This document shows positions 1 to 64,000 of a stretch of 64,000 bases of DNA, piece after piece. Source of the stretch: Burkholderia sp. Bp8992 (lineage in GTDB: Bacteria; Pseudomonadota; Gammaproteobacteria; Burkholderiales; Burkholderiaceae); assembly GCF_003853705.1 (NCBI RefSeq), contig NZ_QTQI01000005.1, forward strand, positions 1 through 64,000, written 5' to 3'. Position numbers and translations under genes: made by a program. The notes beneath the pieces are model-generated. The model saw nothing but the letters and a program-made list of their open reading frames with translations. It made no database searches and was not told the DNA's origin. Within the stretch, counting starts at the first letter, position 1; each line of letters begins with the position of its first letter.

Positions 1-2255
1 TGACAGTGAACGGCAGCGGCAACAACACGTTCGGCGGCGCGATCGGCGGCACGGGCGCGGTGACGTTCGCGGGCACCGGCACGCAAACGCTGACGGGCGC
101 GAACACCTACACCGGCGGCACGACGATCGACGGCGGCAGCACGCTTGCACTCGGCGCGGGCGGCAGTCTCGCGTCGGGCAGCGCGGTGAATCTCGCGGGT
201 ACCGGTGCGACGTTCGACGTGAGCGGTGCGACGGGTGCGCAAACGCTCGGCGCGCTGACCGGCGCGGGCGGCACGAACGTGTATCTCGGCGCGAATGCAC
301 TCACGCTGAACGGCAGCGGCAACAGCACGTTCGGCGGCACGATCGGCGGGACCGGCGGCCTGACGCTCGCGGGCACCGGCACGCAGACGTTGACGGGGGC
401 GAACACGTATACGGGCGGCACGACGATCAACGCGGGCGGCACACTCGCGCTCGGCGCGGGCGGCAGCCTCGCGGCGACGGGCGCGGTGAACCTCGCCGGC
501 ACCGGGGCGACGTTCGACGTGAGCGGTGCGACGGGCGCACAGGCGGTCGGCGCGCTCACCGGTGTGGGCGGGTCGAACGTGACCCTCGGCGCGAATGCGT
601 TGACAGTGAACGGCAGCGGCAACAACACGTTCGGCGGCGCGATCGGCGGCACGGGCGCGGTGACGTTCGCGGGCACCGGCACGCAGACGCTGACGGGCGC
701 GAACACGTATACGGGCGGCACGACGATCAACGCGGGCAGCACGCTCGCGCTCGGTGCGGGCGGCAGTCTCGCGTCGGGCAGTGCGGTGAATCTCGCGGGT
801 ACCGGCGCGACGTTCGACGTGAGCGGTGCGACGGGCGCGCAGACGCTCGGTACGCTGTCGGGCGCAACCGGCACGAACGTGAACCTCGGCGCGAACACGT
901 TGACGCTGAACGGCAGCGGCAACGGTACGTTTGGCGGCGTGATTGGCGGGACGGGCGGCGTGACGCTGGCCGGTACCGGCACACAAACGCTGACGGGCGC
1001 GAACACGTATACGGGCGGCACGACGATCAACGGCGGCAGCACGCTCGCACTCGGCGCGAACGGCAGCCTCGCATCGACCGGCTCGGTGAATCTGGCCGGC
1101 ACCGGCGCGACGTTCAACCTGAGCGGCGCATCGGGTGCGCAGACGATCGGCACGCTGTCGGGCGCGACCGGCACGAACGTGAACCTCGGTGCGAACGCGC
1201 TGACGCTGAGCGGCAGCGGTGCCGGCACGTTCGGCGGGACGATCGGCGGCACGGGTGCAGTGACGGTTGCGGGCACCGGCACGCAGACGCTGACGGGCGC
1301 GAACACGTACACGGGCGGCACGACGATCAACGCGGGCAGCACGCTCGCACTCGGTGCGGGCGGCAGTCTCGCATCGGGCAGCACGGTGAATCTCGCGGGC
1401 GCAGGTGCGACATTCAACCTGAGCGGCGCATCGGGCGCGCAGACCATCGGTACGCTGTCGGGCGCGGCAGGCACGAACGTGACCCTCGGCGCGAATGCAC
1501 TGACGCTGAACGGCAGTGGCAGCGGCACGTTCGGCGGCGCGATCGGCGGTAACGGTGGCGTGACGTTCGCCGGCACCGGCATGCAGACGCTGACCGGCGC
1601 GAATACCTACACCGGCGGCACGACGATCAACGGCGGCAGCACGCTCGCGCTCGGCGCGGGCGGCAGTCTCGCATCGACCGGCGCGGTGAATCTGGCAGGC
1701 ACGGGCGCGACGTTCAACCTGAGCGGTGCGACGGGCGCGCAGACGATCGGCACGCTGACCGGCGCGGCCGGCACCAGCGTGAACCTCGGCACGAATGCGC
1801 TGACACTGAACGGCAGCACCAGCGGCGCGTTCGGCGGGACCATCGGCGGCACGGGTGCCGTGACGGTTGCGGGTACGGGCACGCAGACGCTGACGGGCGC
1901 GAACACCTACACGGGCGGCACGACGATCAACGGCGGCAGCACGCTCGCGCTCGGCGCGGGCGGCAGTCTCGCATCGACGGGCGCGGTGAATCTCGCTGGC
2001 GCGGGTGCGACGTTCGACGCGAGCGGCGCGACGGGCGCGCAGACGATCGGCGCGCTGTCGGGCGCGGCCGGCACGAACGTGAACCTCGGCAGCAACGCGT
2101 TGACGTTGAACGGCAGCGGCAGCAGCACGTTCGGCGGCACGATCGGCGGCTCGGGCGGCGTGACGGTGGCGAGCGGCACGCAGGTGCTGACCGGCGGCAA
2201 CACGTACACGGGCGGCACCACGATCGCGGCCGGCGGCACGCTGCAGCTCGGTAAC
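1..2255 (+). repeat. Tandem 300-bp coding repeats in the autotransporter passenger
   Basis: A 300-bp (100-codon) unit recurs with exact period: the same text starts at 1, 301, 601, 901, 1201, 1501, 1801 and, slightly shortened, at 2101. The 60 bases at 1-60 and 601-660 are identical. The array probably continues left of the window. Such homogeneity implies recent unit exchange or expansion. Confidence 0.95.
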
Positions 2256-4073
2256 GGCGGCACGTCGGGCAGCGTGGCCGGCAATGTCGTCGACAACGGT
2301 GCGCTGGTCGTCAATCAATCCGGCAACGTGACGATCGCGAGCGTGCTGTCCGGCGCCGGTTCGCTGACCCAGGCCGGCAGCGGCCAACTGACGCTGACGG
2401 GCACGAACACGCTGAGCGGCCCGACCACGGTCAGCGCGGGCACGCTCGCCGTCAACGGTTCGCTCGGCCAGTCGAACGTCACCGTGCAGAGCGGCGCGAC
2501 GCTGACGGGCACCGGCACGGTCGGCGGCCTCGTGGTGCAGGGCGGTGCGACGGCGGCCGCGTCGCAGCCGGGCGCGGCGCTGAACGTGGGCGGCAACGTC
2601 ACGTTCCAGCCGGGTTCGACGTTCCAGGTCGCGGCGTCGCCGCAACAGAGCGGCAGCCTCGCGGCGGGCGGCACGGCGACGCTGAACGGCGGCACCGTGC
2701 AGGTGATCGCGAACCAGAGCGGCTACCAGCCGAGCACGACCTACACGATCCTCACGGCCGCGTCGGGCGTGCAGGGCACGTTCAGCCAGGTGAACGCGAA
2801 CTACGCGTTCCTGATGCCGACGCTCAGCTACGATCCGGGTCACGTGTACCTGCGGCTCGTCGAGAACGGCACGTCGTTGCCGGACGTCGCGACGACGCCG
2901 AACCAGCGCTCGGTCGCGACCGCGCTCGGCGGGCTCGGCGCCGGCAACCCGCTGTACGACGCAGTGCTGACGACCGACGCGCCCACCGCGCGGCGCGCGT
3001 ACGGGCTGCTCGACGGCGAACTGCAGGCGAGCCTGAAGAGCATGCTGCTGCTCGACAGCCGCTACGTGCGCGACGCGGTGACCGACCGTGTCCGCCAGGG
3101 CCTCGCACCGGGATCGGGCCCGCTTGCCGCGCTGTCGTCGGGCGGCGCCGCGCTGTGCGGCGACAACACGGCCGGCGCGGTCGACCCGACGTTGCCGCCG
3201 GAACGCCGGATCGGTTCGCGCGAGGGCTGCTACGGCGGCACGCCGTATCAACCGGTCGTCTGGGGGCAGGCGTTCGGCGGCCGCAGCCGGCTCACCGGCG
3301 ACGGCAATGCGTCGACGATCAACCGCAGCATGACGGGCTTCATCGCCGGTGCCGACATGGCGCTCAACGACAAGTGGCGGGCGGGTCTGGCGGCAGGCGT
3401 CACGCACAGCTCGCTCGACAACGACCAGAGCGCGTCGGCGGCGGTGAACAGCTACTACCTGTCGCTGTATGGCGGCGCGCAGTACGGCGCGCTTGGCGTG
3501 CGCGGCGGCGCGTCGTACACGTGGTACCGGATCAACAGCGACCGTTACCCCGGCTTCGCGGGCTTCTCGGATCACGACTCGGCCGGCTACAACGCGCATT
3601 CGGCACAGGTGTTCGGCGAAGTCGGGTACGCGCTGCCGGTCGGGCCCGTCGCGATCGAGCCGTTCGCGGGCCTCGCGTATGTGAACCTGCATACCGACGG
3701 CTACACGGAAACCGGTGGCGCGGCCGCGTTGCGTGCCGGCGGCGAGACGACTCACGTCGGCTTCTCGACACTCGGCGTGCGCGCGGCGTCGCAACTCGGC
3801 TCGATCGGGAGCGGCACGTTCACCGCGCGCGGGACGGTCGGCTGGCGCCATGCGTTCGGCAACGTGCGGCCGTCGTCGGCGTTCACGTTCGCGAACGGCG
3901 GTACGTCGTTCCAGGTGTCGGGCGTGCCGATTGCGCGCGACAGCGCGGTGCTCGAAGCCGGTATCGACGCGAACATCACGAAGCGCCTGACGCTCGGCCT
4001 CACGTACAGCGGCCAGTACGGCAGCGGCGTGCGCGACAACGCGATCCTCGGCAACATCCTGTGGAAGTTCTGA
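1..4073 (+). CDS. Autotransporter with PATR passenger and C-terminal beta-barrel (5' end missing)
   Basis: This is the 3' part of a type V secreted outer-membrane autotransporter; the reading frame is already open at the left edge, so signal peptide and true start are outside. About the first 750 visible codons are Gly/Thr/Asn/Ala-rich 100-residue units, each carrying LTGANTYTGGTTI or a close variant, as in passenger-associated transport repeats that fold as a beta-helix. Roughly codons 750-900 are diverged repeats and 900-1080 a linker. Codons from about 1085 to the end are amphipathic strands typical of the autotransporter barrel, ending in the expected terminal aromatic (WKF). A role as surface adhesin or biofilm factor is an inference from the family. 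The repeats are near-identical at DNA level, so length variation between strains is likely. Confidence 0.9.
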   Translation, partial: TVNGSGNNTFGGAIGGTGAVTFAGTGTQTLTGANTYTGGTTIDGGSTLALGAGGSLASGSAVNLAGTGATFDVSGATGAQTLGALTGAGGTNVYLGANALTLNGSGNSTFGGTIGGTGGLTLAGTGTQTLTGANTYTGGTTINAGGTLALGAGGSLAATGAVNLAGTGATFDVSGATGAQAVGALTGVGGSNVTLGANALTVNGSGNNTFGGAIGGTGAVTFAGTGTQTLTGANTYTGGTTINAGSTLALGAGGSLASGSAVNLAGTGATFDVSGATGAQTLGTLSGATGTNVNLGANTLTLNGSGNGTFGGVIGGTGGVTLAGTGTQTLTGANTYTGGTTINGGSTLALGANGSLASTGSVNLAGTGATFNLSGASGAQTIGTLSGATGTNVNLGANALTLSGSGAGTFGGTIGGTGAVTVAGTGTQTLTGANTYTGGTTINAGSTLALGAGGSLASGSTVNLAGAGATFNLSGASGAQTIGTLSGAAGTNVTLGANALTLNGSGSGTFGGAIGGNGGVTFAGTGMQTLTGANTYTGGTTINGGSTLALGAGGSLASTGAVNLAGTGATFNLSGATGAQTIGTLTGAAGTSVNLGTNALTLNGSTSGAFGGTIGGTGAVTVAGTGTQTLTGANTYTGGTTINGGSTLALGAGGSLASTGAVNLAGAGATFDASGATGAQTIGALSGAAGTNVNLGSNALTLNGSGSSTFGGTIGGSGGVTVASGTQVLTGGNTYTGGTTIAAGGTLQLGNGGTSGSVAGNVVDNGALVVNQSGNVTIASVLSGAGSLTQAGSGQLTLTGTNTLSGPTTVSAGTLAVNGSLGQSNVTVQSGATLTGTGTVGGLVVQGGATAAASQPGAALNVGGNVTFQPGSTFQVAASPQQSGSLAAGGTATLNGGTVQVIANQSGYQPSTTYTILTAASGVQGTFSQVNANYAFLMPTLSYDPGHVYLRLVENGTSLPDVATTPNQRSVATALGGLGAGNPLYDAVLTTDAPTARRAYGLLDGELQASLKSMLLLDSRYVRDAVTDRVRQGLAPGSGPLAALSSGGAALCGDNTAGAVDPTLPPERRIGSREGCYGGTPYQPVVWGQAFGGRSRLTGDGNASTINRSMTGFIAGADMALNDKWRAGLAAGVTHSSLDNDQSASAAVNSYYLSLYGGAQYGALGVRGGASYTWYRINSDRYPGFAGFSDHDSAGYNAHSAQVFGEVGYALPVGPVAIEPFAGLAYVNLHTDGYTETGGAAALRAGGETTHVGFSTLGVRAASQLGSIGSGTFTARGTVGWRHAFGNVRPSSAFTFANGGTSFQVSGVPIARDSAVLEAGIDANITKRLTLGLTYSGQYGSGVRDNAILGNILWKF

Positions 4074-4229
4074 GCTGCACGTGATGTGCCTGTGCGCGAC
4101 GCCAGGCGGCGACGGCAACGTCGCCGGGCGTCGCCTCTTTGTCGTCGCTGCGCACGTGCCCCGTTCTGGCCTATCCTGTGCGAAACACGCGACGCGCGCC
4201 GCGCGTCGCGCCTCGACACAGGAGCATCG

Positions 4230-6452
4230 ATGCCGAATCACGCCGAAGCCACTACGACGCAGGCGCCGCAAGTCGCGCCGGTCGCCCCGACCACCGCGTC
4301 GGGCCCTGCCTTCATCGCACCCGAAGCCGATCCGCAGGCCCTCGCGCGGAACAACCAGTACGTGCTCAAATCCGGCGACGCGTTCGTCGTCAGCGACGCG
4401 CTCGGCGACATCGGCGGCCATGACGACGGCCTGTTCGTCGATGACATGCGCGTGCTGTCGAAATGGCGCCTGACGTTCGGCGGCCGTGCGCCGTCGCTGC
4501 TGTCGGGCGCGACGAGCGCCGACAACGCGTCGTTCACCGCGCACCTGACCAACCGCCCGCTGCCGCCGCTCGGCGGCCACGAGACGCCCGAGGGCGTGAT
4601 CCATATCGAGCGGACGCGCGTGCTCGCGGGCGACGTGCTGTACGAAGCGCTGACGCTGACGAACTACGGTGCGAGCGAAGCCGAGGTGCCGCTGTCGCTG
4701 TCGTTCGCGGCCGATTTCAAGGACATGTTCGAGGTGCGCGGCACGCGGCGCCCGAAGCGCGGCACGGTCGTTGCTCCGCGCGTCGATGCGGGCGCGGTGC
4801 GGTTGCGGTACGACGGCCTCGACAGCGTCGAGCGCAACGTGACCGTGCATTTCTCGCCGGCGCCTGACGCGCTGTCGGTCGATCGTGCCGACTACACGTT
4901 GGCGATCGCCGCGCAGGCCTGCGTGTCGATCTACCTGACCGTCGATGCGACGCTCGGCCCGGCGCACGGCGAAGGGCCCGGATGCGGCCGCGTCGCGCTG
5001 CGCACCGCGCTCGTCGGCGTGCATCGCGAGATGCGCGCGCGGCGTGAGTCGATGGCGCGCGTGAACACCGGCAATCCGCTGTTCGACGCATGGCTGGACC
5101 GTTCGCTCGCGGATCTCGGGTTGCTCACGACGCAGCTCGACACGGGGCCGTACCCATATGCGGGCATTCCGTGGTTCTCGACGCCGTTCGGCCGCGATGC
5201 GGTGATCACGTCGCTGCAGATGCTGTGGCTGCAGCCGTCGCTCGCGCGCGGCGTGCTGCGCTTTCTCGCCGAGCACCAGGCGCGCGAAACGTCCGCGTTC
5301 CGCGACGCGGAGCCCGGCAAGATCATGCACGAGTTCCGCCGCAGCGAGATGGCCGCCACGGGCGAGGTGCCGTTCGCGCTGTACTACGGTGGCGTCGACA
5401 CGACGCCGCTGTTCATCGTGCTGGCCGGCGCCTATGTCGAACGCACCGGCGACGATGCGCTGATCGACGAACTGTGGCCCGCGCTCGAACGCGCCGCGCA
5501 ATGGGTGATCGACAAGTGCGACCGCAATCCGTACGGACTGCTCGATTACCAGCGCACGTCGGAGCGCGGCCTCGCGAACCAGGGCTGGAAGGACAGCCAC
5601 GATTCGGTGTTCCACGCGGACGGCCGCTTCCCCGACGGGCCGATCGCGCTCGTCGAAGTGCAGGCCTATGCGTGCGCGGCGCTCGATGCGATGTCGGCAT
5701 GCTCGCACCGGCGCGGCCACGCGGCCGACGCAACGCGCTACGCGCTGCGCGCGAAGACGCTGCGCGAGCAGGTCGACGCGCTGTTCTGGATGCCGGAAGG
5801 CGATTTCTACGGGATCGCGCTCGACGGTCATGGCGATCTGTGCCGCGTGTTCGCGTCGAACGCGGGCCACCTGCTCGCGTTCGGGTTGCCCGACGCCGAG
5901 CGCGGCGCGGCGGTGGCCGGCGTGCTCGGCTCGACGCTGTTCCAGACGGGGTGGGGCATTCGCACGCTCGCGGCCGGCCAGCCGCGCTTCAACCCGATGG
6001 CCTATCACAACGGCTCGGTATGGCCGCACGACAATGCGCTGATTGCACGCGGGCTCGCGCGCTACGGCGACAAGACGGCCGCGGTGAACCTGCTGCGCGC
6101 GCTGTTCGAGGCGGCGGTGAGCTTCGAGATGCGCCTGCCGGAACTGTTCTGCGGGTTCCCGCGCCGGCGCGGCGAACCGCCGACCGCGTATCCGGTAGCC
6201 TGCCTGCCGCAGGCATGGGCGGCCGGTGCGCCGTTCATGATGCTGCAGGCGTGCCTCGGCGTGAGCATCGACGCGTCGCGCCACGAGGTGCGCGTCGAGC
6301 GCCCGGCGCTGCCGGAAGGGGTCGACTGGTTGCGGATCGACGCGCTGCGCGTCGGCGACGAAACCGTGTCGCTGACGTTCCGTCGCGTCGACGGCCAGGT
6401 CGTCGCGGCGGCGGAGCAGCCGGGCCGCGTGAAGGTGGTCGCGGTGCTGTAG
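4230..6452 (+). CDS. Amylo-alpha-1,6-glucosidase / glycogen debranching enzyme-like glycosidase
   Basis: The 740-residue protein has the two-part layout of bacterial GDE-type proteins: an N-terminal beta-sandwich domain (about 30-230) and a C-terminal (alpha/alpha)6 glucosidase domain (about 290-730). Landmarks in the catalytic domain are PWFSTPFGRD near 314, GWKDSHDS near 450 and NGSVWPHDN near 593, the last two carrying acidic residues in usual catalytic-loop positions. I chose ATG 4230 because AGGAGC lies just upstream; an in-frame start at 4086 would add low-complexity sequence without a ribosome site. No signal peptide is seen, so it is probably cytosolic. Substrate is unproven: glycogen debranching is the family role, but this subfamily often sits away from glycogen genes, as here. 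Confidence 0.85.
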   Translation: MPNHAEATTTQAPQVAPVAPTTASGPAFIAPEADPQALARNNQYVLKSGDAFVVSDALGDIGGHDDGLFVDDMRVLSKWRLTFGGRAPSLLSGATSADNASFTAHLTNRPLPPLGGHETPEGVIHIERTRVLAGDVLYEALTLTNYGASEAEVPLSLSFAADFKDMFEVRGTRRPKRGTVVAPRVDAGAVRLRYDGLDSVERNVTVHFSPAPDALSVDRADYTLAIAAQACVSIYLTVDATLGPAHGEGPGCGRVALRTALVGVHREMRARRESMARVNTGNPLFDAWLDRSLADLGLLTTQLDTGPYPYAGIPWFSTPFGRDAVITSLQMLWLQPSLARGVLRFLAEHQARETSAFRDAEPGKIMHEFRRSEMAATGEVPFALYYGGVDTTPLFIVLAGAYVERTGDDALIDELWPALERAAQWVIDKCDRNPYGLLDYQRTSERGLANQGWKDSHDSVFHADGRFPDGPIALVEVQAYACAALDAMSACSHRRGHAADATRYALRAKTLREQVDALFWMPEGDFYGIALDGHGDLCRVFASNAGHLLAFGLPDAERGAAVAGVLGSTLFQTGWGIRTLAAGQPRFNPMAYHNGSVWPHDNALIARGLARYGDKTAAVNLLRALFEAAVSFEMRLPELFCGFPRRRGEPPTAYPVACLPQAWAAGAPFMMLQACLGVSIDASRHEVRVERPALPEGVDWLRIDALRVGDETVSLTFRRVDGQVVAAAEQPGRVKVVAVL

Positions 6453-6548
6453 CGCCGTGCTGCGCGAACGTTGCGCGATGTCGCGCCACGTTCGCGCCCG
6501 GCGGCATAGAATCGTGACATGACCCTTGAACGATGGCGGAGGTAGACG

Positions 6549-6800
6549 ATGACGACCGACAACCGGCCCGACGACGGCGAGCACAAGCTCGAGAATCTGG
6601 AAGCGGCGGTCGACCACCTGCACAAGTCGATCGAATCGCAGAGCATCGCGGTCGGCGCGGCGAAGGGCATCCTGTTCAGCCTGATCGAAACGCTCGGCGC
6701 ACTGATCGGCGATCCCGATCTTCCCGAGCATGCGCGTTCGGGCTACGAAGCGCTGCGCGACAAGGCGAGCGAATTGCGCGGCGGGCTCGACCGGCATTGA
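6549..6800 (+). CDS. Small conserved hypothetical protein (83 aa)
   Basis: An 83-residue acidic, helical protein follows the glucosidase by 96 bp and begins after GGAGGT. It contains a hydrophobic stretch (GAAKGILFSLIETLGALIG, about residues 36-54) flanked by charged helices, which may be amphipathic rather than membrane-spanning. I recognise no family. Strong ribosome site and normal codon use support it as a real gene. It is the last gene before the first cluster of 66-bp elements. Confidence 0.65.
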   Translation: MTTDNRPDDGEHKLENLEAAVDHLHKSIESQSIAVGAAKGILFSLIETLGALIGDPDLPEHARSGYEALRDKASELRGGLDRH

Positions 6801-6856
6801 TGCATTGCTTGCGCCGGCGCTGCCCGATTCTGCAGATGAAGCACAAAACCCCGTGC

Positions 6857-6922
6857 GCTCAATGAGTTAGGTGGGCGCTGCGCAGGATATCCACAAGCTT
6901 GCCAACATAATCTGTGGAGAAC
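6857..6922 (+). repeat. 66-bp DnaA-box-like element, copy 1
   Basis: First of nine collinear copies. It carries ATATCCACA at element positions 31-39, GCTTGCCAACA at 41-51 and TGTGGAGAA at 57-65. The left tip is degenerate (GCTCAATGAGTTAG). Confidence 0.85.
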
Positions 6923-7040
6923 CGGCCGGCCTTTCGGTCACGCGTGCGGTGCGTGCCCGGAGGTCGTCCGGTATGCGTCGAATGCCCTTCCGGTGCCACA
7001 CCATTGACCGCTCAAGGTCCGGATGTCGAATACCCTTGTG

Positions 7041-7106
7041 TATCAAGATGTTACGCGCCGGATCTGACGGATATCCACAGGCTTGCCAACAAAATCTGTG
7101 GACAAC
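7041..7106 (+). repeat. 66-bp DnaA-box-like element, copy 2
   Basis: The most diverged left arm of the family (TATCAAGATGTTAC). The right half is fully conserved with ATATCCACA, GCTTGCCAACA and TGTGGACAA in register. Confidence 0.85.
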
Positions 7107-7217
7107 TCGCAATCGATTGCGTCGCACTGGTTGAGTATCGGGCCCGAATGCGACAGGCGTGCGAAGCCCCTGCACAAAGGCTGCCCGATGCGTGTACCGG
7201 AAAGCAAATGCGTGCAC

Positions 7218-7283
7218 GATCAAGGGCTTGGATCCTGGGTGCCCAGGATATCCACATCCTTGCCAACATTTTCTGTGGACAAG
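7218..7283 (+). repeat. 66-bp DnaA-box-like element, copy 3
   Basis: Left arm GATCAAGGGCTTGG; ATATCCACA and TGTGGACAA in register; the middle block reads CCTTGCCAACA. It ends 10 bp before the stop codon of penR, so it sits in that gene's 3' flank. Confidence 0.9.
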
Positions 7284-7293
7284 CGAGGCTGCG

Positions 7294-8184
7294 TTACGCG
7301 TCCGGCGTCGTGCCGGCCGCCTCGGCCACGATCCAGTCGCGAAAGAGCGTCATTGCCGGCGTCAGCGGTTTCGATTTCAGCGACGTGAGCCAGTAACCGC
7401 CCGCGCACACGTCGATATCGAGCGGCCGTGCGAGCAGGCCGAGCTGCAGTTCGCGCGCGAACATGCAGGCCGGCGCGAGCGCGACTCCCGCACCCTGCAT
7501 CGCGGCCTCGACCATCAGCCGCGACGAATCGAACACGGGCCCGTTGACCGCCCATGGCTCGAGCTGCGCGGCGTCGAACCAGCCGTGCCATTCGTCGGTG
7601 CGGTACGAGCGCAGCAGCGTTTCATTGGCGAGATCGGCCGGCTGCGCGAGGCGCCGCGCGATTTCCGGCGTGCACAGCGCGGTGAGCGGCGCATCGAGCA
7701 GCGGCTCGTTGCGGGTCGCCGGCCAGTTGCCTTCGCCGAAACGGATCGCGAAGTCGAGACCCTCGGCCGCCAGGTCGACGACGTTGTTGTTGGTGCGCAG
7801 CCGCAGCTCGACGAACGGGTGCGTATCGCCGAATTGCTTCAGTCGCGGCATTAGCCAGCCTAGGGCAAAGGTGCCGACGACACCGAGCGTCAGCACCTCG
7901 CGGAAGCGCCCGCCGTCGAACTGCTTGAGCACCGTCTCGATGCGGCTGAACGCGTCGCTCAGCACGGGCAGCAGCGCGCGCCCTTCGTCGGTGAGCCCGA
8001 GGCCGCGCGGCAGCCGTGTAAACAGCGTGCAGCCGAGCCGTTCCTCGAGCGAGCGCACCTGCTGGCTGACCGCGGCCTGGGTCACGCTCAACTCGAGGCC
8101 GGCGCGCGTGAAGTTCAGGTGGCGCGCCGACGATTCGAACGCGCGCAACGCATTGAGCGGAAGATGAGGGCGGAGCTTGGTCAT
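7294..8184 (-). CDS. penR: LysR-type regulator of the adjacent beta-lactamase (PenR/AmpR-like)
   Basis: The 296-residue protein has an N-terminal winged helix (about 8-66, with SVTQAAVSQQVRSLE as recognition region) and a LysR effector domain. It is transcribed divergently from a class A beta-lactamase 127 bp away, the arrangement of penR-penA in Burkholderia and of ampR-bla elsewhere. In those systems the regulator responds to peptidoglycan fragments and activates the lactamase; that role here is inferred from homology and position. The N-terminus also resembles GcvA, so the name rests on context. Start ATG 8184 gives full length. Confidence 0.82.
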   Translation of the reverse strand: MTKLRPHLPLNALRAFESSARHLNFTRAGLELSVTQAAVSQQVRSLEERLGCTLFTRLPRGLGLTDEGRALLPVLSDAFSRIETVLKQFDGGRFREVLTLGVVGTFALGWLMPRLKQFGDTHPFVELRLRTNNNVVDLAAEGLDFAIRFGEGNWPATRNEPLLDAPLTALCTPEIARRLAQPADLANETLLRSYRTDEWHGWFDAAQLEPWAVNGPVFDSSRLMVEAAMQGAGVALAPACMFARELQLGLLARPLDIDVCAGGYWLTSLKSKPLTPAMTLFRDWIVAEAAGTTPDA

Positions 8185-8215
8185 AAGAATTTCTTTTGTC
8201 AGCGCTCAATTATCG

Positions 8216-8248
8216 TTGCTTGTCAGGCAACCGTAAAGTCTCGATAGT
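8216..8248 (+). promoter_or_regulatory. LysR-box dyad and putative penA promoter
   Basis: TTGC-N7-GCAA at 8216-8230 is a 15-bp dyad fitting the LysR T-N11-A rule and lies between the divergent start codons. A possible promoter overlaps it: TTGTCA (8220-8225), 17-bp spacer, GATAGT (8243-8248). Such overlap would suit activation by the bound regulator. Confidence 0.5.
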
Positions 8249-8311
8249 GCTGTCTCGGCGGCCGGCCGTTTCAACCTCGATTCGTCGCCATTCCACCACG
8301 AGACAACCGAC

Positions 8312-9247
8312 ATGACCTACTCATCGAAACGTCGAACCCTGTTGCTGGCCGCCGCGACGGCGCCGGTCGTTCTCACCGCCACCGCGTGCGCATTGCGGCA
8401 GGCCACGGCGCCGGATGCGGCCAGTCAGGCAGCGGCGGCTGCGGACGCCGTGGCGCCCGCGGCTGCCGGGGCGGCGCTTGCCGATCTCGAGCGCGACGCG
8501 GGCGGCCGTCTCGGCGTGTACGCGATCGACACCGCGCGCGGCCGCGTCGTCGAACATCGCTCGGGCGAGCGATTCCCGTTCTGCAGTACGTTCAAGGCGA
8601 TGCTGAGCGCGGCGGTGCTGGCGCAGAGCGTCGATCGCCCGGGCCTGCTGCAACAGCACGTCACGTATACGCAGGCCGACCTCGTCAACTATTCGCCGGT
8701 GTCCGGGAAGCATGTCGGCACGGGCATGACGGTCGCCGCACTGTGCGAGGCCGCGATCCAGTACAGCGACAACTCGGCTGCGAACCTGCTGATGAAGCTG
8801 ATCGGCGGCCCGTCCGCCGTAACCGCGTTCGCGCGCTCGATCGGCGACGACGCGTTCCGGCTCGATCGATGGGAGACCGAACTGAATACCGCGTTGCCGG
8901 GCGACCCGCGCGACACGACGACGCCCGCCGCGATGGCCGCGAGCATGCGCGTGCTCACGCTCGGCGAGGCGCTGCCGGCCGCGCAGCGTGCGCAGCTCGT
9001 CACCTGGCTGCGCGGCAACAAGGTCGGCGACAAGCGGATTCGTGCAGGCGTGCCGGCCGGGTGGACGGTCGGCGACAAGACGGGAACCGGCGACTACGGG
9101 ACGACGAACGATGCCGGCGTCATCTGGCCGGCGTCGGGCGCGCCGATCGTGCTGGTCGTGTACTACACGCAGGCGCAAGCCGATGCGCGGGCGAAGGACG
9201 ACGTGATCGCGTCGGTCGCGCGCATCGTCGCGCAGACGTTCGGTTGA
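8312..9247 (+). CDS. penA: Class A beta-lactamase (PenA family)
   Basis: The 311-residue serine beta-lactamase has every class A landmark: STFK at 92-95 (catalytic Ser92), SDN at 152-154, the omega-loop glutamate E188 in ETELN, and KTG at 256-258. The N-terminus [15 protein letters not shown] with a following cysteine (Cys26) looks like a twin-arginine and possibly lipoprotein signal, as reported for PenA of related Burkholderia; residues 27-55 are an Ala-rich linker. It would hydrolyse penicillins and some cephalosporins in the periplasm. A cysteine directly precedes the catalytic serine, but Gly occupies the position of the partner cysteine of disulfide-bridged carbapenemases. Regulation is expected from the divergent LysR gene. 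Confidence 0.93.
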
Positions 9248-9251
9248 ACGG

Positions 9252-9297
9252 TGCGGTGCGGCGTGCGCGGCGCGATCCGCATGCACGCCGTGCCGCA
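9252..9297 (+). terminator. Stem-loop after penA
   Basis: An interrupted long inverted repeat, TGCGG-tg-CGGCGTGC (9252-9266) against GCACGCCG-tg-CCGCA (9283-9297), starts 4 bp past the penA stop. No U-tract follows, so it may stabilise the 3' end or act with Rho. Confidence 0.5.
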
Positions 9298-9326
9298 GTC
9301 GTGACCCGCGTGACCAAACGTTGTGC

Positions 9327-9392
9327 GATCAACGACTTAGGTCACGCATGCTCAGGATATCCACATGCTTGCCAACAAAAATTGTGGACAAG
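9327..9392 (+). repeat. 66-bp DnaA-box-like element, copy 4
   Basis: Left arm GATCAACGACTTAG; ATATCCACA, GCTTGCCAACA and TGTGGACAA in register. This copy has ATTGTGG instead of TCTGTGG before the right box. Confidence 0.9.
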
Positions 9393-9465
9393 CCAGCGTG
9401 CGGCCGCGTTCGCCATCGCGCGCGCCGCCGTGCCGCGTTTGAAGCGGCGCGGACAAAGTCTTTCG

Positions 9466-9531
9466 GATCAAGCGCTTGGCTGCGGTATGCGCAGGCTATC
9501 CACACGCTTGCCAACAAAATCTGTGGACAAG
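9466..9531 (+). repeat. 66-bp DnaA-box-like element, copy 5
   Basis: Left arm contains the perfect palindrome CAAGCGCTTG; the left box reads CTATCCACA. With its upstream flank (from about 9429) it is nearly identical to copy 6, 172 bp further on. Confidence 0.9.
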
Positions 9532-9637
9532 CAAGTCGACCGGCACGGCAGGCGGCGTGTCACGCCACGGGCGGGTGCGCAACCGGCGATTTGCCGCGCG
9601 CGTGCCCCATTCGAAGCGGCGCGGACAAAGTCTTTCG

Positions 9638-9703
9638 GATCAAGCGCTTGGTCGCGGTATGCGCAGGCTATCCACATGCTTGCCAACACAATCTGTGGAC
9701 AAG
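9638..9703 (+). repeat. 66-bp DnaA-box-like element, copy 6
   Basis: Near-identical to copy 5 over about 103 bp including upstream flank (9601-9703 against 9429-9531), which points to a recent local duplication. Confidence 0.9.
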
Positions 9704-9726
9704 CCCGCGGGCCGTCGCCGCGATGT

Positions 9727-9927
9727 TCAGCGCTGCCGATCGTCGACCGTGGGCCAGCGCGCGAACGCGAACACCCACAGCATGATGAAGTTCAGGATCG
9801 GGACGAACATCGTCAGGATCCACCAGCCCGAATGTCCGGTGCGCCGGACGATGCGGACGTACGGATAGACGACGATGGCGACGAGCACGAGCGAGACGAG
9901 CAACTGCCACGCGGTGAAGTGTTCCAT
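9727..9927 (-). CDS. Small membrane protein (66 aa)
   Basis: A 66-residue protein starting MEHFTAWQLL after AGGAAG. It has two hydrophobic segments (about 8-24 and 35-55) separated by a basic loop (RIVRRTGHSG), giving a two-helix inner-membrane hairpin. The GWW-x12-NF pattern (about residues 33-48) resembles small DUF805-like or phospholipase-D nuclease N-terminal-like membrane proteins, but I do not assign a family. It lies between repeat clusters 2 and 3; the element copy 6 ends 23 bp past its stop codon. Confidence 0.65.
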   Translation of the reverse strand: MEHFTAWQLLVSLVLVAIVVYPYVRIVRRTGHSGWWILTMFVPILNFIMLWVFAFARWPTVDDRQR

Positions 9928-10128
9928 GGTCTTCCTCGGGGTGATGTGTCGTGGTGCGGCGCGACGCCGCCGATGCGCGGCCGCGTGCGGCTCGCATGAT
10001 CTTGATGCGTGACGTGCACGGGCGTCAAGGCGCGGGCGGCGTGTTGCCGTTGCGCCGGATCGTCCGCTTTCGCACGCGCTTGCGCCGCGTGTTGCCGAAA
10101 CGGTGACGCCGCGCATGAATGGCAAGCC

Positions 10129-10194
10129 GATCAACGGGTTAGCGCATGCTTGCGCAGGATATCCACAAGCTTGCCAACACAATCTGTGGGTAAG
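10129..10194 (+). repeat. 66-bp DnaA-box-like element, copy 7
   Basis: Left arm GATCAACGGGTTAG; ATATCCACA and GCTTGCCAACA conserved; the right box is degenerate (TGTGGGTAA). Confidence 0.88.
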
Positions 10195-10334
10195 TGGCGC
10201 GGCAGCCGGCCCGCACGCGTGCGGCGGTCGCGGCGTGCATCCGTCGTGGCGTCGTGATGCGAACCGAGGCGAAGCGGGGCGTGCAACGGCCAGCGCCCGG
10301 GCCGCGTCTGCATCACGCGTGCCAAAGTCCATCG

Positions 10335-10400
10335 GATCAAGGGTTTAGCGTCGCGGTGCGCAGGATATCCACAAGCTTGCCAACATTTTCTGTGGAGAAG
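10335..10400 (+). repeat. 66-bp DnaA-box-like element, copy 8
   Basis: Left arm GATCAAGGGTTTAG; ATATCCACA, GCTTGCCAACA and TGTGGAGAA in register. It lies directly downstream of an antisense gene remnant at 10458-10607. Confidence 0.9.
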
Positions 10401-10457
10401 TCCGCGTTCGCGATGACGGTGGATGCCACGCGCTGCCACGTTTCGCACGCGCACTTG

Positions 10458-10607
10458 CGCGGTGCAGATCACGAATTCCGCATCGTCTTTCCACTCGGTG
10501 AGAAAGCCGGCTTTGTCCGCAGGGGCGAGCGTGAACACGTTGACACGCACGACGGCTCCGCGTCGATCGCAATCTGTTTGGTGGATCGAAAAGGAAGGAT
10601 CCATCGG
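10458..10607 (-). pseudogene. Remnant of an antibiotic-biosynthesis-monooxygenase (ABM) domain gene
   Basis: About 50 codons starting MDPSFS contain RVNVFTLAPADKAGFLTEWK, which matches the opening of small ABM-fold proteins (typically an xINVFT strand followed by a helix ending in W). Resemblance stops after DAEFVICTAQ, and the frame then runs through unrelated sequence into repeat copy 8. The rest of the domain is missing, so I read this as a decayed gene. Domain identification is by eye. Confidence 0.4.
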
Positions 10608-10725
10608 CTGCGACGGATCATGCATGACGGTTGAATCGGGTGCGTGGCTGACCGCGTGCGGTGCATCGCGCACCGGATCGCCGCCGCGCGGCGCATTTGC
10701 CGCGCATGCGCGACAAACGCTTTCC

Positions 10726-10791
10726 GATCAAGGGCTTGGTGCCGTTAATGGACGGTTGTCCACAAGCTTGCCAACATATTCTGTGGAAAAG
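10726..10791 (+). repeat. 66-bp DnaA-box-like element, copy 9
   Basis: Left arm GATCAAGGGCTTGG; the left box here is TTGTCCACA, making both halves of this copy the same 9-mer type. It ends 19 bp before the stop codon of the sensor kinase gene. Confidence 0.9.
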
Positions 10792-10809
10792 CCGCCCATC
10801 ACGCGCGCA

Positions 10810-12192
10810 TCAGACCGGTGCGGGAAACCGCACCGTGACGGTCAGCCCGCGCCCGCCCTGCGTGGTGCCGAGCGCGACCGTCGCGCGGTGCTGTTCGGCG
10901 ATCCGCTTGACGATCGACAGCCCGAGCCCGCTGCCTGACGACGTGACGGCCTGCGCGCCTTCGCCGCGATAGAAGCGTTCCCACACGTCGTTGCGTTCGG
11001 CTTCCGGGATCCCGGGGCCGTCGTCGGCGACTTCGAGCACGGGCGTCGTGCCGTCGACGCGAGCGGACACGTCGACACGCGCGCCGTTGCCCGCATAGCG
11101 GATCGCATTGTCGACGAGGTTGTTCAGCAGCACGCGCAGCGTGTCGACGTTGCCTGCCGCCATCACGGGCGCGGCGACGATCGCGCCGAGATCGATTTGG
11201 TGCGCGTCGGCGACGCGTGCGCGGTCCGATACCACCGACCGGCACAGCGCGGCGAGATCGACGGGCGTCGACGCCGACGCCGACGCGGCCGCCTGCGCAT
11301 CGGGTTCGAGGCGCGCGAGCGTCAGCAGCTGCTCGGCGAGGTGGCCGAGGCGCGTCGTGCCCGCCTGGATCTGCGCGAGGATGCGCTCGCGCTCCTCCGC
11401 GGTCGCCGCGCGCCGCAGCAGCTGCGACTGGATCGACAGCCCCATGATCGGCGTGCGCAATTCGTGCGCGGCATCGGCGATGAAGTGCCGCTGCAGCGTG
11501 AACGAGCGGTCGAGCCGCGTGAGCAGGTCGTTGATCGCTTCCGCTAGCGGGCGAACCTCGTTCGGCATCGACGCGACGTCGACCGGTTCGAGGTTGTTCG
11601 CATTCCTGCGTTTCAGGCCCGATGCGATCGTGCGCAGCGGCCGCAGCCCCGCGCCGATGCCGAACCACAGGCCGATGGCCAGCAGCGGCAGCATCGAGAA
11701 CACCGGCCACAGCAGGTGCACGGCGATGGCGGCGATCGCTTCCCAGCGCGCATGTCGCGCCTGCGCGAGCCGGATCGTCGTGCCGCCGCGTTCCGTCACA
11801 TAGGTGCGCCACGGCTGGCCGCCGACATCGACGCTCGCGATGCCCTTCTGCGCGGGCGGCGGCAGCTTCGAATCGCGGTCGGTCGAATACACCAGCGAGC
11901 CGTTGCGCCAGACCTGCAGCAGCACCGCGTCGGGGTCGCTTGCCTCGAAGCCGTGCTTGCCGTTCGCGTGGTCGCTGAACGACAGCTCGCCGTTCGGGCC
12001 GACGACGATTTGCTTCGACATGCTGCGCATCTGGTCGTCGAGCAGGTCGTCGAGTTCGCGCAGCGCGCCCCAGTAGGTGCCCGCGCTCGCGACCAGGCCG
12101 ATCACGCACGCGGCCGGCAGCAGCCAGGTCAGCAGGCGCCGCCGCAGCGACGCGTTGCGCCAGTGCGCGATCGCGCGTTGCACGTGCGTCAT
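10810..12192 (-). CDS. qseC: Sensor histidine kinase (QseC-like)
   Basis: The 460-residue inner-membrane kinase has two transmembrane helices (about 20-42 and 155-180) flanking a periplasmic sensor region, a short HAMP-like segment, a dimerisation domain with phospho-acceptor His243 in AAHELRTP, and an ATPase domain with the N-box NNLVDNAIRYA (about 357-367) and glycine-rich G boxes near 400-430. Its start overlaps the stop of the response regulator gene by 4 bp, so the two are translationally coupled. Similarity of layout and the neighbouring ygiW gene suggest the QseBC branch; the signal sensed is not visible. Confidence 0.85.
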   Translation of the reverse strand: MTHVQRAIAHWRNASLRRRLLTWLLPAACVIGLVASAGTYWGALRELDDLLDDQMRSMSKQIVVGPNGELSFSDHANGKHGFEASDPDAVLLQVWRNGSLVYSTDRDSKLPPPAQKGIASVDVGGQPWRTYVTERGGTTIRLAQARHARWEAIAAIAVHLLWPVFSMLPLLAIGLWFGIGAGLRPLRTIASGLKRRNANNLEPVDVASMPNEVRPLAEAINDLLTRLDRSFTLQRHFIADAAHELRTPIMGLSIQSQLLRRAATAEERERILAQIQAGTTRLGHLAEQLLTLARLEPDAQAAASASASTPVDLAALCRSVVSDRARVADAHQIDLGAIVAAPVMAAGNVDTLRVLLNNLVDNAIRYAGNGARVDVSARVDGTTPVLEVADDGPGIPEAERNDVWERFYRGEGAQAVTSSGSGLGLSIVKRIAEQHRATVALGTTQGGRGLTVTVRFPAPV

Positions 12193-12851
12193 GTGCCGTC
12201 ACCGATCCGGTAGCCGACGCCGCGCACCGTGCGGATCATGTCGTGGCCGAGCTTCTTGCGCAGGTTGTGGATGTGCACCTGCACCGCGTTGCTCTCGATT
12301 TCCTCGCCCCAGCTGTACAGCCGCTCCTCGAACTGCTCGCGCGAAATCACCGCGCCCGGTTCGCGCATCAGTTCGTGCAGCAGCACGAATTCCTTCGGCG
12401 ACAGCGGCACTTCGTCGTCGTCGAGCCACACGAGGTGCTTGACGGGATCGAGCCGCAGCGGGCCGATCGCGAGCGTCGTCTGCGCGCGGCCCGCGTGGCG
12501 GCGATTGACCGCGCGAATGCGGGCGAGCAGCTCGTCGAGCTCGAACGGCTTGACGAGATAGTCGTCCGCGCCGCTGTCGAGCCCCGCGATGCGGTCGGGC
12601 ACGCCGTCGCGCGCGGTGATGATGATCGCGGGCAGGTTTTCGTCGCGGCGGCGCAGCGCGGCGAGCACCGACAGGCCGTCGCGGTTCGGCAGCCCGAGAT
12701 CGAGCAGCAGCAGGCCGTAGCCGGTCGAGCGCAGCGCGAGCGACGCGGCGTCGCCGTCCTTCACCCAGTCGACCGCGAAGCCTTCCTGTTTGAGGCCCTG
12801 TTCGAGCCCGCTGCCGATCAGCGGATCGTCCTCGACGAGCAGTACGCGCAT
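12189..12851 (-). CDS. qseB: OmpR-family response regulator (QseB/PmrA-like)
   Basis: The 220-residue regulator has a receiver domain with acidic pocket EDD (7-9), phosphorylated Asp51 in LLLLDLGLP and the conserved Lys in YLVKPFE (about 101), then a winged-helix DNA-binding domain (about 125-218) ending in the signature RTVRGVGYRI. It precedes and overlaps the kinase gene, and faces ygiW across a 233-bp region containing two matching direct-repeat boxes that it probably binds. Confidence 0.87.
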   Translation of the reverse strand: MRVLLVEDDPLIGSGLEQGLKQEGFAVDWVKDGDAASLALRSTGYGLLLLDLGLPNRDGLSVLAALRRRDENLPAIIITARDGVPDRIAGLDSGADDYLVKPFELDELLARIRAVNRRHAGRAQTTLAIGPLRLDPVKHLVWLDDDEVPLSPKEFVLLHELMREPGAVISREQFEERLYSWGEEIESNAVQVHIHNLRKKLGHDMIRTVRGVGYRIGDGT

Positions 12852-12913
12852 GGATTGGTGTCTCTTCAGCAGGGCGCAGCAACGCCCGGGGTTCCCATGA
12901 TAAGCGCACGCGT

Positions 12914-12929
12914 CTTAGGCGAAGCTTAA
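12914..12929 (+). promoter_or_regulatory. Direct-repeat box, putative QseB/PmrA-type site 1
   Basis: CTTAG at 12914 and CTTAA at 12925 repeat with an 11-bp step, one helical turn, the geometry of PmrA/QseB boxes. It lies 63 bp upstream of the regulator's own start codon, consistent with autoregulation. Confidence 0.5.
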
Positions 12930-12995
12930 ATGCGGGCGCGGCGCGGCGGGCCTTTCGTACTCGTCCAATGCGGCACCATGTCGCTTCGGCAGACC

Positions 12996-13011
12996 CTTCA
13001 GGTTTGCTTAA
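12996..13011 (+). promoter_or_regulatory. Direct-repeat box, putative QseB/PmrA-type site 2
   Basis: CTTCA at 12996 and CTTAA at 13007 repeat with the same 11-bp step as site 1. It lies 74 bp upstream of the ygiW start, so one regulator could control both directions. Confidence 0.5.
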
Positions 13012-13084
13012 TCTTACGGTCCGTAATCTGGCGCCGTCGTGCTCAACGGGGCGCGGCGTCACATCGAAGAAGAGGACCGACATC

Positions 13085-13438
13085 ATGAAACACCTGGCCA
13101 GAATCCTGGCGGTTGCGCTCGCCACGCTGCCCGCCGCCGTCTACGCGCAATACACGGGGCCGTCCGCGCTGACCACGACGACCGTGAAGGAACTGCTCGC
13201 CAACGGCAAGGACGACCAGCACGTGCAGTTGCAGGGGCGCATCGTCAAGCACGTCGGCGGCGAGGACTACGAGTTCGCCGATGCCACCGGCACGATCCGC
13301 GTCGAGATCGACCACAAGCTGTGGGCGGCCGGCCAGCCCGTCAGCGACAAGAACGAAGTGAAGGTGACCGGCGAATTCGAGCGCAAATGGTCGGGCAGCG
13401 TGAAGGTCGACGCCGATCACGTCGAAGTGCTGCGCTGA
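13085..13438 (+). CDS. ygiW: YgiW/BOF-family periplasmic stress protein
   Basis: The 117-residue protein has a signal peptide (1-21, cleaved after VYA) and one bacterial OB-fold domain: VKELLANGKDDQHVQLQG, a central DATGTIRVEID strand pair and a closing KVTGEFERKW strand. YgiW/YdeI proteins are periplasmic and linked to stress and peptide resistance. ATG 13085 is used because it gives a proper signal peptide; an upstream in-frame start does not. Divergence from qseB mirrors the ygiW-qseBC arrangement of other proteobacteria. Confidence 0.85.
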   Translation: MKHLARILAVALATLPAAVYAQYTGPSALTTTTVKELLANGKDDQHVQLQGRIVKHVGGEDYEFADATGTIRVEIDHKLWAAGQPVSDKNEVKVTGEFERKWSGSVKVDADHVEVLR

Positions 13439-13493
13439 CCGGTGCGTGCGGGGCCGGTGATACCATGAACGACCGGTTCCCGTTCCCACCACG

Positions 13494-14354
13494 ATGGCTG
13501 CCAATTTCGACGAACTCGCGTCCCGGATCCGGGCGCAATTTTCCGAGCTGAGCCCGCAATTCCAGGCGGGCGCCGCCTTCCTGCTCGATCATCCCGACGA
13601 AGTCGCCACGTCGTCGATGCGCAAGGTCGCGCAGCGCGCGCAGGTGCAGCCGGCGTCGCTCGTGCGGTTCGCGCAGCAATTCGGTTTCCCCGGCTGGAAC
13701 GAGTTGCGCGACCTGTGCGTCGCGCGCGTGCGCACGCGCCCCGAGCCGCTCACGCAGCGCGCGCGCTCGCTCGTGCGGCCCGACGCGAAGGCGTCGCTCG
13801 CGCATGACCTGCTCGCCGCGCAGCAGCACAACCTGTCGGCCACCGCCGCGCAGAACGAGCATGCGCTCGCGGACGCGGCCAAGTTGATCCGCAAGGCATC
13901 GCACGTGCACGTGGCGGGGTTCCGCTCGTGCTATCCGATCGCGTTCGGGTTCGTATACGGCTACCGGCTGTTCCGCCCGACCGTGTCGCTGCTCAACGGC
14001 GTCGCCGGTTCGCTCGAAATGGAGCTGCGGACGATCGCGAAGCAGAGCGTGACCGTGGTCGTCAGCTTCGCACCGTATTCCGCGGAAGCGAAGCGCGTCG
14101 CGCAGGCTGCGAAGGCGCAGGGCAGCAAGATCGTCGCGATCACCGACAGCGCGGTCTCGCCGATCGCGCTGAACGCGGACGCGCAGCTGATCTTCACGCA
14201 CGACAGCCCGTCGTTCTTCCCGTCGCTGGTGGCCGCGCATGCGATGGCCGAGGCGCTGGTCGCGCAGTTGCTCGCACTCGAAGGCAGCGATGCGATCGCG
14301 GAGCTCGAACGTACCGAAGCGGAACTGCACGCGAAGGGCGCCTACGTCGTCTGA
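13494..14354 (+). CDS. RpiR/MurR-family transcriptional regulator with SIS domain
   Basis: The 286-residue regulator has an RpiR helix-turn-helix domain (1-77; VAQRAQVQPASLVRFAQQFGFPGWNEL in two parts covers the recognition helix) and a sugar-isomerase (SIS) domain at about 125-260 that binds phosphosugars. It begins 55 bp after ygiW. No sugar catabolic operon adjoins it, so its target is unknown; the next gene is an acetyltransferase on the same strand 56 bp away. Confidence 0.85.
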   Translation: MAANFDELASRIRAQFSELSPQFQAGAAFLLDHPDEVATSSMRKVAQRAQVQPASLVRFAQQFGFPGWNELRDLCVARVRTRPEPLTQRARSLVRPDAKASLAHDLLAAQQHNLSATAAQNEHALADAAKLIRKASHVHVAGFRSCYPIAFGFVYGYRLFRPTVSLLNGVAGSLEMELRTIAKQSVTVVVSFAPYSAEAKRVAQAAKAQGSKIVAITDSAVSPIALNADAQLIFTHDSPSFFPSLVAAHAMAEALVAQLLALEGSDAIAELERTEAELHAKGAYVV

Positions 14355-14410
14355 CGCGCGCGGCACATGCGGCTTCGGCTCCCCATTCTCGATTCAACCC
14401 GACGTAACCG

Positions 14411-14836
14411 ATGACGTTCACCTACGAAGTGACCGATGCGGGCGATGCCGAGGTCCGCAGGCAGATCGTCGCGCCGCTCGTGCGATTCAACGAAAGCCAG
14501 GCAGGTCCGGCCGAATTCCGGCCGCTGGCAGTGGTCGTGACCGACGCGGCCGGCGCGGTGGTCGGCGGCCTGTGGGGCGGCACGGCGTTCGGCTGGCTGC
14601 ACGTCGACCTGCTCGTGGTGCCCGAGGCCGCGCGCGGCCAGGGCGCCGGCACGCGCATCATGGATCTGGCCGAAGCGGAGGCCGTCGCGCGCGGCTGCCA
14701 CAGCGCGTGGCTCGACACGTTCGATTTCCAGGCGCGGCCGTTCTACGAGAAGCGCGGCTATGTCCGCTTCGGCGAGTTGCCGGACTATCCGGTCGGGCAC
14801 ACGCGCATTTTCCTGACGAAGAGGCTCGCGGGCTGA
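14411..14836 (+). CDS. GNAT-family N-acetyltransferase
   Basis: A 141-residue single-domain GNAT protein. The acetyl-CoA binding signature is VVPEARGQGAGTRIMDLAE (about 78-97, R/Q-x-x-G-x-G/A type), followed by the ARPFYEKRGYVRFG motif common near the C-terminus. The acceptor substrate is not evident. It may be co-transcribed with the upstream RpiR-type gene. Confidence 0.82.
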   Translation: MTFTYEVTDAGDAEVRRQIVAPLVRFNESQAGPAEFRPLAVVVTDAAGAVVGGLWGGTAFGWLHVDLLVVPEAARGQGAGTRIMDLAEAEAVARGCHSAWLDTFDFQARPFYEKRGYVRFGELPDYPVGHTRIFLTKRLAG

Positions 14837-15022
14837 GTGGCGCCGCCGGCGGCACGATTGACGATGCCGCTGGCCGTCGCCTACGATACCGGGCAGCGAT
14901 GCAGGTCGCTTCCGGGTCCGCGGAAAGGGTTGAACCCACCTGTCGCAACAAATCCAGTCTTTCCCCCATCCTTTGTGCTGGCGGTATTGCGGACCTTCGG
15001 CCATTTGTGCACGAGGATCCGC

Positions 15023-16690
15023 ATGAACAAGCTGCCTCCCAACGCTCATCCCGACCATCTGAAAAAGCAGGCCAAGGCGTTGTTGCGCCTGTACCGGCAA
15101 GGCGACGCGCAGGCTGTCGCCCGCTTCGTCCGGTTTCTCCCCGCCGCCCGGAACCGCACGCACGACGAAGCGCTCGCGCTCGGGTTGCGCCTGCACGACG
15201 CACAGTCCTGCATTGCGCGCGAGTACGGTTTCGCGTCGTGGGCCGATCTCGGCGTATTCGTCGAAACACAGGCGCTCGCGCGGCAGCAGCGGTCGCTGCT
15301 GGTCCGGCGCTGGCTCGGCCTGGCCTACGGCGGCGACGTGACCGGCGGTGGCGACGCGGCGCGGCCGCGCGTCGCCGCGCAGTTGCTGCTCGACCAACCC
15401 GATCTCGTGTCGGCCGATCCGGCCATCGCGTGCGCGGCCGGCGATCTCGACGTCGTGAAGGCGGCGCTGGCCGCCGATCCCGGCTGGATCGCGCGTGCCG
15501 ACGGTGCGCTGAAGCTGCCGCCGCTGGTCGCGGTCACGCATTCGCGGCTCGGGCAGATTCCGGCGTTCGCCGTCAGGCTGCGCGCTTGCGCGCGTCATCT
15601 GCTCGACGCGGGCGCCGATCCGAACCAGCGGATCGGCAACCGGTTCCCGCCGGCTTCGCTTGCCGAGCCTGACGAGTCGGCGCCGCTGTCGGCGCTGTAT
15701 GGCGCCGCGGGCGTCAATCGCGATCCGGTGCTCACGGCGATGTTGCTGGAGGCCGGCGCCGACCCGAACGACGGCGAATCGCTGTATCACTCACTGGAAA
15801 ATCCGGCCTGCACGCGTGTGCTGCTCGAGCATGGCGCGCAGGTGGGCGGCACGAATGCCTTGCGGCGTGCGTTCGACATGCACGATGCGGGTGCGCTCGA
15901 GCTGCTGCTCGCGCATGGTGGCGACGCGAACGAGCCGCCCGGAGCGGGGCTCGCGCAGACGTGGGGCGCGCCGTTGCTGCGCGCGATCGGCGTGCGCTGC
16001 TCGGCGCGCCATGTCGCCGCGCTGCTGGCGGCCGGCGCCGATCCCCGTGCCTGCACGCCGGCGGGCGTCAGTGCGTACCGGCTGGCCATGCAGGCCGGGT
16101 TGACCGACGTCGCGGCGCTATTGCGCGACGCCGGCGCGGAAGAGGCGCTCGGCGCGGACGACGCGTTCGTGGCGGCCTGCGCACGGGCCGACGCCGACGA
16201 CGCGCGGCGCATCCAGGCGCAGCATCCCGAATTGCCGGCGGCGCTGACCGGGGACCGGCTGCGGCAGCTGCCGGATGCCGCCGCCTGGGGTTCGCGTGAC
16301 GCGGTGAAGGTCATGGTCGAACTGGGCTGGCCGATCGCCGCGCGCGGCGGCGACTGGGACGCGAGCGCGCTCAATCATGCGGTGTTCCGCGGCGATGCCG
16401 AGCTGCTGGCGTTCCTGCTCGCGCACGGCGCAAGCTGGCGCGAGCAGCACGGATTCGGGAGCGACGCGCTCGGCACGTTGTCGTGGGCGTCCGTCAACGA
16501 ACCGGAGGGCGCCGACGTACCCGACTGGGAAGCATGCGCGCGCGTGCTGATCGCACATGGCGTGCCGCACGCGACGCGCGATCCGTCGCAACCGGACGCC
16601 GTGCTGGTAGACGGCCGCACGATGCGGTTCTCCGAGGCCGTCACCGACGTGTTGCTCGGCATCGACGGCGAGGCGCCTGCATCGACGTAA
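15023..16690 (+). CDS. Ankyrin-repeat protein
   Basis: The 555-residue protein opens with a basic helical segment (HLKKQAKALLRLYRQGD) and then carries several ankyrin-like units with the LLxAGADPN, LLEHGAQ and LLAHGGDAN turns spread from about 195 to 520. There is no signal peptide or enzymatic motif, so it is probably a cytosolic protein-binding scaffold. ATG 15023 follows GAGGAT; earlier in-frame starts lie in sequence that looks like leader DNA. A possible promoter, TTGACG-N18-TACGAT, begins near 14859. The same N-terminal segment occurs in other Burkholderia ankyrin proteins as far as I know. Confidence 0.75.
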   Translation: MNKLPPNAHPDHLKKQAKALLRLYRQGDAQAVARFVRFLPAARNRTHDEALALGLRLHDAQSCIAREYGFASWADLGVFVETQALARQQRSLLVRRWLGLAYGGDVTGGGDAARPRVAAQLLLDQPDLVSADPAIACAAGDLDVVKAALAADPGWIARADGALKLPPLVAVTHSRLGQIPAFAVRLRACARHLLDAGADPNQRIGNRFPPASLAEPDESAPLSALYGAAGVNRDPVLTAMLLEAGADPNDGESLYHSLENPACTRVLLEHGAQVGGTNALRRAFDMHDAGALELLLAHGGDANEPPGAGLAQTWGAPLLRAIGVRCSARHVAALLAAGADPRACTPAGVSAYRLAMQAGLTDVAALLRDAGAEEALGADDAFVAACARADADDARRIQAQHPELPAALTGDRLRQLPDAAAWGSRDAVKVMVELGWPIAARGGDWDASALNHAVFRGDAELLAFLLAHGASWREQHGFGSDALGTLSWASVNEPEGADVPDWEACARVLIAHGVPHATRDPSQPDAVLVDGRTMRFSEAVTDVLLGIDGEAPAST

Positions 16691-16823
16691 GCGAAGGCGG
16701 CCGGCAGCGCGCATCCGGCGCCTCGGACTTTTTCCGGTCGTGCGACGACATTTCGGCTATCGCTGAAACGTCGCGTGCACGACCGGCGTAAGCTCACCCG
16801 TCATCACCAACCGGGAGTCCACG

Positions 16824-17684
16824 ATGACCCGTTTCGACCTGCAAGCCCGCCACGCCGAAGCTTTCCGATCGCTGCACACGCGCCCCGGCGCGTTCATCAT
16901 CCCGAACCCGTGGGACGCCGGCACCGCGCGCCTGCTGGCAATGGCCGGTTTCGAGGCGCTCGCCACCACGAGCGCCGGCTACGCATTTTCGAAAGGCCAG
17001 CCCGACAACGCGATCGACCGCGACGCGATGCTCGACCATATTGCCGATCTCGTTGCCGCGGGCGGCCTGCCGGTGAGCGCCGATCTCGAAAACGGTTTCG
17101 GCGACGCGCCCGACACGGTGGCGGAAACGATCCGGCTCGCGGCCGAGGCCGGCGCGGTCGGCGGCTCGATCGAGGACGCGACGGGCCGCGCCGATGCGCC
17201 GATCTACGCGCGCGACGCGTCGGTCGAGCGCATCGCGGCGGCCGTCGAAGCGGCGCGTGCGCTGCCGTTTCCGTTCACGCTGACCGCGCGCTGCGAAAAC
17301 TACCTGCACGGCCGCCGCGACCTCGACGACACGATCGCACGGCTCGTCGCCTATCGCGACGCGGGCGCCGACGTGCTGTATGCGCCGGGCATCACCGATG
17401 CCGGCGAAATCGCGGCCGTGACACGGGCGGTCGGCGCGCCCGTGAACGTCGTGATGGGGTTGCAGGGCGGGCTGCTGAGCCTGGACGAGCTGGCGGCGCT
17501 CGGCGTGAAGCGCGTCAGCGTCGGCGGCGCGCTGGCGCGGGCCGCGCTCGGTGCGTTCCTGCGCGCCGCGACCGAGATGGCGCGCGACGGCACGTTCACG
17601 TTCGCGCAGACGGCCGTGCCGGGGCGCGACATCAACCGCTGGTTCGCGGCACCCGATAATTCGCCGATTCAGTTCGGCGAATGA
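16824..17684 (+). CDS. Isocitrate lyase/PEP mutase superfamily enzyme
   Basis: The 286-residue TIM-barrel protein belongs to the PEP mutase/2-methylisocitrate lyase superfamily: NPWDAGTARLLAMAGFEALATTSAG near the start (31-55, shown in two families as substrate loop), SADLENGFGD (about 86-95) with Mg-binding acids, GSIEDATG (about 113-120) and an active-site ARCENY loop near 155. The canonical lyase loop KxCGH is absent, so it is probably a C-C or P-C lyase/hydrolase with another alpha-hydroxy or oxo acid substrate. It starts after GGGAGT and stands alone. Confidence 0.8.
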   Translation: MTRFDLQARHAEAFRSLHTRPGAFIIPNPWDAGTARLLAMAGFEALATTSAGYAFSKGQPDNAIDRDAMLDHIADLVAAGGLPVSADLENGFGDAPDTVAETIRLAAEAGAVGGSIEDATGRADAPIYARDASVERIAAAVEAARALPFPFTLTARCENYLHGRRDLDDTIARLVAYRDAGADVLYAPGITDAGEIAAVTRAVGAPVNVVMGLQGGLLSLDELAALGVKRVSVGGALARAALGAFLRAATEMARDGTFTFAQTAVPGRDINRWFAAPDNSPIQFGE

Positions 17685-18019
17685 TCGTCAATAAAACATG
17701 GGATCGTTTCCAGTGAAAACGTTGATTGACAATAATCAATCTATTTCACATCTGAATTAACCGCCGATGGCGGCGCGAAAACCATCGTCTATTCCCCGCA
17801 TTTCCCCCGTTTGGCCCGATCCTCCGCGCAAACCGCACCGGATCGGGCGGGCAGCGGTCCGCCGCGCGTGCCGATGCCGCGCATCGTTGCATTTTCCCGA
17901 GCGATGCTTTTTTGATTTTGGCAGTTGCTGTCGGGTTTTTTGATTGATAATCTGCGGCACATTCAAATGACCGGTCGGCGGGCCGCCGGGAATATCAATA
18001 TATAAAATCCGAGAGAGCG
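17685..18019. other. AT-richer intergenic region with small dyads
   Basis: This 335-bp gap is markedly AT-richer than its surroundings. It contains TTGATT-gacaat-AATCAA (17722-17739), a dyad that could be an operator or weak hairpin, and a second ATTGATAATC stretch near 17942-17952 just before the YodC-type gene. I see no convincing ORF. Confidence 0.4.
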
Positions 18020-18286
18020 ATGACGAACCGAGAAAATCAGCGCGTCAGGTTTCGCGTCGGCGATGTCGTGACGCTGAAAACCGGCGGGCCGCGCATGACC
18101 GTCACGTATGCGGGGCCGGTCGTGTTCGACGACGGCGACTGGCTGATCTGCCAGTGGTTCGACGAAAACGGCGAATTCCGGCAGGAAATGTTCCCTCACG
18201 ACACGGTCGTGCCCGAGCCGCGGGCGATTTCGGCCGGGCGCGTCCGGATGCGCATGCAGTCGCACCGCTACCGGTCGGCCGCCTGA
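18020..18286 (+). CDS. YodC-family (DUF2158) small protein
   Basis: An 88-residue protein with the DUF2158 pattern: FRVGDVVTLKTGGPRMTV (12-29) followed by DWLICQWFDENGEFRQEMF (about 41-59), a small SH3-like beta barrel. Family function is unknown; many members occur singly in proteobacteria. It starts shortly after GAGAGCG, in an AT-rich context unlike neighbouring genes. Confidence 0.78.
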   Translation: MTNRENQRVRFRVGDVVTLKTGGPRMTVTYAGPVVFDDGDWLICQWFDENGEFRQEMFPHDTVVPEPRAISAGRVRMRMQSHRYRSAA

Positions 18287-18387
18287 CGATTGCCTGTCGT
18301 TGCGATGCCGCGACGCGCGGCACCCGCGCAGCGACATTTCACGCGAACCCGAAACATGCGGCGATGCACTGCATCGATACTGAGCGC

Positions 18388-19557
18388 ATGAACCCGACCG
18401 ATCCCATTGCAGCGGTGACGCACCGCGATCCCTATCCCTACTACGCGACGCTCGTCGACGGGCCGCCGCTCGCGTTCGACGCTACGCTCGGCCTGTGGGT
18501 CGCGAGCCGCGCGTCGGCCGTGACGGCCGTGCTCGGCCATCCGGCCTGCCGCGTTCGCCCGCTGGACACGCCCGTGCCGCCCGCGTTGCGCGGCACGACG
18601 GCCGGCGCGCTGTTCGGCGAGCTGGTGCGCATGAACGACGGCGCATTGCGGCACGACGTGCCGAAGCAGGCGCTGCGTGCGGCGTTCGCGCCGATCGACA
18701 CGGATGCGCTGCGCGATCGCGCGGCGCAGCTTGCCGCGCGCCGGTTGCCGGCGCCGGGTGACGCCGCCGCGCTGAATACGTGGTGCATGACCGTGCCCGT
18801 TTGCGCGGTTGCCGATCTGCTCGGCTTCGACGAAACGCAGCTCGACGACATCGCGGCGCGGGTTGTCGACTTCGTCGCCGCGCTGTCGCCGTTGTCGGAT
18901 GCAGAGGCGCTGGCTCGTGCGAGCGAAGGCGCACGGCAATTGCTCGACCGGATGACCGAGCGTGTCGCACAGACGCGTGCGCACGACGGCACGCTCGTCG
19001 CCGCCGTGCAGCAGGCGGCCCGCGCGTCGGGCTGGCAGGCGAGCGGCGGGCTGGTCGCGAATCTCGTCGGCTTGCTGTCGCAGACATGTGAAGCGACGGC
19101 CGCGTGGCTCGGCAACGCGCTGGTCGCCTGGAACGGGGAAGCCCACGCTGGGCGCACCGTGCCGGACGACGCCGCGCTCGACGCATTCGTCGCCGAAGTC
19201 GGGCGCTTCGATTCGCCGGTGCAGAACACGCGCCGCTTCGTCGCGGCGCGTACGACGATCGAAGGCGTGGCCGTCGAAGCCGGCGACGCGATTCTCGTCG
19301 TGCTCGCTGCAGCGAACCGCGACCCGGCCGTGCACCGCGAACCGCACCGGCTGACGCCCGGCCGCGTGGCGGGGCCGAATTTCGGTTTCGGCACGGGGCC
19401 GCATGGCTGCCCGGGCGAGCGGATCGCGCGGGCGGTGACGGCAGGGGCGTTCGGGGCGTGCTTGCGCGCAGGCGGCTGGCCGCCGCACGAGGGATTGAAC
19501 TGGAATTACCGCGCGTCGACCAACGTCAGGATGCCGAAGTTCGACGCGGCACGGTGA
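18388..19557 (+). CDS. Cytochrome P450 with atypical I-helix
   Basis: The 389-residue protein is a soluble bacterial P450: heme loop FGFGTGPHGCPGE with ligand Cys341 and ExxR pair E270/R273 (EVGR). The I-helix reads LLSQTCEATA at about 229-238, where most P450s have (A/G)G-x-(D/E)-T-T: the acidic Glu is kept, but the usual Gly and first Thr are replaced, suggesting altered oxygen activation. No ferredoxin or reductase gene adjoins it. ATG 18388 is preferred for size; an in-frame ATG at 18364 is possible. Substrate unknown. Confidence 0.82.
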   Translation: MNPTDPIAAVTHRDPYPYYATLVDGPPLAFDATLGLWVASRASAVTAVLGHPACRVRPLDTPVPPALRGTTAGALFGELVRMNDGALRHDVPKQALRAAFAPIDTDALRDRAAQLAARRLPAPGDAAALNTWCMTVPVCAVADLLGFDETQLDDIAARVVDFVAALSPLSDAEALARASEGARQLLDRMTERVAQTRAHDGTLVAAVQQAARASGWQASGGLVANLVGLLSQTCEATAAWLGNALVAWNGEAHAGRTVPDDAALDAFVAEVGRFDSPVQNTRRFVAARTTIEGVAVEAGDAILVVLAAANRDPAVHREPHRLTPGRVAGPNFGFGTGPHGCPGERIARAVTAGAFGACLRAGGWPPHEGLNWNYRASTNVRMPKFDAAR

Positions 19558-19572
19558 AGGAGAAAAAGGGAC

Positions 19573-19899
19573 CTAACGGCAGCCTTGCTTCTCGGCCCAT
19601 TGCTCCTGGGCGGCGACACGGCGTTGCACGCGTTCGACGAGGCCGGTCGAGAAGGTCCGCATGCTGATGCCGCGGCGCTTCGCGAGGATCGCCTGCGCGA
19701 CGTCGGTGCGCGGGTTCGGCTGGCAGGCCCAGTACAGCGTCATCAGCCAGCCGATGCCGGTCCACGCGAACAGCGCGTTGAACATCGCGATCGTCAGCTT
19801 GTCGTGCCGGCCGCGCCTGTCGGCAATCACGGCCGGCAGAAAATAGATCGCGATCGCGGCGACTGAACCGGCCACTTGAATCAGGACTTCATCATGCAT
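19573..19899 (-). CDS. Superinfection-immunity-like membrane protein
   Basis: A 108-residue protein starting MHDEVLIQV after GGAG. It has two hydrophobic helices (about 7-25 and 37-58) with the pattern YFLPAVIADRRGRHD and NALFAWTGIGWLMTLYWA, which matches the small family named after phage T4 Imm. In bacteria the family is widespread and its role is not established, so phage exclusion is only a name-based possibility. The C-terminal half is basic and soluble. It is convergent with the P450 gene, 15 bp apart. Confidence 0.65.
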   Translation of the reverse strand: MHDEVLIQVAGSVAAIAIYFLPAVIADRRGRHDKLTIAMFNALFAWTGIGWLMTLYWACQPNPRTDVAQAILAKRRGISMRTFSTGLVERVQRRVAAQEQWAEKQGCR

Positions 19900-19989
19900 G
19901 GTGCTGCTCCGTCCGAACTGCAATGAGGCTGATTGTCGCGCTTTTTCCGTTCGTGTGCCGGCAATTGATTGTTGCGCTTTTAATGACGA

Positions 19990-20409
19990 TCAGCCGGCTT
20001 CGGCGTTCATCGGCTGCACTTCGTTGCTCAACGCGAAACCTTCGTCCAGCCAGCCGGTCATGCCGCCGATCATCAGCTTGACGGGCCGGCCGAGGCGCGC
20101 GAGCCGGATCGCCGCGCGTGCGGCGCCGTTGCAGTGCGGGCCCGCGCAGTACACGACGAACAGCGTGCCGGCCGGGTAACCGGCGAGCTTGCTCTCGATG
20201 ATCTTGCGGTGCGGCAGGTTGCGTGCGCCGGGCACATGGCCGGCGGCGAACTGGTCGGGGCCGCGCACGTCGAGCAGGACGAAATCGGGCGTGCCCGACG
20301 CGAACGCGTCGTGCACGTCCCAGCAATCGGTCTCGAATCGCAGCGAGGCCTCGAAATGCGCGAGGGCGGCGGGGCTGTCGGCAGCGGGCACGTCGGTGAC
20401 GTAGGACAT
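19990..20409 (-). CDS. Rhodanese-domain protein
   Basis: A 139-residue single rhodanese domain: LLDVRGPDQFAAGHVPGARN (about 45-64), active-site loop VVYCAGPHCNGA with catalytic Cys in position (about 87), and closing GGMTGWLDEGF. It would transfer sulfane sulfur to a thiol acceptor. It faces an FtrA-type regulator across 113 bp, a pairing seen in other proteobacteria, so that regulator may control it. Confidence 0.85.
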   Translation of the reverse strand: MSYVTDVPAADSPAALAHFEASLRFETDCWDVHDAFASGTPDFVLLDVRGPDQFAAGHVPGARNLPHRKIIESKLAGYPAGTLFVVYCAGPHCNGAARAAIRLARLGRPVKLMIGGMTGWLDEGFALSNEVQPMNAEAG

Positions 20410-20522
20410 GGGCAGGTTCTCCGGGTCGAAGGGCGCGGAACGCGCCGGGATGAAGGGCAGTATCGCGGTTCGGCCGGTTTTGCGGCAGTGGCGTGATCGA
20501 CAAGTTCCGGTAACATCGCGCC

Positions 20523-21485
20523 ATGCACAATCATCTCGTCGTCGCGCTCGCCTACGATCGCCTCTGCACGTTCGAATTCGGCTGCGTGGTCGAACTGTTC
20601 GCGCTCGAGCGCCCCGAACTCGGCGTCGACTGGTATCGCTTCGCGGTATGCGCCAGCGAGCCTGGGCCGGTGCGCGCGGCGGGCGGCATCACGGTCGCCG
20701 CGCCGTACCGGCTCGCGACGCTCGATCGCGCGGACACCATCGTGATTCCAGGCTGGCGCGATCCGGACGAACTGCCGCCCGAGCCGTTGCTGAAGAAGCT
20801 GCGGGCCGCGCATCGACGCGGCGCGCGGCTCTGCTCGATCTGTTCGGGCGTATTCGTGCTCGCGGCGGCCGGCGTGCTCGACGGGCTCACGGTGACGACC
20901 CACTGGCGCTACGCGGAACGCCTGCAGGCGCGCTATCCGGCGCTGCGCGTGAATCCCGATGCGTTGTATGTCGACGAAGGGCAGATCGTCACGTCGGCCG
21001 GCTCGGCGGCGGGGCTGGACATGCTGCTGCATCTGGTGCGCCGCGATCACGGCGGCGCGATCGCGAACCGTGTCGCGCAGCGCCTCGTGCTGCCGCCGCA
21101 CCGCGACGGCGGGCAGGCGCAGTTCGTGCCGCGTCCGGTCGCGCCGGGCGGCACCGACCGGCTCGCGAAGCTGATCGACTGGATGCGCGCGCACGCGGCC
21201 GAGCCGCACACGCTGGCGTCGCTCGCCGCGCAGGCCGCGATGAGCACGCGCACGCTGCAGCGACAGTTCGCGGATGCGACGGGGATGTCGCCGCTCACGT
21301 GGCTGATCCGCGAGCGCGTGAACGTCGCGAAGGACATGCTCGAGGCGCAGCCCGCGCTGTCGCTCGCGCAGGTCGCGGCGCGCGCGGGATTCGGCTCGGA
21401 GGAATCGCTGCGTCGGCACTTCCGGCGCGTCGCGGCGACGAGCCCCGCCGCGTACCGGCGCGGGATGGATCGCGGCGGACGATAG
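20523..21485 (+). CDS. ftrA: FtrA-type AraC regulator with DJ-1/PfpI-like domain
   Basis: The 320-residue protein has an N-terminal class I glutamine-amidotransferase-like (DJ-1/PfpI) domain at about 3-185, with a nucleophile-elbow-like SICSGVFVLA (Cys106), and a C-terminal AraC domain at about 215-315 with two helix-turn-helix units and the closing GFGSEESLRRHFRR signature. This is the transcriptional-regulator FtrA architecture. Its likely target is the divergent rhodanese gene; effector unknown. Confidence 0.8.
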   Translation: MHNHLVVALAYDRLCTFEFGCVVELFALERPELGVDWYRFAVCASEPGPVRAAGGITVAAPYRLATLDRADTIVIPGWRDPDELPPEPLLKKLRAAHRRGARLCSICSGVFVLAAAGVLDGLTVTTHWRYAERLQARYPALRVNPDALYVDEGQIVTSAGSAAGLDMLLHLVRRDHGGAIANRVAQRLVLPPHRDGGQAQFVPRPVAPGGTDRLAKLIDWMRAHAAEPHTLASLAAQAAMSTRTLQRQFADATGMSPLTWLIRERVNVAKDMLEAQPALSLAQVAARAGFGSEESLRRHFRRVAATSPAAYRRGMDRGGR

Positions 21486-21570
21486 CGCGCGCCGGACCGG
21501 GTGGATCGTGCGCGACGACGACAACGACGACCGACATGACGATGACCGTTCATTCCGAACCAGGATGCCG

Positions 21571-22641
21571 ATGACGACACTACCTTCCCGTTTGCCGCTG
21601 ATCCAGGCCCCGATGGTCGGCTCGCTGAGCCCGCTCGCGATCGCCGTGTGCGAAGCCGGCGGGCTCGGTTCGCTCGCATGCGCGGCGCTCGGCCCGCAGC
21701 AGTTGCGCGACGAGATCGCGGCGATCCGTGCACGCACGCCCGCGCCGTTCAACGTGAACTTCTTCTGTCATGCGCCGCCCGCGCCCGACGCCGAGGTCGA
21801 CGCGCGCTGGCGCGCGGCGCTCGCCGGCTACTACGCGGAAGCCGGGCTCGATCCCGGCAGCGTGAAGGGCGGCCCCGGCCGCGCGCCGTTCGACGACGCG
21901 ATGTGTGCTGTCGTCGAGGAACTGCGGCCGGCCGTCGTGAGTTTCCATTTCGGGCTGCCGGACGACACGCTGCTCGAGCGCGTGCGACGCACGGGCGCGC
22001 AGGTCATTTCGTCCGCGACGACCGTCGAGGAAGCACGCTGGCTCGATGCGCGCGGCGTCGACGCGATCGTCGCGCAGGGCGCGGAGGCCGGCGGCCATCG
22101 CGGGATGTTCCTGACCGACGACATTCATGCGCAACCGGGCCTGTTCGCGTTGCTGCCGCAGATCGTCGACGCGGTGCGCGCGCCGGTGATCGCGACCGGC
22201 GCGATCGCCGACGGGCGCGGCATCGCGGCCGCGTTCGCGCTCGGCGCACGCGCGGTGCAGATCGGCACCGGCTACCTGCTGACGCCGCAGGCCGGCCGCT
22301 CCGCGCAGCATCGTGCGGCCGTGCGTGCCGCACGCGACGACGGCACGCGCATGACCAACCTGTACACGGGCCGCCCCGCGCGCGGGCTGCTGACGCGTTT
22401 CATGCGCGAGCAGGGGCCGATGAGTGCGCTCGCGCCGGCGTTCCCGTTAGCGACGGCCGCGGTCGATCCGCTGCGCGGCGCGTTCGAGCGGCAGGGCCGC
22501 GACGATTTCTCGCTGCTGTGGTCGGGCGAGGCCGCGGCGCTCGCACGCGAGGAGGATGCGGGGGCACTGACGCGGCGCCTGTGGGACGACGCGCTGGCCT
22601 GCGCGGCAGGGCTGCGCGACGCGTTCCCGAAGGTCGTCTGA
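21571..22641 (+). CDS. Nitronate monooxygenase (class I-like)
   Basis: The 356-residue FMN enzyme has the NMO landmarks: QAPMVG near 11, VVSFHFGLP (about 127-135), QGAEAGGHRG (about 168-177) and ATGAIADGRGI near 208. It oxidises nitroalkanes such as propionate 3-nitronate to the aldehyde or keto acid and nitrite. ATG 21571 follows AGGA at the best distance; ATG 21565 is an alternative. It begins 85 bp after ftrA and could be co-transcribed with it. Confidence 0.82.
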   Translation: MTTLPSRLPLIQAPMVGSLSPLAIAVCEAGGLGSLACAALGPQQLRDEIAAIRARTPAPFNVNFFCHAPPAPDAEVDARWRAALAGYYAEAGLDPGSVKGGPGRAPFDDAMCAVVEELRPAVVSFHFGLPDDTLLERVRRTGAQVISSATTVEEARWLDARGVDAIVAQGAEAGGHRGMFLTDDIHAQPGLFALLPQIVDAVRAPVIATGAIADGRGIAAAFALGARAVQIGTGYLLTPQAGRSAQHRAAVRAARDDGTRMTNLYTGRPARGLLTRFMREQGPMSALAPAFPLATAAVDPLRGAFERQGRDDFSLLWSGEAAALAREEDAGALTRRLWDDALACAAGLRDAFPKVV

Positions 22642-22721
22642 ACGGCCAGGAAGGAGGCGCCGGCGGGGGAGCATCGGCGTATGATCTGGGTTTTCGTCAG
22701 CCCGATCCAGGCACCCCCACC

Positions 22722-24176
22722 ATGACTTCCGTCGACACTACCCCCGTCCTCGACCATGACAAGCTCGTTACCTTCATCGAGCGCAAGTGGAACGATGAAA
22801 TCCTCCACGCGCTGACCGACTACATCACGATTCCCGCGAAGAGCCCCGCATTCGACCCCGACTGGGCGAAGCGCGGCTACCTCGAGCGCGTCGTCACCGA
22901 TGCCGCGCAGTGGGCCGAGCGTCAACCCGTGAAGGGCCTGAAGCTCGAGATCGTGCGCCTTCCGGGCCGCACGCCGGTGATCTTCTTCGAGACGCCCGCC
23001 ACGCGCTCGGGCAGCACCGACACGATCCTGCTGTACGGCCACCTCGACAAGCAGCCCGAATTCGACGGCTGGCGCGCGGACCTCGGCCCGTGGACGCCGA
23101 AATTCGAGAACGGCAAGCTGTACGGCCGCGGCGGCGCGGACGACGGCTATGCGATCTACGCGAGCCTCGCGGCGCTCGGCGCGCTCGACGAGCAGGGCAT
23201 CGAGCGGCCGCGCTGCGTCGGCCTGATCGAGACCTGCGAGGAGTCGGGCAGCTACGACCTGCTGCCGTACGTCGACGCGCTGCGCGACCGGCTCGGCCAG
23301 GTGTCGCTCGTCGTCTGCCTCGATTCGGGCGCCGGCAACTACGACCAGATGTGGCTCACCACGTCGCTGCGCGGCCTCGTGTCGGGCGACCTGCAGGTCG
23401 AGGTGCTGGAAGAAGGCATCCATTCGGGCGTCTACGGCGGCATCGCGCCGTCGAGCTTCCGCGTGATGCGCCAGCTGTTCGAACGTCTCGAAGATGCGAA
23501 GAACGGCAACCTGTTGCCGGGCGTGTTCCATTGCGAGATTCCGTCGAGCCGCGTGCGCGAAGCCGAGGCGGCCGCCGCGATTCTCGGCGACATGGTGTGG
23601 AAGGGGCTGCCGTGGGCGTGCGGTGCGGACGGCAAGCCCGTGCTGCCGACCACGACCGATCCGCGCGAGGCGCTGCTGAACTCGACGTGGCGTCCGTCGC
23701 TGTCGGTCACCGGCGCGGCCGGCATGCCGGCGCTCGCCGATGCCGGCAACGTGCTGCGCCCGCGCACCGCGTTCAAGCTGTCGCTGCGCCTGCCGCCGCT
23801 CGTCGATGCCGCGCAGGCCGTGCAGCAGCTGAAGGAATTGCTCGAACTCGATCCGCCGTACAACGCGAAGGTCACGTTCAAGCCGGACGCAGGTGCCGCG
23901 ACGGGCTGGAGCGCGCCCGATCTCGCGCCGTGGCTCGCGTCGTCGCTCGACGCCGCGTCGCGCCGCCACTTCGGCGCCGACTGCGCGTACATGGGCCTCG
24001 GCGGCACGATCCCGCTGATGAACGTGCTGCAGGAAGGCTTCCCCGCAGCGCAGTTCATGGTATGCGGCGTGCTCGGGCCGAAGTCGAACGCGCACGGCCC
24101 GAACGAGTTCCTGCACGTGCCGTACGCGAAGAAGCTGACCGCGGCGGTTGCCGACGTGATCGCGACCGCGCGCTGA
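22722..24176 (+). CDS. M20-family metallopeptidase
   Basis: The 484-residue dinuclear zinc peptidase shows LLYGHLDKQPE (metal His near 105), RGGADDG (bridging Asp near 140), ETCEESGS (general base and metal Glu near 172), a LDSGAG segment and the C-terminal metal His in SNAHGPNEF. It is the dipeptidase/carboxypeptidase-like M20 group, probably cytosolic since no signal peptide is present. ATG 22722 is chosen because upstream in-frame sequence overlaps the preceding gene. Confidence 0.87.
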   Translation: MTSVDTTPVLDHDKLVTFIERKWNDEILHALTDYITIPAKSPAFDPDWAKRGYLERVVTDAAQWAERQPVKGLKLEIVRLPGRTPVIFFETPATRSGSTDTILLYGHLDKQPEFDGWRADLGPWTPKFENGKLYGRGGADDGYAIYASLAALGALDEQGIERPRCVGLIETCEESGSYDLLPYVDALRDRLGQVSLVVCLDSGAGNYDQMWLTTSLRGLVSGDLQVEVLEEGIHSGVYGGIAPSSFRVMRQLFERLEDAKNGNLLPGVFHCEIPSSRVREAEAAAAILGDMVWKGLPWACGADGKPVLPTTTDPREALLNSTWRPSLSVTGAAGMPALADAGNVLRPRTAFKLSLRLPPLVDAAQAVQQLKELLELDPPYNAKVTFKPDAGAATGWSAPDLAPWLASSLDAASRRHFGADCAYMGLGGTIPLMNVLQEGFPAAQFMVCGVLGPKSNAHGPNEFLHVPYAKKLTAAVADVIATAR

Positions 24177-24236
24177 TCGTCGCTACGCCTGAAGTACCGA
24201 TTGCCCGATCGGGCCCGACCTGATGGAGTGTTGCCG

Positions 24237-25346
24237 ATGACTGCACTGCCGACGCCCGATACCGAACCGCTGCGCATGCGCGCCGAACCGCTGCATGCAT
24301 TCGTCGCGGCACTCTGGGAACGGGCCGGCAGCAGCGAGCGTGAGGCGCGGCTCGTCGCCGATCACCTGGTCGGCGCGAATCTCGCGGGCCACGATTCGCA
24401 CGGGATCGGGATGATCCCGAACTACGTTGCGTCGTGGCGGGAAGGGCAATTGCAATTGAACGGGCACGCGTCGATCGTCCGCGACGGCGGCGCGGTGCTG
24501 ACGATCGACGGCGGGCGCGGCTTCGGCCAGGTGATCGCGTTCGAGGCGATGGTCGAAGGGATCGAGCGCGCACGGCGCATGGGGCTCTGCGCGATCGGGC
24601 TGCGCGACGTCCACCACCTCGGCCGCATCGGACACTGGGCCGAGCAGTGCGCGCGCTCGGGGCTCGCGTCGTTCCATTTCGTCAACGTGCCGGGCGACCT
24701 GCTCGTCGCGCCGCTGCACGGTACCGACCCGCGTTTCGGCACGAACCCATTCTGCGCAGCGTATCCGCGGGCGGGCAAGCCGCCGCTGCTGCTCGATTGC
24801 GCGACGAGCGCGATCGCGTACGGCAAGACACGTGTGGCCTACAACCAGGGCAAGCGCGTGCCGGCCGGGTCGCTGATCGATCATCGCGGCCAGCCGACCG
24901 ACGATCCCGCCGTGATGCACGAACAGCCGTTCGGCGCGCTGCTGCCGTTCGGGCTGCACAAGGGGTATGCGCTCGCGGCGATGTGCGAGATCTTCGGCGG
25001 CGCGCTGGTCGGCGGTCATACGACGCACGGCGATACGCTGCAGAAGACGAGCGCGATCGTCAACGGGATGCTGTCGGTGTTGATCGACCCGAACGCGTTC
25101 GCAGCGGCCGACGCCGAGCGCGAGGCCGATGCGTTCGTCGCGTGGGCAAAGGCGTCGCCGCAGGCCGGCGATGCGCCGGTGCTGGTGCCCGGCGAGCCGG
25201 AAGAGGCGAGCCGCGCCGCACGCGGGGCCGCCGGCATCCCGGTCGACCGCGCGACGTGGCGGCAGATTCGCGAGAGTGCGGTGGCCGCCGGTTTCGATGA
25301 CGCCGAACTCGATGCGTGGACGCAGCGCTGCGAGGTGGCCGCATGA
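24237..25346 (+). CDS. Ldh2-type malate/lactate/ureidoglycolate dehydrogenase
   Basis: The 369-residue protein belongs to the NAD(P)-dependent Ldh2 oxidoreductase family, unrelated to classical Rossmann dehydrogenases. Landmarks are GHDSHGIGM (about 50-58), the RDVHHLGRIGHWAEQ region near 122-136, FGTNPFCAAYP near 167 and LLPFGLHKGYALAAMCEIF near 239-257. Substrate among 2-hydroxy acids cannot be told. It follows the M20 gene by 60 bp and overlaps the next gene by 4 bp. Confidence 0.83.
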   Translation: MTALPTPDTEPLRMRAEPLHAFVAALWERAGSSEREARLVADHLVGANLAGHDSHGIGMIPNYVASWREGQLQLNGHASIVRDGGAVLTIDGGRGFGQVIAFEAMVEGIERARRMGLCAIGLRDVHHLGRIGHWAEQCARSGLASFHFVNVPGDLLVAPLHGTDPRFGTNPFCAAYPRAGKPPLLLDCATSAIAYGKTRVAYNQGKRVPAGSLIDHRGQPTDDPAVMHEQPFGALLPFGLHKGYALAAMCEIFGGALVGGHTTHGDTLQKTSAIVNGMLSVLIDPNAFAAADAEREADAFVAWAKASPQAGDAPVLVPGEPEEASRAARGAAGIPVDRATWRQIRESAVAAGFDDAELDAWTQRCEVAA

Positions 25347-25918
25347 GCTGGCAGTCGGAGAAGGCGCACGGCGAGGAGATCGCGTACCAGCTCGCGCCGC
25401 TCGGCACGGTCGAGGTCGCACGGTTCTTCAGCGGGGCGGCGATGCGGCTCGATGGCGTGATGTTCGGCTTCATGTCGCGCGGGTCGCTGTTCCTGCGTGT
25501 CGACGACGTGAACCGTCCGGCGTTCGTCGCGGCGGGTATGGGGCCGTTCTCGTATTCAAGGCCCACACGCACCGTCGCGCTCGAGGGCTATTACGAAACG
25601 CCGGCCGACGTGCTCGAGGATGCGGGCGCGCTGTTCGACTGGTGCCGCAGCGCGTATCGCGCGGCGCTGCTGGCGGGGCCGCCGAAGCGCAAGGCAAGGG
25701 CCGTGCCGAAACCGGCGTCGAAGGCGGGTGCCGGGACGACATCGAAATCCGCGCCGAAGCCTGCACCGAAATCCGCGCCGAAACCTGCGCGGAAGACGGC
25801 ATCCGGGACGGCGTCGAAGTCCACGCCGAAGCAGGCCTCGGTGGCGAAAGCCAAACCGGCATCGAAATCCGCGCGTGAGCCGGCACCGACACAACCGGCG
25901 AAGCGCAAGCAGACGTAG
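25343..25918 (+). CDS. TfoX N-terminal-domain protein with histone H1-like tail
   Basis: The 191-residue protein has a TfoX/Sxy N-terminal domain (about 1-108: GGxxMFGFMSRG-like core, FLRVDDVNRPAF, FSYSRP) but no TfoX C-terminal domain. From about 114 to the end it is a Lys/Ala/Pro/Ser-rich low-complexity tail with repeated KPA, KSAPKP and SKS units, resembling eukaryotic-type H1 tails and suggesting nucleic-acid binding. The tail DNA is itself repetitive (near-repeat blocks around 25740-25790). Start ATG overlaps the previous stop as ATGA. Nothing here proves a competence role. Confidence 0.8.
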   Translation: MSWQSEKAHGEEIAYQLAPLGTVEVARFFSGAAMRLDGVMFGFMSRGSLFLRVDDVNRPAFVAAGMGPFSYSRPTRTVALEGYYETPADVLEDAGALFDWCRSAYRAALLAGPPKRKARAVPKPASKAGAGTTSKSAPKPAPKSAPKPARKTASGTASKSTPKQASVAKAKPASKSAREPAPTQPAKRKQT

Positions 25919-26228
25919 TACCGTAGTACCGGTCGCGCAAAGCGGCAGCCTCGCGCTTTTCGCCGTCCTTTCTTTCAGGCGTACCCATCACCGGGCGATC
26001 GGTGCGCTGAACGGCCACGGGCCCGCACGACCGGACGGTCGAACGCATCGAGCTTGACGCGCCGCACGTCCTCCATGCTTCACAACGGCGGCCCCGGCGT
26101 TTATGATCGGCGCGGGTTGCGCCCGTGCCTGGCGCGGCCCGCGCCGGCCTCGCCGCCGGCTCCGCGAACGGCGCATCGTACGCCGCGCGGGATGTTTCCC
26201 CATTCATCATTTCAGACGGAGACAGTCG
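25919..26228. other. Intergenic region without evident gene
   Basis: The 310-bp gap begins with the short direct repeat GTAGTACC-GTAGTACC (about 25916-25931). I see no supported ORF, hairpin terminator or clear promoter in it. Confidence 0.4.
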
Positions 26229-26807
26229 ATGCTCGTCCTGATTCTCGGTTTAGCGATCTTCCTCGGTGTGCACTCGATCCGGATCGTCGCCGACGGCTGG
26301 CGGTCCACGACGATCGAGCGGATCGGCGAGAAGGGCTGGAAGGGCGGTTATTCGATCGCGTCGATCGTCGGCTTCGTCCTGATCGTCTGGGGGTACGGGA
26401 TCGCCCGCGCGGGCGCGACGCTGCTGTGGGTGTCGCCGGTTGGCGTGCGTCACCTGACGGGCATGCTGACCGCGGTCGCGTTCGTGCTGATCGCGGCGTC
26501 GTACGTGCCGCGCAACCGGATCAAGACGCTCGTCGGGCACCCGATGCTGGCCGGCGTGATGGTCTGGGCGGTCGCGCACCTGCTCGTGAACGGCACCGTG
26601 CACGCGGTCGTGCTGTTCGGTGCGTTCTTCGTGTGGGCGATCGTCGATTTCGTCGTGTCGCGCGCACGCGATCGCCGCGACGGCGTCCGTTATCCGGCCG
26701 GTGGGCTGGCCGGTGACGTCGCGGCCGTTGCGGCCGGACTCGTCGCTTGGGCCGTGTTCGCGCTGTTCCTGCACGGCCTGCTGATCGGTGTGCGGCCGTT
26801 CGGGTGA
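26229..26807 (+). CDS. NnrU-family membrane protein
   Basis: The 192-residue integral membrane protein has about six helices and the NnrU family pattern: LGVHSIRIVADGWR near the N-terminus, GYGIARAG, LTAVAFVLIAASYVPRN and HPMLAGVMVWAVAHLLVNG (about 101-119). NnrU is associated with nitrite/nitric oxide reduction in some bacteria and related proteins with carotenoid isomerisation in plants; no denitrification gene adjoins here, so role is open. ATG 26229 follows GGAGACAG. Confidence 0.83.
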   Translation: MLVLILGLAIFLGVHSIRIVADGWRSTTIERIGEKGWKGGYSIASIVGFVLIVWGYGIARAGATLLWVSPVGVRHLTGMLTAVAFVLIAASYVPRNRIKTLVGHPMLAGVMVWAVAHLLVNGTVHAVVLFGAFFVWAIVDFVVSRARDRRDGVRYPAGGLAGDVAAVAAGLVAWAVFALFLHGLLIGVRPFG

Positions 26808-26932
26808 ACGCGAAGGCCGGGCCGGACAGGACGCCGCAGCAGGAAATCGTGGAGGCTCGCGCCGAGCAGGATCGCTTTGTGCCGGGCCGCCGACGGTGAG
26901 TCGGAGACTGCCGCGGCAACGGTGTGCGTGCG

Positions 26933-27670
26933 TCAGATCGGTTTGACGAACAACCCGATGGTCAGCAGCACGCCGATGCAGACGATTGCAATTCGCAGCA
27001 CGCGTTCGTTCACGCGATGCAGCGCCCACGCGCCGAGCAGGCCGCCGACGATTGCGCCGCAGCCGAGCGCGATCGCCTCACGCCAGTGCAGGTGCGGCGA
27101 GGTGACGAACAGCACGACCGCCGACGCGTTCATCACGCCAGCGAGCGCGTTCTTGGTCGACATCGCGTGACGCGGCGGCAGGCCGGCCATCGTCAGCGCG
27201 GCCATCATCAGGAACCCGATGCCGCCGCCGAAGTAGCCGCCGTAGATCGCGATCAGGAATTGCGAGACCCCGGCCGCGACGGGGCCGAGATGTTGCGCGC
27301 CTGCGCCCGGTTTGCGGAAGAAACTGCCCCACGCGAACACGACCGTCGCGAACAGCACGAGCCACGGCACCAGGTGCGAGAAGATCGACGACGGCGTTTT
27401 CAGCAGCAGCAGGCCGCCGAGCGCGCCGCCGGCCACGCTGATCGCGAACAGTGCGCGAAACGGCAGCCTGCCCACGCCGCTCACCATGTTGCGGCTCGCC
27501 CAGCCCGTCGTCACCTGGCCGGGGAACAGTGCGACCGTCGACGTGATGTTGGCCGCGAGCGGCGACATGCCCGACACGATCAGTGCGGGCAGCGTGACGA
27601 ACGAACCGCCGCCCGCGAGGGCGTTCTGAAGGCCGGCCCAGAGGCCGGCGACGATGATGAGAGCGAGCAT
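26933..27670 (-). CDS. TSUP/TauE-family transporter
   Basis: The 245-residue inner-membrane protein has 7-8 hydrophobic segments and the paired TSUP repeats: AGGGSFVTLPALIVSGMSP near 19-37 and YFGGGIGFLMMAAL near 146-159. TSUP proteins export or import sulfite, sulfoacetate and similar organosulfur anions. Convergent with nnrU; no sulfur-metabolism gene directly adjoins. Confidence 0.85.
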   Translation of the reverse strand: MLALIIVAGLWAGLQNALAGGGSFVTLPALIVSGMSPLAANITSTVALFPGQVTTGWASRNMVSGVGRLPFRALFAISVAGGALGGLLLLKTPSSIFSHLVPWLVLFATVVFAWGSFFRKPGAGAQHLGPVAAGVSQFLIAIYGGYFGGGIGFLMMAALTMAGLPPRHAMSTKNALAGVMNASAVVLFVTSPHLHWREAIALGCGAIVGGLLGAWALHRVNERVLRIAIVCIGVLLTIGLFVKPI

Positions 27671-27806
27671 CGGTGTGCAACGGGAGAGGTGGCGGGCCCG
27701 CTTGCCGGATGCGGGCAGGCGCGGTGGACGCCCGATGGTAATGCAGGATCGCAGCGGCAGGAAGCCGGTACTGCGCGCAGGCTGGCGTGCGGTGTCGCGC
27801 GCCCGG

Positions 27807-28373
27807 TCAGGTGTTTTCGTCAGGCGCGGCGGCGTCGCCTTCGACGTCCGGATACACGATCGTGCCGTCCGGACGGACGACCGCGCCGGTCGTGAGGCGC
27901 GCGGGCTCGACGCGGCTGGGGCCCATGATGTGCAGCACCGTCTCGCCGCGCGCGATCAGGTAGTCGGACACGATGCGACGGTGACAGCGCCACCACACGG
28001 CTTCCGAACACATGATCGCGCAGCGTTGTGCGTGCCCCTGTGCGATCAGCTGGTCGAGGCCTGCGTGGAATGCCGGCGACAGCGCGTAATCGGCGTAGCG
28101 GTGGAAGCTGCGGTTCGTCCAGAAGTCGTTGACGTCGTCGGGCACGTCGTGCGACTTGCCGCGCAGGCCGCCGAGTGCGGCGATGTGTTCGTATGCGATG
28201 CCGTCGGCGGCGAGCGCATCGGGCAGCGTCGCTTCGTTGAACTGCGGATTGGTGCGCGAGCGCGTCATCTTGCGGATGTCCGCGAGCAGCGCGATCTCGA
28301 CCGCATCGAGCATCCCGACGAATTCGTCGAGCGTGCGGTTCGAATGGCCGATCGTGTAGAACGGAAGCGTCAT
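27807..28373 (-). CDS. DUF488 family protein
   Basis: The 188-residue protein has all DUF488 landmarks: YTIGHSNRTLDEF (6-18), LLADIRKMTRSRTNPQFN, LGGLRGK and the Cys-rich MCSEAVWWRCHRRIVSDYL (about 120-138). The family is uncharacterised, though a thiol-dependent or nucleic-acid-linked role has been suggested. Its start overlaps the stop of the upstream 75-aa gene as ATGA, so they form an operon. Confidence 0.85.
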   Translation of the reverse strand: MTLPFYTIGHSNRTLDEFVGMLDAVEIALLADIRKMTRSRTNPQFNEATLPDALAADGIAYEHIAALGGLRGKSHDVPDDVNDFWTNRSFHRYADYALSPAFHAGLDQLIAQGHAQRCAIMCSEAVWWRCHRRIVSDYLIARGETVLHIMGPSRVEPARLTTGAVVRPDGTIVYPDVEGDAAAPDENT

Positions 28374-28597
28374 GCGTCGTCCTTGCCGTCGATGCGTTCG
28401 AGCACGCGGCCGCGATGCGCGGCGATGTGGTCGGTGCGGTCACTCTTGATCTCGTACTGCGGATCGTCGGGCGATGCGCGATGGCGGTGGCCCTTGTAGT
28501 CGAAGTCGGCGGTGTGGATCGCGACGATCGTGCCGGTCACGTAGCCGGCTTCGGAATTCCACCGGACATGGTCGCCCAGCCTGAATGGCGTGGTCAT
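28370..28597 (-). CDS. HVA1/DUF2945 Tudor-like small protein
   Basis: A 75-residue protein matching the hypervirulence-associated TUDOR-like domain: FRLGDHVRWNSEAGYVTGTI (5-24) and HRASPDDPQYEIKSDRTDHIA (about 39-59, two motifs). Function unknown. It heads a two-gene operon with the DUF488 gene and starts about 10 bp after a weak GGGAG ribosome site. Confidence 0.8.
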   Translation of the reverse strand: MTTPFRLGDHVRWNSEAGYVTGTIVAIHTADFDYKGHRHRASPDDPQYEIKSDRTDHIAAHRGRVLERIDGKDDA

Positions 28598-28856
28598 GCG
28601 GGAGTGCCTCCCTGTGGCGATGCGCGGTTCGCGGATGCGTGCGGTGCGGGACTGCAGCCATTATCTGCCGCGCCCGTGCCCGGAAGAAGACATGGACGGC
28701 CGGGCGGCACGGTTCTGCCAGTGCAATCGACGTGCCGGAACGCGGGCAATCTTTCATTCTCCCGACGCACCGGGCGCTTTTCGACGTGCTTGCTCGCGTG
28801 AAATTGTCGTGCTAATTTTTCATGAAATTTCTCGGCGTAAATTTCACGGAGTCCGC

Positions 28857-30146
28857 ATGTTCGTGCAGTCCGACCGACACGTCGCAAGCTACTACGCGGG
28901 CACCTACCCGGCGCCGATCCCGCTTCGTCGGGAGCTGGACGAACGCATCGACGCCGACGTGCTCGTCGTCGGCGCGGGCTTCAGCGGGCTGCATACGGCG
29001 TTGCGCCTGGCGCTCGCCGGCAAGCGCGTGGTCGTGCTCGAGGCAAGCCGTGTCGCGTGGGCCGCGTCGGGCCGCAACGGCGGCCAGGCGCTGCTCGGCT
29101 GGTCGTGCGACATGCAGCCGCTCGAGGATTCGCTCGGCCGCGACGGCGCGCGCCTGCTGTGGGACAGCATGCGCTGGGCGGCGGCCGAAGTGCGCGAACT
29201 GCCGGTGCGGCACGGCTTCGACATCGACTACCGGCCCGGCAGCCTGTGGGCGGCCGTGCGACCACGCCGCGTCGCGATGCTCGAACAGGCCCGCGACGAG
29301 GCGGCCGAGCGCTGGGGCTACGACCGGCTGCGCGTGATCGGCCGCGACGAGATGCCCGAATGGATCGGCGGCACGCGCTATCTCGCGGCGCTCCACGATC
29401 CGGAGGCCGGCCACCTGAATCCGCTGAAGCTCGCGCTCGGCCTTGCGCAGACGATCGAGCGCGCGGGCGGCCGCATCTACGAACAGAGCCGCGCGCTCGA
29501 CTGCCGCGAGGCGGCCGGCGGCCACGTCGCGCGCACGGCGCACGGCGAAGTGCGCGCGGACGTGCTCGTGCTGGCGTGCAACGCATACGTCGACCGCCTC
29601 GATCGCGATCTCGCGCGCCGGCTGCTGCCGGTCGGCACGTACCAGGTCGCGACCGCACCGCTTGCGCCGGACGTCGCGCGGGCGCTGCTGCCGCAGAACA
29701 GTTGCGTGATCGACAACCAGTTCGTGCCCGACTACTTCCGCCTGAGCCCCGACAACCGGCTGTTGTTCGGCGGCGGCTGCACGTACTTGGGCGGCATTCC
29801 CACCGATATCGCGGCGGCGACGCGACCGCATCTCGAACGCGTGTTCCCGCAGCTGGCCGGCGTGCCGCTCGACTACGCGTGGGGCGGCCATATCGACATC
29901 AGCATGCGGCGCACGCCGGATATCGGCCGCCACGGGCAGCGCTTCTGGCTGCAGGGCTTCTCGGGGCACGGCGTGCTCCCGACGCTCGCCGGCGCGCGCG
30001 CGGTGGCCGACGCCGTGCTCGGCGACGAACGCCTGCTCGCGCAGTACCAGCGCATCCGCAATCCGCGCTTCCCTGGCGGCGACCGGCTCGCCGCGCCGCT
30101 GGAAGCGATCGGCAAGGCCTGGTACCGTCTGCGCGATACCGTCTGA
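28857..30146 (+). CDS. puuB: FAD amine oxidoreductase, gamma-glutamylputrescine oxidase-like
   Basis: The 429-residue flavoprotein of the DAO family has a dinucleotide fold at the N-terminus (VLVVGAGFSGLHTALRL, about 35-51), ASGRNGGQALLGWS (about 70-83) typical of the glycine/amine oxidase group, and C-terminal GFSGHGVLPTLAGA. It lies 16 bp upstream of an XRE-cupin regulator and near a glutamine-synthetase-like gene. That trio matches the Puu putrescine pathway, where PuuB oxidises gamma-glutamylputrescine. ATG 28857 follows CGGAG. Exact amine substrate is inferred. Confidence 0.78.
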   Translation: MFVQSDRHVASYYAGTYPAPIPLRRELDERIDADVLVVGAGFSGLHTALRLALAGKRVVVLEASRVAWAASGRNGGQALLGWSCDMQPLEDSLGRDGARLLWDSMRWAAAEVRELPVRHGFDIDYRPGSLWAAVRPRRVAMLEQARDEAAERWGYDRLRVIGRDEMPEWIGGTRYLAALHDPEAGHLNPLKLALGLAQTIERAGGRIYEQSRALDCREAAGGHVARTAHGEVRADVLVLACNAYVDRLDRDLARRLLPVGTYQVATAPLAPDVARALLPQNSCVIDNQFVPDYFRLSPDNRLLFGGGCTYLGGIPTDIAAATRPHLERVFPQLAGVPLDYAWGGHIDISMRRTPDIGRHGQRFWLQGFSGHGVLPTLAGARAVADAVLGDERLLAQYQRIRNPRFPGGDRLAAPLEAIGKAWYRLRDTV

Positions 30147-30162
30147 TCCACCGGAACCCGTC

Positions 30163-30720
30163 ATGAACGAACAGGAAGAGATAGAAAGTCTGGCGATCCT
30201 GATCCGCGACCTGCGCAAGCATCGCAAGGTCACGCTCAACGATCTCGCCGAACGGATCGGCCGCTCGGTCGGCTTTCTGTCGCAGGTCGAGCGCGGGCTG
30301 TCGCGCCCGACGGTCGCGGATCTCACCGCGATCGGCGAGGCGCTCGGCGTGCCGACCACGTATTTCTACAGCCTGAGCAAGCCGCGCAGCGTGCCGTGGG
30401 TCACGCGGCCCGACGAGCGGCGCACCGTGTATTACGCGGCCGGCATTACCGACATGCTCGTGTCGCCGAACATGCGTTCGCGCTTCTCGATCCTCGAAAG
30501 CCATCTCGCGCCGGGCGCGAGCAGCGGCGAGCGGCCGGTCGACGACAGCGACGAGCAGGGCGGCTTCGTGCTCGAAGGCGAACTGACGATCTGGGTCGAC
30601 GGTGACGACACGCCCGTCACGCTCGGGCCGAACGATGCATTCCAGCTTCCCGCGCACAAGCGCTTCCGTTACGCCAACCTGACCGACGCGCCGACGCGCG
30701 TGATCTGGGTATTCACCTGA
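30163..30720 (+). CDS. puuR: XRE-cupin regulator (PuuR-like)
   Basis: The 185-residue protein has an N-terminal XRE helix-turn-helix (about 13-68; LNDLAERIGRSVGFLSQVER) and a C-terminal cupin (about 105-180; EQGGFVLEGELTIW and DAFQLPAHKRFRY). This is the PuuR design, a repressor of putrescine catabolism in enterobacteria. It sits between the puuB-like and puuA-like genes and probably controls both. Confidence 0.75.
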   Translation: MNEQEEIESLAILIRDLRKHRKVTLNDLAERIGRSVGFLSQVERGLSRPTVADLTAIGEALGVPTTYFYSLSKPRSVPWVTRPDERRTVYYAAGITDMLVSPNMRSRFSILESHLAPGASSGERPVDDSDEQGGFVLEGELTIWVDGDDTPVTLGPNDAFQLPAHKRFRYANLTDAPTRVIWVFT

Positions 30721-30787
30721 GTTGTCCGCGGGGCGCGCAGTGTTGCAAGCGGTCGCGCCACGCAGCCTGTTTGCAGTACTGATTGAA

Positions 30788-30817
30788 ATGCGGCTCACAG
30801 GGTCACGTGTGCCGCAT
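30788..30817. promoter_or_regulatory. Dyad upstream of the puuA-like gene
   Basis: ATGCGGC (30788-30794) pairs with GCCGCAT (30811-30817), extended inward by CACA and TGTG. The dyad is 57 bp before the puuA-like start and is a plausible operator for the adjacent XRE-cupin protein. Confidence 0.4.
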
Positions 30818-30873
30818 GAATCCGGTTCGCCGCGTCGCGGCACCGCCATACCAAGACATGGAAAGGATGAGAC

Positions 30874-32220
30874 ATGGCTGACGTCGTTCCCGCGCTGGTC
30901 GATGAAGTCCGCGCATTCCGGCAGGCGCACCCTGAAATCCGATATGTCGACCTGATCTGCCTCGACCTGCCCGGACACTTCTACGGCAAGCGCTATCCGA
31001 TCGATGCGCTGGAAAAGGTCGCGGCCGGTTCGCTGCTGAAACTGCCGCAGAACTGTATCCTGCTCGGCACGCAGGGCGGGCTCTACAAGATCGGCGATTA
31101 CTGTTTCAACGACGGCGACCCGGACGCCGTGCGTCGGCTGATCCCCGGCACGCTGAAGCCGGTGACCTGGGAGAAGCAACCGCTCGGCCAGATGCTGATC
31201 ACGACCGACGGCACCGATTCGCCGGTCGAGTTCGAGCCGCGCGAGGTGCTCGCGCGCGTGCTGAAGCGGTTCGCACGGCGCGGCATCCGGCCGGTCGTCG
31301 CGTTCGAGCTCGAGTTCTACCTGTTCGACGCGCAACTCGCGGAGGGGCTGCCGCAGTTTCCGCGCGACCGTTTGAGCGACGATCGCGACGATCAGCCGAA
31401 CATGCATATCGAGCGGCTGTCGCGCTTCTCCGACGTGCTGCACGAGATGGTCGACGTCGCGTGCGAGCAGGGGGTGGACGCGACGGTGATCACCGCCGAG
31501 CTCGGGCCCGGCCAGTTCGAGATCAATTTCGGCCACACCGACGATGCGCTGCGCGCGGCCGACTGGTCGGCGATGTTCTGCCGCAGCACGCGCGGCGTCG
31601 CGTTGCGGCACGGCTATCGCGCGAGTTTCATGGGCAAGCCGTACCTGCATGCGCCGGGCAGCGGGATGCACGTGCACGTGAGCCTGTACGACGACGCGGG
31701 CCGCAACCTGCTCGCGGCGGACGGGCAGCGTCCATTGCGGTACGCGGTGGCCGGCTGCCTTGCGCTGCTGCCGCACTGCATGCCGGTGTTCGCGCCGAAT
31801 CACAACGCGTTCCGGCGCTACGGGTCGATGGTGAACGCGGCAAGCCGTGCGAGCTGGGGCTTCGAGGATCGCGACGCGTGCATCCGGATTCCGGAGTCGG
31901 ATGCACGCAACCTGCGCATCGAGCACCGGCTCGCGAGCGCGGATGCGAATCCGTATCTGGTGCTCGCGGCGATCCTGTCGGGGATGGAGCACGGGCTCGA
32001 TGCGAAGCGCGAGCCGATTGCGCCGCTCAACGAGGATCGCGGCAGCGGCATCGACTTCCCGAAGGAAATGCTGTCGTCGGTTGCCGCGATGCAGGATCAT
32101 CCGGCCGTGCGCGAAGGGCTCGGCAGCGAGTTCGTGATGGTGTATTGCGAGAACAAGCGGCAGGAGGAACTGGATTTCCGCAACGAGATCGGCGCGCGGG
32201 AGTATCGGTGGTTCCTTTGA
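30874..32220 (+). CDS. puuA: Glutamine synthetase-family gamma-glutamylpolyamine synthetase-like
   Basis: The 448-residue protein has a short N-terminal beta-grasp domain and a C-terminal catalytic domain with ELEFYL (about 146-151), AELGPGQFEINFGH (about 209-222), the ATP/Glu loop PGSGMHVHVSLYD (near 261-273) and a C-terminal NPYLVLAAILSGM. This subtype ligates glutamate to amines such as putrescine. Location next to puuB/puuR-like genes supports that, but ethanolamine or another monoamine cannot be excluded. It begins after GGAAAGGATGAG. Confidence 0.8.
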   Translation: MADVVPALVDEVRAFRQAHPEIRYVDLICLDLPGHFYGKRYPIDALEKVAAGSLLKLPQNCILLGTQGGLYKIGDYCFNDGDPDAVRRLIPGTLKPVTWEKQPLGQMLITTDGTDSPVEFEPREVLARVLKRFARRGIRPVVAFELEFYLFDAQLAEGLPQFPRDRLSDDRDDQPNMHIERLSRFSDVLHEMVDVACEQGVDATVITAELGPGQFEINFGHTDDALRAADWSAMFCRSTRGVALRHGYRASFMGKPYLHAPGSGMHVHVSLYDDAGRNLLAADGQRPLRYAVAGCLALLPHCMPVFAPNHNAFRRYGSMVNAASRASWGFEDRDACIRIPESDARNLRIEHRLASADANPYLVLAAILSGMEHGLDAKREPIAPLNEDRGSGIDFPKEMLSSVAAMQDHPAVREGLGSEFVMVYCENKRQEELDFRNEIGAREYRWFL

Positions 32221-32245
32221 TGGCCGCGCCGGTCGATGAAGCCGA

Positions 32246-32773
32246 TCAGGGAAGTGCGCGCCAGTAGCGCACTTCTTCGATCGGCGTCCCGTCGATTTCG
32301 AACGTCTTGATGTCGTCCTCGGCGACGAAGCCTTCTCGTTCGTAGAACGCCCTGGCGCGTCGATTCTTGATCAGGACCCAGAGCGATACCCATGCATGGC
32401 CGGCATCATGCAACGACCGGCATGCGTGATCGACCAGCGCCGCGCCGATGCCCCGGCCGCAATGCGAAGGATGCAGATAGATCGCTTCGATTTCTCCCCA
32501 TGCGCGATCCTTGTCGGTGTCGCGCGTCGGACCGTAGGCGATCCAGCCGGCAGGCAGGTCGTTCGTCATCGCGAGCGCGACGCGCGGCCGTCCGGCGTCG
32601 AGCGCGTAACGCCACGCGGCCGTGCGCTTTTCGACCGACAGGCCGGCGAGGAACGCGGCCGGCATGATGTCCGTGTAGGTGGCTTGCCACGACGCAACGT
32701 GAATATCGGCGATGGCCGGTGCGTCGGCGGAGGTGGCGGCGCGGATGTCGATCGTCGTGGTGTTCGGTGCCAT
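32246..32773 (-). CDS. GNAT-family N-acetyltransferase
   Basis: A 175-residue GNAT protein with IDIRAATSADAPAIADIH at the N-terminus, acetyl-CoA motif YLHPSHCGRGIGAALVDHA (about 100-118) and a C-terminal ARAFYEREGFVAEDD. Start ATG 32773 follows a GAGG ribosome site. Convergent with the puuA-like gene (25 bp); no evidence ties it to that pathway. Confidence 0.82.
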   Translation of the reverse strand: MAPNTTTIDIRAATSADAPAIADIHVASWQATYTDIMPAAFLAGLSVEKRTAAWRYALDAGRPRVALAMTNDLPAGWIAYGPTRDTDKDRAWGEIEAIYLHPSHCGRGIGAALVDHACRSLHDAGHAWVSLWVLIKNRRARAFYEREGFVAEDDIKTFEIDGTPIEEVRYWRALP

Positions 32774-32823
32774 GCGTGCCTCGCCTGACCGGTTGCCATG
32801 CGCCGCGTTGCAGCGCGCGGGTT

Positions 32824-33402
32824 TCAATCCGCCGGATCCAGGCTGGCGGCGATTGCGAAACTGTAGCCGAGATCCAGTTGCGATGCGTCGGCGGGCATCT
32901 CGGTTTTCTTCAGCACGAACTCGAACGCGGGCTCGAACCAGCCGTTGCGCGGTACTTCGCCGCCGAGGATTTCGACGTCGTACCAGCCGTTGTCGAGTTC
33001 GATCACGGGCCTGCCGGGTTCGCGATAACGCGTGAGCAATGCGTTCACCGTCTCGTCGGTGAGGCGTTCGAGAATGCGCCACGTGTAAAGCATCACCGAA
33101 CGATGCTCGACGCGCAGTACGTATCCGCCGCGGCGATGCTGCAGGCGGCTGCCGGCCTTCAGCAATTCGGGTGTGTCGTTATCCAGCGTGAAGATGATCG
33201 TGTACGGATGATTCTCGATGCCGGCCAGCGGAATGACGATACCGTCGACCACGGCATGGTCGCCGCTGTCGCCGGTCGTGAACTCGGACGCGACGTTGTC
33301 CGACAGCCGATGGGTTTCCTTGTAGCGCTTCAGCAGCAGAAGATCGCCGACGAGGAAACAGTCGATCAGGTCGTTGAGGACTTCGGAGAATTCATGCCGC
33401 AT
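32824..33402 (-). CDS. Conserved hypothetical protein (192 aa)
   Basis: A soluble 192-residue protein starting MRHEFSEVLNDLIDCF after AAGGAA. It is predicted to be mixed alpha/beta with no signal peptide, membrane segment or recognised catalytic motif. Its last 60 residues (YDVEILGGEVPRNGWFEPAF) look like a compact beta domain. I do not recognise the family. Confidence 0.65.
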   Translation of the reverse strand: MRHEFSEVLNDLIDCFLVGDLLLLKRYKETHRLSDNVASEFTTGDSGDHAVVDGIVIPLAGIENHPYTIIFTLDNDTPELLKAGSRLQHRRGGYVLRVEHRSVMLYTWRILERLTDETVNALLTRYREPGRPVIELDNGWYDVEILGGEVPRNGWFEPAFEFVLKKTEMPADASQLDLGYSFAIAASLDPAD

Positions 33403-33464
33403 CGTCGTTCCTTTCGAGCGTGCCATGCCGCGAAGCGCATCGCGGCACGGCATGTGCGACGACC

Positions 33465-33854
33465 TTACTCGCCGAGCTTCGACGTCACGCACCCGGTGCT
33501 CGAGCATTCGCGCTCACGCTCGCGCAGGAACGACAGCCGCGACTGCGTCATGTCGTTCGCGCACTGGATATCCACGAGATAGCTGCTGCCGCGCGTCTCG
33601 CTGCACTGCGCGTCGCGTTGCTTCAGCCACGCGAGCTGACCGGCCTTCAGCGTCGCCTGCTGGTCGCCGCTCAGCTGCTTGCGCAGGCGGCCGTATTCGT
33701 CATTCAGATCGCGGTCGGATTGCGAGAATTGCGTACTGGTGCAGTACACCTGGTCGAACGCGCTGCGCGGCTTCCCGCAGCCGGCCGCGTGAGCGGCGAA
33801 TGGAACGGTGAGCGCGAGCAGCGCGCAGGATGCGAACAGATTCTTCTTTTTCAT
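33465..33854 (-). CDS. LprI/DUF1311-family periplasmic protein
   Basis: The 129-residue protein has a signal peptide (1-23, cleaved near AHA) and a DUF1311/LprI domain with six cysteines: CGKPRSAFDQVYC, LAWLKQRDAQC and the C-terminal pair in ECSSTGC. Members include lysozyme inhibitors such as LprI. It lies 54 bp downstream of a cell-wall amidase gene on the same strand, which fits an envelope role. Confidence 0.8.
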   Translation of the reverse strand: MKKKNLFASCALLALTVPFAAHAAGCGKPRSAFDQVYCTSTQFSQSDRDLNDEYGRLRKQLSGDQQATLKAGQLAWLKQRDAQCSETRGSSYLVDIQCANDMTQSRLSFLRERERECSSTGCVTSKLGE

Positions 33855-33908
33855 TGTGATGCTCCTGACTGGGTGAAAACCGTTGAGACCGACGGGCGAT
33901 ATCGTCAT

Positions 33909-34679
33909 TCATTGCGGCGTCGTGCATGCGTCGATCCCGCCCGCTATCGCGGTGGACAGGCGCTGGATCGTCTCGCGCCGCGCGAGTCGTGCTTCTTCGT
34001 CCGGATTGACGATCACGCCGGCTTCGACGAGCACGGCCGGAATCGGCGCGGTGCGCAGCACGACGAGATCGTCGAAGCGGTGGATGCCGAGTTGCGGGTC
34101 GATCAGCGGGCGGTTCTCGCCGCGGATCGGCTGCGCGTGATACAGCGATGGCCGTTCGCCAGCCGCGACCAGCCGCTCGGCGATGGCCTTCGCGCAGCGC
34201 AGGCTTTCCGCATAGTGCGGATTGCGCTCCGACACGAACACCGAAAAGCCGCGGAATTCGCGTTGCCGGCCCGCGTCGATGAACTGCTGCTGCATCGAGT
34301 CGTGATGGATCGACACGAACAGGTTTGCGTCGGGCGCCTGCGTCGAGCGTTGATCGAGCTTGATCTCGCGGCCGTCGGCCGACGTGCGCAGCACGCGGTC
34401 GCCGTGCGAGGCGAGCTTTTCGGCGACCGCGCCGGACAGATCGAGGTTGTACAGGTATTCGACGCGGCCGCTCGCACCGGTGGAACCGGGGTGCGCCGGC
34501 GTATGGCCGGTGTCGACGACGATGTAACGGCCGGCGGCCGGCTCAATGCCGGAGGCGGCGGTGCTGGCCGTGTCGGCCGCATGCAGCGCCGGCGGCGCGC
34601 CGAGCAGCGGGGCGCATGCGAGCACGCGCGCGGCGGCGCGCACGAGCGGGTGAAGGCGTCGAAGGGTACGGTTCGTCAT
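33909..34679 (-). CDS. N-acetylmuramoyl-L-alanine amidase (amidase_3)
   Basis: The 256-residue protein has a basic N-terminus plus hydrophobic signal region (to about 35, AHA-type cleavage) and a zinc-dependent amidase_3 domain: VVDTGHTPAHPGS with first metal His, EYLYNLD, SIHHDSM with second His, and VLVEAGVIVNPDEE with catalytic Glu. It would cleave the amide bond between MurNAc and the stem peptide in the periplasm. An in-frame start 30 bp upstream is also possible. No SPOR or AMIN domain is present. Confidence 0.83.
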   Translation of the reverse strand: MTNRTLRRLHPLVRAAARVLACAPLLGAPPALHAADTASTAASGIEPAAGRYIVVDTGHTPAHPGSTGASGRVEYLYNLDLSGAVAEKLASHGDRVLRTSADGREIKLDQRSTQAPDANLFVSIHHDSMQQQFIDAGRQREFRGFSVFVSERNPHYAESLRCAKAIAERLVAAGERPSLYHAQPIRGENRPLIDPQLGIHRFDDLVVLRTAPIPAVLVEAGVIVNPDEEARLARRETIQRLSTAIAGGIDACTTPQ

Positions 34680-34803
34680 TGTTGTTGTCGCGGAGGGCAT
34701 GCGGCGCATCGCACGGTGCGGCGCCGTCGGCCTGCTCGATGCAGTCGGAATGTCGCGCGATTATAGCGGGTGGCGGCGGCGCCGCAATGACGAACGTCGG
34801 CCG

Positions 34804-36423
34804 TCAGGCGAGCACGCGCCGGGCCGCGAGCGTGCCCCAGTACGACGCTTCCTCGAACAGCGACAGCCCGGACAGGTCGGCATGCGCGAACACGACGGGG
34901 CCGTCGGCATCGCGTAGCGCGAGCAGGCCGGGCCGGCTCAGGAAGCCGACGTCGGGCGTCGCCATCGCGTGGCCGCGCACGGTGATCTCGAGTGCCGTCG
35001 CGTGTTTCCACAGTTCGCGCCCGTAGACGGCCTGCAGGTCGATCGCCGCCTGCTCGCGCAACGCGTCGGGCTGCGCCTGCGCGAGCCAGCGACGCGTATC
35101 GTCAGGCGTCTGAGTACTCAACGCCTGATACGCGGAGAAGACCGAGCGCGTCGGCGGCGACATCCGGATCAACTGGTGTGTGGACACCACATAGCCGAGC
35201 GCCGCGCCGTCGTAGACGACGTTGTCCCACGCGAGCGGCACGCCTGCTGCTTCGGCCGGCATCCCTTCGAGCAGGAAATTGGACACGAGCCACGGCGCGC
35301 GCGGCGGCAGGTCGCGCGCAGGTTCGAAGCCATACGCGGCAAGCTGCGGAAACACGCGCGCCGCGACGAACAGCGGCATCGCGCTCACGACTCGACGCGC
35401 CTTCAGCGTGAACGTCGACAGCGTGCCGTCGTCGCCGATGCGTGCGCACAGCACGTCGACGCCGCCTGCGCGTTCGGTCGCGCGCACCGCGAAGCCGTCC
35501 CGCGACCACGCGTTCGAGCCGGTGCGCGCGGTGATCGAATCGCCCAGCTTCGTCACCATCGTGTGCAGCCCGTCGGGCCAGGTCAGCACCGCGCCGTCAC
35601 TCGCATCGCCTGCATGGCCGCCGCGCGACGAGAAATAGTGCAGGCCGGCCCAGGCGGAGACGTGCTCGTAGCCCGCGCCGTAGTCGTCGCGGCAGCAGTA
35701 GTTCAGGTACCAGTGCAGCGCCTTCGCGGTGTAGCCCTCGTCGAGCAGCCACTGGCGGAACGAGCGCCGGTCGAGCGCGCGCCATTGCGGGTCGCGCGAC
35801 GATTCGGCGATCGGGATGCAGAACACCTTGCGGCCGTCGGTGCCGCGCGCGGCGCGCAGTCCGTCCGTGTACGCGAAGAACTTCGCCTGCTGCGCGAGCT
35901 CGTCGGCGCCGAGGCCGGCGGTCGGCACGATGCCGTCCTGCCACTGGCCGGCGATGAAGAGCCGTTCGTCGGGCGCGTGCACGAGCGCGCGCTCGTCGTA
36001 CACGGGGCGCATGGAGAACGGCGCGGATTCGATCACGCCGAGATCGGCGAGCATGTCGCGAAGATGCGCGGATTCGAGCGACGGCAGCGGCAGGTAGTGC
36101 GCGCCTTTCGGATAACCGAGATCGCCGAAGCGCCCGCCGGCCGCATTGCCGCCGAATTCGGGGCCCGCGAGCACGGTGAAGCGCTTGTGGCCTGCGCGCG
36201 CGAGCTGCCAGGCGCACGACAGTCCGGCCGCGCCGGCGCCGAGGATCGCGACATCCGTCTCGATCGTGCCCGACGGCGGCGGCAGCCTGGCATGGTCGCG
36301 CAGCGCGTGGCCTTCGCGCATGCCGGGGTAGCCGACGCGCGGCGTCGTCTCGATCCAGCCGGTGCGGCCGCATGCGGCGAGCGACGCGGCCGCGGACGCG
36401 ACGAGGAACGTACGGCGGTCCAT
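34804..36423 (-). CDS. FAD/NAD-dependent oxidoreductase with Tat/lipoprotein-like leader, partner of SpeE fusion
   Basis: The 539-residue flavoprotein begins MDRRTFLVASAAASLAACG, combining a twin-arginine-like RRTFL with a lipobox LAAC, so it is probably exported and membrane-anchored. The dinucleotide fold is DVAILGAGAAGLSCAWQLARAG (58-79, two halves). The remainder resembles amine-oxidase-type NAD(P)-binding proteins without a clear substrate motif. Its start codon shares one base with the stop of the membrane spermidine synthase gene, so the two are co-translated. Oxidation of a polyamine or polyamine conjugate is my inference from this coupling. Confidence 0.78.
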   Translation of the reverse strand: MDRRTFLVASAAASLAACGRTGWIETTPRVGYPGMREGHALRDHARLPPPSGTIETDVAILGAGAAGLSCAWQLARAGHKRFTVLAGPEFGGNAAGGRFGDLGYPKGAHYLPLPSLESAHLRDMLADLGVIESAPFSMRPVYDERALVHAPDERLFIAGQWQDGIVPTAGLGADELAQQAKFFAYTDGLRAARGTDGRKVFCIPIAESSRDPQWRALDRRSFRQWLLDEGYTAKALHWYLNYCCRDDYGAGYEHVSAWAGLHYFSSRGGHAGDASDGAVLTWPDGLHTMVTKLGDSITARTGSNAWSRDGFAVRATERAGGVDVLCARIGDDGTLSTFTLKARRVVSAMPLFVAARVFPQLAAYGFEPARDLPPRAPWLVSNFLLEGMPAEAAGVPLAWDNVVYDGAALGYVVSTHQLIRMSPPTRSVFSAYQALSTQTPDDTRRWLAQAQPDALREQAAIDLQAVYGRELWKHATALEITVRGHAMATPDVGFLSRPGLLALRDADGPVVFAHADLSGLSLFEEASYWGTLAARRVLA

Positions 36424-37937
36424 CAGCGCAGCACGTGTTTCCAGTCGTCGTCGAAGCGGCGCACGAGCGGCTGGTCGTTGAGTTCGTTCGGCGACATCGG
36501 CAGTGCCGGCATGTCGGCCGGGAAGTGGAACATCTCGGCGGCCGTCTGCGCGTCGAGCCAGCGCGTCGGCACCGAGTAGTGCGTCGGCACCGTGAAGTCG
36601 CGGCGCTTGCCGGCGATCACGAAGCCCCAGTCGCCGAACGACGGCACGTAGCAGTGATACGGCCAGGTGTTGAGCCCGGCTTCGTGCAGCGTCGCGATGA
36701 TGGTCCAGTACGCGTGCGGCGCGAAGTACGGCGACGTCGACTGGATCACCACATAGCCGTTCTCCGACAGGTGGCGCGCGAGCAGCCGGAACACCGGCAC
36801 CGAATACAGCCGGCCGAGCCCGAAGTTGGTCGGATCGGGGAAGTCGACGACGATCGCGTCGTACACGTCGGCATTCGATTCGAGCCAGCGTACGGCGTCA
36901 TCGTTGATCACGTGCACGCGCGGGTCCTTCAGCGACCCCTGGTTCAGCTTGACGAGCGGCACGGACGTCGAGAACAGCTTCGTCATCGCGGGATCGAGGT
37001 CCACGAGCGTGATCTGTTCGAGATTACGGTGCTTGAGCAGTTCGCGCACCGCCAGGCCGTCGCCGCCGCCGAGCACGAGCACGCGCTTCGCCCACGGCAG
37101 CGCCCCGATCGCCGGATGGATCAGCGCCTCGTGATAGCGATGCTCGTCGCGCGACGAGAACTGCAGGTTGCCGTTCAGGTACAGCCGCATGTCGTCGTGC
37201 CACTGCGTGAGCACGATGCGCTGGTACGGCGTCGTTTCCGAATAGATCGTCTCGTCGCCGTACACGCCATGCTCGGCCCAGTGCGTGATGCGGTCCGACA
37301 GCGCGAACCCGGCGACCAGCAGCCCGATCACGAGCGCCGCGTGCATCAGCTTGCCGCGTACGTTGCGGATCTCGTCGCGGAACAGGTGCGTCGTCCACAG
37401 CGCGACGAACGCGTTCAGGAGCCCGAACAGGAAGCTCGTGCGCAGCAGGCCGAGACGCGGCGCGAGCACGAGCGGGAAGATCAGCGACACGGCGAGCGAG
37501 CCGAGATAGTCGAAGGTCAGCACTTCGCTGACGGTGTGGCGGAAGGCCTGGCGCCGTTGCTGGAACGCGCGCATCACGAGCGGGATCTCCATCCCGATCA
37601 GCAGGCCGAGCGCGAGCACGAGCGCGTAGAGCGCCGCGCGGAACGGCGCCGCGAGCCATGCGAACACCGCGAACAGCAGCGCGGCCGACACGCCGCCGAG
37701 CAGGCCGACGAGCAGCTCGATGTCGACGAAGCGGTCGAGCACGTCGTCGTCCTCGACGAACTTCGCGAGCCACGAGCCGATTCCCATCGCGAACAGATAG
37801 GTGCCGATCACCGACGAGAACTGCAGGATCGAATCGCCGAGCAGGTAGCTCGACAGCGCGCTGCTGATCAGTTCGTAGCCGAGCCCGCACGACGCGAGCA
37901 CGAGAATCGACAGGACGAGCGCACGCCTATGCAGCAT
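36423..37937 (-). CDS. speE: Membrane-fused spermidine synthase-like aminopropyltransferase
   Basis: The 504-residue protein has about seven N-terminal transmembrane helices (to about 210) and a C-terminal spermidine synthase fold: RVLVLGGGDGLAVRELL (about 281-297), VDLDPAMTKLF for the aminopropyl donor, and DAIVVDFPDPTNFGLGRLYS (about 364-383) with the catalytic Asp region. It should transfer aminopropyl from decarboxylated AdoMet at the membrane. A speD-type gene supplying that donor lies in the facing operon. This membrane fusion is not the ordinary cytosolic SpeE. Confidence 0.85.
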   Translation of the reverse strand: MLHRRALVLSILVLASCGLGYELISSALSSYLLGDSILQFSSVIGTYLFAMGIGSWLAKFVEDDDVLDRFVDIELLVGLLGGVSAALLFAVFAWLAAPFRAALYALVLALGLLIGMEIPLVMRAFQQRRQAFRHTVSEVLTFDYLGSLAVSLIFPLVLAPRLGLLRTSFLFGLLNAFVALWTTHLFRDEIRNVRGKLMHAALVIGLLVAGFALSDRITHWAEHGVYGDETIYSETTPYQRIVLTQWHDDMRLYLNGNLQFSSRDEHRYHEALIHPAIGALPWAKRVLVLGGGDGLAVRELLKHRNLEQITLVDLDPAMTKLFSTSVPLVKLNQGSLKDPRVHVINDDAVRWLESNADVYDAIVVDFPDPTNFGLGRLYSVPVFRLLARHLSENGYVVIQSTSPYFAPHAYWTIIATLHEAGLNTWPYHCYVPSFGDWGFVIAGKRRDFTVPTHYSVPTRWLDAQTAAEMFHFPADMPALPMSPNELNDQPLVRRFDDDWKHVLR

Positions 37938-37947
37938 GGCGCATCCG

Positions 37948-37977
37948 TTGTGCAGTGTTCGGCAATGTGGATATACT
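37948..37977 (+). promoter_or_regulatory. Putative promoter of the DUF350-speD operon
   Basis: TTGTGC (37948-37953), 18-bp spacer, TATACT (37972-37977), about 82 bp upstream of the DUF350 start. Match to sigma-70 consensus is fair. Confidence 0.45.
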
Positions 37978-38058
37978 GGCGCGGATTTTTGTCAGCTGGG
38001 CCCGTGCGGGCCGGCCGGCGACGGGGCGGCGAACCGAGCACAAAATCCGAGGAAAAGA

Positions 38059-38445
38059 ATGAATAGTGCCTATCTTTATGCGGTTCATTTACTGTCGGCG
38101 TTCGTGCTGCTTCTTGTGTTCGCGGCAGTGTACCTGAAGGTCACCCCGTTCGACGAACTGGCGCTGATCCGCGACGGCAACGCGGCCGCGACGCTGTCGT
38201 TCGGCGGCGCGCTGATCGGTTTCTGCCTGACGCTCGCGTCCAGCATCGCGCACAACTCGACGCTCGGCGAAGTCGTGATCTGGGCCGTCGGCGCGATGAT
38301 CGTGCAACTGATCACCTATGCGGCGCTGACGCGCCTGATGCCCGGCATGAATCATGCAATCGAGGATCGCAACGTCGCGATGGGCGGCCTGATGGGCACC
38401 GCGTCGCTCGTCGTCGGCATCATCAATGCCGCCTGCCTGACCTGA
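38059..38445 (+). CDS. DUF350 (UPF0719) inner-membrane protein
   Basis: The 128-residue protein has four transmembrane helices (about 7-27, 46-66, 74-94, 106-126) and the DUF350 pattern GGALIGFCLTLASSIAHN. It starts after GAGGAAAAG. It heads a five-gene operon ending in speD and faces the membrane spermidine synthase gene. Function of the family is unknown; recurrent association with polyamine genes suggests a membrane component. Confidence 0.85.
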   Translation: MNSAYLYAVHLLSAFVLLLVFAAVYLKVTPFDELALIRDGNAAATLSFGGALIGFCLTLASSIAHNSTLGEVVIWAVGAMIVQLITYAALTRLMPGMNHAIEDRNVAMGGLMGTASLVVGIINAACLT

Positions 38446-38472
38446 CGCGCCACGCGTTTCGAGGAGACCGAC

Positions 38473-39513
38473 ATGAGTCTGGGTTCATTCATCCGCAAGC
38501 AGTTCATCGACGTCCTGCAATGGACGGAAGACACCGACGGCGTGCTGGCCTGGCGCTATCCGATGGAAGACCAGGAGATCCAGTACGGCGGCAAGCTGAC
38601 CGTGCGCGAAACCCAGGTCGCGATCTTCGTCAACGAAGGCAAGGTGGCCGACGTGTTCCAGCCGGGGCTGTACACGCTGGAAACGAATACGCTGCCGGTA
38701 CTCACGTACCTGAAGAACTGGGATAAATTCTTTCAATCGCCTTTCAAGTCGGACGTCTACTTCTTCAGCACGCGGCTGCAGCTCGGCCGGCGCTGGGGCA
38801 CCGCGCAGCCGGTGACGATCCGCGATCGTGAATTCGGCTTCGTGCAGGTGCGCGCGTTCGGCATCTACTCGTACTGGATCGTCGATGCGGCCGCGTTCCA
38901 CCGCGAGGTCAGCGGCACGCGCGCGGCGTACACGGTCGACGATCTCGAGCAGCAGTTGCGCAACCTGGTCGTCACCGCGATGAGCACGACGTTCGGCTCG
39001 GCCGACGTGCCGTTCGTCGACATGGCCGCGAACCAGTCGCTGCTGTCGCAGCGCGTCGCCGAGGCGCTGGTGCCGGTATTCACGCGCTACGGGCTCGCGC
39101 TCGACGCGTTCGCGGTTGAAAGCGTGTCGCTGCCGGCCGAGTTGCAGAAGGCGCTCGACCTGCGGATCGGCGCGGGGATGGCCGGCGATCTTGCACGTGC
39201 CACGCAATACCAGACCGCGCAGGCGATTCCGCTCGCCGCGCAGAACCCGGGCGGCATCGCCGGGGTCGGCGCGGGGCTCGCCGCCGGTGCGGCGATCGGG
39301 CAGGCGATGGCCGGCCAGATCGCGGGCGCCGCGCAACCGGCGCCGCCCGCACCGCCCGCGCCCGCCGCGGCGCCCGTCGCTGCCGCGCCGGCCGAGGGCA
39401 CCGATTACGTGCAGCGGCTCGAACAGCTGAAGGCGCTGCTCGACAAGGGGCTCGTGACCGAAGACGAATATTCGCGCGCGAAGGCCGAGATCCTCGCGAA
39501 GCTCACCCGGTAA
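38473..39513 (+). CDS. SPFH (band-7-like) protein with C-terminal SHOCT domain
   Basis: The 346-residue protein is the virion-core/YdjI-like SPFH type: DGVLAWRYPMEDQEIQYGG, TVRETQVAIFVNEGKV and FFSTRLQLGRRWGT in the first 115 residues. A helical scaffold follows to about 260, then a Pro/Ala-rich linker (about 277-307) and a terminal SHOCT helix pair (LEQLKALLDKGLVTEDEYS, about 314-332). SPFH proteins assemble at membranes as oligomeric scaffolds. It begins 27 bp after the DUF350 gene. Confidence 0.85.
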   Translation: MSLGSFIRKQFIDVLQWTEDTDGVLAWRYPMEDQEIQYGGKLTVRETQVAIFVNEGKVADVFQPGLYTLETNTLPVLTYLKNWDKFFQSPFKSDVYFFSTRLQLGRRWGTAQPVTIRDREFGFVQVRAFGIYSYWIVDAAAFHREVSGTRAAYTVDDLEQQLRNLVVTAMSTTFGSADVPFVDMAANQSLLSQRVAEALVPVFTRYGLALDAFAVESVSLPAELQKALDLRIGAGMAGDLARATQYQTAQAIPLAAQNPGGIAGVGAGLAAGAAIGQAMAGQIAGAAQPAPPAPPAPAAAPVAAAPAEGTDYVQRLEQLKALLDKGLVTEDEYSRAKAEILAKLTR

Positions 39514-39522
39514 ACGTCGCGC

Positions 39523-41034
39523 ATGTTCAGCACCTCGTGCCCCCAGTGCGGCGCGCCGGTCGAGTTTCGCTCGGCGGCGGCCGTGATGGCCGTCTGCGCG
39601 TTCTGCCGCAGCACGCTGCTCAAGCGCGGCGCCGACGTCGAACGGATCGGCGAGCTGGCCACGGTGCTCGACGATGCGTCGCCGATCCAGATCGGCACGG
39701 CTGGCCGCTACGGCAAGCGCGCGTTCACGGTGCTCGGGCGCATCCAGATGACCTACGACGCCGGCGCGTGGAGCGAGTGGTACGTCGTGTTCGACGACGG
39801 CGCGTTCGGCTGGCTGTCGGATGCGTCGGGCCAGTACGCGGTCACGGTGCGCGAGCCCGACGATGCGTCCGGCGGCGCATGGCCCGCGTTCGGCACGCTC
39901 GAGCCGGGCATGCGGATCGACCACGGCGGCCGCGCGTATCTCGTGTCCGACGTGCGTACCGCGCGGTGCACGGGCGGCGACGGCGAGTCGCCGTTCCGCA
40001 TCGATGCGGGTTGGGAGGCGCGTGTCGTCGATCTGCGAACCGGCAACGCATTCGCGACCTACGATTATTCCGACGCCGACTCGAACGGCGGCAGCCCGGC
40101 CGTCTACACCGGTGAGGCACTGGAGTTCGACGCGCTGGCGTTCACCGGGCTGCGCGACACCGAACACGACACGCGCGAGAAGCGCGGCACGGAGATGGTG
40201 CCGTTCGCGTGCCCGAGCTGCGGCGCGCCGCTGTCGTATCTGCCGAACGTGGCCGACTACGTCGTATGCGGAAGCTGCCACGCGGGCGTGCAGTGCACGG
40301 CCGAGCAGCAGACCGTGTTCGCGGCGCAGCGCAAGCTCGACGCGGTGAAGGGCGCGCTGGAACTCGGTGCGATCGGCACGTTCGACGGCGTGAAGTACAC
40401 GGTGATCGGGATGATGCGCTGCCGCGTGCCGGGCGACGACGAGACCTGGGACGAATACCTGCTGCTGAACCCGAAGCGCGGCTTCCTGTGGCTGGTGCAG
40501 AGCGAGGGGCGCTGGGAGCGCGTGAAGGTGCTCGACCAATGGCCGACGATCGGCAGCGATTCCGACGTGACCGACGGTGGCAAGACCTACCGGCTGCGCG
40601 AGGAATATGACTCGGAGGTCGTCTACGTGGTCGGTGCGTTCAACTGGCGCGTGCAGGTGGGCGATCGCACGTCGATCATCGATTACGGCTGGCAGAAGGA
40701 CAAGCTGACGCGCGAGCGCAGCGATGCGGAAATCGTCTGGTCGCGCGCCCGGCCGCTGTCGGGCAGCGCGCTGGCCGAGCGCTTCAGTAAGCCGGCGCTT
40801 GCGACGGCGGCGGCTGCTTCGGGGGCGGCAGCGTCGACGGGCCTGTTCGGCGGGAAAAGTCCGCAGAGTTTCGCGCCGCTGCCGTGGGTGTTCAGCGCGT
40901 TGCTCGTGATCTTCAACATGGGAACGCTGTTCTCGTTCAGCGGCCGCACCGTCTACGTGCTGGTCGGCCTGCTGGTGCTGTGGCTGCCGGAATGGCTGTG
41001 GAAGGGCTTTGCGTCGGACGGGGGCAAGTCGTGA
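39523..41034 (+). CDS. DUF4178 protein with two zinc ribbons and C-terminal membrane helices
   Basis: The 503-residue protein begins with a Cys4 zinc ribbon (C6, C9, C25, C28), followed by a DUF4178 beta domain (WSEWYVVFDDGAFGWLSD). A second ribbon near 231-255 (CPSCG...CGSCH) precedes a second DUF4178 domain (WDEYLLLNPKRGFLWLVQ). Two hydrophobic segments at about 453-497 anchor it in the membrane. Tandem duplication is clear from the repeated order. It starts 9 bp after the SPFH gene, and its stop overlaps the next start (GTGA). Confidence 0.82.
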   Translation: MFSTSCPQCGAPVEFRSAAAVMAVCAFCRSTLLKRGADVERIGELATVLDDASPIQIGTAGRYGKRAFTVLGRIQMTYDAGAWSEWYVVFDDGAFGWLSDASGQYAVTVREPDDASGGAWPAFGTLEPGMRIDHGGRAYLVSDVRTARCTGGDGESPFRIDAGWEARVVDLRTGNAFATYDYSDADSNGGSPAVYTGEALEFDALAFTGLRDTEHDTREKRGTEMVPFACPSCGAPLSYLPNVADYVVCGSCHAGVQCTAEQQTVFAAQRKLDAVKGALELGAIGTFDGVKYTVIGMMRCRVPGDDETWDEYLLLNPKRGFLWLVQSEGRWERVKVLDQWPTIGSDSDVTDGGKTYRLREEYDSEVVYVVGAFNWRVQVGDRTSIIDYGWQKDKLTRERSDAEIVWSRARPLSGSALAERFSKPALATAAAASGAAASTGLFGGKSPQSFAPLPWVFSALLVIFNMGTLFSFSGRTVYVLVGLLVLWLPEWLWKGFASDGGKS

Positions 41035-41180
41035 TCCGGTACATCCTCTACGGCCTCTACGGCCTGTTCGTCGTCACGCTGTTCAGCTGCGCGTCGATCG
41101 GCGGCAGCGGTTCGGGCGGCAGCGGCTGGGGCAGTTCGTCGGCCCGCAGCGGCTACTCGTCGTACGGGTCGCACAAATGA
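41031..41180 (+). CDS. Tiny Gly/Ser-rich membrane or lipoprotein-like protein (49 aa)
   Basis: A 49-residue product starting at GTG 41031, overlapping the previous stop as GTGA. It has one hydrophobic helix (IRYILYGLYGLFVVTLFSC) with a cysteine at residue 20, then a Gly/Ser tail with GSGGSGWGSSS. The SCA context could be a weak lipobox. Its stop overlaps the speD start as ATGA. These overlaps on both sides are the main evidence that it is real. Confidence 0.7.
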   Translation: MIRYILYGLYGLFVVTLFSCASIGGSGSGGSGWGSSSARSGYSSYGSHK

Positions 41181-41560
41181 CCGCACGCGACGGGATCGAG
41201 CCGCCACGCGCGACGCTCGGCTCGCACGTGCTGGCCGATCTGGCCGGCATCGATGCGGCACTGTTGCGCGACACCGCGCGACTGGAAGCGATCCTCACCG
41301 GCGCCGCGCGGCAGGCCGGCGCGCGCGTGATCGGCGCGCATTTCCATCACTTCGGCGGCGAGCATGGCGTGACGGGTGTCGTGCTGCTCGCCGAGTCGCA
41401 CATCACGATCCACACGTGGCCCGAGCATCGCTTCGCGGCCGTCGACGCATTCATGTGCGGCGCGGCGCGCGCGGCCGAAGCGGTCGATGCGATTGCCGCC
41501 GCGCTCGGCACGCACGCGCAGGTTCGGCAGCAGGTGGCGCGTGGCGGCGTGTCGGCTTGA
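41177..41560 (+). CDS. speD: S-adenosylmethionine decarboxylase proenzyme
   Basis: The 127-residue protein is a short class 1B (Thermotoga/Bacillus-type) SpeD. Ser74 in LAESHITIHTWPE is the self-processing site that becomes the pyruvoyl cofactor, with His79 and Cys94 at the same +5 and +20 spacing as in characterised members. It makes decarboxylated AdoMet, the aminopropyl donor. Its place at the end of the DUF350-SPFH-DUF4178 operon, facing a membrane-fused SpeE, implies a dedicated donor supply. Confidence 0.92.
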   Translation: MTARDGIEPPRATLGSHVLADLAGIDAALLRDTARLEAILTGAARQAGARVIGAHFHHFGGEHGVTGVVLLAESHITIHTWPEHRFAAVDAFMCGAARAAEAVDAIAAALGTHAQVRQQVARGGVSA

Positions 41561-41585
41561 ACACGCATTTCGCACCTCGATCGCC

Positions 41586-41963
41586 GTGTTTGAAAGAACC
41601 CGATTCGTCGCGCCGTTCGTCTTCGCGCTGTTCACCGGCAACGTTGCGGCCGAGGCGCCGCCGAAGCCGAGGCCGGCCGGGCCGGTCGTGATGGTCCACT
41701 TCGACTACGACGAGAAGGACAACGCGCGGCTTCACGCGCTGGAGCAGCGGCTGGATCGCGCGGTGCGGCAGGCAGGCGCGGGTGAACTCGGCGAGACCGA
41801 ACTCCATCGCGACGGCAACGACGGGTATCTGTATTTCCATGGCGCCAGCGCCGACCGCCTGTACGCGATCGCGCGCCCGATCCTGAAATCGTCAGGATGG
41901 CTGACCGGTATGGAAGTGACGCTGCGCCGCGCATCGGGCGCGGAAACGTTCGAGACGCGCTAG
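41586..41963 (+). CDS. Small secreted hypothetical protein (about 125 aa)
   Basis: From GTG 41586 the product has a signal-peptide-like start (FVAPFVFALFTGNVAAEA) and a soluble domain with HFDYDEKDNARLHALEQRL and an alternating strand region ending in FETR. A shorter cytosolic version would begin at ATG 41691. I do not recognise the family. It follows speD by 25 bp on the same strand and may belong to that operon. Confidence 0.5.
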   Translation: MFERTRFVAPFVFALFTGNVAAEAPPKPRPAGPVVMVHFDYDEKDNARLHALEQRLDRAVRQAGAGELGETELHRDGNDGYLYFHGASADRLYAIARPILKSSGWLTGMEVTLRRASGAETFETR

Positions 41964-42059
41964 CGTGCGGTTCGGGTCGAGCGCCGTGTCGCCGCGGTTC
42001 AGGCGATCGGCGCGGACGATTGTCACGCGGCTGTCATCTGACGCGGCGGCGCGCGCCGG

Positions 42060-42512
42060 TCAGTGCGGCAGCGCTTCGGCCTCGGCCCAGCGCTTGAACG
42101 AATCGAGACGCCGGCGCGTCTGGACGAGATAGAACGCGCCGATCAGCGGTTCGAGCAGCCAGCGCAGCCAGGACGGCTGGGCGCGGAAGTTGTACGTGAA
42201 CTTCACCTCGGTCGACCCGGGCGTGTGTTCGGTGAAATTCCAGCTGCCGCTGAAGCGTTCGAGCACCTTGGGCCCTTCGACCATTTCGACGGCGGCGACC
42301 TGCGGCGGCCGGTACGAGATGTAGCGCGACACCATCGTCGCGCCCGACTGGCTGCGGCAGAACGCGTCGACGCCGACGTCGGCCGTCGTTCCGTCGAGCA
42401 GATAGGCGTCGGTGAGGAAACTGTCCCACACGAGCCGCCGCGCGTAATCCTGCGACCACGTGAAGAGGCGCCTGCGATCGACGCCGACGGTCCGGCTGAC
42501 TGAGATCCTCAT
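42060..42512 (-). CDS. SRPBCC/START-like domain protein
   Basis: A 150-residue protein with the ligand-binding SRPBCC pattern: MRISVSRTVGVDRRRLFTW at the start, LVWDSFLTDAYLLDG, a central strand set and the long C-terminal helix FYLVQTRRRLDSFKRWAEAE. Proteins of this type bind hydrophobic ligands or act as cyclase-like enzymes. An in-frame start 12 bp upstream is possible. Convergent with the preceding hypothetical gene. Confidence 0.7.
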   Translation of the reverse strand: MRISVSRTVGVDRRRLFTWSQDYARRLVWDSFLTDAYLLDGTTADVGVDAFCRSQSGATMVSRYISYRPPQVAAVEMVEGPKVLERFSGSWNFTEHTPGSTEVKFTYNFRAQPSWLRWLLEPLIGAFYLVQTRRRLDSFKRWAEAEALPH

Positions 42513-42617
42513 GATGGCGGGCAAGGGCGCGGATTAGGATGAAATCGAGTGTAACCCGCCAAAAACGCGCGTTTCGTCAGACTTCGTCAAGTCGAGCGTG
42601 TGCTCGAACGGGCGCGA

Positions 42618-42646
42618 TTGACGCACCTCGGGATTTCACCTAGGAT
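42618..42646 (+). promoter_or_regulatory. Putative promoter of the NAD-salvage operon
   Basis: TTGACG (42618-42623), 17-bp spacer, TAGGAT (42641-42646), about 55 bp upstream of the nadM start. Confidence 0.5.
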
Positions 42647-42701
42647 TCAATACAACCCTTCGGGACAGACCCGGAGCGTTTCAATCTCTTGAGGGAGCCT
42701 C

Positions 42702-43742
42702 ATGAGTACGCAACAGAACCGGCGCTTCGACGCGCTCGTTTTCATTGGTCGTTTCCAGCCTCCGCATCGTGGTCACCTGAACGTGCTGAAGTCGGCACTG
42801 AGCCGGGCCGAGCGCGTGTGCGTGCTGATCGGGTCGACCGACAAGCCCCGCACCATCAAGGATCCGTTCTCGTTCGACGAGCGCCGCCAGATGCTGGCTT
42901 CGCTGCTCGACGCGTCCGAGCGCGACCGCGTGACGATCGCGCCGCTGCAGGATTCGACGTACAACGACGGCGACTGGGTGCGCTGGGTGCAGGACGCCGT
43001 CGCATCCACGCTCGGCGACATCGCACAGCGCAAGGTCGGGCTGATCGGCCACGAGAAGGACGCCACGTCGTATTACCTGCGGATGTTCCCGCAATGGGAG
43101 CTCGTCGACGTCGACGCGACGGAAGACATTTCCGCCACCGAGATCCGCGACCAGTATTTCGCCGAACGCACCAACAGTTTCGTGCAGTGGGCCGTGCCGG
43201 AACCCGTGTTCGGCTGGCTCGAGCGTTTTCGCACGCAGCCGGAATTCGCGCAGCTGAAGTCGGAAGCCGAATTCATTGCCGCGTATCGCAAGGCGTGGGC
43301 GGCCGCACCGTATCCCGTCACGTTCGTGACGGTCGACGCGGTGGTCGTGCACTCGGGCCACATCCTGCTCGTGCGTCGCCGCAGCGAGCCGGGCCGCGGC
43401 CTGTGGGCACTGCCGGGCGGGTTCGTGAACCAGGACGAGCGGCTCGATGCGGCCTGCATCCGCGAACTGCGCGAGGAAACCGGCCTCAAGCTGCCGGAGC
43501 CCGTGCTGCGCGGCTCGATCAAGGATCGCCAGGTGTTCGATCACCCGACGCGCTCGCTGCGCGGCCGCACGATCACGCACGCGTGCCTGTTCAACTTCCC
43601 GACCGGCGAGCTGCCGCGCGTGAAGGGCAGCGACGATGCCGACAAGGCGCGCTGGGTGCCGCTCAACGAATTCGCGCAGATGCGCAACGTGATGTTCGAG
43701 GATCACTTCGACATCGCGTATCACTTCCTGGGGAAGCTGTGA
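42702..43742 (+). CDS. nadM: Bifunctional NMN adenylyltransferase / Nudix hydrolase
   Basis: The 346-residue protein fuses an NMN adenylyltransferase domain (about 8-180; GRFQPPHRGH with the HxGH motif at 22-25 and the ISATEIR motif near 143) to a Nudix domain (about 200-345; Nudix box GGFVNQDERLDAACIREL continuing REETGLKL near 238-263). The first domain makes NAD from NMN and ATP; the Nudix half probably hydrolyses ADP-ribose. It starts after GAGGGAGCC and is followed after 73 bp by nadV. Confidence 0.92.
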   Translation: MSTQQNRRFDALVFIGRFQPPHRGHLNVLKSALSRAERVCVLIGSTDKPRTIKDPFSFDERRQMLASLLDASERDRVTIAPLQDSTYNDGDWVRWVQDAVASTLGDIAQRKVGLIGHEKDATSYYLRMFPQWELVDVDATEDISATEIRDQYFAERTNSFVQWAVPEPVFGWLERFRTQPEFAQLKSEAEFIAAYRKAWAAAPYPVTFVTVDAVVVHSGHILLVRRRSEPGRGLWALPGGFVNQDERLDAACIRELREETGLKLPEPVLRGSIKDRQVFDHPTRSLRGRTITHACLFNFPTGELPRVKGSDDADKARWVPLNEFAQMRNVMFEDHFDIAYHFLGKL

Positions 43743-43815
43743 TCCGCTGATTCCCCGCATTCCGTCCGCCGCGACAGACGCGGCGGCACTTCAACGGCCT
43801 AGAGGAGCTCTAGCC

Positions 43816-45249
43816 ATGCAAAACGATCTCGGCGGCCTTGCCGCGGTTCTCGCCAATCCGATCCTCAATACGGATTCCTACAAGGCTTCGCACTTCCTGC
43901 AATATCCGCCCGACGCGTCGGCGATGTTCTCGTATGTCGAATCGCGCGGCGGCCGCTACGACCGCACGGTGTTCTTCGGCCTGCAGATGTTGCTGAAGGA
44001 ATATCTGTGCAAGCCGGTCACGCACGCGATGATCGACGACGCACGCGATTTCTTCGCGGTGCACGGCGTGCCGTTCAACGAAGCGGGGTGGCGCTACATC
44101 GTCGAACGCTACGACGGCTACCTGCCGGTGAAGATCCGCGCGGTGCCCGAGGGTTCGGTCGTACCGGTGCACAACGTGCTGATGACTGTCGAATGCGACG
44201 ATCCGCAGGTGTTCTGGCTCGCGTCGTATCTCGAGACGATGCTGCTGCGCATCTGGTATCCGGTGACGGTCGCGACCCGCAGCTGGCACCTGCGGCAGAC
44301 GATCCGCCGCTTCCTCGAAAAGACCGACGACGATCTCGCGCAACTGCCGTTCAAGCTGCACGACTTCGGCGCGCGCGGCGTGTCGAGCGCGGAGTCGGCC
44401 GCGATCGGCGGCGCCGCGCACCTCGTGAACTTCATGGGCTCGGACACGGTGCTCGGCGTGCTGGCCGCGAACCGTTTCTATCGCGAGCCGATGGCCGCGT
44501 ACTCGGTGCCGGCGGCCGAGCACAGCACGATCACGTCGTGGGGCCGCGAAGGCGAGGCCGATGCGTACCGGAACATGATCAATCGATTCGGCTTGCCGGG
44601 TGCGATCGTATCGGTCGTATCGGACTCCTACGATCTGTTCGCCGCACTCGATATGTGGGGCGGCGAGCTTCGGCAGGCCGTGCTCGATTCGGGTGCGACG
44701 CTCGTCGTGCGTCCCGATTCGGGCGACCCCGTGACGATCGTGCTGCAGACCGTGCGTGCGCTCGATGCATCGTTCGGTTCGACCGTCAATGGAAAAGGGC
44801 GGCGGGTGCTGAACCGTGTGCGCGTGATCCAGGGCGACGGTGTCGACGAGGCGTCGATCGAAGCGATTCTCTCCGCGCTCGACGATGCGGGCTACGCGGC
44901 CGGCAACCTCGTGTTCGGCATGGGCGGTGCGCTGTTGCAGCGGGTCAACCGCGATACGCAGCGTTTCGCGATGAAGTGCTCGGCGATCCGGCGCGGCGGC
45001 GCGTGGCACGACGTCCGCAAGGATCCGGTCACCGATCAGGGCAAGCGTTCGAAGAAGGGGCGGCTCACGTTGCTGCGCAATCGCTGCACCGGCGAGTATC
45101 GGACTGTGACGCTGCCGGTTGCGTGGGACGACCGTGCACTGGAAGGCGAATGGGACGACGCGCTCGAGACCGTGTTCGATACCGGGCGCTTGCTTGTCGA
45201 TACATCGTTTGCCGAGGTGCGGGCGAGGGCGCACGCGGGCGAGGTGTGA
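43816..45249 (+). CDS. nadV: Nicotinamide phosphoribosyltransferase
   Basis: The 477-residue protein is a NAMPT/NadV: LNTDSYKASHFLQYPPD near the N-terminus, LHDFGARGVSS (about 178-188), the TLVVRPDSGDP phosphoribosyl site (about 295-305), the GDGVDE loop near 342 and VFGMGGALLQRVNRDTQRFA. It converts nicotinamide and PRPP to NMN, which the upstream NadM domain adenylates. Together they give a two-step salvage route to NAD. It starts shortly after GAGGAGC. Confidence 0.93.
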   Translation: MQNDLGGLAAVLANPILNTDSYKASHFLQYPPDASAMFSYVESRGGRYDRTVFFGLQMLLKEYLCKPVTHAMIDDARDFFAVHGVPFNEAGWRYIVERYDGYLPVKIRAVPEGSVVPVHNVLMTVECDDPQVFWLASYLETMLLRIWYPVTVATRSWHLRQTIRRFLEKTDDDLAQLPFKLHDFGARGVSSAESAAIGGAAHLVNFMGSDTVLGVLAANRFYREPMAAYSVPAAEHSTITSWGREGEADAYRNMINRFGLPGAIVSVVSDSYDLFAALDMWGGELRQAVLDSGATLVVRPDSGDPVTIVLQTVRALDASFGSTVNGKGRRVLNRVRVIQGDGVDEASIEAILSALDDAGYAAGNLVFGMGGALLQRVNRDTQRFAMKCSAIRRGGAWHDVRKDPVTDQGKRSKKGRLTLLRNRCTGEYRTVTLPVAWDDRALEGEWDDALETVFDTGRLLVDTSFAEVRARAHAGEV

Positions 45250-45256
45250 GGCTGGT

Positions 45257-45279
45257 GGGGGAGGTATGAAACCTCCCCC
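45257..45279. terminator. GC-rich hairpin between convergent genes
   Basis: GGGGGAGGT-atgaa-ACCTCCCCC is a perfect 9-bp stem between the nadV and MocR stop codons, followed by a second small hairpin (ATGCC-agcttc-GGCAT type). It could terminate both directions although U-tracts are weak. Confidence 0.6.
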
Positions 45280-45297
45280 GATGCCAGCTTCGGGCAT

Positions 45298-46758
45298 TTA
45301 CCTTCCGCCTGCCTCCAGCGGCACGCCGCTGCGATCACCCGCCCGTACCGCATCCATCGCCCGCGCGAGCGCATCGAACACCGCAGGTCCCTTGCAGCGC
45401 GAAACGTTGAAGCGCATGTACGACGTCGCGCCATGCGACGGACTGAACACATTGCCGGGCGCCAGCACGACGTCGTGATCCAGCGCATGACGCGCGACGC
45501 GCGCGGCATCGAGCCCGTCGGGCAATTCCGCCCACACGAACAGGCCGCCGCGCGGCTCCGTCCAGATGCCGAGCCCGGCGCGCGTCAGGCGCCGGATCGT
45601 TTCGCCCATCGCGTCCGCAAGACGTGCGTGCAGGCTGTCGAGATGGCGCCGGTACGTGCCGTCGATCAACAGCCGGTGCACGACGTTCGCGCCGATCTGC
45701 GCGTTGCCGAACGACGTCGCGAGCTTCAGGTCGACGAGCGCGTCGATCCATTCCGGGCGCGCGGCGACGAAGCCGCAGCGGATCGCGGCCGACAGTGTCT
45801 TCGAGAAGCTGCCGATCGACACGACGCGCGACAGCCCGTCGAAGGCCGCGAGGCGCGGCGCGGGAGCGTTCTCGAAATCCGCGAAGATGTCGTCCTCGAC
45901 GATCAGCAGCCCGTGCTCGGCCGCAAGCGTCAGCAGCCGGTGCGCGACGGGCGGCGCAAGCGTCGCGCCGGTCGGGTTGTGCAGCGCCGCGTTGGTGATG
46001 TACAGGCGCGGGCGATGCTCGGCGAGCACCTGCTCGAAGCGCACGAGATCGGGACCGTTCGGCGTGTACGGAACGCTGACGATCCGTGCACGGTGGGCGC
46101 GCAGCAACGCCTGGAAGTTGAAGTAGCACGGATCGTCGAGCACGACCGTGTCGCCGGGTTCCAGCAGCAGGCGGCACACGAGATCGAGCGCATGCGTGCC
46201 GCCGTCGGTCAGCATGATCTGCGCGGGTTCCGCATGGACGCCGTGCTGCGCGAGCCGCCAGGCGAGCTGCTGGCGCAACGCGGGCAGGCCGAGCGGCGTC
46301 GCGTAGTCGGTCAGCGCGTCGGCGTCGTCGCGCGACACGGCGCGCAGCGCGCGGCGCAGGCTCTCGTCCGGCAACCACGACGACGGCAGCCAGCCGCAAC
46401 CGGGCTTCACCGACGTCGGCGCTGCTTCGAGCGACTGGCGCGACAGCCACAGCGGATCGAGCTCGCGATCGAGGCGCGGGCCGAGATCGGCGAGCGCGAG
46501 CGGCGGCGCGTGGCCCGACACGTAAAAGCCCGAGCCGCGCCGTGCGACCAGCACGCCTTCGCTCGCCAGCCGTTCGTACGCGTCGACGACCGTCGATTTC
46601 GATACGCCCAGGCTGTCGGCCATCATCCGGATCGACGGCACGCGCGCGCCAGGCATCAGCGCGCGGCTCGCAATGCGCGCGCGCAAGGTGTCCATCACGG
46701 TTTCGACGCGCGTGCGCGACGCTGCAGGCGGGACGGGAGGCGGGGCGGTTCGGCGCAT
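45298..46758 (-). CDS. MocR/PdxR-type regulator (GntR-aminotransferase fusion)
   Basis: The 486-residue protein has a GntR winged helix (about 18-85; IRMMADSLGVSKSTVVDAY) joined to a fold-type-I aminotransferase domain (about 115-475) with the PLP lysine K320 in GSFSKTLSAA. MocR regulators bind PLP or amino-compound aldimines and regulate adjacent genes. It is divergent from an EamA transporter, and a palindrome lies in the 123-bp gap. The effector is not predictable. Confidence 0.87.
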   Translation of the reverse strand: MRRTAPPPVPPAASRTRVETVMDTLRARIASRALMPGARVPSIRMMADSLGVSKSTVVDAYERLASEGVLVARRGSGFYVSGHAPPLALADLGPRLDRELDPLWLSRQSLEAAPTSVKPGCGWLPSSWLPDESLRRALRAVSRDDADALTDYATPLGLPALRQQLAWRLAQHGVHAEPAQIMLTDGGTHALDLVCRLLLEPGDTVVLDDPCYFNFQALLRAHRARIVSVPYTPNGPDLVRFEQVLAEHRPRLYITNAALHNPTGATLAPPVAHRLLTLAAEHGLLIVEDDIFADFENAPAPRLAAFDGLSRVVSIGSFSKTLSAAIRCGFVAARPEWIDALVDLKLATSFGNAQIGANVVHRLLIDGTYRRHLDSLHARLADAMGETIRRLTRAGLGIWTEPRGGLFVWAELPDGLDAARVARHALDHDVVLAPGNVFSPSHGATSYMRFNVSRCKGPAVFDALARAMDAVRAGDRSGVPLEAGGR

Positions 46759-46766
46759 GGTGAGTG

Positions 46767-46795
46767 AACTGTACGGCCGGTTGTCCAGTACAGTT
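46767..46795. promoter_or_regulatory. Palindromic operator between MocR gene and transporter
   Basis: AACTGTAC (46767-46774) and GTACAGTT (46788-46795) form a perfect dyad with 13-bp spacer, 9 bp upstream of the MocR start. Such a site suits autoregulation and control of the divergent transporter. Confidence 0.65.
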
Positions 46796-46881
46796 TGTCT
46801 GAATTGTATCGGGCTGTAGCTTACGCGCCTTTCGCGGGCGGCGGATCATCGGTCATCCACTTTCCCCGTTCAGGATTTCCC

Positions 46882-47769
46882 GTGCAAAAGACGACCGATG
46901 GATGGCTCAGCGGCCTGCTGGGCGTGATCATCTTCAGTGGCTCGCTGCCGGCGACGCGTGTCGCGGTGCAGGGGCTCGACCCGTTGTTCCTGACCTTTGC
47001 ACGCGCGACGATCGCCGGTGCGCTCGGCCTGCTGTTGCTCCTCGTGCTGAAGCAGCGGCGGCCGACGCGGGTCGAGGCTGTGTCGCTGGCCATCGTCGCG
47101 CTTGGCGTCGTGGTCGGCTTTCCGCTGCTGACGGCGCTGGCGCTGAAGCACGTGACGTCCGCGCACGCGATCGTGTTCGTCGGGCTGCTGCCGCTGGCAA
47201 CCGCACTGTTCGGCGTATGGCGCGGCGGCGAGCGGCCGCGGCTGCCGTTCTGGATCTTCTCGATCGTCGGCAGCGGGGCGGTGGCTGCATTTGCGCTGCG
47301 CAACGGCGGGCAGGCGTCGGTCGTCGGCGATGCGCTGATGCTGGCCGCGATCGTCGCGTGCGGACTCGGCTACGCGGAAGGCGCGCGCCTGTCGCGCCAG
47401 CTCGGTGGCTGGCAGGTGATCTCGTGGGCGCTCGTGCTGTCGCTGCCGCTGATGATGCCGCTCGCGTGGCTCACGTGGCCCGCGTCGTTCGACGCCGTCG
47501 ATGCCGCTGCATTGTGGGGGCTCGCGTACGTGTCGCTGTTCAGCATGCTGATCGGCTTCGTGTTCTGGTATCGCGGGCTCGCGCTCGGCGGGATCGCGGG
47601 CGTCGGCCAGCTGCAGTTGCTGCAGCCGTTCTTCGGCTTCCTGCTGGCGGCAGGCCTGCTGCACGAGACGGTGCCGCCGTCGATGGTCGCCGTGACGCTC
47701 GTCGTGGTCGGCTGCGTGGCGGGCGCGAAGTATTTCTCGAAGATGGCGCCGGTGCAGCGCGCGGGGTGA
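46882..47769 (+). CDS. EamA/DMT-family transporter
   Basis: The 295-residue integral membrane protein has ten helices in two EamA repeats and begins at GTG 46882 after AGGA. Landmarks are SGSLPATRVAVQGLDPLFLT in repeat one and YRGLALGGIAGVGQLQLLQP at the start of the last helices. Such exporters often move amino acids or metabolites. Its divergent position suggests control by the MocR-type regulator. Substrate unknown. Confidence 0.83.
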   Translation: MQKTTDGWLSGLLGVIIFSGSLPATRVAVQGLDPLFLTFARATIAGALGLLLLLVLKQRRPTRVEAVSLAIVALGVVVGFPLLTALALKHVTSAHAIVFVGLLPLATALFGVWRGGERPRLPFWIFSIVGSGAVAAFALRNGGQASVVGDALMLAAIVACGLGYAEGARLSRQLGGWQVISWALVLSLPLMMPLAWLTWPASFDAVDAAALWGLAYVSLFSMLIGFVFWYRGLALGGIAGVGQLQLLQPFFGFLLAAGLLHETVPPSMVAVTLVVVGCVAGAKYFSKMAPVQRAG

Positions 47770-47795
47770 CGCGCGCCGCGTTCCTCGACGTGGCT

Positions 47796-49034
47796 TTACT
47801 CGAACGTTTCGAGCGCGAGCAGTTCCTCGATCGTCTGCCGGCGGCGGATCAGCCGCGGCGTGCCGCGATCGACGAGCACTTCCGGCGCGAGCGGCCGGCT
47901 GTTGTAGTTCGACGACATCGACGCGCCGTACGCGCCCGCATCGTGCAGGAACAGCAGGTCGCCAATCTGCGGCTGCGGCAGTTTGCGGTGCGTGACCACG
48001 CCGCCCGCGTCCTGCGTGAACACGTCGCCCGATTCGCACAGCGGCCCCGCGATCGCGAGATCGACGGACGGACGGCCGGCCGGCAGCGTGCCGTCGTGCC
48101 CGTGCACGGACACCGCGTGGTAGCTGCCGTACATCGACGGCCGCATCAGGTCGTTGAAGCCCGCGTCGATCAGCACGAAATCATGCTTCGGCCGGCGATT
48201 GACCGCCTGCACTTCGGTAACGAGCGTGCCGGCTTCCGCCACGAGGAAGCGGCCCGGTTCGATCTCGATGCGTACCGGGTGGCCGAGGTGCCGCTCGATC
48301 CGCTTGCGTGCGGCGTCCCATTGGCTGAAGTAGTGGCCGACGTCGACGCGCGGCTCGCCGTCGCGATACGGGATCGACAGGCCGCCGCCGGCGGAGATCG
48401 CGTCGATGTCGTGGCCGAGCGACGTGACGAGATCGACCATCGCATCGCACACCTGCGACAGGTGGCCGTAGTCGACGCCCGAGCCGATATGCATGTGGAT
48501 GCCGACGAGCTTCAGCCCATGCTGGCGCACGATCTCGATCGCACGCGGCACGTCGTCGATCCAGATGCCGTGCTTGCTCTGCGGGCCGCCGGTGTTGGTC
48601 TTGTTGCTGTGGCCGTGGCCGAAGCCGGGGTTCACGCGCAGCCACACGCGGTGGCCCGGCGCGTGCTCGCCGATGCGCGCGAGCATGTCGAGCGAACCGG
48701 CGTTGACCGTCACGCCATGCTTCAGCACGGCCGCGAGCGTCGGGCGGTCGATCAGGTCGGCCGTGAACACGACGCCTTCCGGCTCGCCTGCGGGACTGAA
48801 GCCCGCAGCGAGGCTGCGCTCGATCTCGCCGAGCGACACGGCGTCGACGCATGCGCCTTCTTCGCGCATCAGCTTCAGGATATGGACGTTCGAGTTGGCC
48901 TTCTGCGCATAGCGGATGACGTCGAACTGGCGCAGTTGGGCGATGCGGTCGCGGATGACGTCGGCGTCGTACACCCACAGCGGGGTGCCGTATTGCTGCG
49001 CGAGCGTCGCGAGCTGGCGGGAATCGAGGGACAT
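47796..49034 (-). CDS. lysA: Diaminopimelate decarboxylase
   Basis: The 412-residue PLP enzyme of the alanine-racemase fold makes L-lysine from meso-diaminopimelate. Visible are the PLP Lys45 in RYAQKANSN, GFGHGHSNKTN, IHMHIGSGVDY, SAGGGLSIPY, the EPGRFLV phosphate loop and the C-terminal CESGDVF active-site segment with catalytic Cys. The divergent LysR-type gene 109 bp away mirrors the lysA-lysR pair. ATG 49034 gives a standard N-terminus. Confidence 0.93.
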   Translation of the reverse strand: MSLDSRQLATLAQQYGTPLWVYDADVIRDRIAQLRQFDVIRYAQKANSNVHILKLMREEGACVDAVSLGEIERSLAAGFSPAGEPEGVVFTADLIDRPTLAAVLKHGVTVNAGSLDMLARIGEHAPGHRVWLRVNPGFGHGHSNKTNTGGPQSKHGIWIDDVPRAIEIVRQHGLKLVGIHMHIGSGVDYGHLSQVCDAMVDLVTSLGHDIDAISAGGGLSIPYRDGEPRVDVGHYFSQWDAARKRIERHLGHPVRIEIEPGRFLVAEAGTLVTEVQAVNRRPKHDFVLIDAGFNDLMRPSMYGSYHAVSVHGHDGTLPAGRPSVDLAIAGPLCESGDVFTQDAGGVVTHRKLPQPQIGDLLFLHDAGAYGASMSSNYNSRPLAPEVLVDRGTPRLIRRRQTIEELLALETFE

Positions 49035-49143
49035 GGCGGATGAATCGGATCGAATGAACGGATAGCGTCGATGATGCATCGGATCGGCTATACAGTAAAA
49101 TGTCGGTTTTTCGTGATTCGATTCATTTCTGATATAGGCGACC

Positions 49144-50058
49144 ATGCTTACGCACCGTCATATCGAGGTTTTCCGCGCGCTGATGGTGACCGGCAGCACG
49201 ACGCGCGCGGCCGAGATGCTGTACACGTCGCAGCCGACGATCAGCCGCGAGCTCGCGCGGATGGAGCAGGTCGTCGGCTTCGCGCTGTTCGAGCGCACGC
49301 ACGGCCGGCTGCGGCCGACGATGGCCGCGCTCACGCTGTTCGACGACGTGCGGCTCGCCTATGTGGGGCTCGAACGCGTCGCGGCAACGGCCGCGCGCCT
49401 GCGCGAATTTCGCGACGGCCAGCTGTCGGTGATCGCGCTGCCGGCGTTTTCGCATGCGATCCTGCCCGGCGCGTGCCGTCGTTTTCACGAGGTTCACGCG
49501 GGCGCCAGCGTGTCGGTCGCGACGCAGGAATCGCCGGTGCTCGAGGAATGGCTCACCGCGCAGCGTTATGACCTCGGCCTGACCGAGCGCGACGTCGCGC
49601 CGGCCGGCACGGTGCTCACGCCGCTGCTCGAGGTCGACGAAGTGTGCGTGCTGCCCGCCGGCCATCCGCTGCTCGCGCAGGACGCGATCGATCTGCTCGA
49701 TCTCGCCGATCGTCCGTTCGTGAGCCTGTCGCTGAACGATCCGTACCGCATCCTGATCGACGAGGCGTTCGCGCAACTCGGCGTCGCGCCGCGCTCGGTG
49801 ATCGACACGCCGTCGGCCGTGTCGGTGTGTGCGTTCGTGCGGCAGGGGCTCGGTGCCGCGATCGTCAATCCGCTGACCGCGCTCGATTTCGTCGGGCGCG
49901 ACCTGCACGTGCGTCCGCTCACGCGGTCGTTTCCGTACCGCGTCAGCGTGGTCGTGCCCGAGCACCGGCCGAAAAGCCTGCTCGTCGATGCGTTCGCCGA
50001 CGCGCTGCGCGGCGAGGCGAAGGCGATCCGCCGCCGGCTGGCCGCGCACCTCGGCTAG
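49144..50058 (+). CDS. lysR: LysR-type regulator, likely regulator of lysA
   Basis: The 304-residue protein has a LysR winged helix (about 3-62; TTRAAEMLYTSQPTISRELA) and a periplasmic-binding-like effector domain. Divergence from lysA, with only 109 bp between starts, supports the lysine-responsive activator role known for LysR. The spacing leaves room for a shared regulatory region but I did not find a distinctive palindrome. Confidence 0.82.
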   Translation: MLTHRHIEVFRALMVTGSTTRAAEMLYTSQPTISRELARMEQVVGFALFERTHGRLRPTMAALTLFDDVRLAYVGLERVAATAARLREFRDGQLSVIALPAFSHAILPGACRRFHEVHAGASVSVATQESPVLEEWLTAQRYDLGLTERDVAPAGTVLTPLLEVDEVCVLPAGHPLLAQDAIDLLDLADRPFVSLSLNDPYRILIDEAFAQLGVAPRSVIDTPSAVSVCAFVRQGLGAAIVNPLTALDFVGRDLHVRPLTRSFPYRVSVVVPEHRPKSLLVDAFADALRGEAKAIRRRLAAHLG

Positions 50059-50114
50059 CGGCGCCGTATCATGGGCGTTTCGCCGCCAACGTCTTCACTT
50101 TCCGGAATCCCGTC

Positions 50115-50714
50115 ATGACCGACGCTTCATCTTCCGTCGAACCACCGACCCTCTACGGCGAACGCGTCGTCCTGCGGCCGCTCGACGCGTCCGACCGGCA
50201 GGCGCTGCTGGATGCCGCCGCCGACGGCGAGTTGTGGAACCTGAAGGTCACGGTCGTGCCGGGCGCGGAGACGGTCGATGCCTATATCGAGACCGCATTG
50301 CAGGGGCGCGCGGCCGGCACCGTGATGCCGTTCGCGATCGTCGATCGCGCATCGGGCCGCGTGATCGGCAGCACGCGCTTCTGGAAGATCGACCGCAAGA
50401 ATCGCAAGCTCGAGATCGGCCATACGTGGCTGAGCGAGTCGGCGCAGCGCACGCGTGCGAATACCGAAGCGAAATGGCTGCTGCTCGCGTACGCGTTCGA
50501 CACGCTGCAATGCGTGCGGGTGCAGTTCACCACCGACGAGCTGAACGAGAAATCGCGCGCGGCGATCCTGCGGCTCGGTGCGAAGCAGGAAGGGATCGTG
50601 CGTCACGAGCGGATCATGCCGGACGGCCGCAAGCGCAACTCGGTGCGTTTCAGCATCATCGACGACGAATGGCCGGAGGTGAGTGCGCGGCTGGCGGCGA
50701 AGCTTGCGACGTAA
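50115..50714 (+). CDS. GNAT-family acetyltransferase (RimJ/RimL-like)
   Basis: A 199-residue protein with the RimJ/RimL-type layout: LYGERVVLRPLDASDRQALL at the N-terminus, RVIGSTRFW, a TWLSESAQRTRANTEAKWLL acetyl-CoA region (about 107-126) and NEKSRAAILRLGAKQEG near 155-171. Typical substrates are protein N-termini or amines. It follows lysR by 56 bp. Confidence 0.82.
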   Translation: MTDASSSVEPPTLYGERVVLRPLDASDRQALLDAAADGELWNLKVTVVPGAETVDAYIETALQGRAAGTVMPFAIVDRASGRVIGSTRFWKIDRKNRKLEIGHTWLSESAQRTRANTEAKWLLLAYAFDTLQCVRVQFTTDELNEKSRAAILRLGAKQEGIVRHERIMPDGRKRNSVRFSIIDDEWPEVSARLAAKLAT

Positions 50715-50806
50715 GGTGTGACGTGCGTCGCGCCGACGGCAGGGGGGCGGCAGCGCGACGAAGGGGGAAGCGGTGCGCCGCGCGCGAGGCGCGGCGCTGC
50801 ATCGCG

Positions 50807-51382
50807 TTACTGCGCCGATGCGAGGTGGTGGCGCTGTGCGAGTTTCTGCGCGTCTGCGTAGTGCGCTTGCAGGATCGGCAGCGACTGGCGTGCGACTTCC
50901 TTCAGCTTCGTGTCGCGGCCCGATGCGATTTCGGCCTGGAATGCCGAGATCGTCTTCTGCTGGCCGGCAAGTGCGACCTGTTCGATATACGCCTTGTCGA
51001 ACTCGGCGCCGCGCAGGGTCTTGATGCTGTTCAGCACGGCCGTGTCGGGATCGTTGGCCGGCACGTCGACACCGCGCGGGCTCGCCGCACGCATCGCCTG
51101 GATGATCTTTTCGTCGTCGGTCGACACGCGTTGCGCGAAGGCCTTGACCTGGCTGTCCGACGTGCGCGAATCGGCGATGCGTGCCGCGTCGTGCTGCGTC
51201 GATACAGTCTTCGTGCCGTCCGTGATGAACGCCTGGTCGGCTTCGTGGATGCGCGTCGCGGCGGCGGCCGGCGCAGCAGGCGCGGGTGCCGGTTGGGCGG
51301 TTTGCGCGGTCGCCGTCACGGCGACGAGAAGCAGGCCAGCGGCAGACAATGCAAGGCGCGAGATGTGGGGAAAGCGGTTCAT
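50807..51382 (-). CDS. DUF4142 periplasmic protein
   Basis: The 191-residue protein has a signal peptide (1-26, ATA/QTA cleavage), a short Pro/Ala-rich linker and a DUF4142 four-helix domain (about 48-188; DQAFITDGTKTVSTQHDAAR and FDKAYIEQVALAGQQKTISA). The family is a ferritin-like helical bundle of unknown function. It begins after a perfect AAAGGAGGT ribosome site. Confidence 0.83.
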   Translation of the reverse strand: MNRFPHISRLALSAAGLLLVAVTATAQTAQPAPAPAAPAAAATRIHEADQAFITDGTKTVSTQHDAARIADSRTSDSQVKAFAQRVSTDDEKIIQAMRAASPRGVDVPANDPDTAVLNSIKTLRGAEFDKAYIEQVALAGQQKTISAFQAEIASGRDTKLKEVARQSLPILQAHYADAQKLAQRHHLASAQ

Positions 51383-51781
51383 GGGACCTCCTTTCGATCG
51401 GGGCTCTGGTTTAAAAAACGGATGACGTGATCCGTAGCTGTGCGAGAGACCGGGCGCGCCCGGGCCGGATTCGACCGCCGCTCTGCCGCGGCGCCGGTCG
51501 AAGTGTTTCCCGGCCCGACTGATTCTAGGAGAGCGGTCGGGTAGCAGGTGCAACCGTGCTGTGGTTTGTGTAACGGTTGGTAAGACGAAACGAGGCGTAC
51601 GTGCGCGAACAGGTATTGCGTACCTGGTGCGCGTGCGGTGGCGGCAATTTTTGCGCGCACGTGGCGCATGCAACGCATGAGATGCATGCGCGTGTCATCT
51701 GCCGTTCATCGTCTTGCTGTCGTGTCGTGTCATGCACGTCGAGCGATGTGTCGGCGCGCGCATGCGATGTGCGAGCAAGCG
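51383..51781. other. Intergenic region without evident gene
   Basis: The 399-bp gap carries the ribosome site and presumably the promoter of the DUF4142 gene at its left end. The right half is rich in GCATG/CATGC-type words. Short ORFs on either strand lack ribosome sites and I do not support any. Confidence 0.35.
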
Positions 51782-52405
51782 TCAGACGCGATCGAGCAAT
51801 GCATCGAGGCGCGTCAGCAACGGCGTCGCGCAATGTGCCTGCAATGCGTCGGGTGCGGTGTAGCCCCACGCTACGCCCTGGAATGCAATGTGTGCGCGTC
51901 GTGCCGCGTCGGCATCGCGGATTTCATCGCCGACGTACAGCACTTCGCCCGCACGTACACCGGCCTCGCGAACGAGCGCGCGCAGGCGACGCGCCTTGCC
52001 GAACAGCGGAATGCCGCACGCGAAGGTGTCGACGTGAGCACTGGCGCGCGGGCCGAGCCGGTCGCGCACGATGTCCTCGGTGTTGGACGTGGCGATCGCG
52101 ATGCGGATGCCGCGTGCGGCGAGCGCATCGAACGTCGCGTCGACGCCGGGGAACAGTCTCACCTGCGCGACGCGCGGCTGCATCAGGCGGCGCATGTCGA
52201 TCGTCACGCGCGGCACTTTCCACATCGGCACGTCGAGCGCGCGAATGATGTCGCGTGCCGACATCCCGCGCAGCGCGGGGCGCAGTTCGGGCGTGGCGTC
52301 GCGAAAGCCGTGCAGGCGCGACGCTTCCGACAGCGCCGCGAGAAAGCTGTCGAGCGAATCGGCGAGCGTGCCGTCGAAGTCGAATGCGATGAGGCGGAAG
52401 GTCAT
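51782..52405 (-). CDS. HAD-family phosphatase (phosphoglycolate phosphatase-like)
   Basis: The 207-residue protein has HAD motif I FDFDGTLADS (8-17), motif II IAIATSN near 105, the motif III Lys in GKARR near 136, and motif IV GDEIRDADAA near 156-167. A helical cap follows motif I. It resembles Gph-type hydrolases of small phosphorylated metabolites. The ATG is preceded by CGCTTC on the coding strand, so the ribosome site is weak. Confidence 0.82.
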   Translation of the reverse strand: MTFRLIAFDFDGTLADSLDSFLAALSEASRLHGFRDATPELRPALRGMSARDIIRALDVPMWKVPRVTIDMRRLMQPRVAQVRLFPGVDATFDALAARGIRIAIATSNTEDIVRDRLGPRASAHVDTFACGIPLFGKARRLRALVREAGVRAGEVLYVGDEIRDADAARRAHIAFQGVAWGYTAPDALQAHCATPLLTRLDALLDRV

Positions 52406-52697
52406 GAAGCGACGTGACAGGGTTATTGGACAGGCGACATTGTCACCGAATCGAGCGCCGGTGCCTGCACTGTCGCTTGCGCCTGAGCCTGCGGCGATGC
52501 GAGAGCGTCGCGCAACGGCTTCGCGTCTTCCGGATGCTCGGCTTCGACCGGAAGCCGCCCGCGAAGCGCGCGACCGGCTGCACCGATTCGGGTGCCTTGC
52601 GTCGGCTGGCGCGCGCCGCAGGAAGGAAAGCCCGGTATGCTGTCCGGCGTCCGCGCTGGCGGTTTACCGATGCTTCTTCCTGGCTGAATTCGATCAA

Positions 52698-53078
52698 ATG
52701 AAAATCGCTCGTACCCGTTGTGCGATGTGGGTTCTCGGCGCGGCCCTCGCGTTGACTACTGCTGCGGAAGCGGCTGCCGCTCCGGTAAAACGTTGCGGAT
52801 GGCTCGAGAATCCGACGCCGGCCAACTGGTGGCTGGTCGACAAGGACGGCAGCTGGACGTTGTCGACCATGGGCAACGAGCCGGTACCGGGCCTCGACGA
52901 GATGCCCGACATGTCGACGCAAGGCTGGGTCGTCACCAACGCGGAAGAGCACGGCTACGGCTGCGCATGCCTCGACCTGGAAATCGATCCGCACTCGCGC
53001 GAGGTGACGAGGATCGTCGCTGCGAAGCCGCTTCCGCTGAAGCGTTGCAAGGCCGACAAGACGTTGCCGGCGCCGTGA
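52698..53078 (+). CDS. DUF4087 secreted protein
   Basis: The 126-residue protein has a signal peptide (1-28, AAA/APV) and a DUF4087 domain: RCGWLENPTPANWWLVDKDG (about 32-51), GWVVTNAEEHGYGCACLD and a terminal RCKAD. Four cysteines suggest disulfides. Function unknown. It stands alone with 292 bp of featureless DNA upstream. Confidence 0.75.
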   Translation: MKIARTRCAMWVLGAALALTTAAEAAAAPVKRCGWLENPTPANWWLVDKDGSWTLSTMGNEPVPGLDEMPDMSTQGWVVTNAEEHGYGCACLDLEIDPHSREVTRIVAAKPLPLKRCKADKTLPAP

Positions 53079-53196
53079 CGAAGGTAGATGGAGGTCGCGC
53101 TACTCGTACAGGTGCAATGGTGCCCGGCGTAGTCGCCCATCACCATCCGGCAAGACGCCGCACCTGTGTTCAGCTGCAGCGGATTGGCGGTGTCCC

Positions 53197-53706
53197 TTGT
53201 CCGCCGCCCCGCAGCGCGGTATCGTCGATGCTCCGCCTTCCGACCCCGACCGGAGAACCGCCGTGCCCGCAGCCGCACCCGCCACGCTGAGATTTTCCAC
53301 CGACAAGCGCGAACTCGACATCGACGCGATCTACGACTTTCTGCATCGCGACGCGTACTGGTCGCAGGGCATTCCGCGCGATGTGGTCGAGAAGGCGATC
53401 GAGGGCTCGCTGTGCTTCGGCGCGTATGTCGGCGACCGGCTCGTCGGGTTCGCGCGGCTCGTCACCGATCACGCGACGTTCGCGTACCTGTGCGACGTGT
53501 TCGTGTTGCCGGCCGAACGCGGCAACGGCTACGGCCGCGCGCTGATCGACCATGTGTTCGCGCAGGAGATGGTGCAGCGGCTGCGCCGCATCATGCTCGT
53601 GACGACCGATGCGCACGAGCTGTACCGCCCGGTCGGCTTCGGGCCGTCCGCGAACCCCGAACGGTTGATGGAGATCCGCCGCCCGGACATCTACGCGAAA
53701 CGCTGA
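53197..53706 (+). CDS. GNAT-family N-acetyltransferase
   Basis: The recognisable GNAT domain starts at LRFSTDKRELDIDAIYDFLH and includes YWSQGIP, DVFVLPAERGNGYGRALIDH (acetyl-CoA site) and LYRPVGFGPS. The ORF from ATG 53197 has 169 residues; a GTG at 53263 would give a shorter, more standard N-terminus. Acceptor unknown. Confidence 0.78.
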   Translation: MSAAPQRGIVDAPPSDPDRRTAVPAAAPATLRFSTDKRELDIDAIYDFLHRDAYWSQGIPRDVVEKAIEGSLCFGAYVGDRLVGFARLVTDHATFAYLCDVFVLPAERGNGYGRALIDHVFAQEMVQRLRRIMLVTTDAHELYRPVGFGPSANPERLMEIRRPDIYAKR

Positions 53707-53763
53707 CGCGCGGCGCAGCGCATACAATACGCGCTTTCCGTTTTTGCCGAAGAGAAGCCCATC

Positions 53764-53982
53764 ATGACCGAACAGGAAGCCGAACAACTCGCGACGCACC
53801 GTCACTACAAGGGCGGGCTGTACCGCTACATCGGCGTTGCGCGCCATTCCGAAACCGAGGAATCGGTGGTCGTGTACGAGCACCTGTGGCCGCACGCGCG
53901 CGGGCTGTGGGTGCGCCCGGAAGCGATGTTCAACGGAAACCTCGAGGACGGCACGCCGCGTTTTCGCAAGCTGCGCGACTGA
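53764..53982 (+). CDS. DUF1653 family protein
   Basis: A 72-residue protein with the DUF1653 pattern: HYKGGLYRYIGVARHSET, VVVYEHLWPHARGLWVRP and MFNGNLEDGTPRF. The fold is a small beta barrel of unknown role. It follows the GNAT gene by 57 bp on the same strand and starts after AAGAGAAG. Confidence 0.8.
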   Translation: MTEQEAEQLATHRHYKGGLYRYIGVARHSETEESVVVYEHLWPHARGLWVRPEAMFNGNLEDGTPRFRKLRD

Positions 53983-54039
53983 TCCGCAACCGGCGGCGCG
54001 TGTGCCGCCGAGACGGCCGGGTGCGTGAGCGTGACGCCG

Positions 54040-55251
54040 TCACGCGCCGGCCAGCGCCTTCAGCAGTTCGGGCGGCGCATGCCCGACCGTCACCTCGGGC
54101 GTACCGTGCCATGCCGCGAGTTTCTTCACGGCCTTCGCAACGTCGGCCGCGAGCCCCGTGCCGAAGCGCACACCCGGCTCGACATGCACCGCCTTCAGCT
54201 CGAACGTACCCAGCGTGCGATGCGCTTTCGCATCGACGCGGCCGACCAGCCGGCCGCGATGCAGCACGGGCAGGCAGAAATAGCCGTAGCGCCGCTTGTG
54301 CTGTGGCGTATAGCATTCGATCGTGTAGTCGAAGCCGAACAACGTCGATGCGCGGCGCCGGTCCCAGACGACCGGATCGAACGGCGACAGCAGCGTCGTG
54401 ACCGTCGAGCGCAACGTGTCGGCCTCGGCGGCCGGCAGCCAGGCCTCGAGCGAGCGATGCACGTACGCGGGTTCCTTCCAGTCGTCGATCTGCACCGGAA
54501 TCAGGTCGCCGGCTTCCGCGAGCCGCTCCAGTTCCTCGCGGTACGAGCGTCGCGGCAGCCGGTAGTAGTCGGCGACCCAGTCCGCACGCACGACGCCGAG
54601 TGCGCGGCACGTGTAGTCGAGCAGTGCCGGCAGCACCGCATCGCGCGGCGGCAGGTCGCGTGAGTCGTCCCAGTCGGGCAGCACGCGTTCGCGCACGTCG
54701 TACACGCGCTGGAAATTGCGGCGTTCCGACACCATCAGGTCGCCGGTCGTGAACAGCACCTCCAGGTGCCGTTTCTCCGGCTTGCGATCCCACCATCCGT
54801 TGCCCTTTGCGCCATCCTCGCGCGTGAAATCGGCCGACCGCACCGGGCCCTCGTCGCGAATCCGCGCGAGCAGCCGTTCGATGTCCGGACGATTCTGCTC
54901 GTGCCATTCGGCCGCGTATTTCCAGCCCATCCCCGACGGATCGAGCATCTTGTAGCGCATCAGCCCGAACTGCTCGACCGGCAGGAAACACGCTTCGTGC
55001 GACCAGTACTCGAACAGGCGTGCCTCGGCGAGATGTTCGTCGAGCCACTGCGGCGCGAAATCGCCGAGGCGACTGAACAGCACGAGATACGGGCTGCGCG
55101 CGACGACGTGGATGGTATCGATCTGCAACTGCGCCATCCGGCGGATCGAGTCGAGCACGTCGGCCTTGGTCGCCTTGCGGCGGGGCGGCGTCAGCAGGCC
55201 CTGCGCGGCGAGATGCAGCGCGCGGGCGGCGGCGGGCGAGAGCGTAAGCAT
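54040..55251 (-). CDS. ycaQ: YcaQ-type winged-helix DNA glycosylase
   Basis: The 403-residue protein belongs to the HTH_42/YcaQ (AlkX) family. It has the RMAQLQIDTI segment carrying the QxQ catalytic pair (Q41, Q43), RSPYLVLFSRLGDFAPQWL, and a C-terminal YGYFCLPVLHRGRLVGRVD. Family members unhook interstrand crosslinks and remove bulky N7-alkylguanines. Size and motifs fit a complete enzyme. Confidence 0.85.
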   Translation of the reverse strand: MLTLSPAAARALHLAAQGLLTPPRRKATKADVLDSIRRMAQLQIDTIHVVARSPYLVLFSRLGDFAPQWLDEHLAEARLFEYWSHEACFLPVEQFGLMRYKMLDPSGMGWKYAAEWHEQNRPDIERLLARIRDEGPVRSADFTREDGAKGNGWWDRKPEKRHLEVLFTTGDLMVSERRNFQRVYDVRERVLPDWDDSRDLPPRDAVLPALLDYTCRALGVVRADWVADYYRLPRRSYREELERLAEAGDLIPVQIDDWKEPAYVHRSLEAWLPAAEADTLRSTVTTLLSPFDPVVWDRRRASTLFGFDYTIECYTPQHKRRYGYFCLPVLHRGRLVGRVDAKAHRTLGTFELKAVHVEPGVRFGTGLAADVAKAVKKLAAWHGTPEVTVGHAPPELLKALAGA

Positions 55252-55370
55252 GGGAAGGGCGGTCGAAGGTGGCGATCGGGGACCACTTTAGCGCGAAAGC
55301 GGCGCACGTGTGCGCCGCGCCGCTGCAACGCGTCTGACAATGGTTGACAGACGGGTTTCGCAAGTTTCCC

Positions 55371-55551
55371 TATAGTGCAGTTCATGGCGCGACGAAAAGT
55401 GCGCGCAACGATTCCGCTTCCGACGCACATATGTCCATGGCACGCAGGAAGCGAATCCTGGATTCTCAACCCCCATCGGGAATTCAGGAGCCCTGAGCGG
55501 ACATCCATGCGGCTGTGCACCGGCCCCGAGTGGATGTCCGCTGATTTTTTT
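55371..55551 (+). ncRNA. Candidate orphan small RNA
   Basis: Between the divergent start of ycaQ and the 3' end of the MFS gene lies a plus-strand unit with a TATAGT -10-like box (55371-55376) and no supported ORF. It has a stem CCTGGATTC (55457-55465) against GAATTCAGG (55480-55488) with a 14-nt C-rich loop, and an intrinsic terminator. Predicted RNA is roughly 170 nt from about 55383. A TTGACA at 55344 is 21 bp from the -10, longer than optimal, so the promoter is uncertain. Confidence 0.55.
55496..55551 (+). terminator. Strong intrinsic terminator of the candidate sRNA
   Basis: AGCGGACATCCA (55496-55507) pairs perfectly with TGGATGTCCGCT (55531-55542), followed by GA and seven T (55545-55551). 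The T-run is on the plus strand only, so it does not serve the minus-strand MFS gene. Confidence 0.85.
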
Positions 55552-55612
55552 GTATTTCCTGTTTCTACTTCCCCACCACGCGATTCCGCCGCACCGGCCA
55601 GCCTGCGGCTGG

Positions 55613-57028
55613 CTATTGCCGCTTGCCGCGCGCGACTTCGTCGCCGGCGCCGGGCGGCAGCCGCCGCGTGATCGGAATCGATGCGAACGAGCACAGCCCG
55701 ACGACCAGGAACGCGGGCCAGAAATCCGACCACATCATCTTCTGATGGCCCTGCAGCCAGTGCGACACGTGCAGCACGAGGCCGGCCACCGTCACGCCGA
55801 GGCCGAGCGACATCTGCTGCACGACGCTGCCGAGGCTCGTCGCGCGGCCGGCGTCGCGCGGTGAAATATCCGCGTAGATCATCGAGTTCAGGCTCGTGAA
55901 CTGCAGCGCGGGGAAGATGCCGCCGACGAGCACGATCAGCCAGATCGCCCAGGTCGCCATGCCGGGATGGAACACGCCGTACGCGGCGATCGCGAGGCCC
56001 GCGAAGGCCGCGTTGTAGATCAGCACCGTGCGAAAGCCGAAGCGCCGCAGCGTATGCGTGGCCGTCGAGCGGCTCACCGCGCCGCCGAGCGCGGACGCGC
56101 ACGTGATGAGCCCCGAATGGAACGCGGTCATGCCGAGCCCTTCCTGCAGCGCGAGCGGCAGCAGGAACGGCACCGCGCCGAGGCCGATGCGGAACAGCGA
56201 CCCGCCGACGACGCTCGCGTGATATGTCGGGATCTTCAGGAAACTGAGGTCGAGCACCGGCCGCTCCTTGCGGCGCGCGTACGGCACGTACAGCGCGAGC
56301 ATCGCGGTGCCGGCCGCGCACATGAGGAGCGCGTTCGAGCGCGACGTGAGCGCGCCGTCGATCAGCGTGAGGCCCATCAGCAGCAGCGCGGCGCCGCTGG
56401 CCGACAGCAGGAAGCCGAACCAGTCGAGCGGGCCGGGATCGGGCTCGTGGGTGTTCGCGATGTGCTTGCTCGCGAGATAGATCCCGTAGATACCGATCGG
56501 CACGTTGATGAAGAAGATCATCCGCCAGTGCAGGTAGGTCGTGATGAAGCCGCCGACGAGCGGCCCGACCGTGGGCCCGAACAGCGCGGGAATCGCGAGG
56601 TAGTTCATCGCGCGCACGAGATCGGAGCGCGGCACTGCGCGGAAGATGATGATGCGGCCGACCGGGACCATCATCGCGCCGCCGACGCCCTGGATGAAGC
56701 GCGCGAACGTGAGCACGCCGAGGGAGTTGGAGGCCGCGCACATCAGCGAGCCGACGACGAAGATGCCGATCGCGGTGCGGAACACGGAGCGTGCGCTGAA
56801 GCGGTCGGCGAGCCAGCCGCAGATCGGAATGAACACGCCGAGGCCGACCACATAGGCCGTGATCGCAATGTTCAGTGTGACGGGGTTGTGCCCGAAGTCC
56901 CTCGCCATCGCGGGCAGTGCGGTGACGATGATGTTCGCGTCGACGCTTTCCATGAACAACGCACAGGCAACGATGAGCGGTGCTAGAAAGACGGGCGACA
57001 TGGGCTGGGCGCGCGGTAAAGACGCCAT
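55613..57028 (-). CDS. MFS drug exporter, DHA2-like
   Basis: The 471-residue protein has about fourteen transmembrane helices. Landmarks are ESVDANIIVTALPAMARDFG in helix 1, motif A-like GWLADRFSARSVF (about 71-83), GPTVGPLVGGFITTYLHWR (antiporter motif C, about 151-169) and an EmrB-type organisation. It would use proton influx to expel amphipathic compounds. It is divergent from a TetR regulator, with operators between them. ATG 57028 is chosen; a later in-frame ATG is possible. Confidence 0.85.
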   Translation of the reverse strand: MASLPRAQPMSPVFLAPLIVACALFMESVDANIIVTALPAMARDFGHNPVTLNIAITAYVVGLGVFIPICGWLADRFSARSVFRTAIGIFVVGSLMCAASNSLGVLTFARFIQGVGGAMMVPVGRIIIFRAVPRSDLVRAMNYLAIPALFGPTVGPLVGGFITTYLHWRMIFFINVPIGIYGIYLASKHIANTHEPDPGPLDWFGFLLSASGAALLLMGLTLIDGALTSRSNALLMCAAGTAMLALYVPYARRKERPVLDLSFLKIPTYHASVVGGSLFRIGLGAVPFLLPLALQEGLGMTAFHSGLITCASALGGAVSRSTATHTLRRFGFRTVLIYNAAFAGLAIAAYGVFHPGMATWAIWLIVLVGGIFPALQFTSLNSMIYADISPRDAGRATSLGSVVQQMSLGLGVTVAGLVLHVSHWLQGHQKMMWSDFWPAFLVVGLCSFASIPITRRLPPGAGDEVARGKRQ

Positions 57029-57061
57029 TATGCCCACAATGTGACCGCTGAGTCACGCGTG

Positions 57062-57088
57062 ACAACAGTTGTTCCGCATGTTGCAACA
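57062..57088. promoter_or_regulatory. Paired palindromes upstream of the MFS exporter
   Basis: ACAAC-A-GTTGT (57062-57072) and TGTTGCAACA (57079-57088) lie 34-60 bp upstream of the exporter start. Their centres are about 16-17 bp apart. They differ from the TetR site at 57414 and may bind another protein. Confidence 0.4.
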
Positions 57089-57413
57089 GTCGTCCTTTCC
57101 GGCGAACCGTATGGAAAGAACGACTGCGCACGCACGGCGCAACGATCGTGTCGGTGTGCGACACGGAACCGGCCGGCGGGCCGCGCGGCCTCGTCGTCGA
57201 TCGACGCATGTGATGCGTTTTCGACGCACGGCAGGATCCCGACGTTGTCGACGCAACGATCCCGGAACGGCTCGACGTAGTTGGCGCTGCAGCAGGGGTG
57301 TTCGGGAACAGCGGCCCGACGCGCATCTTCACGGCATGGTTGCGGTGCGTACGATCGAAGTTGGCCGGATCATGGTGATTCCCTTTGACGGCGTGGAAAG
57401 GCGTTTCTAGAAT

Positions 57414-57429
57414 ATGAGCGTTTGCTCAT
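57414..57429. promoter_or_regulatory. TetR-type operator
   Basis: ATGAGC-gttt-GCTCAT is a perfect dyad, extended by GAA and TTC at its edges. It lies 22 bp upstream of the TetR gene start at 57452, consistent with autorepression. The sequence is like operators of other TetR repressors. Confidence 0.65.
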
Positions 57430-57451
57430 GTTCGAAACGTGCATTCCCGCC

Positions 57452-58081
57452 ATGTCCGAATCGCCTTCGCCTCTCCCGCTTTCGCCCCGCAAGGCGCCGC
57501 GCCAGCGCCGCTCGGTGGCCACCGTCGACGCGATCGTCGAGGCCGCTGCTCGCATTCTGGAGCGCGACGGCTTCGACGGATACACGACGAACGCCGTTGC
57601 GGCGCTGGCCGGTGTGAGCATCGGCTCGCTCTATCAATACTTCCCGAACCGCGATGCGCTGACGGCCGCGCTCGTCGAGCGCGAGAGTGCGCATCTGCTC
57701 GACGACGTCGACCGGGCAGCCGCGCTGGCGTCGTGCGACGACGTGCTGCGCATGCTGGTGCGCGGGGCCGTCGCGCACCAGATGCGCCGGCCGGTGCTCG
57801 CGCGGCTGATCGATTTCGAGGAAGCGCGACTGCCGCTCGGTGCGCGCACCGCGCGCGTCGCAGACCGCATCCACGCGACGCTGCTGCATGCGCTCGGGCA
57901 GCGCGATGCGCCGCGTGTCGCCGCACCCGGCGTCGTCGCACACGACCTGCTCGCGATCGTGAAAGGGATCGTCGACGCGGCGGGCGCGCGCGGCGAGACC
58001 GATGCGGCGGCGCTCGAAGCACGCGTGTGGCGGGCGGTACGCGGTTACCTGCGCGAGTCGCGCGAATCGAAACTTGCTTGA
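57452..58081 (+). CDS. TetR-family regulator of the divergent exporter
   Basis: The 209-residue protein has a TetR helix-turn-helix near the N-terminus (about 25-70; [20 protein letters not shown] and [16 protein letters not shown]) and a helical ligand domain. I chose ATG 57452 because the earlier in-frame ATG at 57428 lies inside the operator palindrome. Divergence from an MFS exporter suggests an efflux repressor responding to a small molecule. Confidence 0.85.
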
Positions 58082-58217
58082 TGTGCACGTTTTGTGCGAC
58101 AGTCGGACCCATTCGCACCACAACATGACGCGTATCGATCGAGGGCCATCGAGACGAACGCGCGCGCGAACGAGACCTCGTGCCGATCCACTCACCATCG
58201 AAAGGAGGGGACACGCC

Positions 58218-59945
58218 ATGACGTCACGTCGTGCCGCATCGATTGCTTCTCGCTTCCCGGTTCATCACGCTTCACGTGTTGCGCCACCCGCGCCGCGTCT
58301 GCGCTGGGCTGCCGCGCTGGCCGTCGCCTATCTCGCCGTCGCGGGCTGCGCCGCGCAGGCCGACAACGCGAACCAGGCCGCTGCGCAGGCGGCCAGCCAG
58401 TCCACGGTCGCGGCCACTGCCGCTGCGGCGGCTCCCGCGTCGGGCACGCTGCTGCTACCGCCGAGCCAGCTCTACGGCGACCTGTTCGTCGCGGTGCAGA
58501 CCGCGCAGATCTATCCCGACCAGAAAACCTTCGTCGACGCGACGCCCGATACCGATCCCGCGACGATCGTGCAGTTGTATCAGCAACAGAAATCGCAGCC
58601 GGGCTTTTCGCTGAAGACGTTCGTCGGCCAGCACTTCACGCCGCCCCCGGAAAGCGGCGTGACGCCGCCGCCGAACCAGACGCTGCGCCAGCATATCGAC
58701 TGGCTGTGGCCGCAGCTCACGCGCACGAGCGTCACGGTGCCGCAGTACGGTTCGCTGATCGCGATGCCGAAACCGTATGTCGTGCCGGGCGGCCGCTTCC
58801 GCGAAGGCTACTACTGGGATACCTATTTCACGATGCTCGGGCTGCAGGTGTCGGGACGAGAGGATCTCGTCGACGACATGCTCGACAACTTCGCACGTCT
58901 GATCGATACGATCGGGCACATCCCGAACGGTAACCGCACGTATTACGCGAGCCGCTCGCAGCCGCCGTTCTTCGCGTACATGGTCACGCTCGCCGCACAG
59001 GCGGAAGGCGACAAGGTCTACCAGAAATACCTGCCGGAACTGCGCAAGGAGCACGCGTACTGGATGCAGGGCGAAACCACGACGCCGCGCGGGCAGGCCG
59101 CGCGCCACGTGGTCGTGCTGCCCGACGGCACGGTACTGAACCGGTACTGGGATGCGAGCGACACGCCGCGCGACGAGTCGTATCTCGAGGACGTGACGAC
59201 CGCGAAATCCGTGCCTTCCCGTCCGGCGAACGAGGTGTACCGCGACCTGCGCGCGGGCGCCGAAAGCGGCTGGGACTACAGCTCGCGCTGGTTCGGCGAC
59301 GGCAAGACGCTCGCGACGATCCGCACGACGTCGATCGTGCCGGTCGACCTGAACAGCCTGATGTTCCATCTCGAGACGACGATCGTGAAGGGCTGCACGG
59401 TCACCCGCGACATCGCATGCGTGACCGACTTCTCCGGGCGCGCGGCGCGGCGTGCAGCGGCAATCAACCGCTATCTGTGGAATCGTCGCGGCTATTACGG
59501 CGACTATGACTGGCAGTTGCGCAAGTCGCGCGACGGCGTGACGGCGGCCACGCTGTATCCGCTGTTCGCGGGCGTCGCATGGCCCGAGCGCGCGAAGGCG
59601 ACCGCGCGCGAAGTGCGCAAGACGTTGCTGCAGCCGGGCGGGCTCGCGACGACGACCGAGAACACGGGCCAGCAGTGGGACGCGCCGAACGGCTGGGCGC
59701 CGCTGCAGTGGATCGCGATCGACGGGCTGCGCCGCTATGGCGAACCGGCGCTCGCGAAGGAGATCGGCACGCGCTTCCTGTCGGACGTGAAGCATGTGTA
59801 TGCGACCGAAGGCAAGCTCGTCGAGAAATACGTGGTCGAAGGCGCCGGCACGGGTGGCGGCGGAGGCGGCGAATATCCGCTGCAGGACGGGTTCGGCTGG
59901 ACCAACGGCGTCACGCTGAAACTGCTCGGGCTGTACGGCGAGTAA
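58218..59945 (+). CDS. treA: Periplasmic trehalase
   Basis: The 575-residue GH37 enzyme hydrolyses trehalose to two glucose. It has the family signatures [14 protein letters not shown] (about 189-202) and [10 protein letters not shown] (about 485-494). The N-terminus has a signal with AGC at 43-45, suggesting lipoprotein anchoring, then an Ala-rich linker. A perfect AAAGGAGGGG precedes ATG 58218. The downstream OprB porin would admit the sugar. Confidence 0.92.
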
Positions 59946-59983
59946 TACGCGGCGCGGGCCATGTGCCCGCACGGTGCGCAAGC

Positions 59984-60025
59984 ACACGGGCCGGACTGTC
60001 GCGCAAGCGGCCGTCCGGCCCGTGT
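59984..60025. terminator. Bidirectional hairpin between treA and oprB
   Basis: ACACGGGCCGGAC (59984-59996) pairs perfectly with GTCCGGCCCGTGT (60013-60025). It lies between the convergent treA and oprB stop codons and can serve both strands. Confidence 0.75.
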
Positions 60026-60041
60026 CTTCATGCGGCTCGCG

Positions 60042-61529
60042 TCAGAACGTGATCGTCGTGCGTACGCCGACCACCGTCTCGTCGCCGATGCGTGCACCGG
60101 CCGCGTTCGGGTTCGGGATGCCGCCGCCCGGGCGGAAGAAGTGCTGCAGGTCGGCTTGCAACTGCCACCATGGCGTGACCTGGTACTGGTAGGTCGCTTC
60201 GACGACCGTCTCCGCGCGGCGCACCGGATAGCCGGGCGTCGTGTACACGCCGGTGTCGCCGTCGAGGCCGCGCGCATGCGAGCCGATCTTCGCGTAGCCG
60301 ACCGCGATGCCGGCGACGTCGTTGTCGCGTCCGGCGAACGGCGCCTTCACTGTCACGCCCGCGTTGGCGGCGAAGTCGACGATATTGCGATCGCCCGGCG
60401 AGCCCATCACGCGCGCGAACACGCCGACCGAGCGCGGGCTGTCGGCCGACGGCCGCCACACCATCTGGTCCGCGACCGCATAGAACCCGTAGTTGCCGCG
60501 ATGCGTGGCGGGCGTGCCGTTGCTCGCCGGATTCGCGAGCGACAGGCCGTCGGTGCCGTAGCGCGGATCGTTCGCGTGCTGCGACTGATACCAGAAGCCG
60601 AGCTTGTACGTGCCGGGCAGGCCGGCCGGTTGCGGCGCCTTCGGATCGGCGGGCGGCGCGTTCAGCGCGTACTGCACTTCGCCGATCACGAACGCGCCGC
60701 TGCGCAGGTTGAAGTTGGTGCCGTGCGCATTCAGCACCTGCGCGTCGCCGTCGGTGCGGCCGGCCGGGTTGCCGTCGAACACGCCGATCATCGCGGTCCA
60801 TGCATCGGCCGGCTTCACGCGCAGCCGCACGCCGAGCGACGACAGCGGATAGGCGGGGCCGCCGGCCGGCAGGTCGGTGGACGGTAGCACGGGCCAGCCG
60901 AACGTCGCGTTCATGAACGTCGCCGCGTTCTGGCTCACCATGAATTCCTGGTCGACGCTCTGCTGGCCGACCTTCACGTCGACCTTGCCGTCGAGCAGCG
61001 ACTGCTGGTACCAGAGCTCCCACAGGCGCGTGGTCGAGGTCGCCTCGATGCCGGTCGCGGTCTGCAGCGTCTGCAGGTAGCGCTGCGTGAGGCTGGTGCC
61101 GTGGATCTGCAGCGCCGACACGTTGAACGTGCCGCCCGGCAGGCCGATCGCCTTGCCGGTATCGACGTTGAAGCCGAATTGCGTGAGCCCCTGGTACGCG
61201 CCGCCGCGACCCGTGCCGCCGGACGTGTTGTACAGGTACTCGCTGGTTTCCTGCAGGCTCAGCGTGACGCCGTGATCGCCGAGCAGGTCGCGCAGGCCGC
61301 CCATGTTGCCGAGCAGGTTCGACCGCTCCCAGAAACCGGTGGGGGCGGGCGCGGCAGCATCGGCGGCCTGTTGTGCGGGCGCGGCGGCGTCGCTGGTGCC
61401 GGCCGTCGGTCCGGTTGCCGCCGGCGACGACGCCTGCGCGAACGCGGGCGTGGCGGCGAGCGACAGCAGCAGCGTGGCGAGTGCGTTGACGCGAAGCTTG
61501 CGCGGGACAGGAGAGAGAGGGTTCTTCAT
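60042..61529 (-). CDS. oprB: OprB-family carbohydrate-selective porin
   Basis: The 495-residue protein has a signal peptide (about 1-31, AFA/QAS), an Ala-rich linker and a 16-stranded OprB barrel. Landmarks are NLLGNMGGLRDLLGDHGVTL (about 71-90) at the domain start and a terminal ...RTTITF with final Phe. It mediates outer-membrane sugar uptake. Convergence with treA fits trehalose use, but OprB porins are usually broad. Confidence 0.9.
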   Translation of the reverse strand: MKNPLSPVPRKLRVNALATLLLSLAATPAFAQASSPAATGPTAGTSDAAAPAQQAADAAAPAPTGFWERSNLLGNMGGLRDLLGDHGVTLSLQETSEYLYNTSGGTGRGGAYQGLTQFGFNVDTGKAIGLPGGTFNVSALQIHGTSLTQRYLQTLQTATGIEATSTTRLWELWYQQSLLDGKVDVKVGQQSVDQEFMVSQNAATFMNATFGWPVLPSTDLPAGGPAYPLSSLGVRLRVKPADAWTAMIGVFDGNPAGRTDGDAQVLNAHGTNFNLRSGAFVIGEVQYALNAPPADPKAPQPAGLPGTYKLGFWYQSQHANDPRYGTDGLSLANPASNGTPATHRGNYGFYAVADQMVWRPSADSPRSVGVFARVMGSPGDRNIVDFAANAGVTVKAPFAGRDNDVAGIAVGYAKIGSHARGLDGDTGVYTTPGYPVRRAETVVEATYQYQVTPWWQLQADLQHFFRPGGGIPNPNAAGARIGDETVVGVRTTITF

Positions 61530-61649
61530 GCGGGCTCCGTCGATGATTTGATTAGTTAGACTGAAGAAACGAAAACGTGATGCGGGAAACGCGGCGAGAC
61601 GATCGCGCGGCGGCCCAGGGCGAGTGGATCACGCCGCGCGGCGATGGGG

Positions 61650-61919
61650 TTACGGCAGCCAGCCGCCGACGCGCCACACCTGCGCGAAGCCGAGGCGCGA
61701 CGCGGCCGCGCACAGCAGCGCGGCGAGCGCGACCGCGGCTGCCATCACGGCGACCAGTACGCAGTCGAGCGGGCGCGGCGTCGCCGGCACGTGGGTGAGC
61801 GCCATGCCGCGCCAGTTGCTGAACGCGTGGGCGAGCGGCGAGAGGCCGGAAACGAACGAGCGGTCGCACGCGACGTGCACGATGCGCTTGAGCTTGAGCG
61901 CGAACGATTGAAAGAACAT
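61650..61919 (-). CDS. Small membrane protein behind a long leader (89 aa)
   Basis: The 89-residue protein has one clear transmembrane helix (about 52-72, DCVLVAVMAAAVALAALLCAA) and a basic N-terminus (ALKLKRIVHVACDR). It begins after GGAGGT. A candidate promoter about 280 nt upstream gives it an unusually long 5' leader. I recognise no family. Same strand as oprB but 120 bp upstream of it. Confidence 0.6.
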   Translation of the reverse strand: MFFQSFALKLKRIVHVACDRSFVSGLSPLAHAFSNWRGMALTHVPATPRPLDCVLVAVMAAAVALAALLCAAASRLGFAQVWRVGGWLP

Positions 61920-61936
61920 GACGCTACCTCCGTCCG

Positions 61937-61954
61937 GTCCGGCAAACGCCGGAC
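61937..61954 (-). promoter_or_regulatory. Hairpin just upstream of a ribosome site
   Basis: GTCCGGC-aaac-GCCGGAC is a perfect 7-bp stem lying next to the GGAGGT of the 89-aa gene. It could modulate translation. Confidence 0.45.
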
Positions 61955-62198
61955 GACGTGTTCGAGCGCGGGCGCACGATGCGGCCTGCGATCGGAGGGT
62001 GGAACGTAACGGAGCGTGCGACTGGCGAGGCGGCGATGACCGGCCCGGGAGGAAGCGCGCTAACCCGACGAATGCGAGCTAGCGGCGAAAGACATGCGTC
62101 TGGCTGCTATCTCGCGATGGCTTGGCCGGCCTGGACCGGCATCGAACTGCAACTAGAGCATGTGTCCACGGAGGGACTCCCTTGATGAATTGGGGCGG

Positions 62199-62228
62199 AT
62201 TGTAGTCGCGACTTTTGCTGCGGTGCAA
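62199..62228 (-). promoter_or_regulatory. Putative minus-strand promoter of the 89-aa gene
   Basis: On the minus strand, TTGCAC (62228-62223), 18-bp spacer and TACAAT (62204-62199). It implies a leader of about 270-280 nt to ATG 61919. Confidence 0.45.
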
Positions 62229-62229
62229 G

Positions 62230-62467
62230 TAAAAAACGCACAAAAGATGACGTCTGTGGCGTGCGCGTCGCAACGGACCGCCGCGGCGCGACGGCGTCCG
62301 GGCAGGGACGGGAGGCGCGCACAGTGGGGTGCCGCGCCGTTGTTCGCACGCGTCGCGTGCCTGACCGCGCCGTGACGCGCTGAAAGGTTCCGGTACGCCG
62401 TTTCAAGGGCAAATCTTTCAGTGGCGGAAAGGGGGAAATTTATTTCGAAAAATGGGGTTTGGAGGGG
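62230..62467. other. Non-coding region between divergent promoters
   Basis: No supported gene. It contains CTGAAAG (62381-62387) and CTTTCAG (62416-62422), a 7-bp inverted repeat with 28-nt loop, and an AT-rich tract at 62430-62460 upstream of the plus-strand promoter. Confidence 0.4.
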
Positions 62468-62497
62468 TTGACTTCACTTTCGGGCCGTCCATAGAAT
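62468..62497 (+). promoter_or_regulatory. Putative strong promoter of the NRAMP-like locus
   Basis: TTGACT (62468-62473), 18-bp spacer, TAGAAT (62492-62497), with an AT-rich upstream tract. It reads toward two short ORFs and the NRAMP-like gene, leaving a leader of about 330 nt before the first short ORF. Confidence 0.6.
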
Positions 62498-62830
62498 CCG
62501 CCATCTTCACTCTTGGGGCCGCCGCCTTGGACGCCTGCAGTAGTCGATCTTCGAACGAAATTTCCGCCTGAGCGACCGACGTCCGCGCCTCACCGAAGCC
62601 GCCGTTTGTCTCCCAGGCAAACGGTGCGCGCAGCAGTATTCCGCAGCAAATTCCTACGTGCACCCTGATTCGCGCCGGTTAGCGTGATGCGTTCTCGCAT
62701 GCGTTGCCCGGTTTCACCGCCGCCCGGCAGGCGGCCGCGTTCGCGCATGCTTGTTCCATGCTCGCGAATGGCGGCCCGCAGGCCTGACGGCGGTCAACCG
62801 TGTTTTCCGGAACACCGCATAGGAGCCGCC

Positions 62831-62917
62831 ATGAACGACAGTGACAGTTGTCCCTTATGCCCGTTGCATGCACCGACCCTTTTGAACCCGGGTCGCAGGG
62901 ACACTCCGGCCGACTAG
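62831..62917 (+). CDS. Short leader ORF, 28 aa, proline/cysteine-rich
   Basis: The peptide reads MNDSDSCPLCPLHAPTLL and continues to 28 residues with five prolines in all and a CPLC pair. ATG follows GGAG at 7 bp. The ORF contains a nested hairpin: TGTCCCT (62849-62855) with AGGGACA (62897-62903), enclosing CGACCC (62874-62879) with GGGTCG (62890-62895). A third stem, GCCTGA/TCAGGC (62917-62936), begins at the stop codon. This looks like a translated regulatory leader rather than a structural protein, but I cannot exclude a small metal-binding peptide. Confidence 0.5.
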   Translation: MNDSDSCPLCPLHAPTLLNPGRRDTPAD

Positions 62918-63000
62918 CCTGACTCGTCGTTCAGGCCCCGGACTGGCCCCGCACCCACCACGCGGCCGGCACGCCTGCCGTCGCCGCACGGAGCCAGACC

Positions 63001-63138
63001 ATGAACTTCGGCCTTCTGCTGTCGAACCTTCCGCACGTCACGGAATCGCGCAACCACTACGACGCGATGCTGACGCTCGACGCCCGTCCGCGGGTGTTTT
63101 CCCGCCTGCTGAACCAGCTGAAATCGTTGATCCGCTGA
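63001..63138 (+). CDS. Short ORF, 45 aa, upstream of the NRAMP-like gene
   Basis: The product begins MNFGLLLSNLPHVTES and ends in a basic amphipathic helix (RVFSRLLNQLKSLIR). ATG follows ACGGAG at 8 bp, and codon use is normal for the genome. It lies 83 bp after the 28-aa ORF and 121 bp before the transporter start. I recognise no family. Confidence 0.55.
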   Translation: MNFGLLLSNLPHVTESRNHYDAMLTLDARPRVFSRLLNQLKSLIR

Positions 63139-63259
63139 AAGAAGTGCCGAGCGCGACTCGGCATGCGCACGCGTATCCGCCTTCGAGCGGTTGCCTCGTG
63201 CGCATTCCAAGGTCACACGCTTATCGAATCGAATAACCCTTAGCCGTACGGAACACATC

Positions 63260-64000
63260 ATGTCCACGCCATCCAACGTCTCTCCACCGGTCGCCGTCGA
63301 ACGCAGCGCCGTGCTCGACGAAGCCCACCTGGGCGACATCCGCGGTGCACTCGGCACGATCGAGCGCCACGACACCGGTGCGCGCGGCTCGTGGTGGGCG
63401 CGCCTGCGCACGTTGCTCGCGATCATCGGCCCCGGCCTGATCGTGATGGTCGGCGACAACGACGCCGGCGCATTCGGCACCTACACGCAGGCCGGCCAGA
63501 ACTACGGCACGACGTTGCTGTGGACGCTGCTGCTGCTCGTGCCGGTGCTGTACGTGAACCAGGAAATGGTGCTGCGCCTCGGCGCGGTGACGGGCGTCGG
63601 CCACGCGCGCCTGATCTTCGAACGCTTCGGCAAGTTCTGGGGTGCGTTCAGCGTGATCGACCTGTTCCTGCTCAATGCGCTGACCATCGTCACCGAGTTC
63701 ATCGGCATCACGTTCGTGCTCGACTTCTTCGGATTGCCGAAGGTAGCCGGCGTGTGCGTGGCCGCCGCGCTGACGATGGCCGCGGTGAGTACCGGCGATT
63801 TCAGGCGCTTCGAGCGATTCGCGATCGGGCTTTGCGTGCTGAGCCTGCTGCTCGTGCCGGTGCTCGTGTCGATCCACCCGCCCGTCGCGCAGATGACGCG
63901 CGATTTCTTCGTGCCGAACTGGCCCGCGCACGCGAAACTGTCGGACGTGATGCTGCTCGTGATCGGCATCGTCGGCACGACGGTGGCGCCGTGGCAGCTG
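63260..64000 (+). CDS. NRAMP-family metal transporter with atypical TM1 motif (3' end missing)
   Basis: The first 247 codons are visible and the gene runs off the right edge. After a 50-residue cytosolic N-terminus, helices typical of NRAMP carriers follow, with IIGPGLIVMVGDNDAG ending at 70. In ordinary Mn/Fe NRAMP proteins TM1 has a DPGN motif at this place; here it is D66-N67-D68-A69-G70. VNQEMVLRLGAVTGVGHA resembles the second conserved NRAMP segment. The changed site suggests altered metal choice, a feature of NRAMP-related clades; substrate cannot be told. It starts after ACGGAAC, behind two short ORFs. Confidence 0.85.
   Translation, partial: MSTPSNVSPPVAVERSAVLDEAHLGDIRGALGTIERHDTGARGSWWARLRTLLAIIGPGLIVMVGDNDAGAFGTYTQAGQNYGTTLLWTLLLLVPVLYVNQEMVLRLGAVTGVGHARLIFERFGKFWGAFSVIDLFLLNALTIVTEFIGITFVLDFFGLPKVAGVCVAAALTMAAVSTGDFRRFERFAIGLCVLSLLLVPVLVSIHPPVAQMTRDFFVPNWPAHAKLSDVMLLVIGIVGTTVAPWQL

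Follow-up and report, generated by a model that had tools for sequence, protein, structure and literature searches.

A nine-copy intergenic array in Burkholderia resembling the DnaA-box cores of Escherichia coli DARS1 and DARS2

The window, by which we mean the whole 64,000-nucleotide stretch of Burkholderia sp. Bp8992 DNA that was analysed, contains nine copies of a short element in three intergenic gaps around a gene pair encoding a LysR-type regulator and a beta-lactamase (Table 1). The beta-lactamase is presumably of class A, and the genes of a two-component system also adjoin the elements. Such a neighbourhood could suggest that DnaA/IHF complexes on the elements regulate the adjoining genes, all copies being intergenic and one gap, the third, lying upstream of a small DUF805-like gene. 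However, the genes flanking each of the other two gaps converge, and within positions 6500-11000 sigma-70-like matches were found only in the LysR/beta-lactamase gap, which carries no element; a promoter and terminator scan gave nothing at the elements. Moreover, copies are present at two loci (L136 and L012) where those genes were not found, and in other genera they occupy different loci. We consider this transcriptional role improbable. The GC-rich palindromic repeats near penA of B. pseudomallei, which are reported to be about 16 bp long and tied to gene amplification (PMC12326997), were set apart from the elements on this description.

Table 1. Features of the element array and its neighbouring genes. 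The start of each element is also the start of its 80-column alignment frame.
Feature	Position	Strand	Basis or remark
Element 1 (A-tract, IHF-type site, boxes III-II-I)	6846..6921	+	profile R2, 59.6 bits
Element 2	7030..7105	+	profile R2, 54.8 bits
Element 3	7207..7282	+	profile R2, 55.1 bits
LysR-type regulator gene, neighbour	7294..8184	-	Pfam HTH_1, LysR_substrate; synteny
Beta-lactamase gene, neighbour	8312..9247	+	Pfam Beta-lactamase2; synteny
Element 4	9316..9391	+	profile R2, 59.1 bits
Element 5	9455..9530	+	profile R2, 62.7 bits
A-tract, element 5	9455..9457	+	columns 1-3 of column logo; offset same in all copies
Predicted IHF-type site, element 5, GATCAAGCGCTTG	9466..9478	+	offset +11 to +23 in all copies
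DnaA box III, element 5, CTATCCACA	9496..9504	+	offset +41 to +49
Box II, element 5, TTGCCAACA	9508..9516	+	offset +53 to +61; non-canonical, near invariant
DnaA box I, element 5	9522..9530	-	offset +67 to +75; TTGTCCACA as read on the - strand
Element 6	9627..9702	+	profile R2, 59.7 bits
Element 7	10118..10193	+	profile R2, 54.8 bits
Element 8	10324..10399	+	profile R2, 54.8 bits
Element 9	10715..10790	+	profile R2, 55.8 bits

An earlier reading of the sequence alone had described nine same-strand copies without indels, and this was confirmed: all nine align in one ungapped register, with starts from 6846 to 10715, and 33 of the 80 columns of the alignment frame are invariant. Conservation is concentrated in the three boxes and the IHF core: there the copies have a pairwise identity of 0.89-1.0, whereas the spacer has 0.385 and the flanks 0.335-0.363. 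A stretch of 121 nt that includes element 6 shares 88% identity with its counterpart at element 5, and element 6 is therefore probably a more recent duplicate. Neither a core-pattern scan allowing up to 7 mismatches nor a weight-matrix scan gave a tenth copy on either strand of the window, the sole extra matches being weak, on the minus strand and overlapping elements 4-6 themselves. The motif CTTGCCAACA occurs nine times when one mismatch is allowed, against 1.73 expected in shuffled sequences, in which the maximum was 5. We also scanned the window for a plus-strand DnaA box followed by a minus-strand one (each with at most one mismatch to TTWTNCACA, spacers of 0-60 allowed), and the spacer was 17 in 9 of 9 pairs.

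Each element is about 76 bp long and consists of an A-tract, an IHF-type site (gATCAAnnnnTTR), 17 bp, DnaA box III, 3 bp, box II, 5 bp and an inverted box I; a helical turn of DNA is 10.5 bp. The sequence-only reading was right about a fixed architecture and about paired inverted DnaA-box-like 9-mers, but its length of 66 bp was too short, because the left end lies 11 bp further out, at the A-tract, and its two-box description was incomplete, since the region it gave as 'GCTTGCCAACA' includes a third, middle box. Likewise, the left arm GATCAAnnnnTTrG is real, but its likeness to the IHF consensus had been missed. To describe the parts across Burkholderia we used 263 copies (284 pooled, 282 of them with full flanks, 264 unique, minus one weak Caballeronia match). 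At most one mismatch to TTWTNCACA was counted in 255 of these for box III and in 261 for box I, and the predicted IHF-type site is within one mismatch of WATCAANNNNTTR, a consensus taken from the literature, in 226. Box II behaves differently: it is exactly TTGCCAACA in 260/263 copies, and it has three mismatches to the DnaA consensus in 261/263 and at most two in 1/263. A box fixed in this way may be a weak site specific for ATP-DnaA, or the site of another protein.

The same reading had left open a protein-DNA complex or a folded RNA. A repeated small RNA or RNA-structured element might be imagined, since TCCACA and TGTGGA can pair as a 6-bp stem, but the fold z-scores of the nine copies lie between +0.67 and -1.59, no pair is changed on both sides in 27 or in 60 aligned rows, pairing is no better than in shuffled sequences and an Rfam search gave no match to the elements. 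This possibility is highly improbable, and the complex is favoured.

Concerning the distribution of the element, the proposed profile search of other Burkholderia was carried out; copies were counted in 23 genomes and located in three complete ones. Ten to twelve matches were present in 21 of the sampled genomes and five or six in the other two. The alternative of a REP-like or mobile repeat does not agree with these counts: spread of this kind is not supported, because there are 5-12 matches per genome at few loci and not hundreds. In the three complete genomes, 6-9 copies lie at one mid-arm locus of chromosome 2 (9 of 11, 9 of 11 and 6 of 10 copies in G164, G112 and G085, respectively) and 1-3 on chromosome 1. 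By synteny, we infer that the window itself belongs to chromosome 2. The concentration on chromosome 2 could point to the site of an unrelated protein, such as a centromere, a RepA site or a crtS-like site licensing chromosome 2, for which the likeness to DnaA boxes would be secondary; a near-invariant middle box, seemingly under tighter constraint than weak DnaA boxes usually are, goes in the same direction. However, chromosome 1 carries copies too, as do genomes that consist of a single contig, and boxes I and III agree with the DnaA consensus also in other genera, so that we regard this explanation as very unlikely.

Outside Burkholderia, 11 genomes of 8 further genera supplied 46 rows, which were read at fixed columns, one or two rows per box being unreadable at gaps. 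Box I has at most one mismatch in 44/44 readable rows (18 perfect) and box III in 37/45 (9 perfect), while box II is within two mismatches in 22/45 rows, against the single Burkholderia copy given above. Box III is on average no closer to the consensus than in Burkholderia, with means of about 0.98 and 1.03 mismatches, respectively. A perfect inverted box pair with a spacer of 5-35 was present in 37 of 200 genomes of the order, at 41 sites, 22 of which have a spacer of 5; in the 20 of these that were followed up, a box III within two mismatches lies exactly 3 bp away in 11 and is absent in 9. In seven of the 11, TTA or TTG precedes box III by exactly 20 bp, the Burkholderia distance, against a background of 4.3%. 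Copies outside the family that keep the TTA position have no ATCAA, and for this reason IHF at them is doubtful. It should be noted that the order-wide and class-wide search counts rest on rough E-values and that many class-wide matches span the box core alone. Single matches in Ruminococcus, Novosphingobium and Actinobacteria were rejected as chance, because no copy was seen in the loci with the first-pass matrix; profile R2, made from Burkholderiaceae copies and no others, had no full-length match in those genomes and one partial match in that of Novosphingobium (E 3.3e-5).

The order, orientation and 9-5-9-3-9 spacing of the boxes are the same as in the E. coli DARS1 and DARS2 cores. We searched 200 kb of the 4.64 Mb of the E. 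coli genome, as four 50-kb stretches containing DARS2, DARS1, oriC with dnaA, and datA, at coordinates which we take to be those of DARS1, DARS2 and datA. With E-values up to 10 admitted, profile R2 matched two sites, the core of DARS2 (E 0.0029) and that of DARS1 (E 0.007), and nothing in the stretch presumed to hold datA, the query being the element profile. Of 208 spacer combinations counted in these stretches with at most four mismatches in total, the 3/5 geometry was the commonest, its two sites being DARS1 and DARS2; the other combinations have a mean of 0.09 and a maximum of 1. A second, poorer geometry match (L062 2452, 5 mismatches) is not the DARS2 core, whose position was checked against primer letters. 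Map positions of DARS1 and DARS2 are stated in a review, and deletion-primer letters in PMC4585315 confirm that of the DARS2 core.

With DARS2 the element shares boxes I-II-III with box I opposite to the other two, spacers of 5 and 3, an intergenic place between origin and terminus, and IHF sites at the box III end of the core, the closer of them (IBS1, by our own assignment) being oriented like the site of the element. The two differ in the IHF gap (about 58 bp in DARS2, 17 bp in the element), in box II, strong in DARS2 and weak in the element, and in number, one copy against 6-9 clustered ones in an array on chromosome 2. DARS1 has the same core geometry, two mismatches to the consensus in all and a core matched by the Burkholderiaceae profile; it differs in being single and in that the bioD-uvrB gap holds no IHF-consensus match with up to one mismatch. 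Box II itself has 0-1 mismatches in the DARS cores and 3 in the element, and this explains why a plain count of mismatches to the DnaA consensus is high in the window (4, 5, 5 and 5 in the best four copies) and nearer to datA (best 6) than to DARS1 (2) or DARS2 (3).

These comparisons bear on the DnaA-box reading proposed earlier, which the sequence supports together with that of a replication-control locus, and on its datA-like version, which fits less well. A datA-like or titration array would mainly bind ATP-DnaA, soaking it up or promoting hydrolysis of its ATP, and would so delay initiation. There are 27 box positions in 4 kb, a weak invariant box II is expected where ATP-DnaA fills a site cooperatively, and datA too combines an IHF site with a cluster of DnaA boxes. 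On the other hand, datA, at its presumed place, has another box layout, its best match to the 3/5 geometry having 6 mismatches, DARS shares precisely the 5/3 spacers of the element, and strict spacing would presumably not be needed by a plain titration site. The three-box geometry and the profile search favour the DARS cores over datA or oriC; on sequence grounds, we judge a datA-like or titration array possible but unlikely.

The architecture of the elements, their conservation and copy number, their position in three genomes and the genes for DnaA, Hda and IHF-alpha were observed directly: the DNA-binding domain of DnaA is conserved, and the Hda and IHF-alpha genes were over the cut-off in 4/4 genomes. 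By analogy with E. coli, the elements are probably DnaA/IHF sites working as a DARS-like array that reactivates ADP-DnaA. Each copy would be a nucleoprotein site made of a DARS-type core with an attached IHF site, in which the weak box II lies between the strong, mutually opposed boxes I and III, arranged and spaced as in DARS. IHF, bound at the adjoining site, would bend the DNA and so assist several DnaA molecules in assembling on the three boxes; this assembly, as at DARS1 and DARS2, would loosen ADP from DnaA, allowing recharging with ATP and a new start of replication. Protein binding, nucleotide exchange and the effect on timing are what we infer here. The fixed TTGCCAACA of box II and an IHF-type site only 17 bp from box III speak against a plain DARS.

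The chromosome-2 array would set much of the reactivation capacity of the cell, and this capacity would be doubled once that arm is copied. A further and rather doubtful step is to see in the array a timing device from chromosome 2 to chromosome 1: if replication of the mid-arm locus doubles reactivation in one step, chromosome 1 would have to wait until about half of chromosome 2 has been copied before it could re-initiate. This would be the mirror image of Vibrio crtS, with DnaA reactivation in place of the RctB switch. According to a review, crtS is also noncoding DNA tied to the timing of two chromosomes, with a putative DnaA box and GATC sites, but it lies on chromosome 1 and acts through RctB.

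The occurrence of DARS2 in some beta-proteobacteria is already stated in print: one review describes DARS2, together with its Fis and IHF sites, as conserved among beta- or gamma-proteobacteria close to E. coli, and according to one paper the core of DARS2 is restricted to the gamma-proteobacterial relatives of E. coli. Neither the array nor its copy number nor the form seen in Burkholderia was found among the matches listed in the open-access literature, as judged from titles and abstract openings. A DARS-type core with an IHF-type site, present across Burkholderiales and expanded to a nine-copy array on a secondary chromosome, would, if the interpretation is true, give a handle on how bacteria with several chromosomes share one initiator.

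We recovered the nine same-strand, indel-free copies described by the sequence-only reading, all on the + strand, in ungapped register and in three intergenic gaps, and pattern, weight-matrix and profile scans detected no tenth copy in the window. The first gap separates a short 83-aa gene from a LysR gene and the second a beta-lactamase gene from a small DUF805-like gene, with converging ends in both cases, while the third runs from the start of the DUF805-like gene to where a sensor kinase gene ends. At 55384-55551 (+) the window also matches the Rfam family ncS035 (196 bits), which is a Burkholderia sRNA. The anatomy of the element was read from a column logo of 264 unique copies, drawn from the window and from loci L010-L060.

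Features of the repeat element, in columns of the logo of 264 unique copies
Feature	Columns	Remark
A-tract	1-3	AAA
Loose CTTT block		after AAA, before column 12
IHF-type site	12-24	gATCAA-N4-TTR
Variable spacer		between IHF-type site and box III
DnaA box III	42-50	followed by 3 bp
Box II	54-62	followed by 5 bp
DnaA box I, inverted	68-76

The consensus sequences for DnaA, TT[A/T]TNCACA, and IHF, TAAnnnnTTGATW (reverse complement), were taken from PMC8682772 and PMC4245941. Among 263 copies, which are not independent because they share descent, box III reads ATATCCACA 179 times and CTATCCACA 53 times, and 260 have TTGCCAACA as box II. Box I, taken on its own strand, occurs as TTGTCCACA (132 copies), TTCTCCACA (53), TTACCCACA (29), TTTTCCACA (23) and TTATCCACA (18). 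In 226/263 copies the IHF-type site differs from the IHF consensus WATCAANNNNTTR by at most one mismatch, which is usually the first letter, typically G. The feature explained least well is box II, which is both weak and invariant.

In E. coli, the DARS1 core (stretch L063) has 5 bp between box I, TTATCCACT, and box II, and 3 bp between box II and box III; the DARS2 core (stretch L062, 2136-2170), whose position is confirmed by the deletion-primer letters in PMC4585315, has the same spacers and one mismatch in each box. Equal spacing at both sites, with box I opposed to II and III, is described in PMC5742627. Box order, orientation and spacing in the Burkholderia element are exactly those of DARS1 and DARS2. 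We evaluated this likeness on 200 kb of E. coli DNA, namely four 50-kb stretches chosen for DARS2, DARS1, oriC with dnaA, and datA. In this chosen DNA the 3/5 geometry with <=4 mismatches occurs at two sites, DARS1 and DARS2, and the remaining 207 spacer combinations average 0.09 sites and never exceed 1. Profile R2, built on 60 copies of the family, has two matches at E <=10, the DARS2 and DARS1 cores, and none at oriC, dnaA or datA. Plain mismatch counts, however, are 4, 5, 5 and 5 for the best four window copies, because of box II, 2 for DARS1, 3 for DARS2 and 6 for the best datA site; these four copies are thus closer to datA's best than to DARS1/DARS2, which counts against DARS. The datA-like titration of DnaA proposed by the sequence-only reading is kept as the main rival.

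PMC4245941 places IBS1 and IBS2 of DARS2 3 bp apart, with the core on one side and the Fis sites on the other. Two IHF consensus matches at L062 2229-2241 and 2245-2257, with one mismatch each, fit this description and are here putatively assigned to them. On this assignment IBS1 is oriented as the Burkholderia IHF-type site but lies 58 bp past box III, so that the Burkholderia gap is not a DARS2-like IHF distance (17 vs ~58 bp); the difference of 41 bp would correspond to about four helical turns. In other genera, some copies at L145, L147, L138 and L168 carry small indels around the IHF-box spacer, so that outside Burkholderia this spacing is not strictly constant.

The DnaA DNA-binding domain is conserved with respect to E. 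coli, and Hda and IHF-alpha are above the curated cut-off in 4/4 Burkholderia genomes. The folded RNA first offered as another option found no support: z-scores of fold stability for the nine copies range from +0.67 to -1.59, and in 60 rows no pair changed on both sides and pairing was no better than shuffled.

An exact-pattern scan of genome contigs gave 52 stretches, 48 from Burkholderia, one from Caballeronia and three from elsewhere, the latter judged chance; the closest genome searched (G001) has 9 pattern matches at one locus. Profile R1 matched (E <=0.01) 146/200 sampled family genomes and 16/25 genera; of the 54 unmatched genomes, 34 fall outside the by-name listing. The profile counts suggested by the sequence-only reading came to 5-12 R1 matches in each of the 23 Burkholderia genomes listed, and to 10-12 in 21 of them. 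In other genera copies are dispersed, from 1 to 12 per genome among the matches listed. R2 matched (E <=0.001) 227/300 genomes of the order and 109/143 of the class sample, mostly with 1-4 copies among those listed in each; many class-sample matches span the box core alone.

Complete Burkholderia genomes G164 and G112 each carry 9 copies on chromosome 2 and 1 on chromosome 1, and G085 carries 6 and 3, with one partial copy near parB2 in all three. At L227 (G164 C2 1158000-1175000) the ninth element lies ~10.6 kb off the remaining eight, suggestive of inserted DNA within the array, and chromosome 1 of G085 has three tandem elements (L132 285-638) where G164 and G112 have one. Chromosome 2 also carries, 3.4-4.8 kb away from parB2, a DARS-geometry trio of near-perfect boxes without the IHF-type site (L133 217-261; L134 223-269, minus strand; L135 226-269). 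This trio has 1 mismatch over all boxes in G164 and G085, and the G164 one sits upstream of an FMN-reductase gene.

Taking parB2 as proxy for ori2, dnaA for oriC1, and the terminus as opposite the origin, the chromosome-2 array is mid-arm, at ~0.85/1.50 Mb (G164), 0.74/1.50 Mb (G112) and 0.86/1.38 Mb (G085) from the origin, and the chromosome-1 copies are at ~78%, 75% and 82% of the arm, respectively. With these assumed termini, element orientation, another check proposed at the outset, follows fork direction on both chromosomes in 3/3 genomes, an agreement that does not represent three independent events, since the loci are probably orthologous. Seven window genes were searched by tblastn in 32 loci, 24 of them array loci and many cut at their ends. 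For the genes found, the order in 24/24 array loci is debranching enzyme, short gene, LysR, beta-lactamase, DUF805-like, kinase and response regulator, with the elements between them. L136, with six elements, has the short gene and kinase, while beta-lactamase and LysR are unmatched; in L012, with five, beta-lactamase is unmatched and LysR matches at just 27%, the kinase side being beyond the stretch. Synteny suggests that the window belongs to chromosome 2.

For divergent copies, 46 rows were read in fixed columns; they come from 11 genomes and represent 8 other genera. Box I has <=1 mismatch in 44/44 readable rows (18 perfect) and box III in 37/45 (9 perfect), while box II has 0-1 mismatches in 2/45, 2 in 20/45 and 3 in 23/45. 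Perfect boxes are commoner than in Burkholderia (box I 41/263, box III 2/263) and box II is closer to consensus; mean box III mismatches are about equal (0.98 vs 1.03 in Burkholderia). A perfect inverted box pair with a spacer of 5-35 occurs in 37/200 genomes of the order, at 41 sites, 22 with spacer 5. At 20 of these 22, box III was found exactly 3 bp off with <=2 mismatches in 11, with <=1 in 6, and was absent at 9. TTA/TTG stands exactly 20 bp before box III, its Burkholderia position, at 7/11 sites vs 4.3% background in those loci, and these 7 are without ATCAA. Other families of the order have seven perfect inverted DnaA-box pairs whose spacer is 18 bp (e.g. G316 C4 129394-129429); these are possibly origins.

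Conservation of DARS2 in beta- or gamma-proteobacteria is already in print, as stated in a review. The Burkholderia element shares with DARS the core geometry, the profile match and the IHF consensus; it is classed as a putative variant form of DARS, and most likely it works like DARS, as an array.
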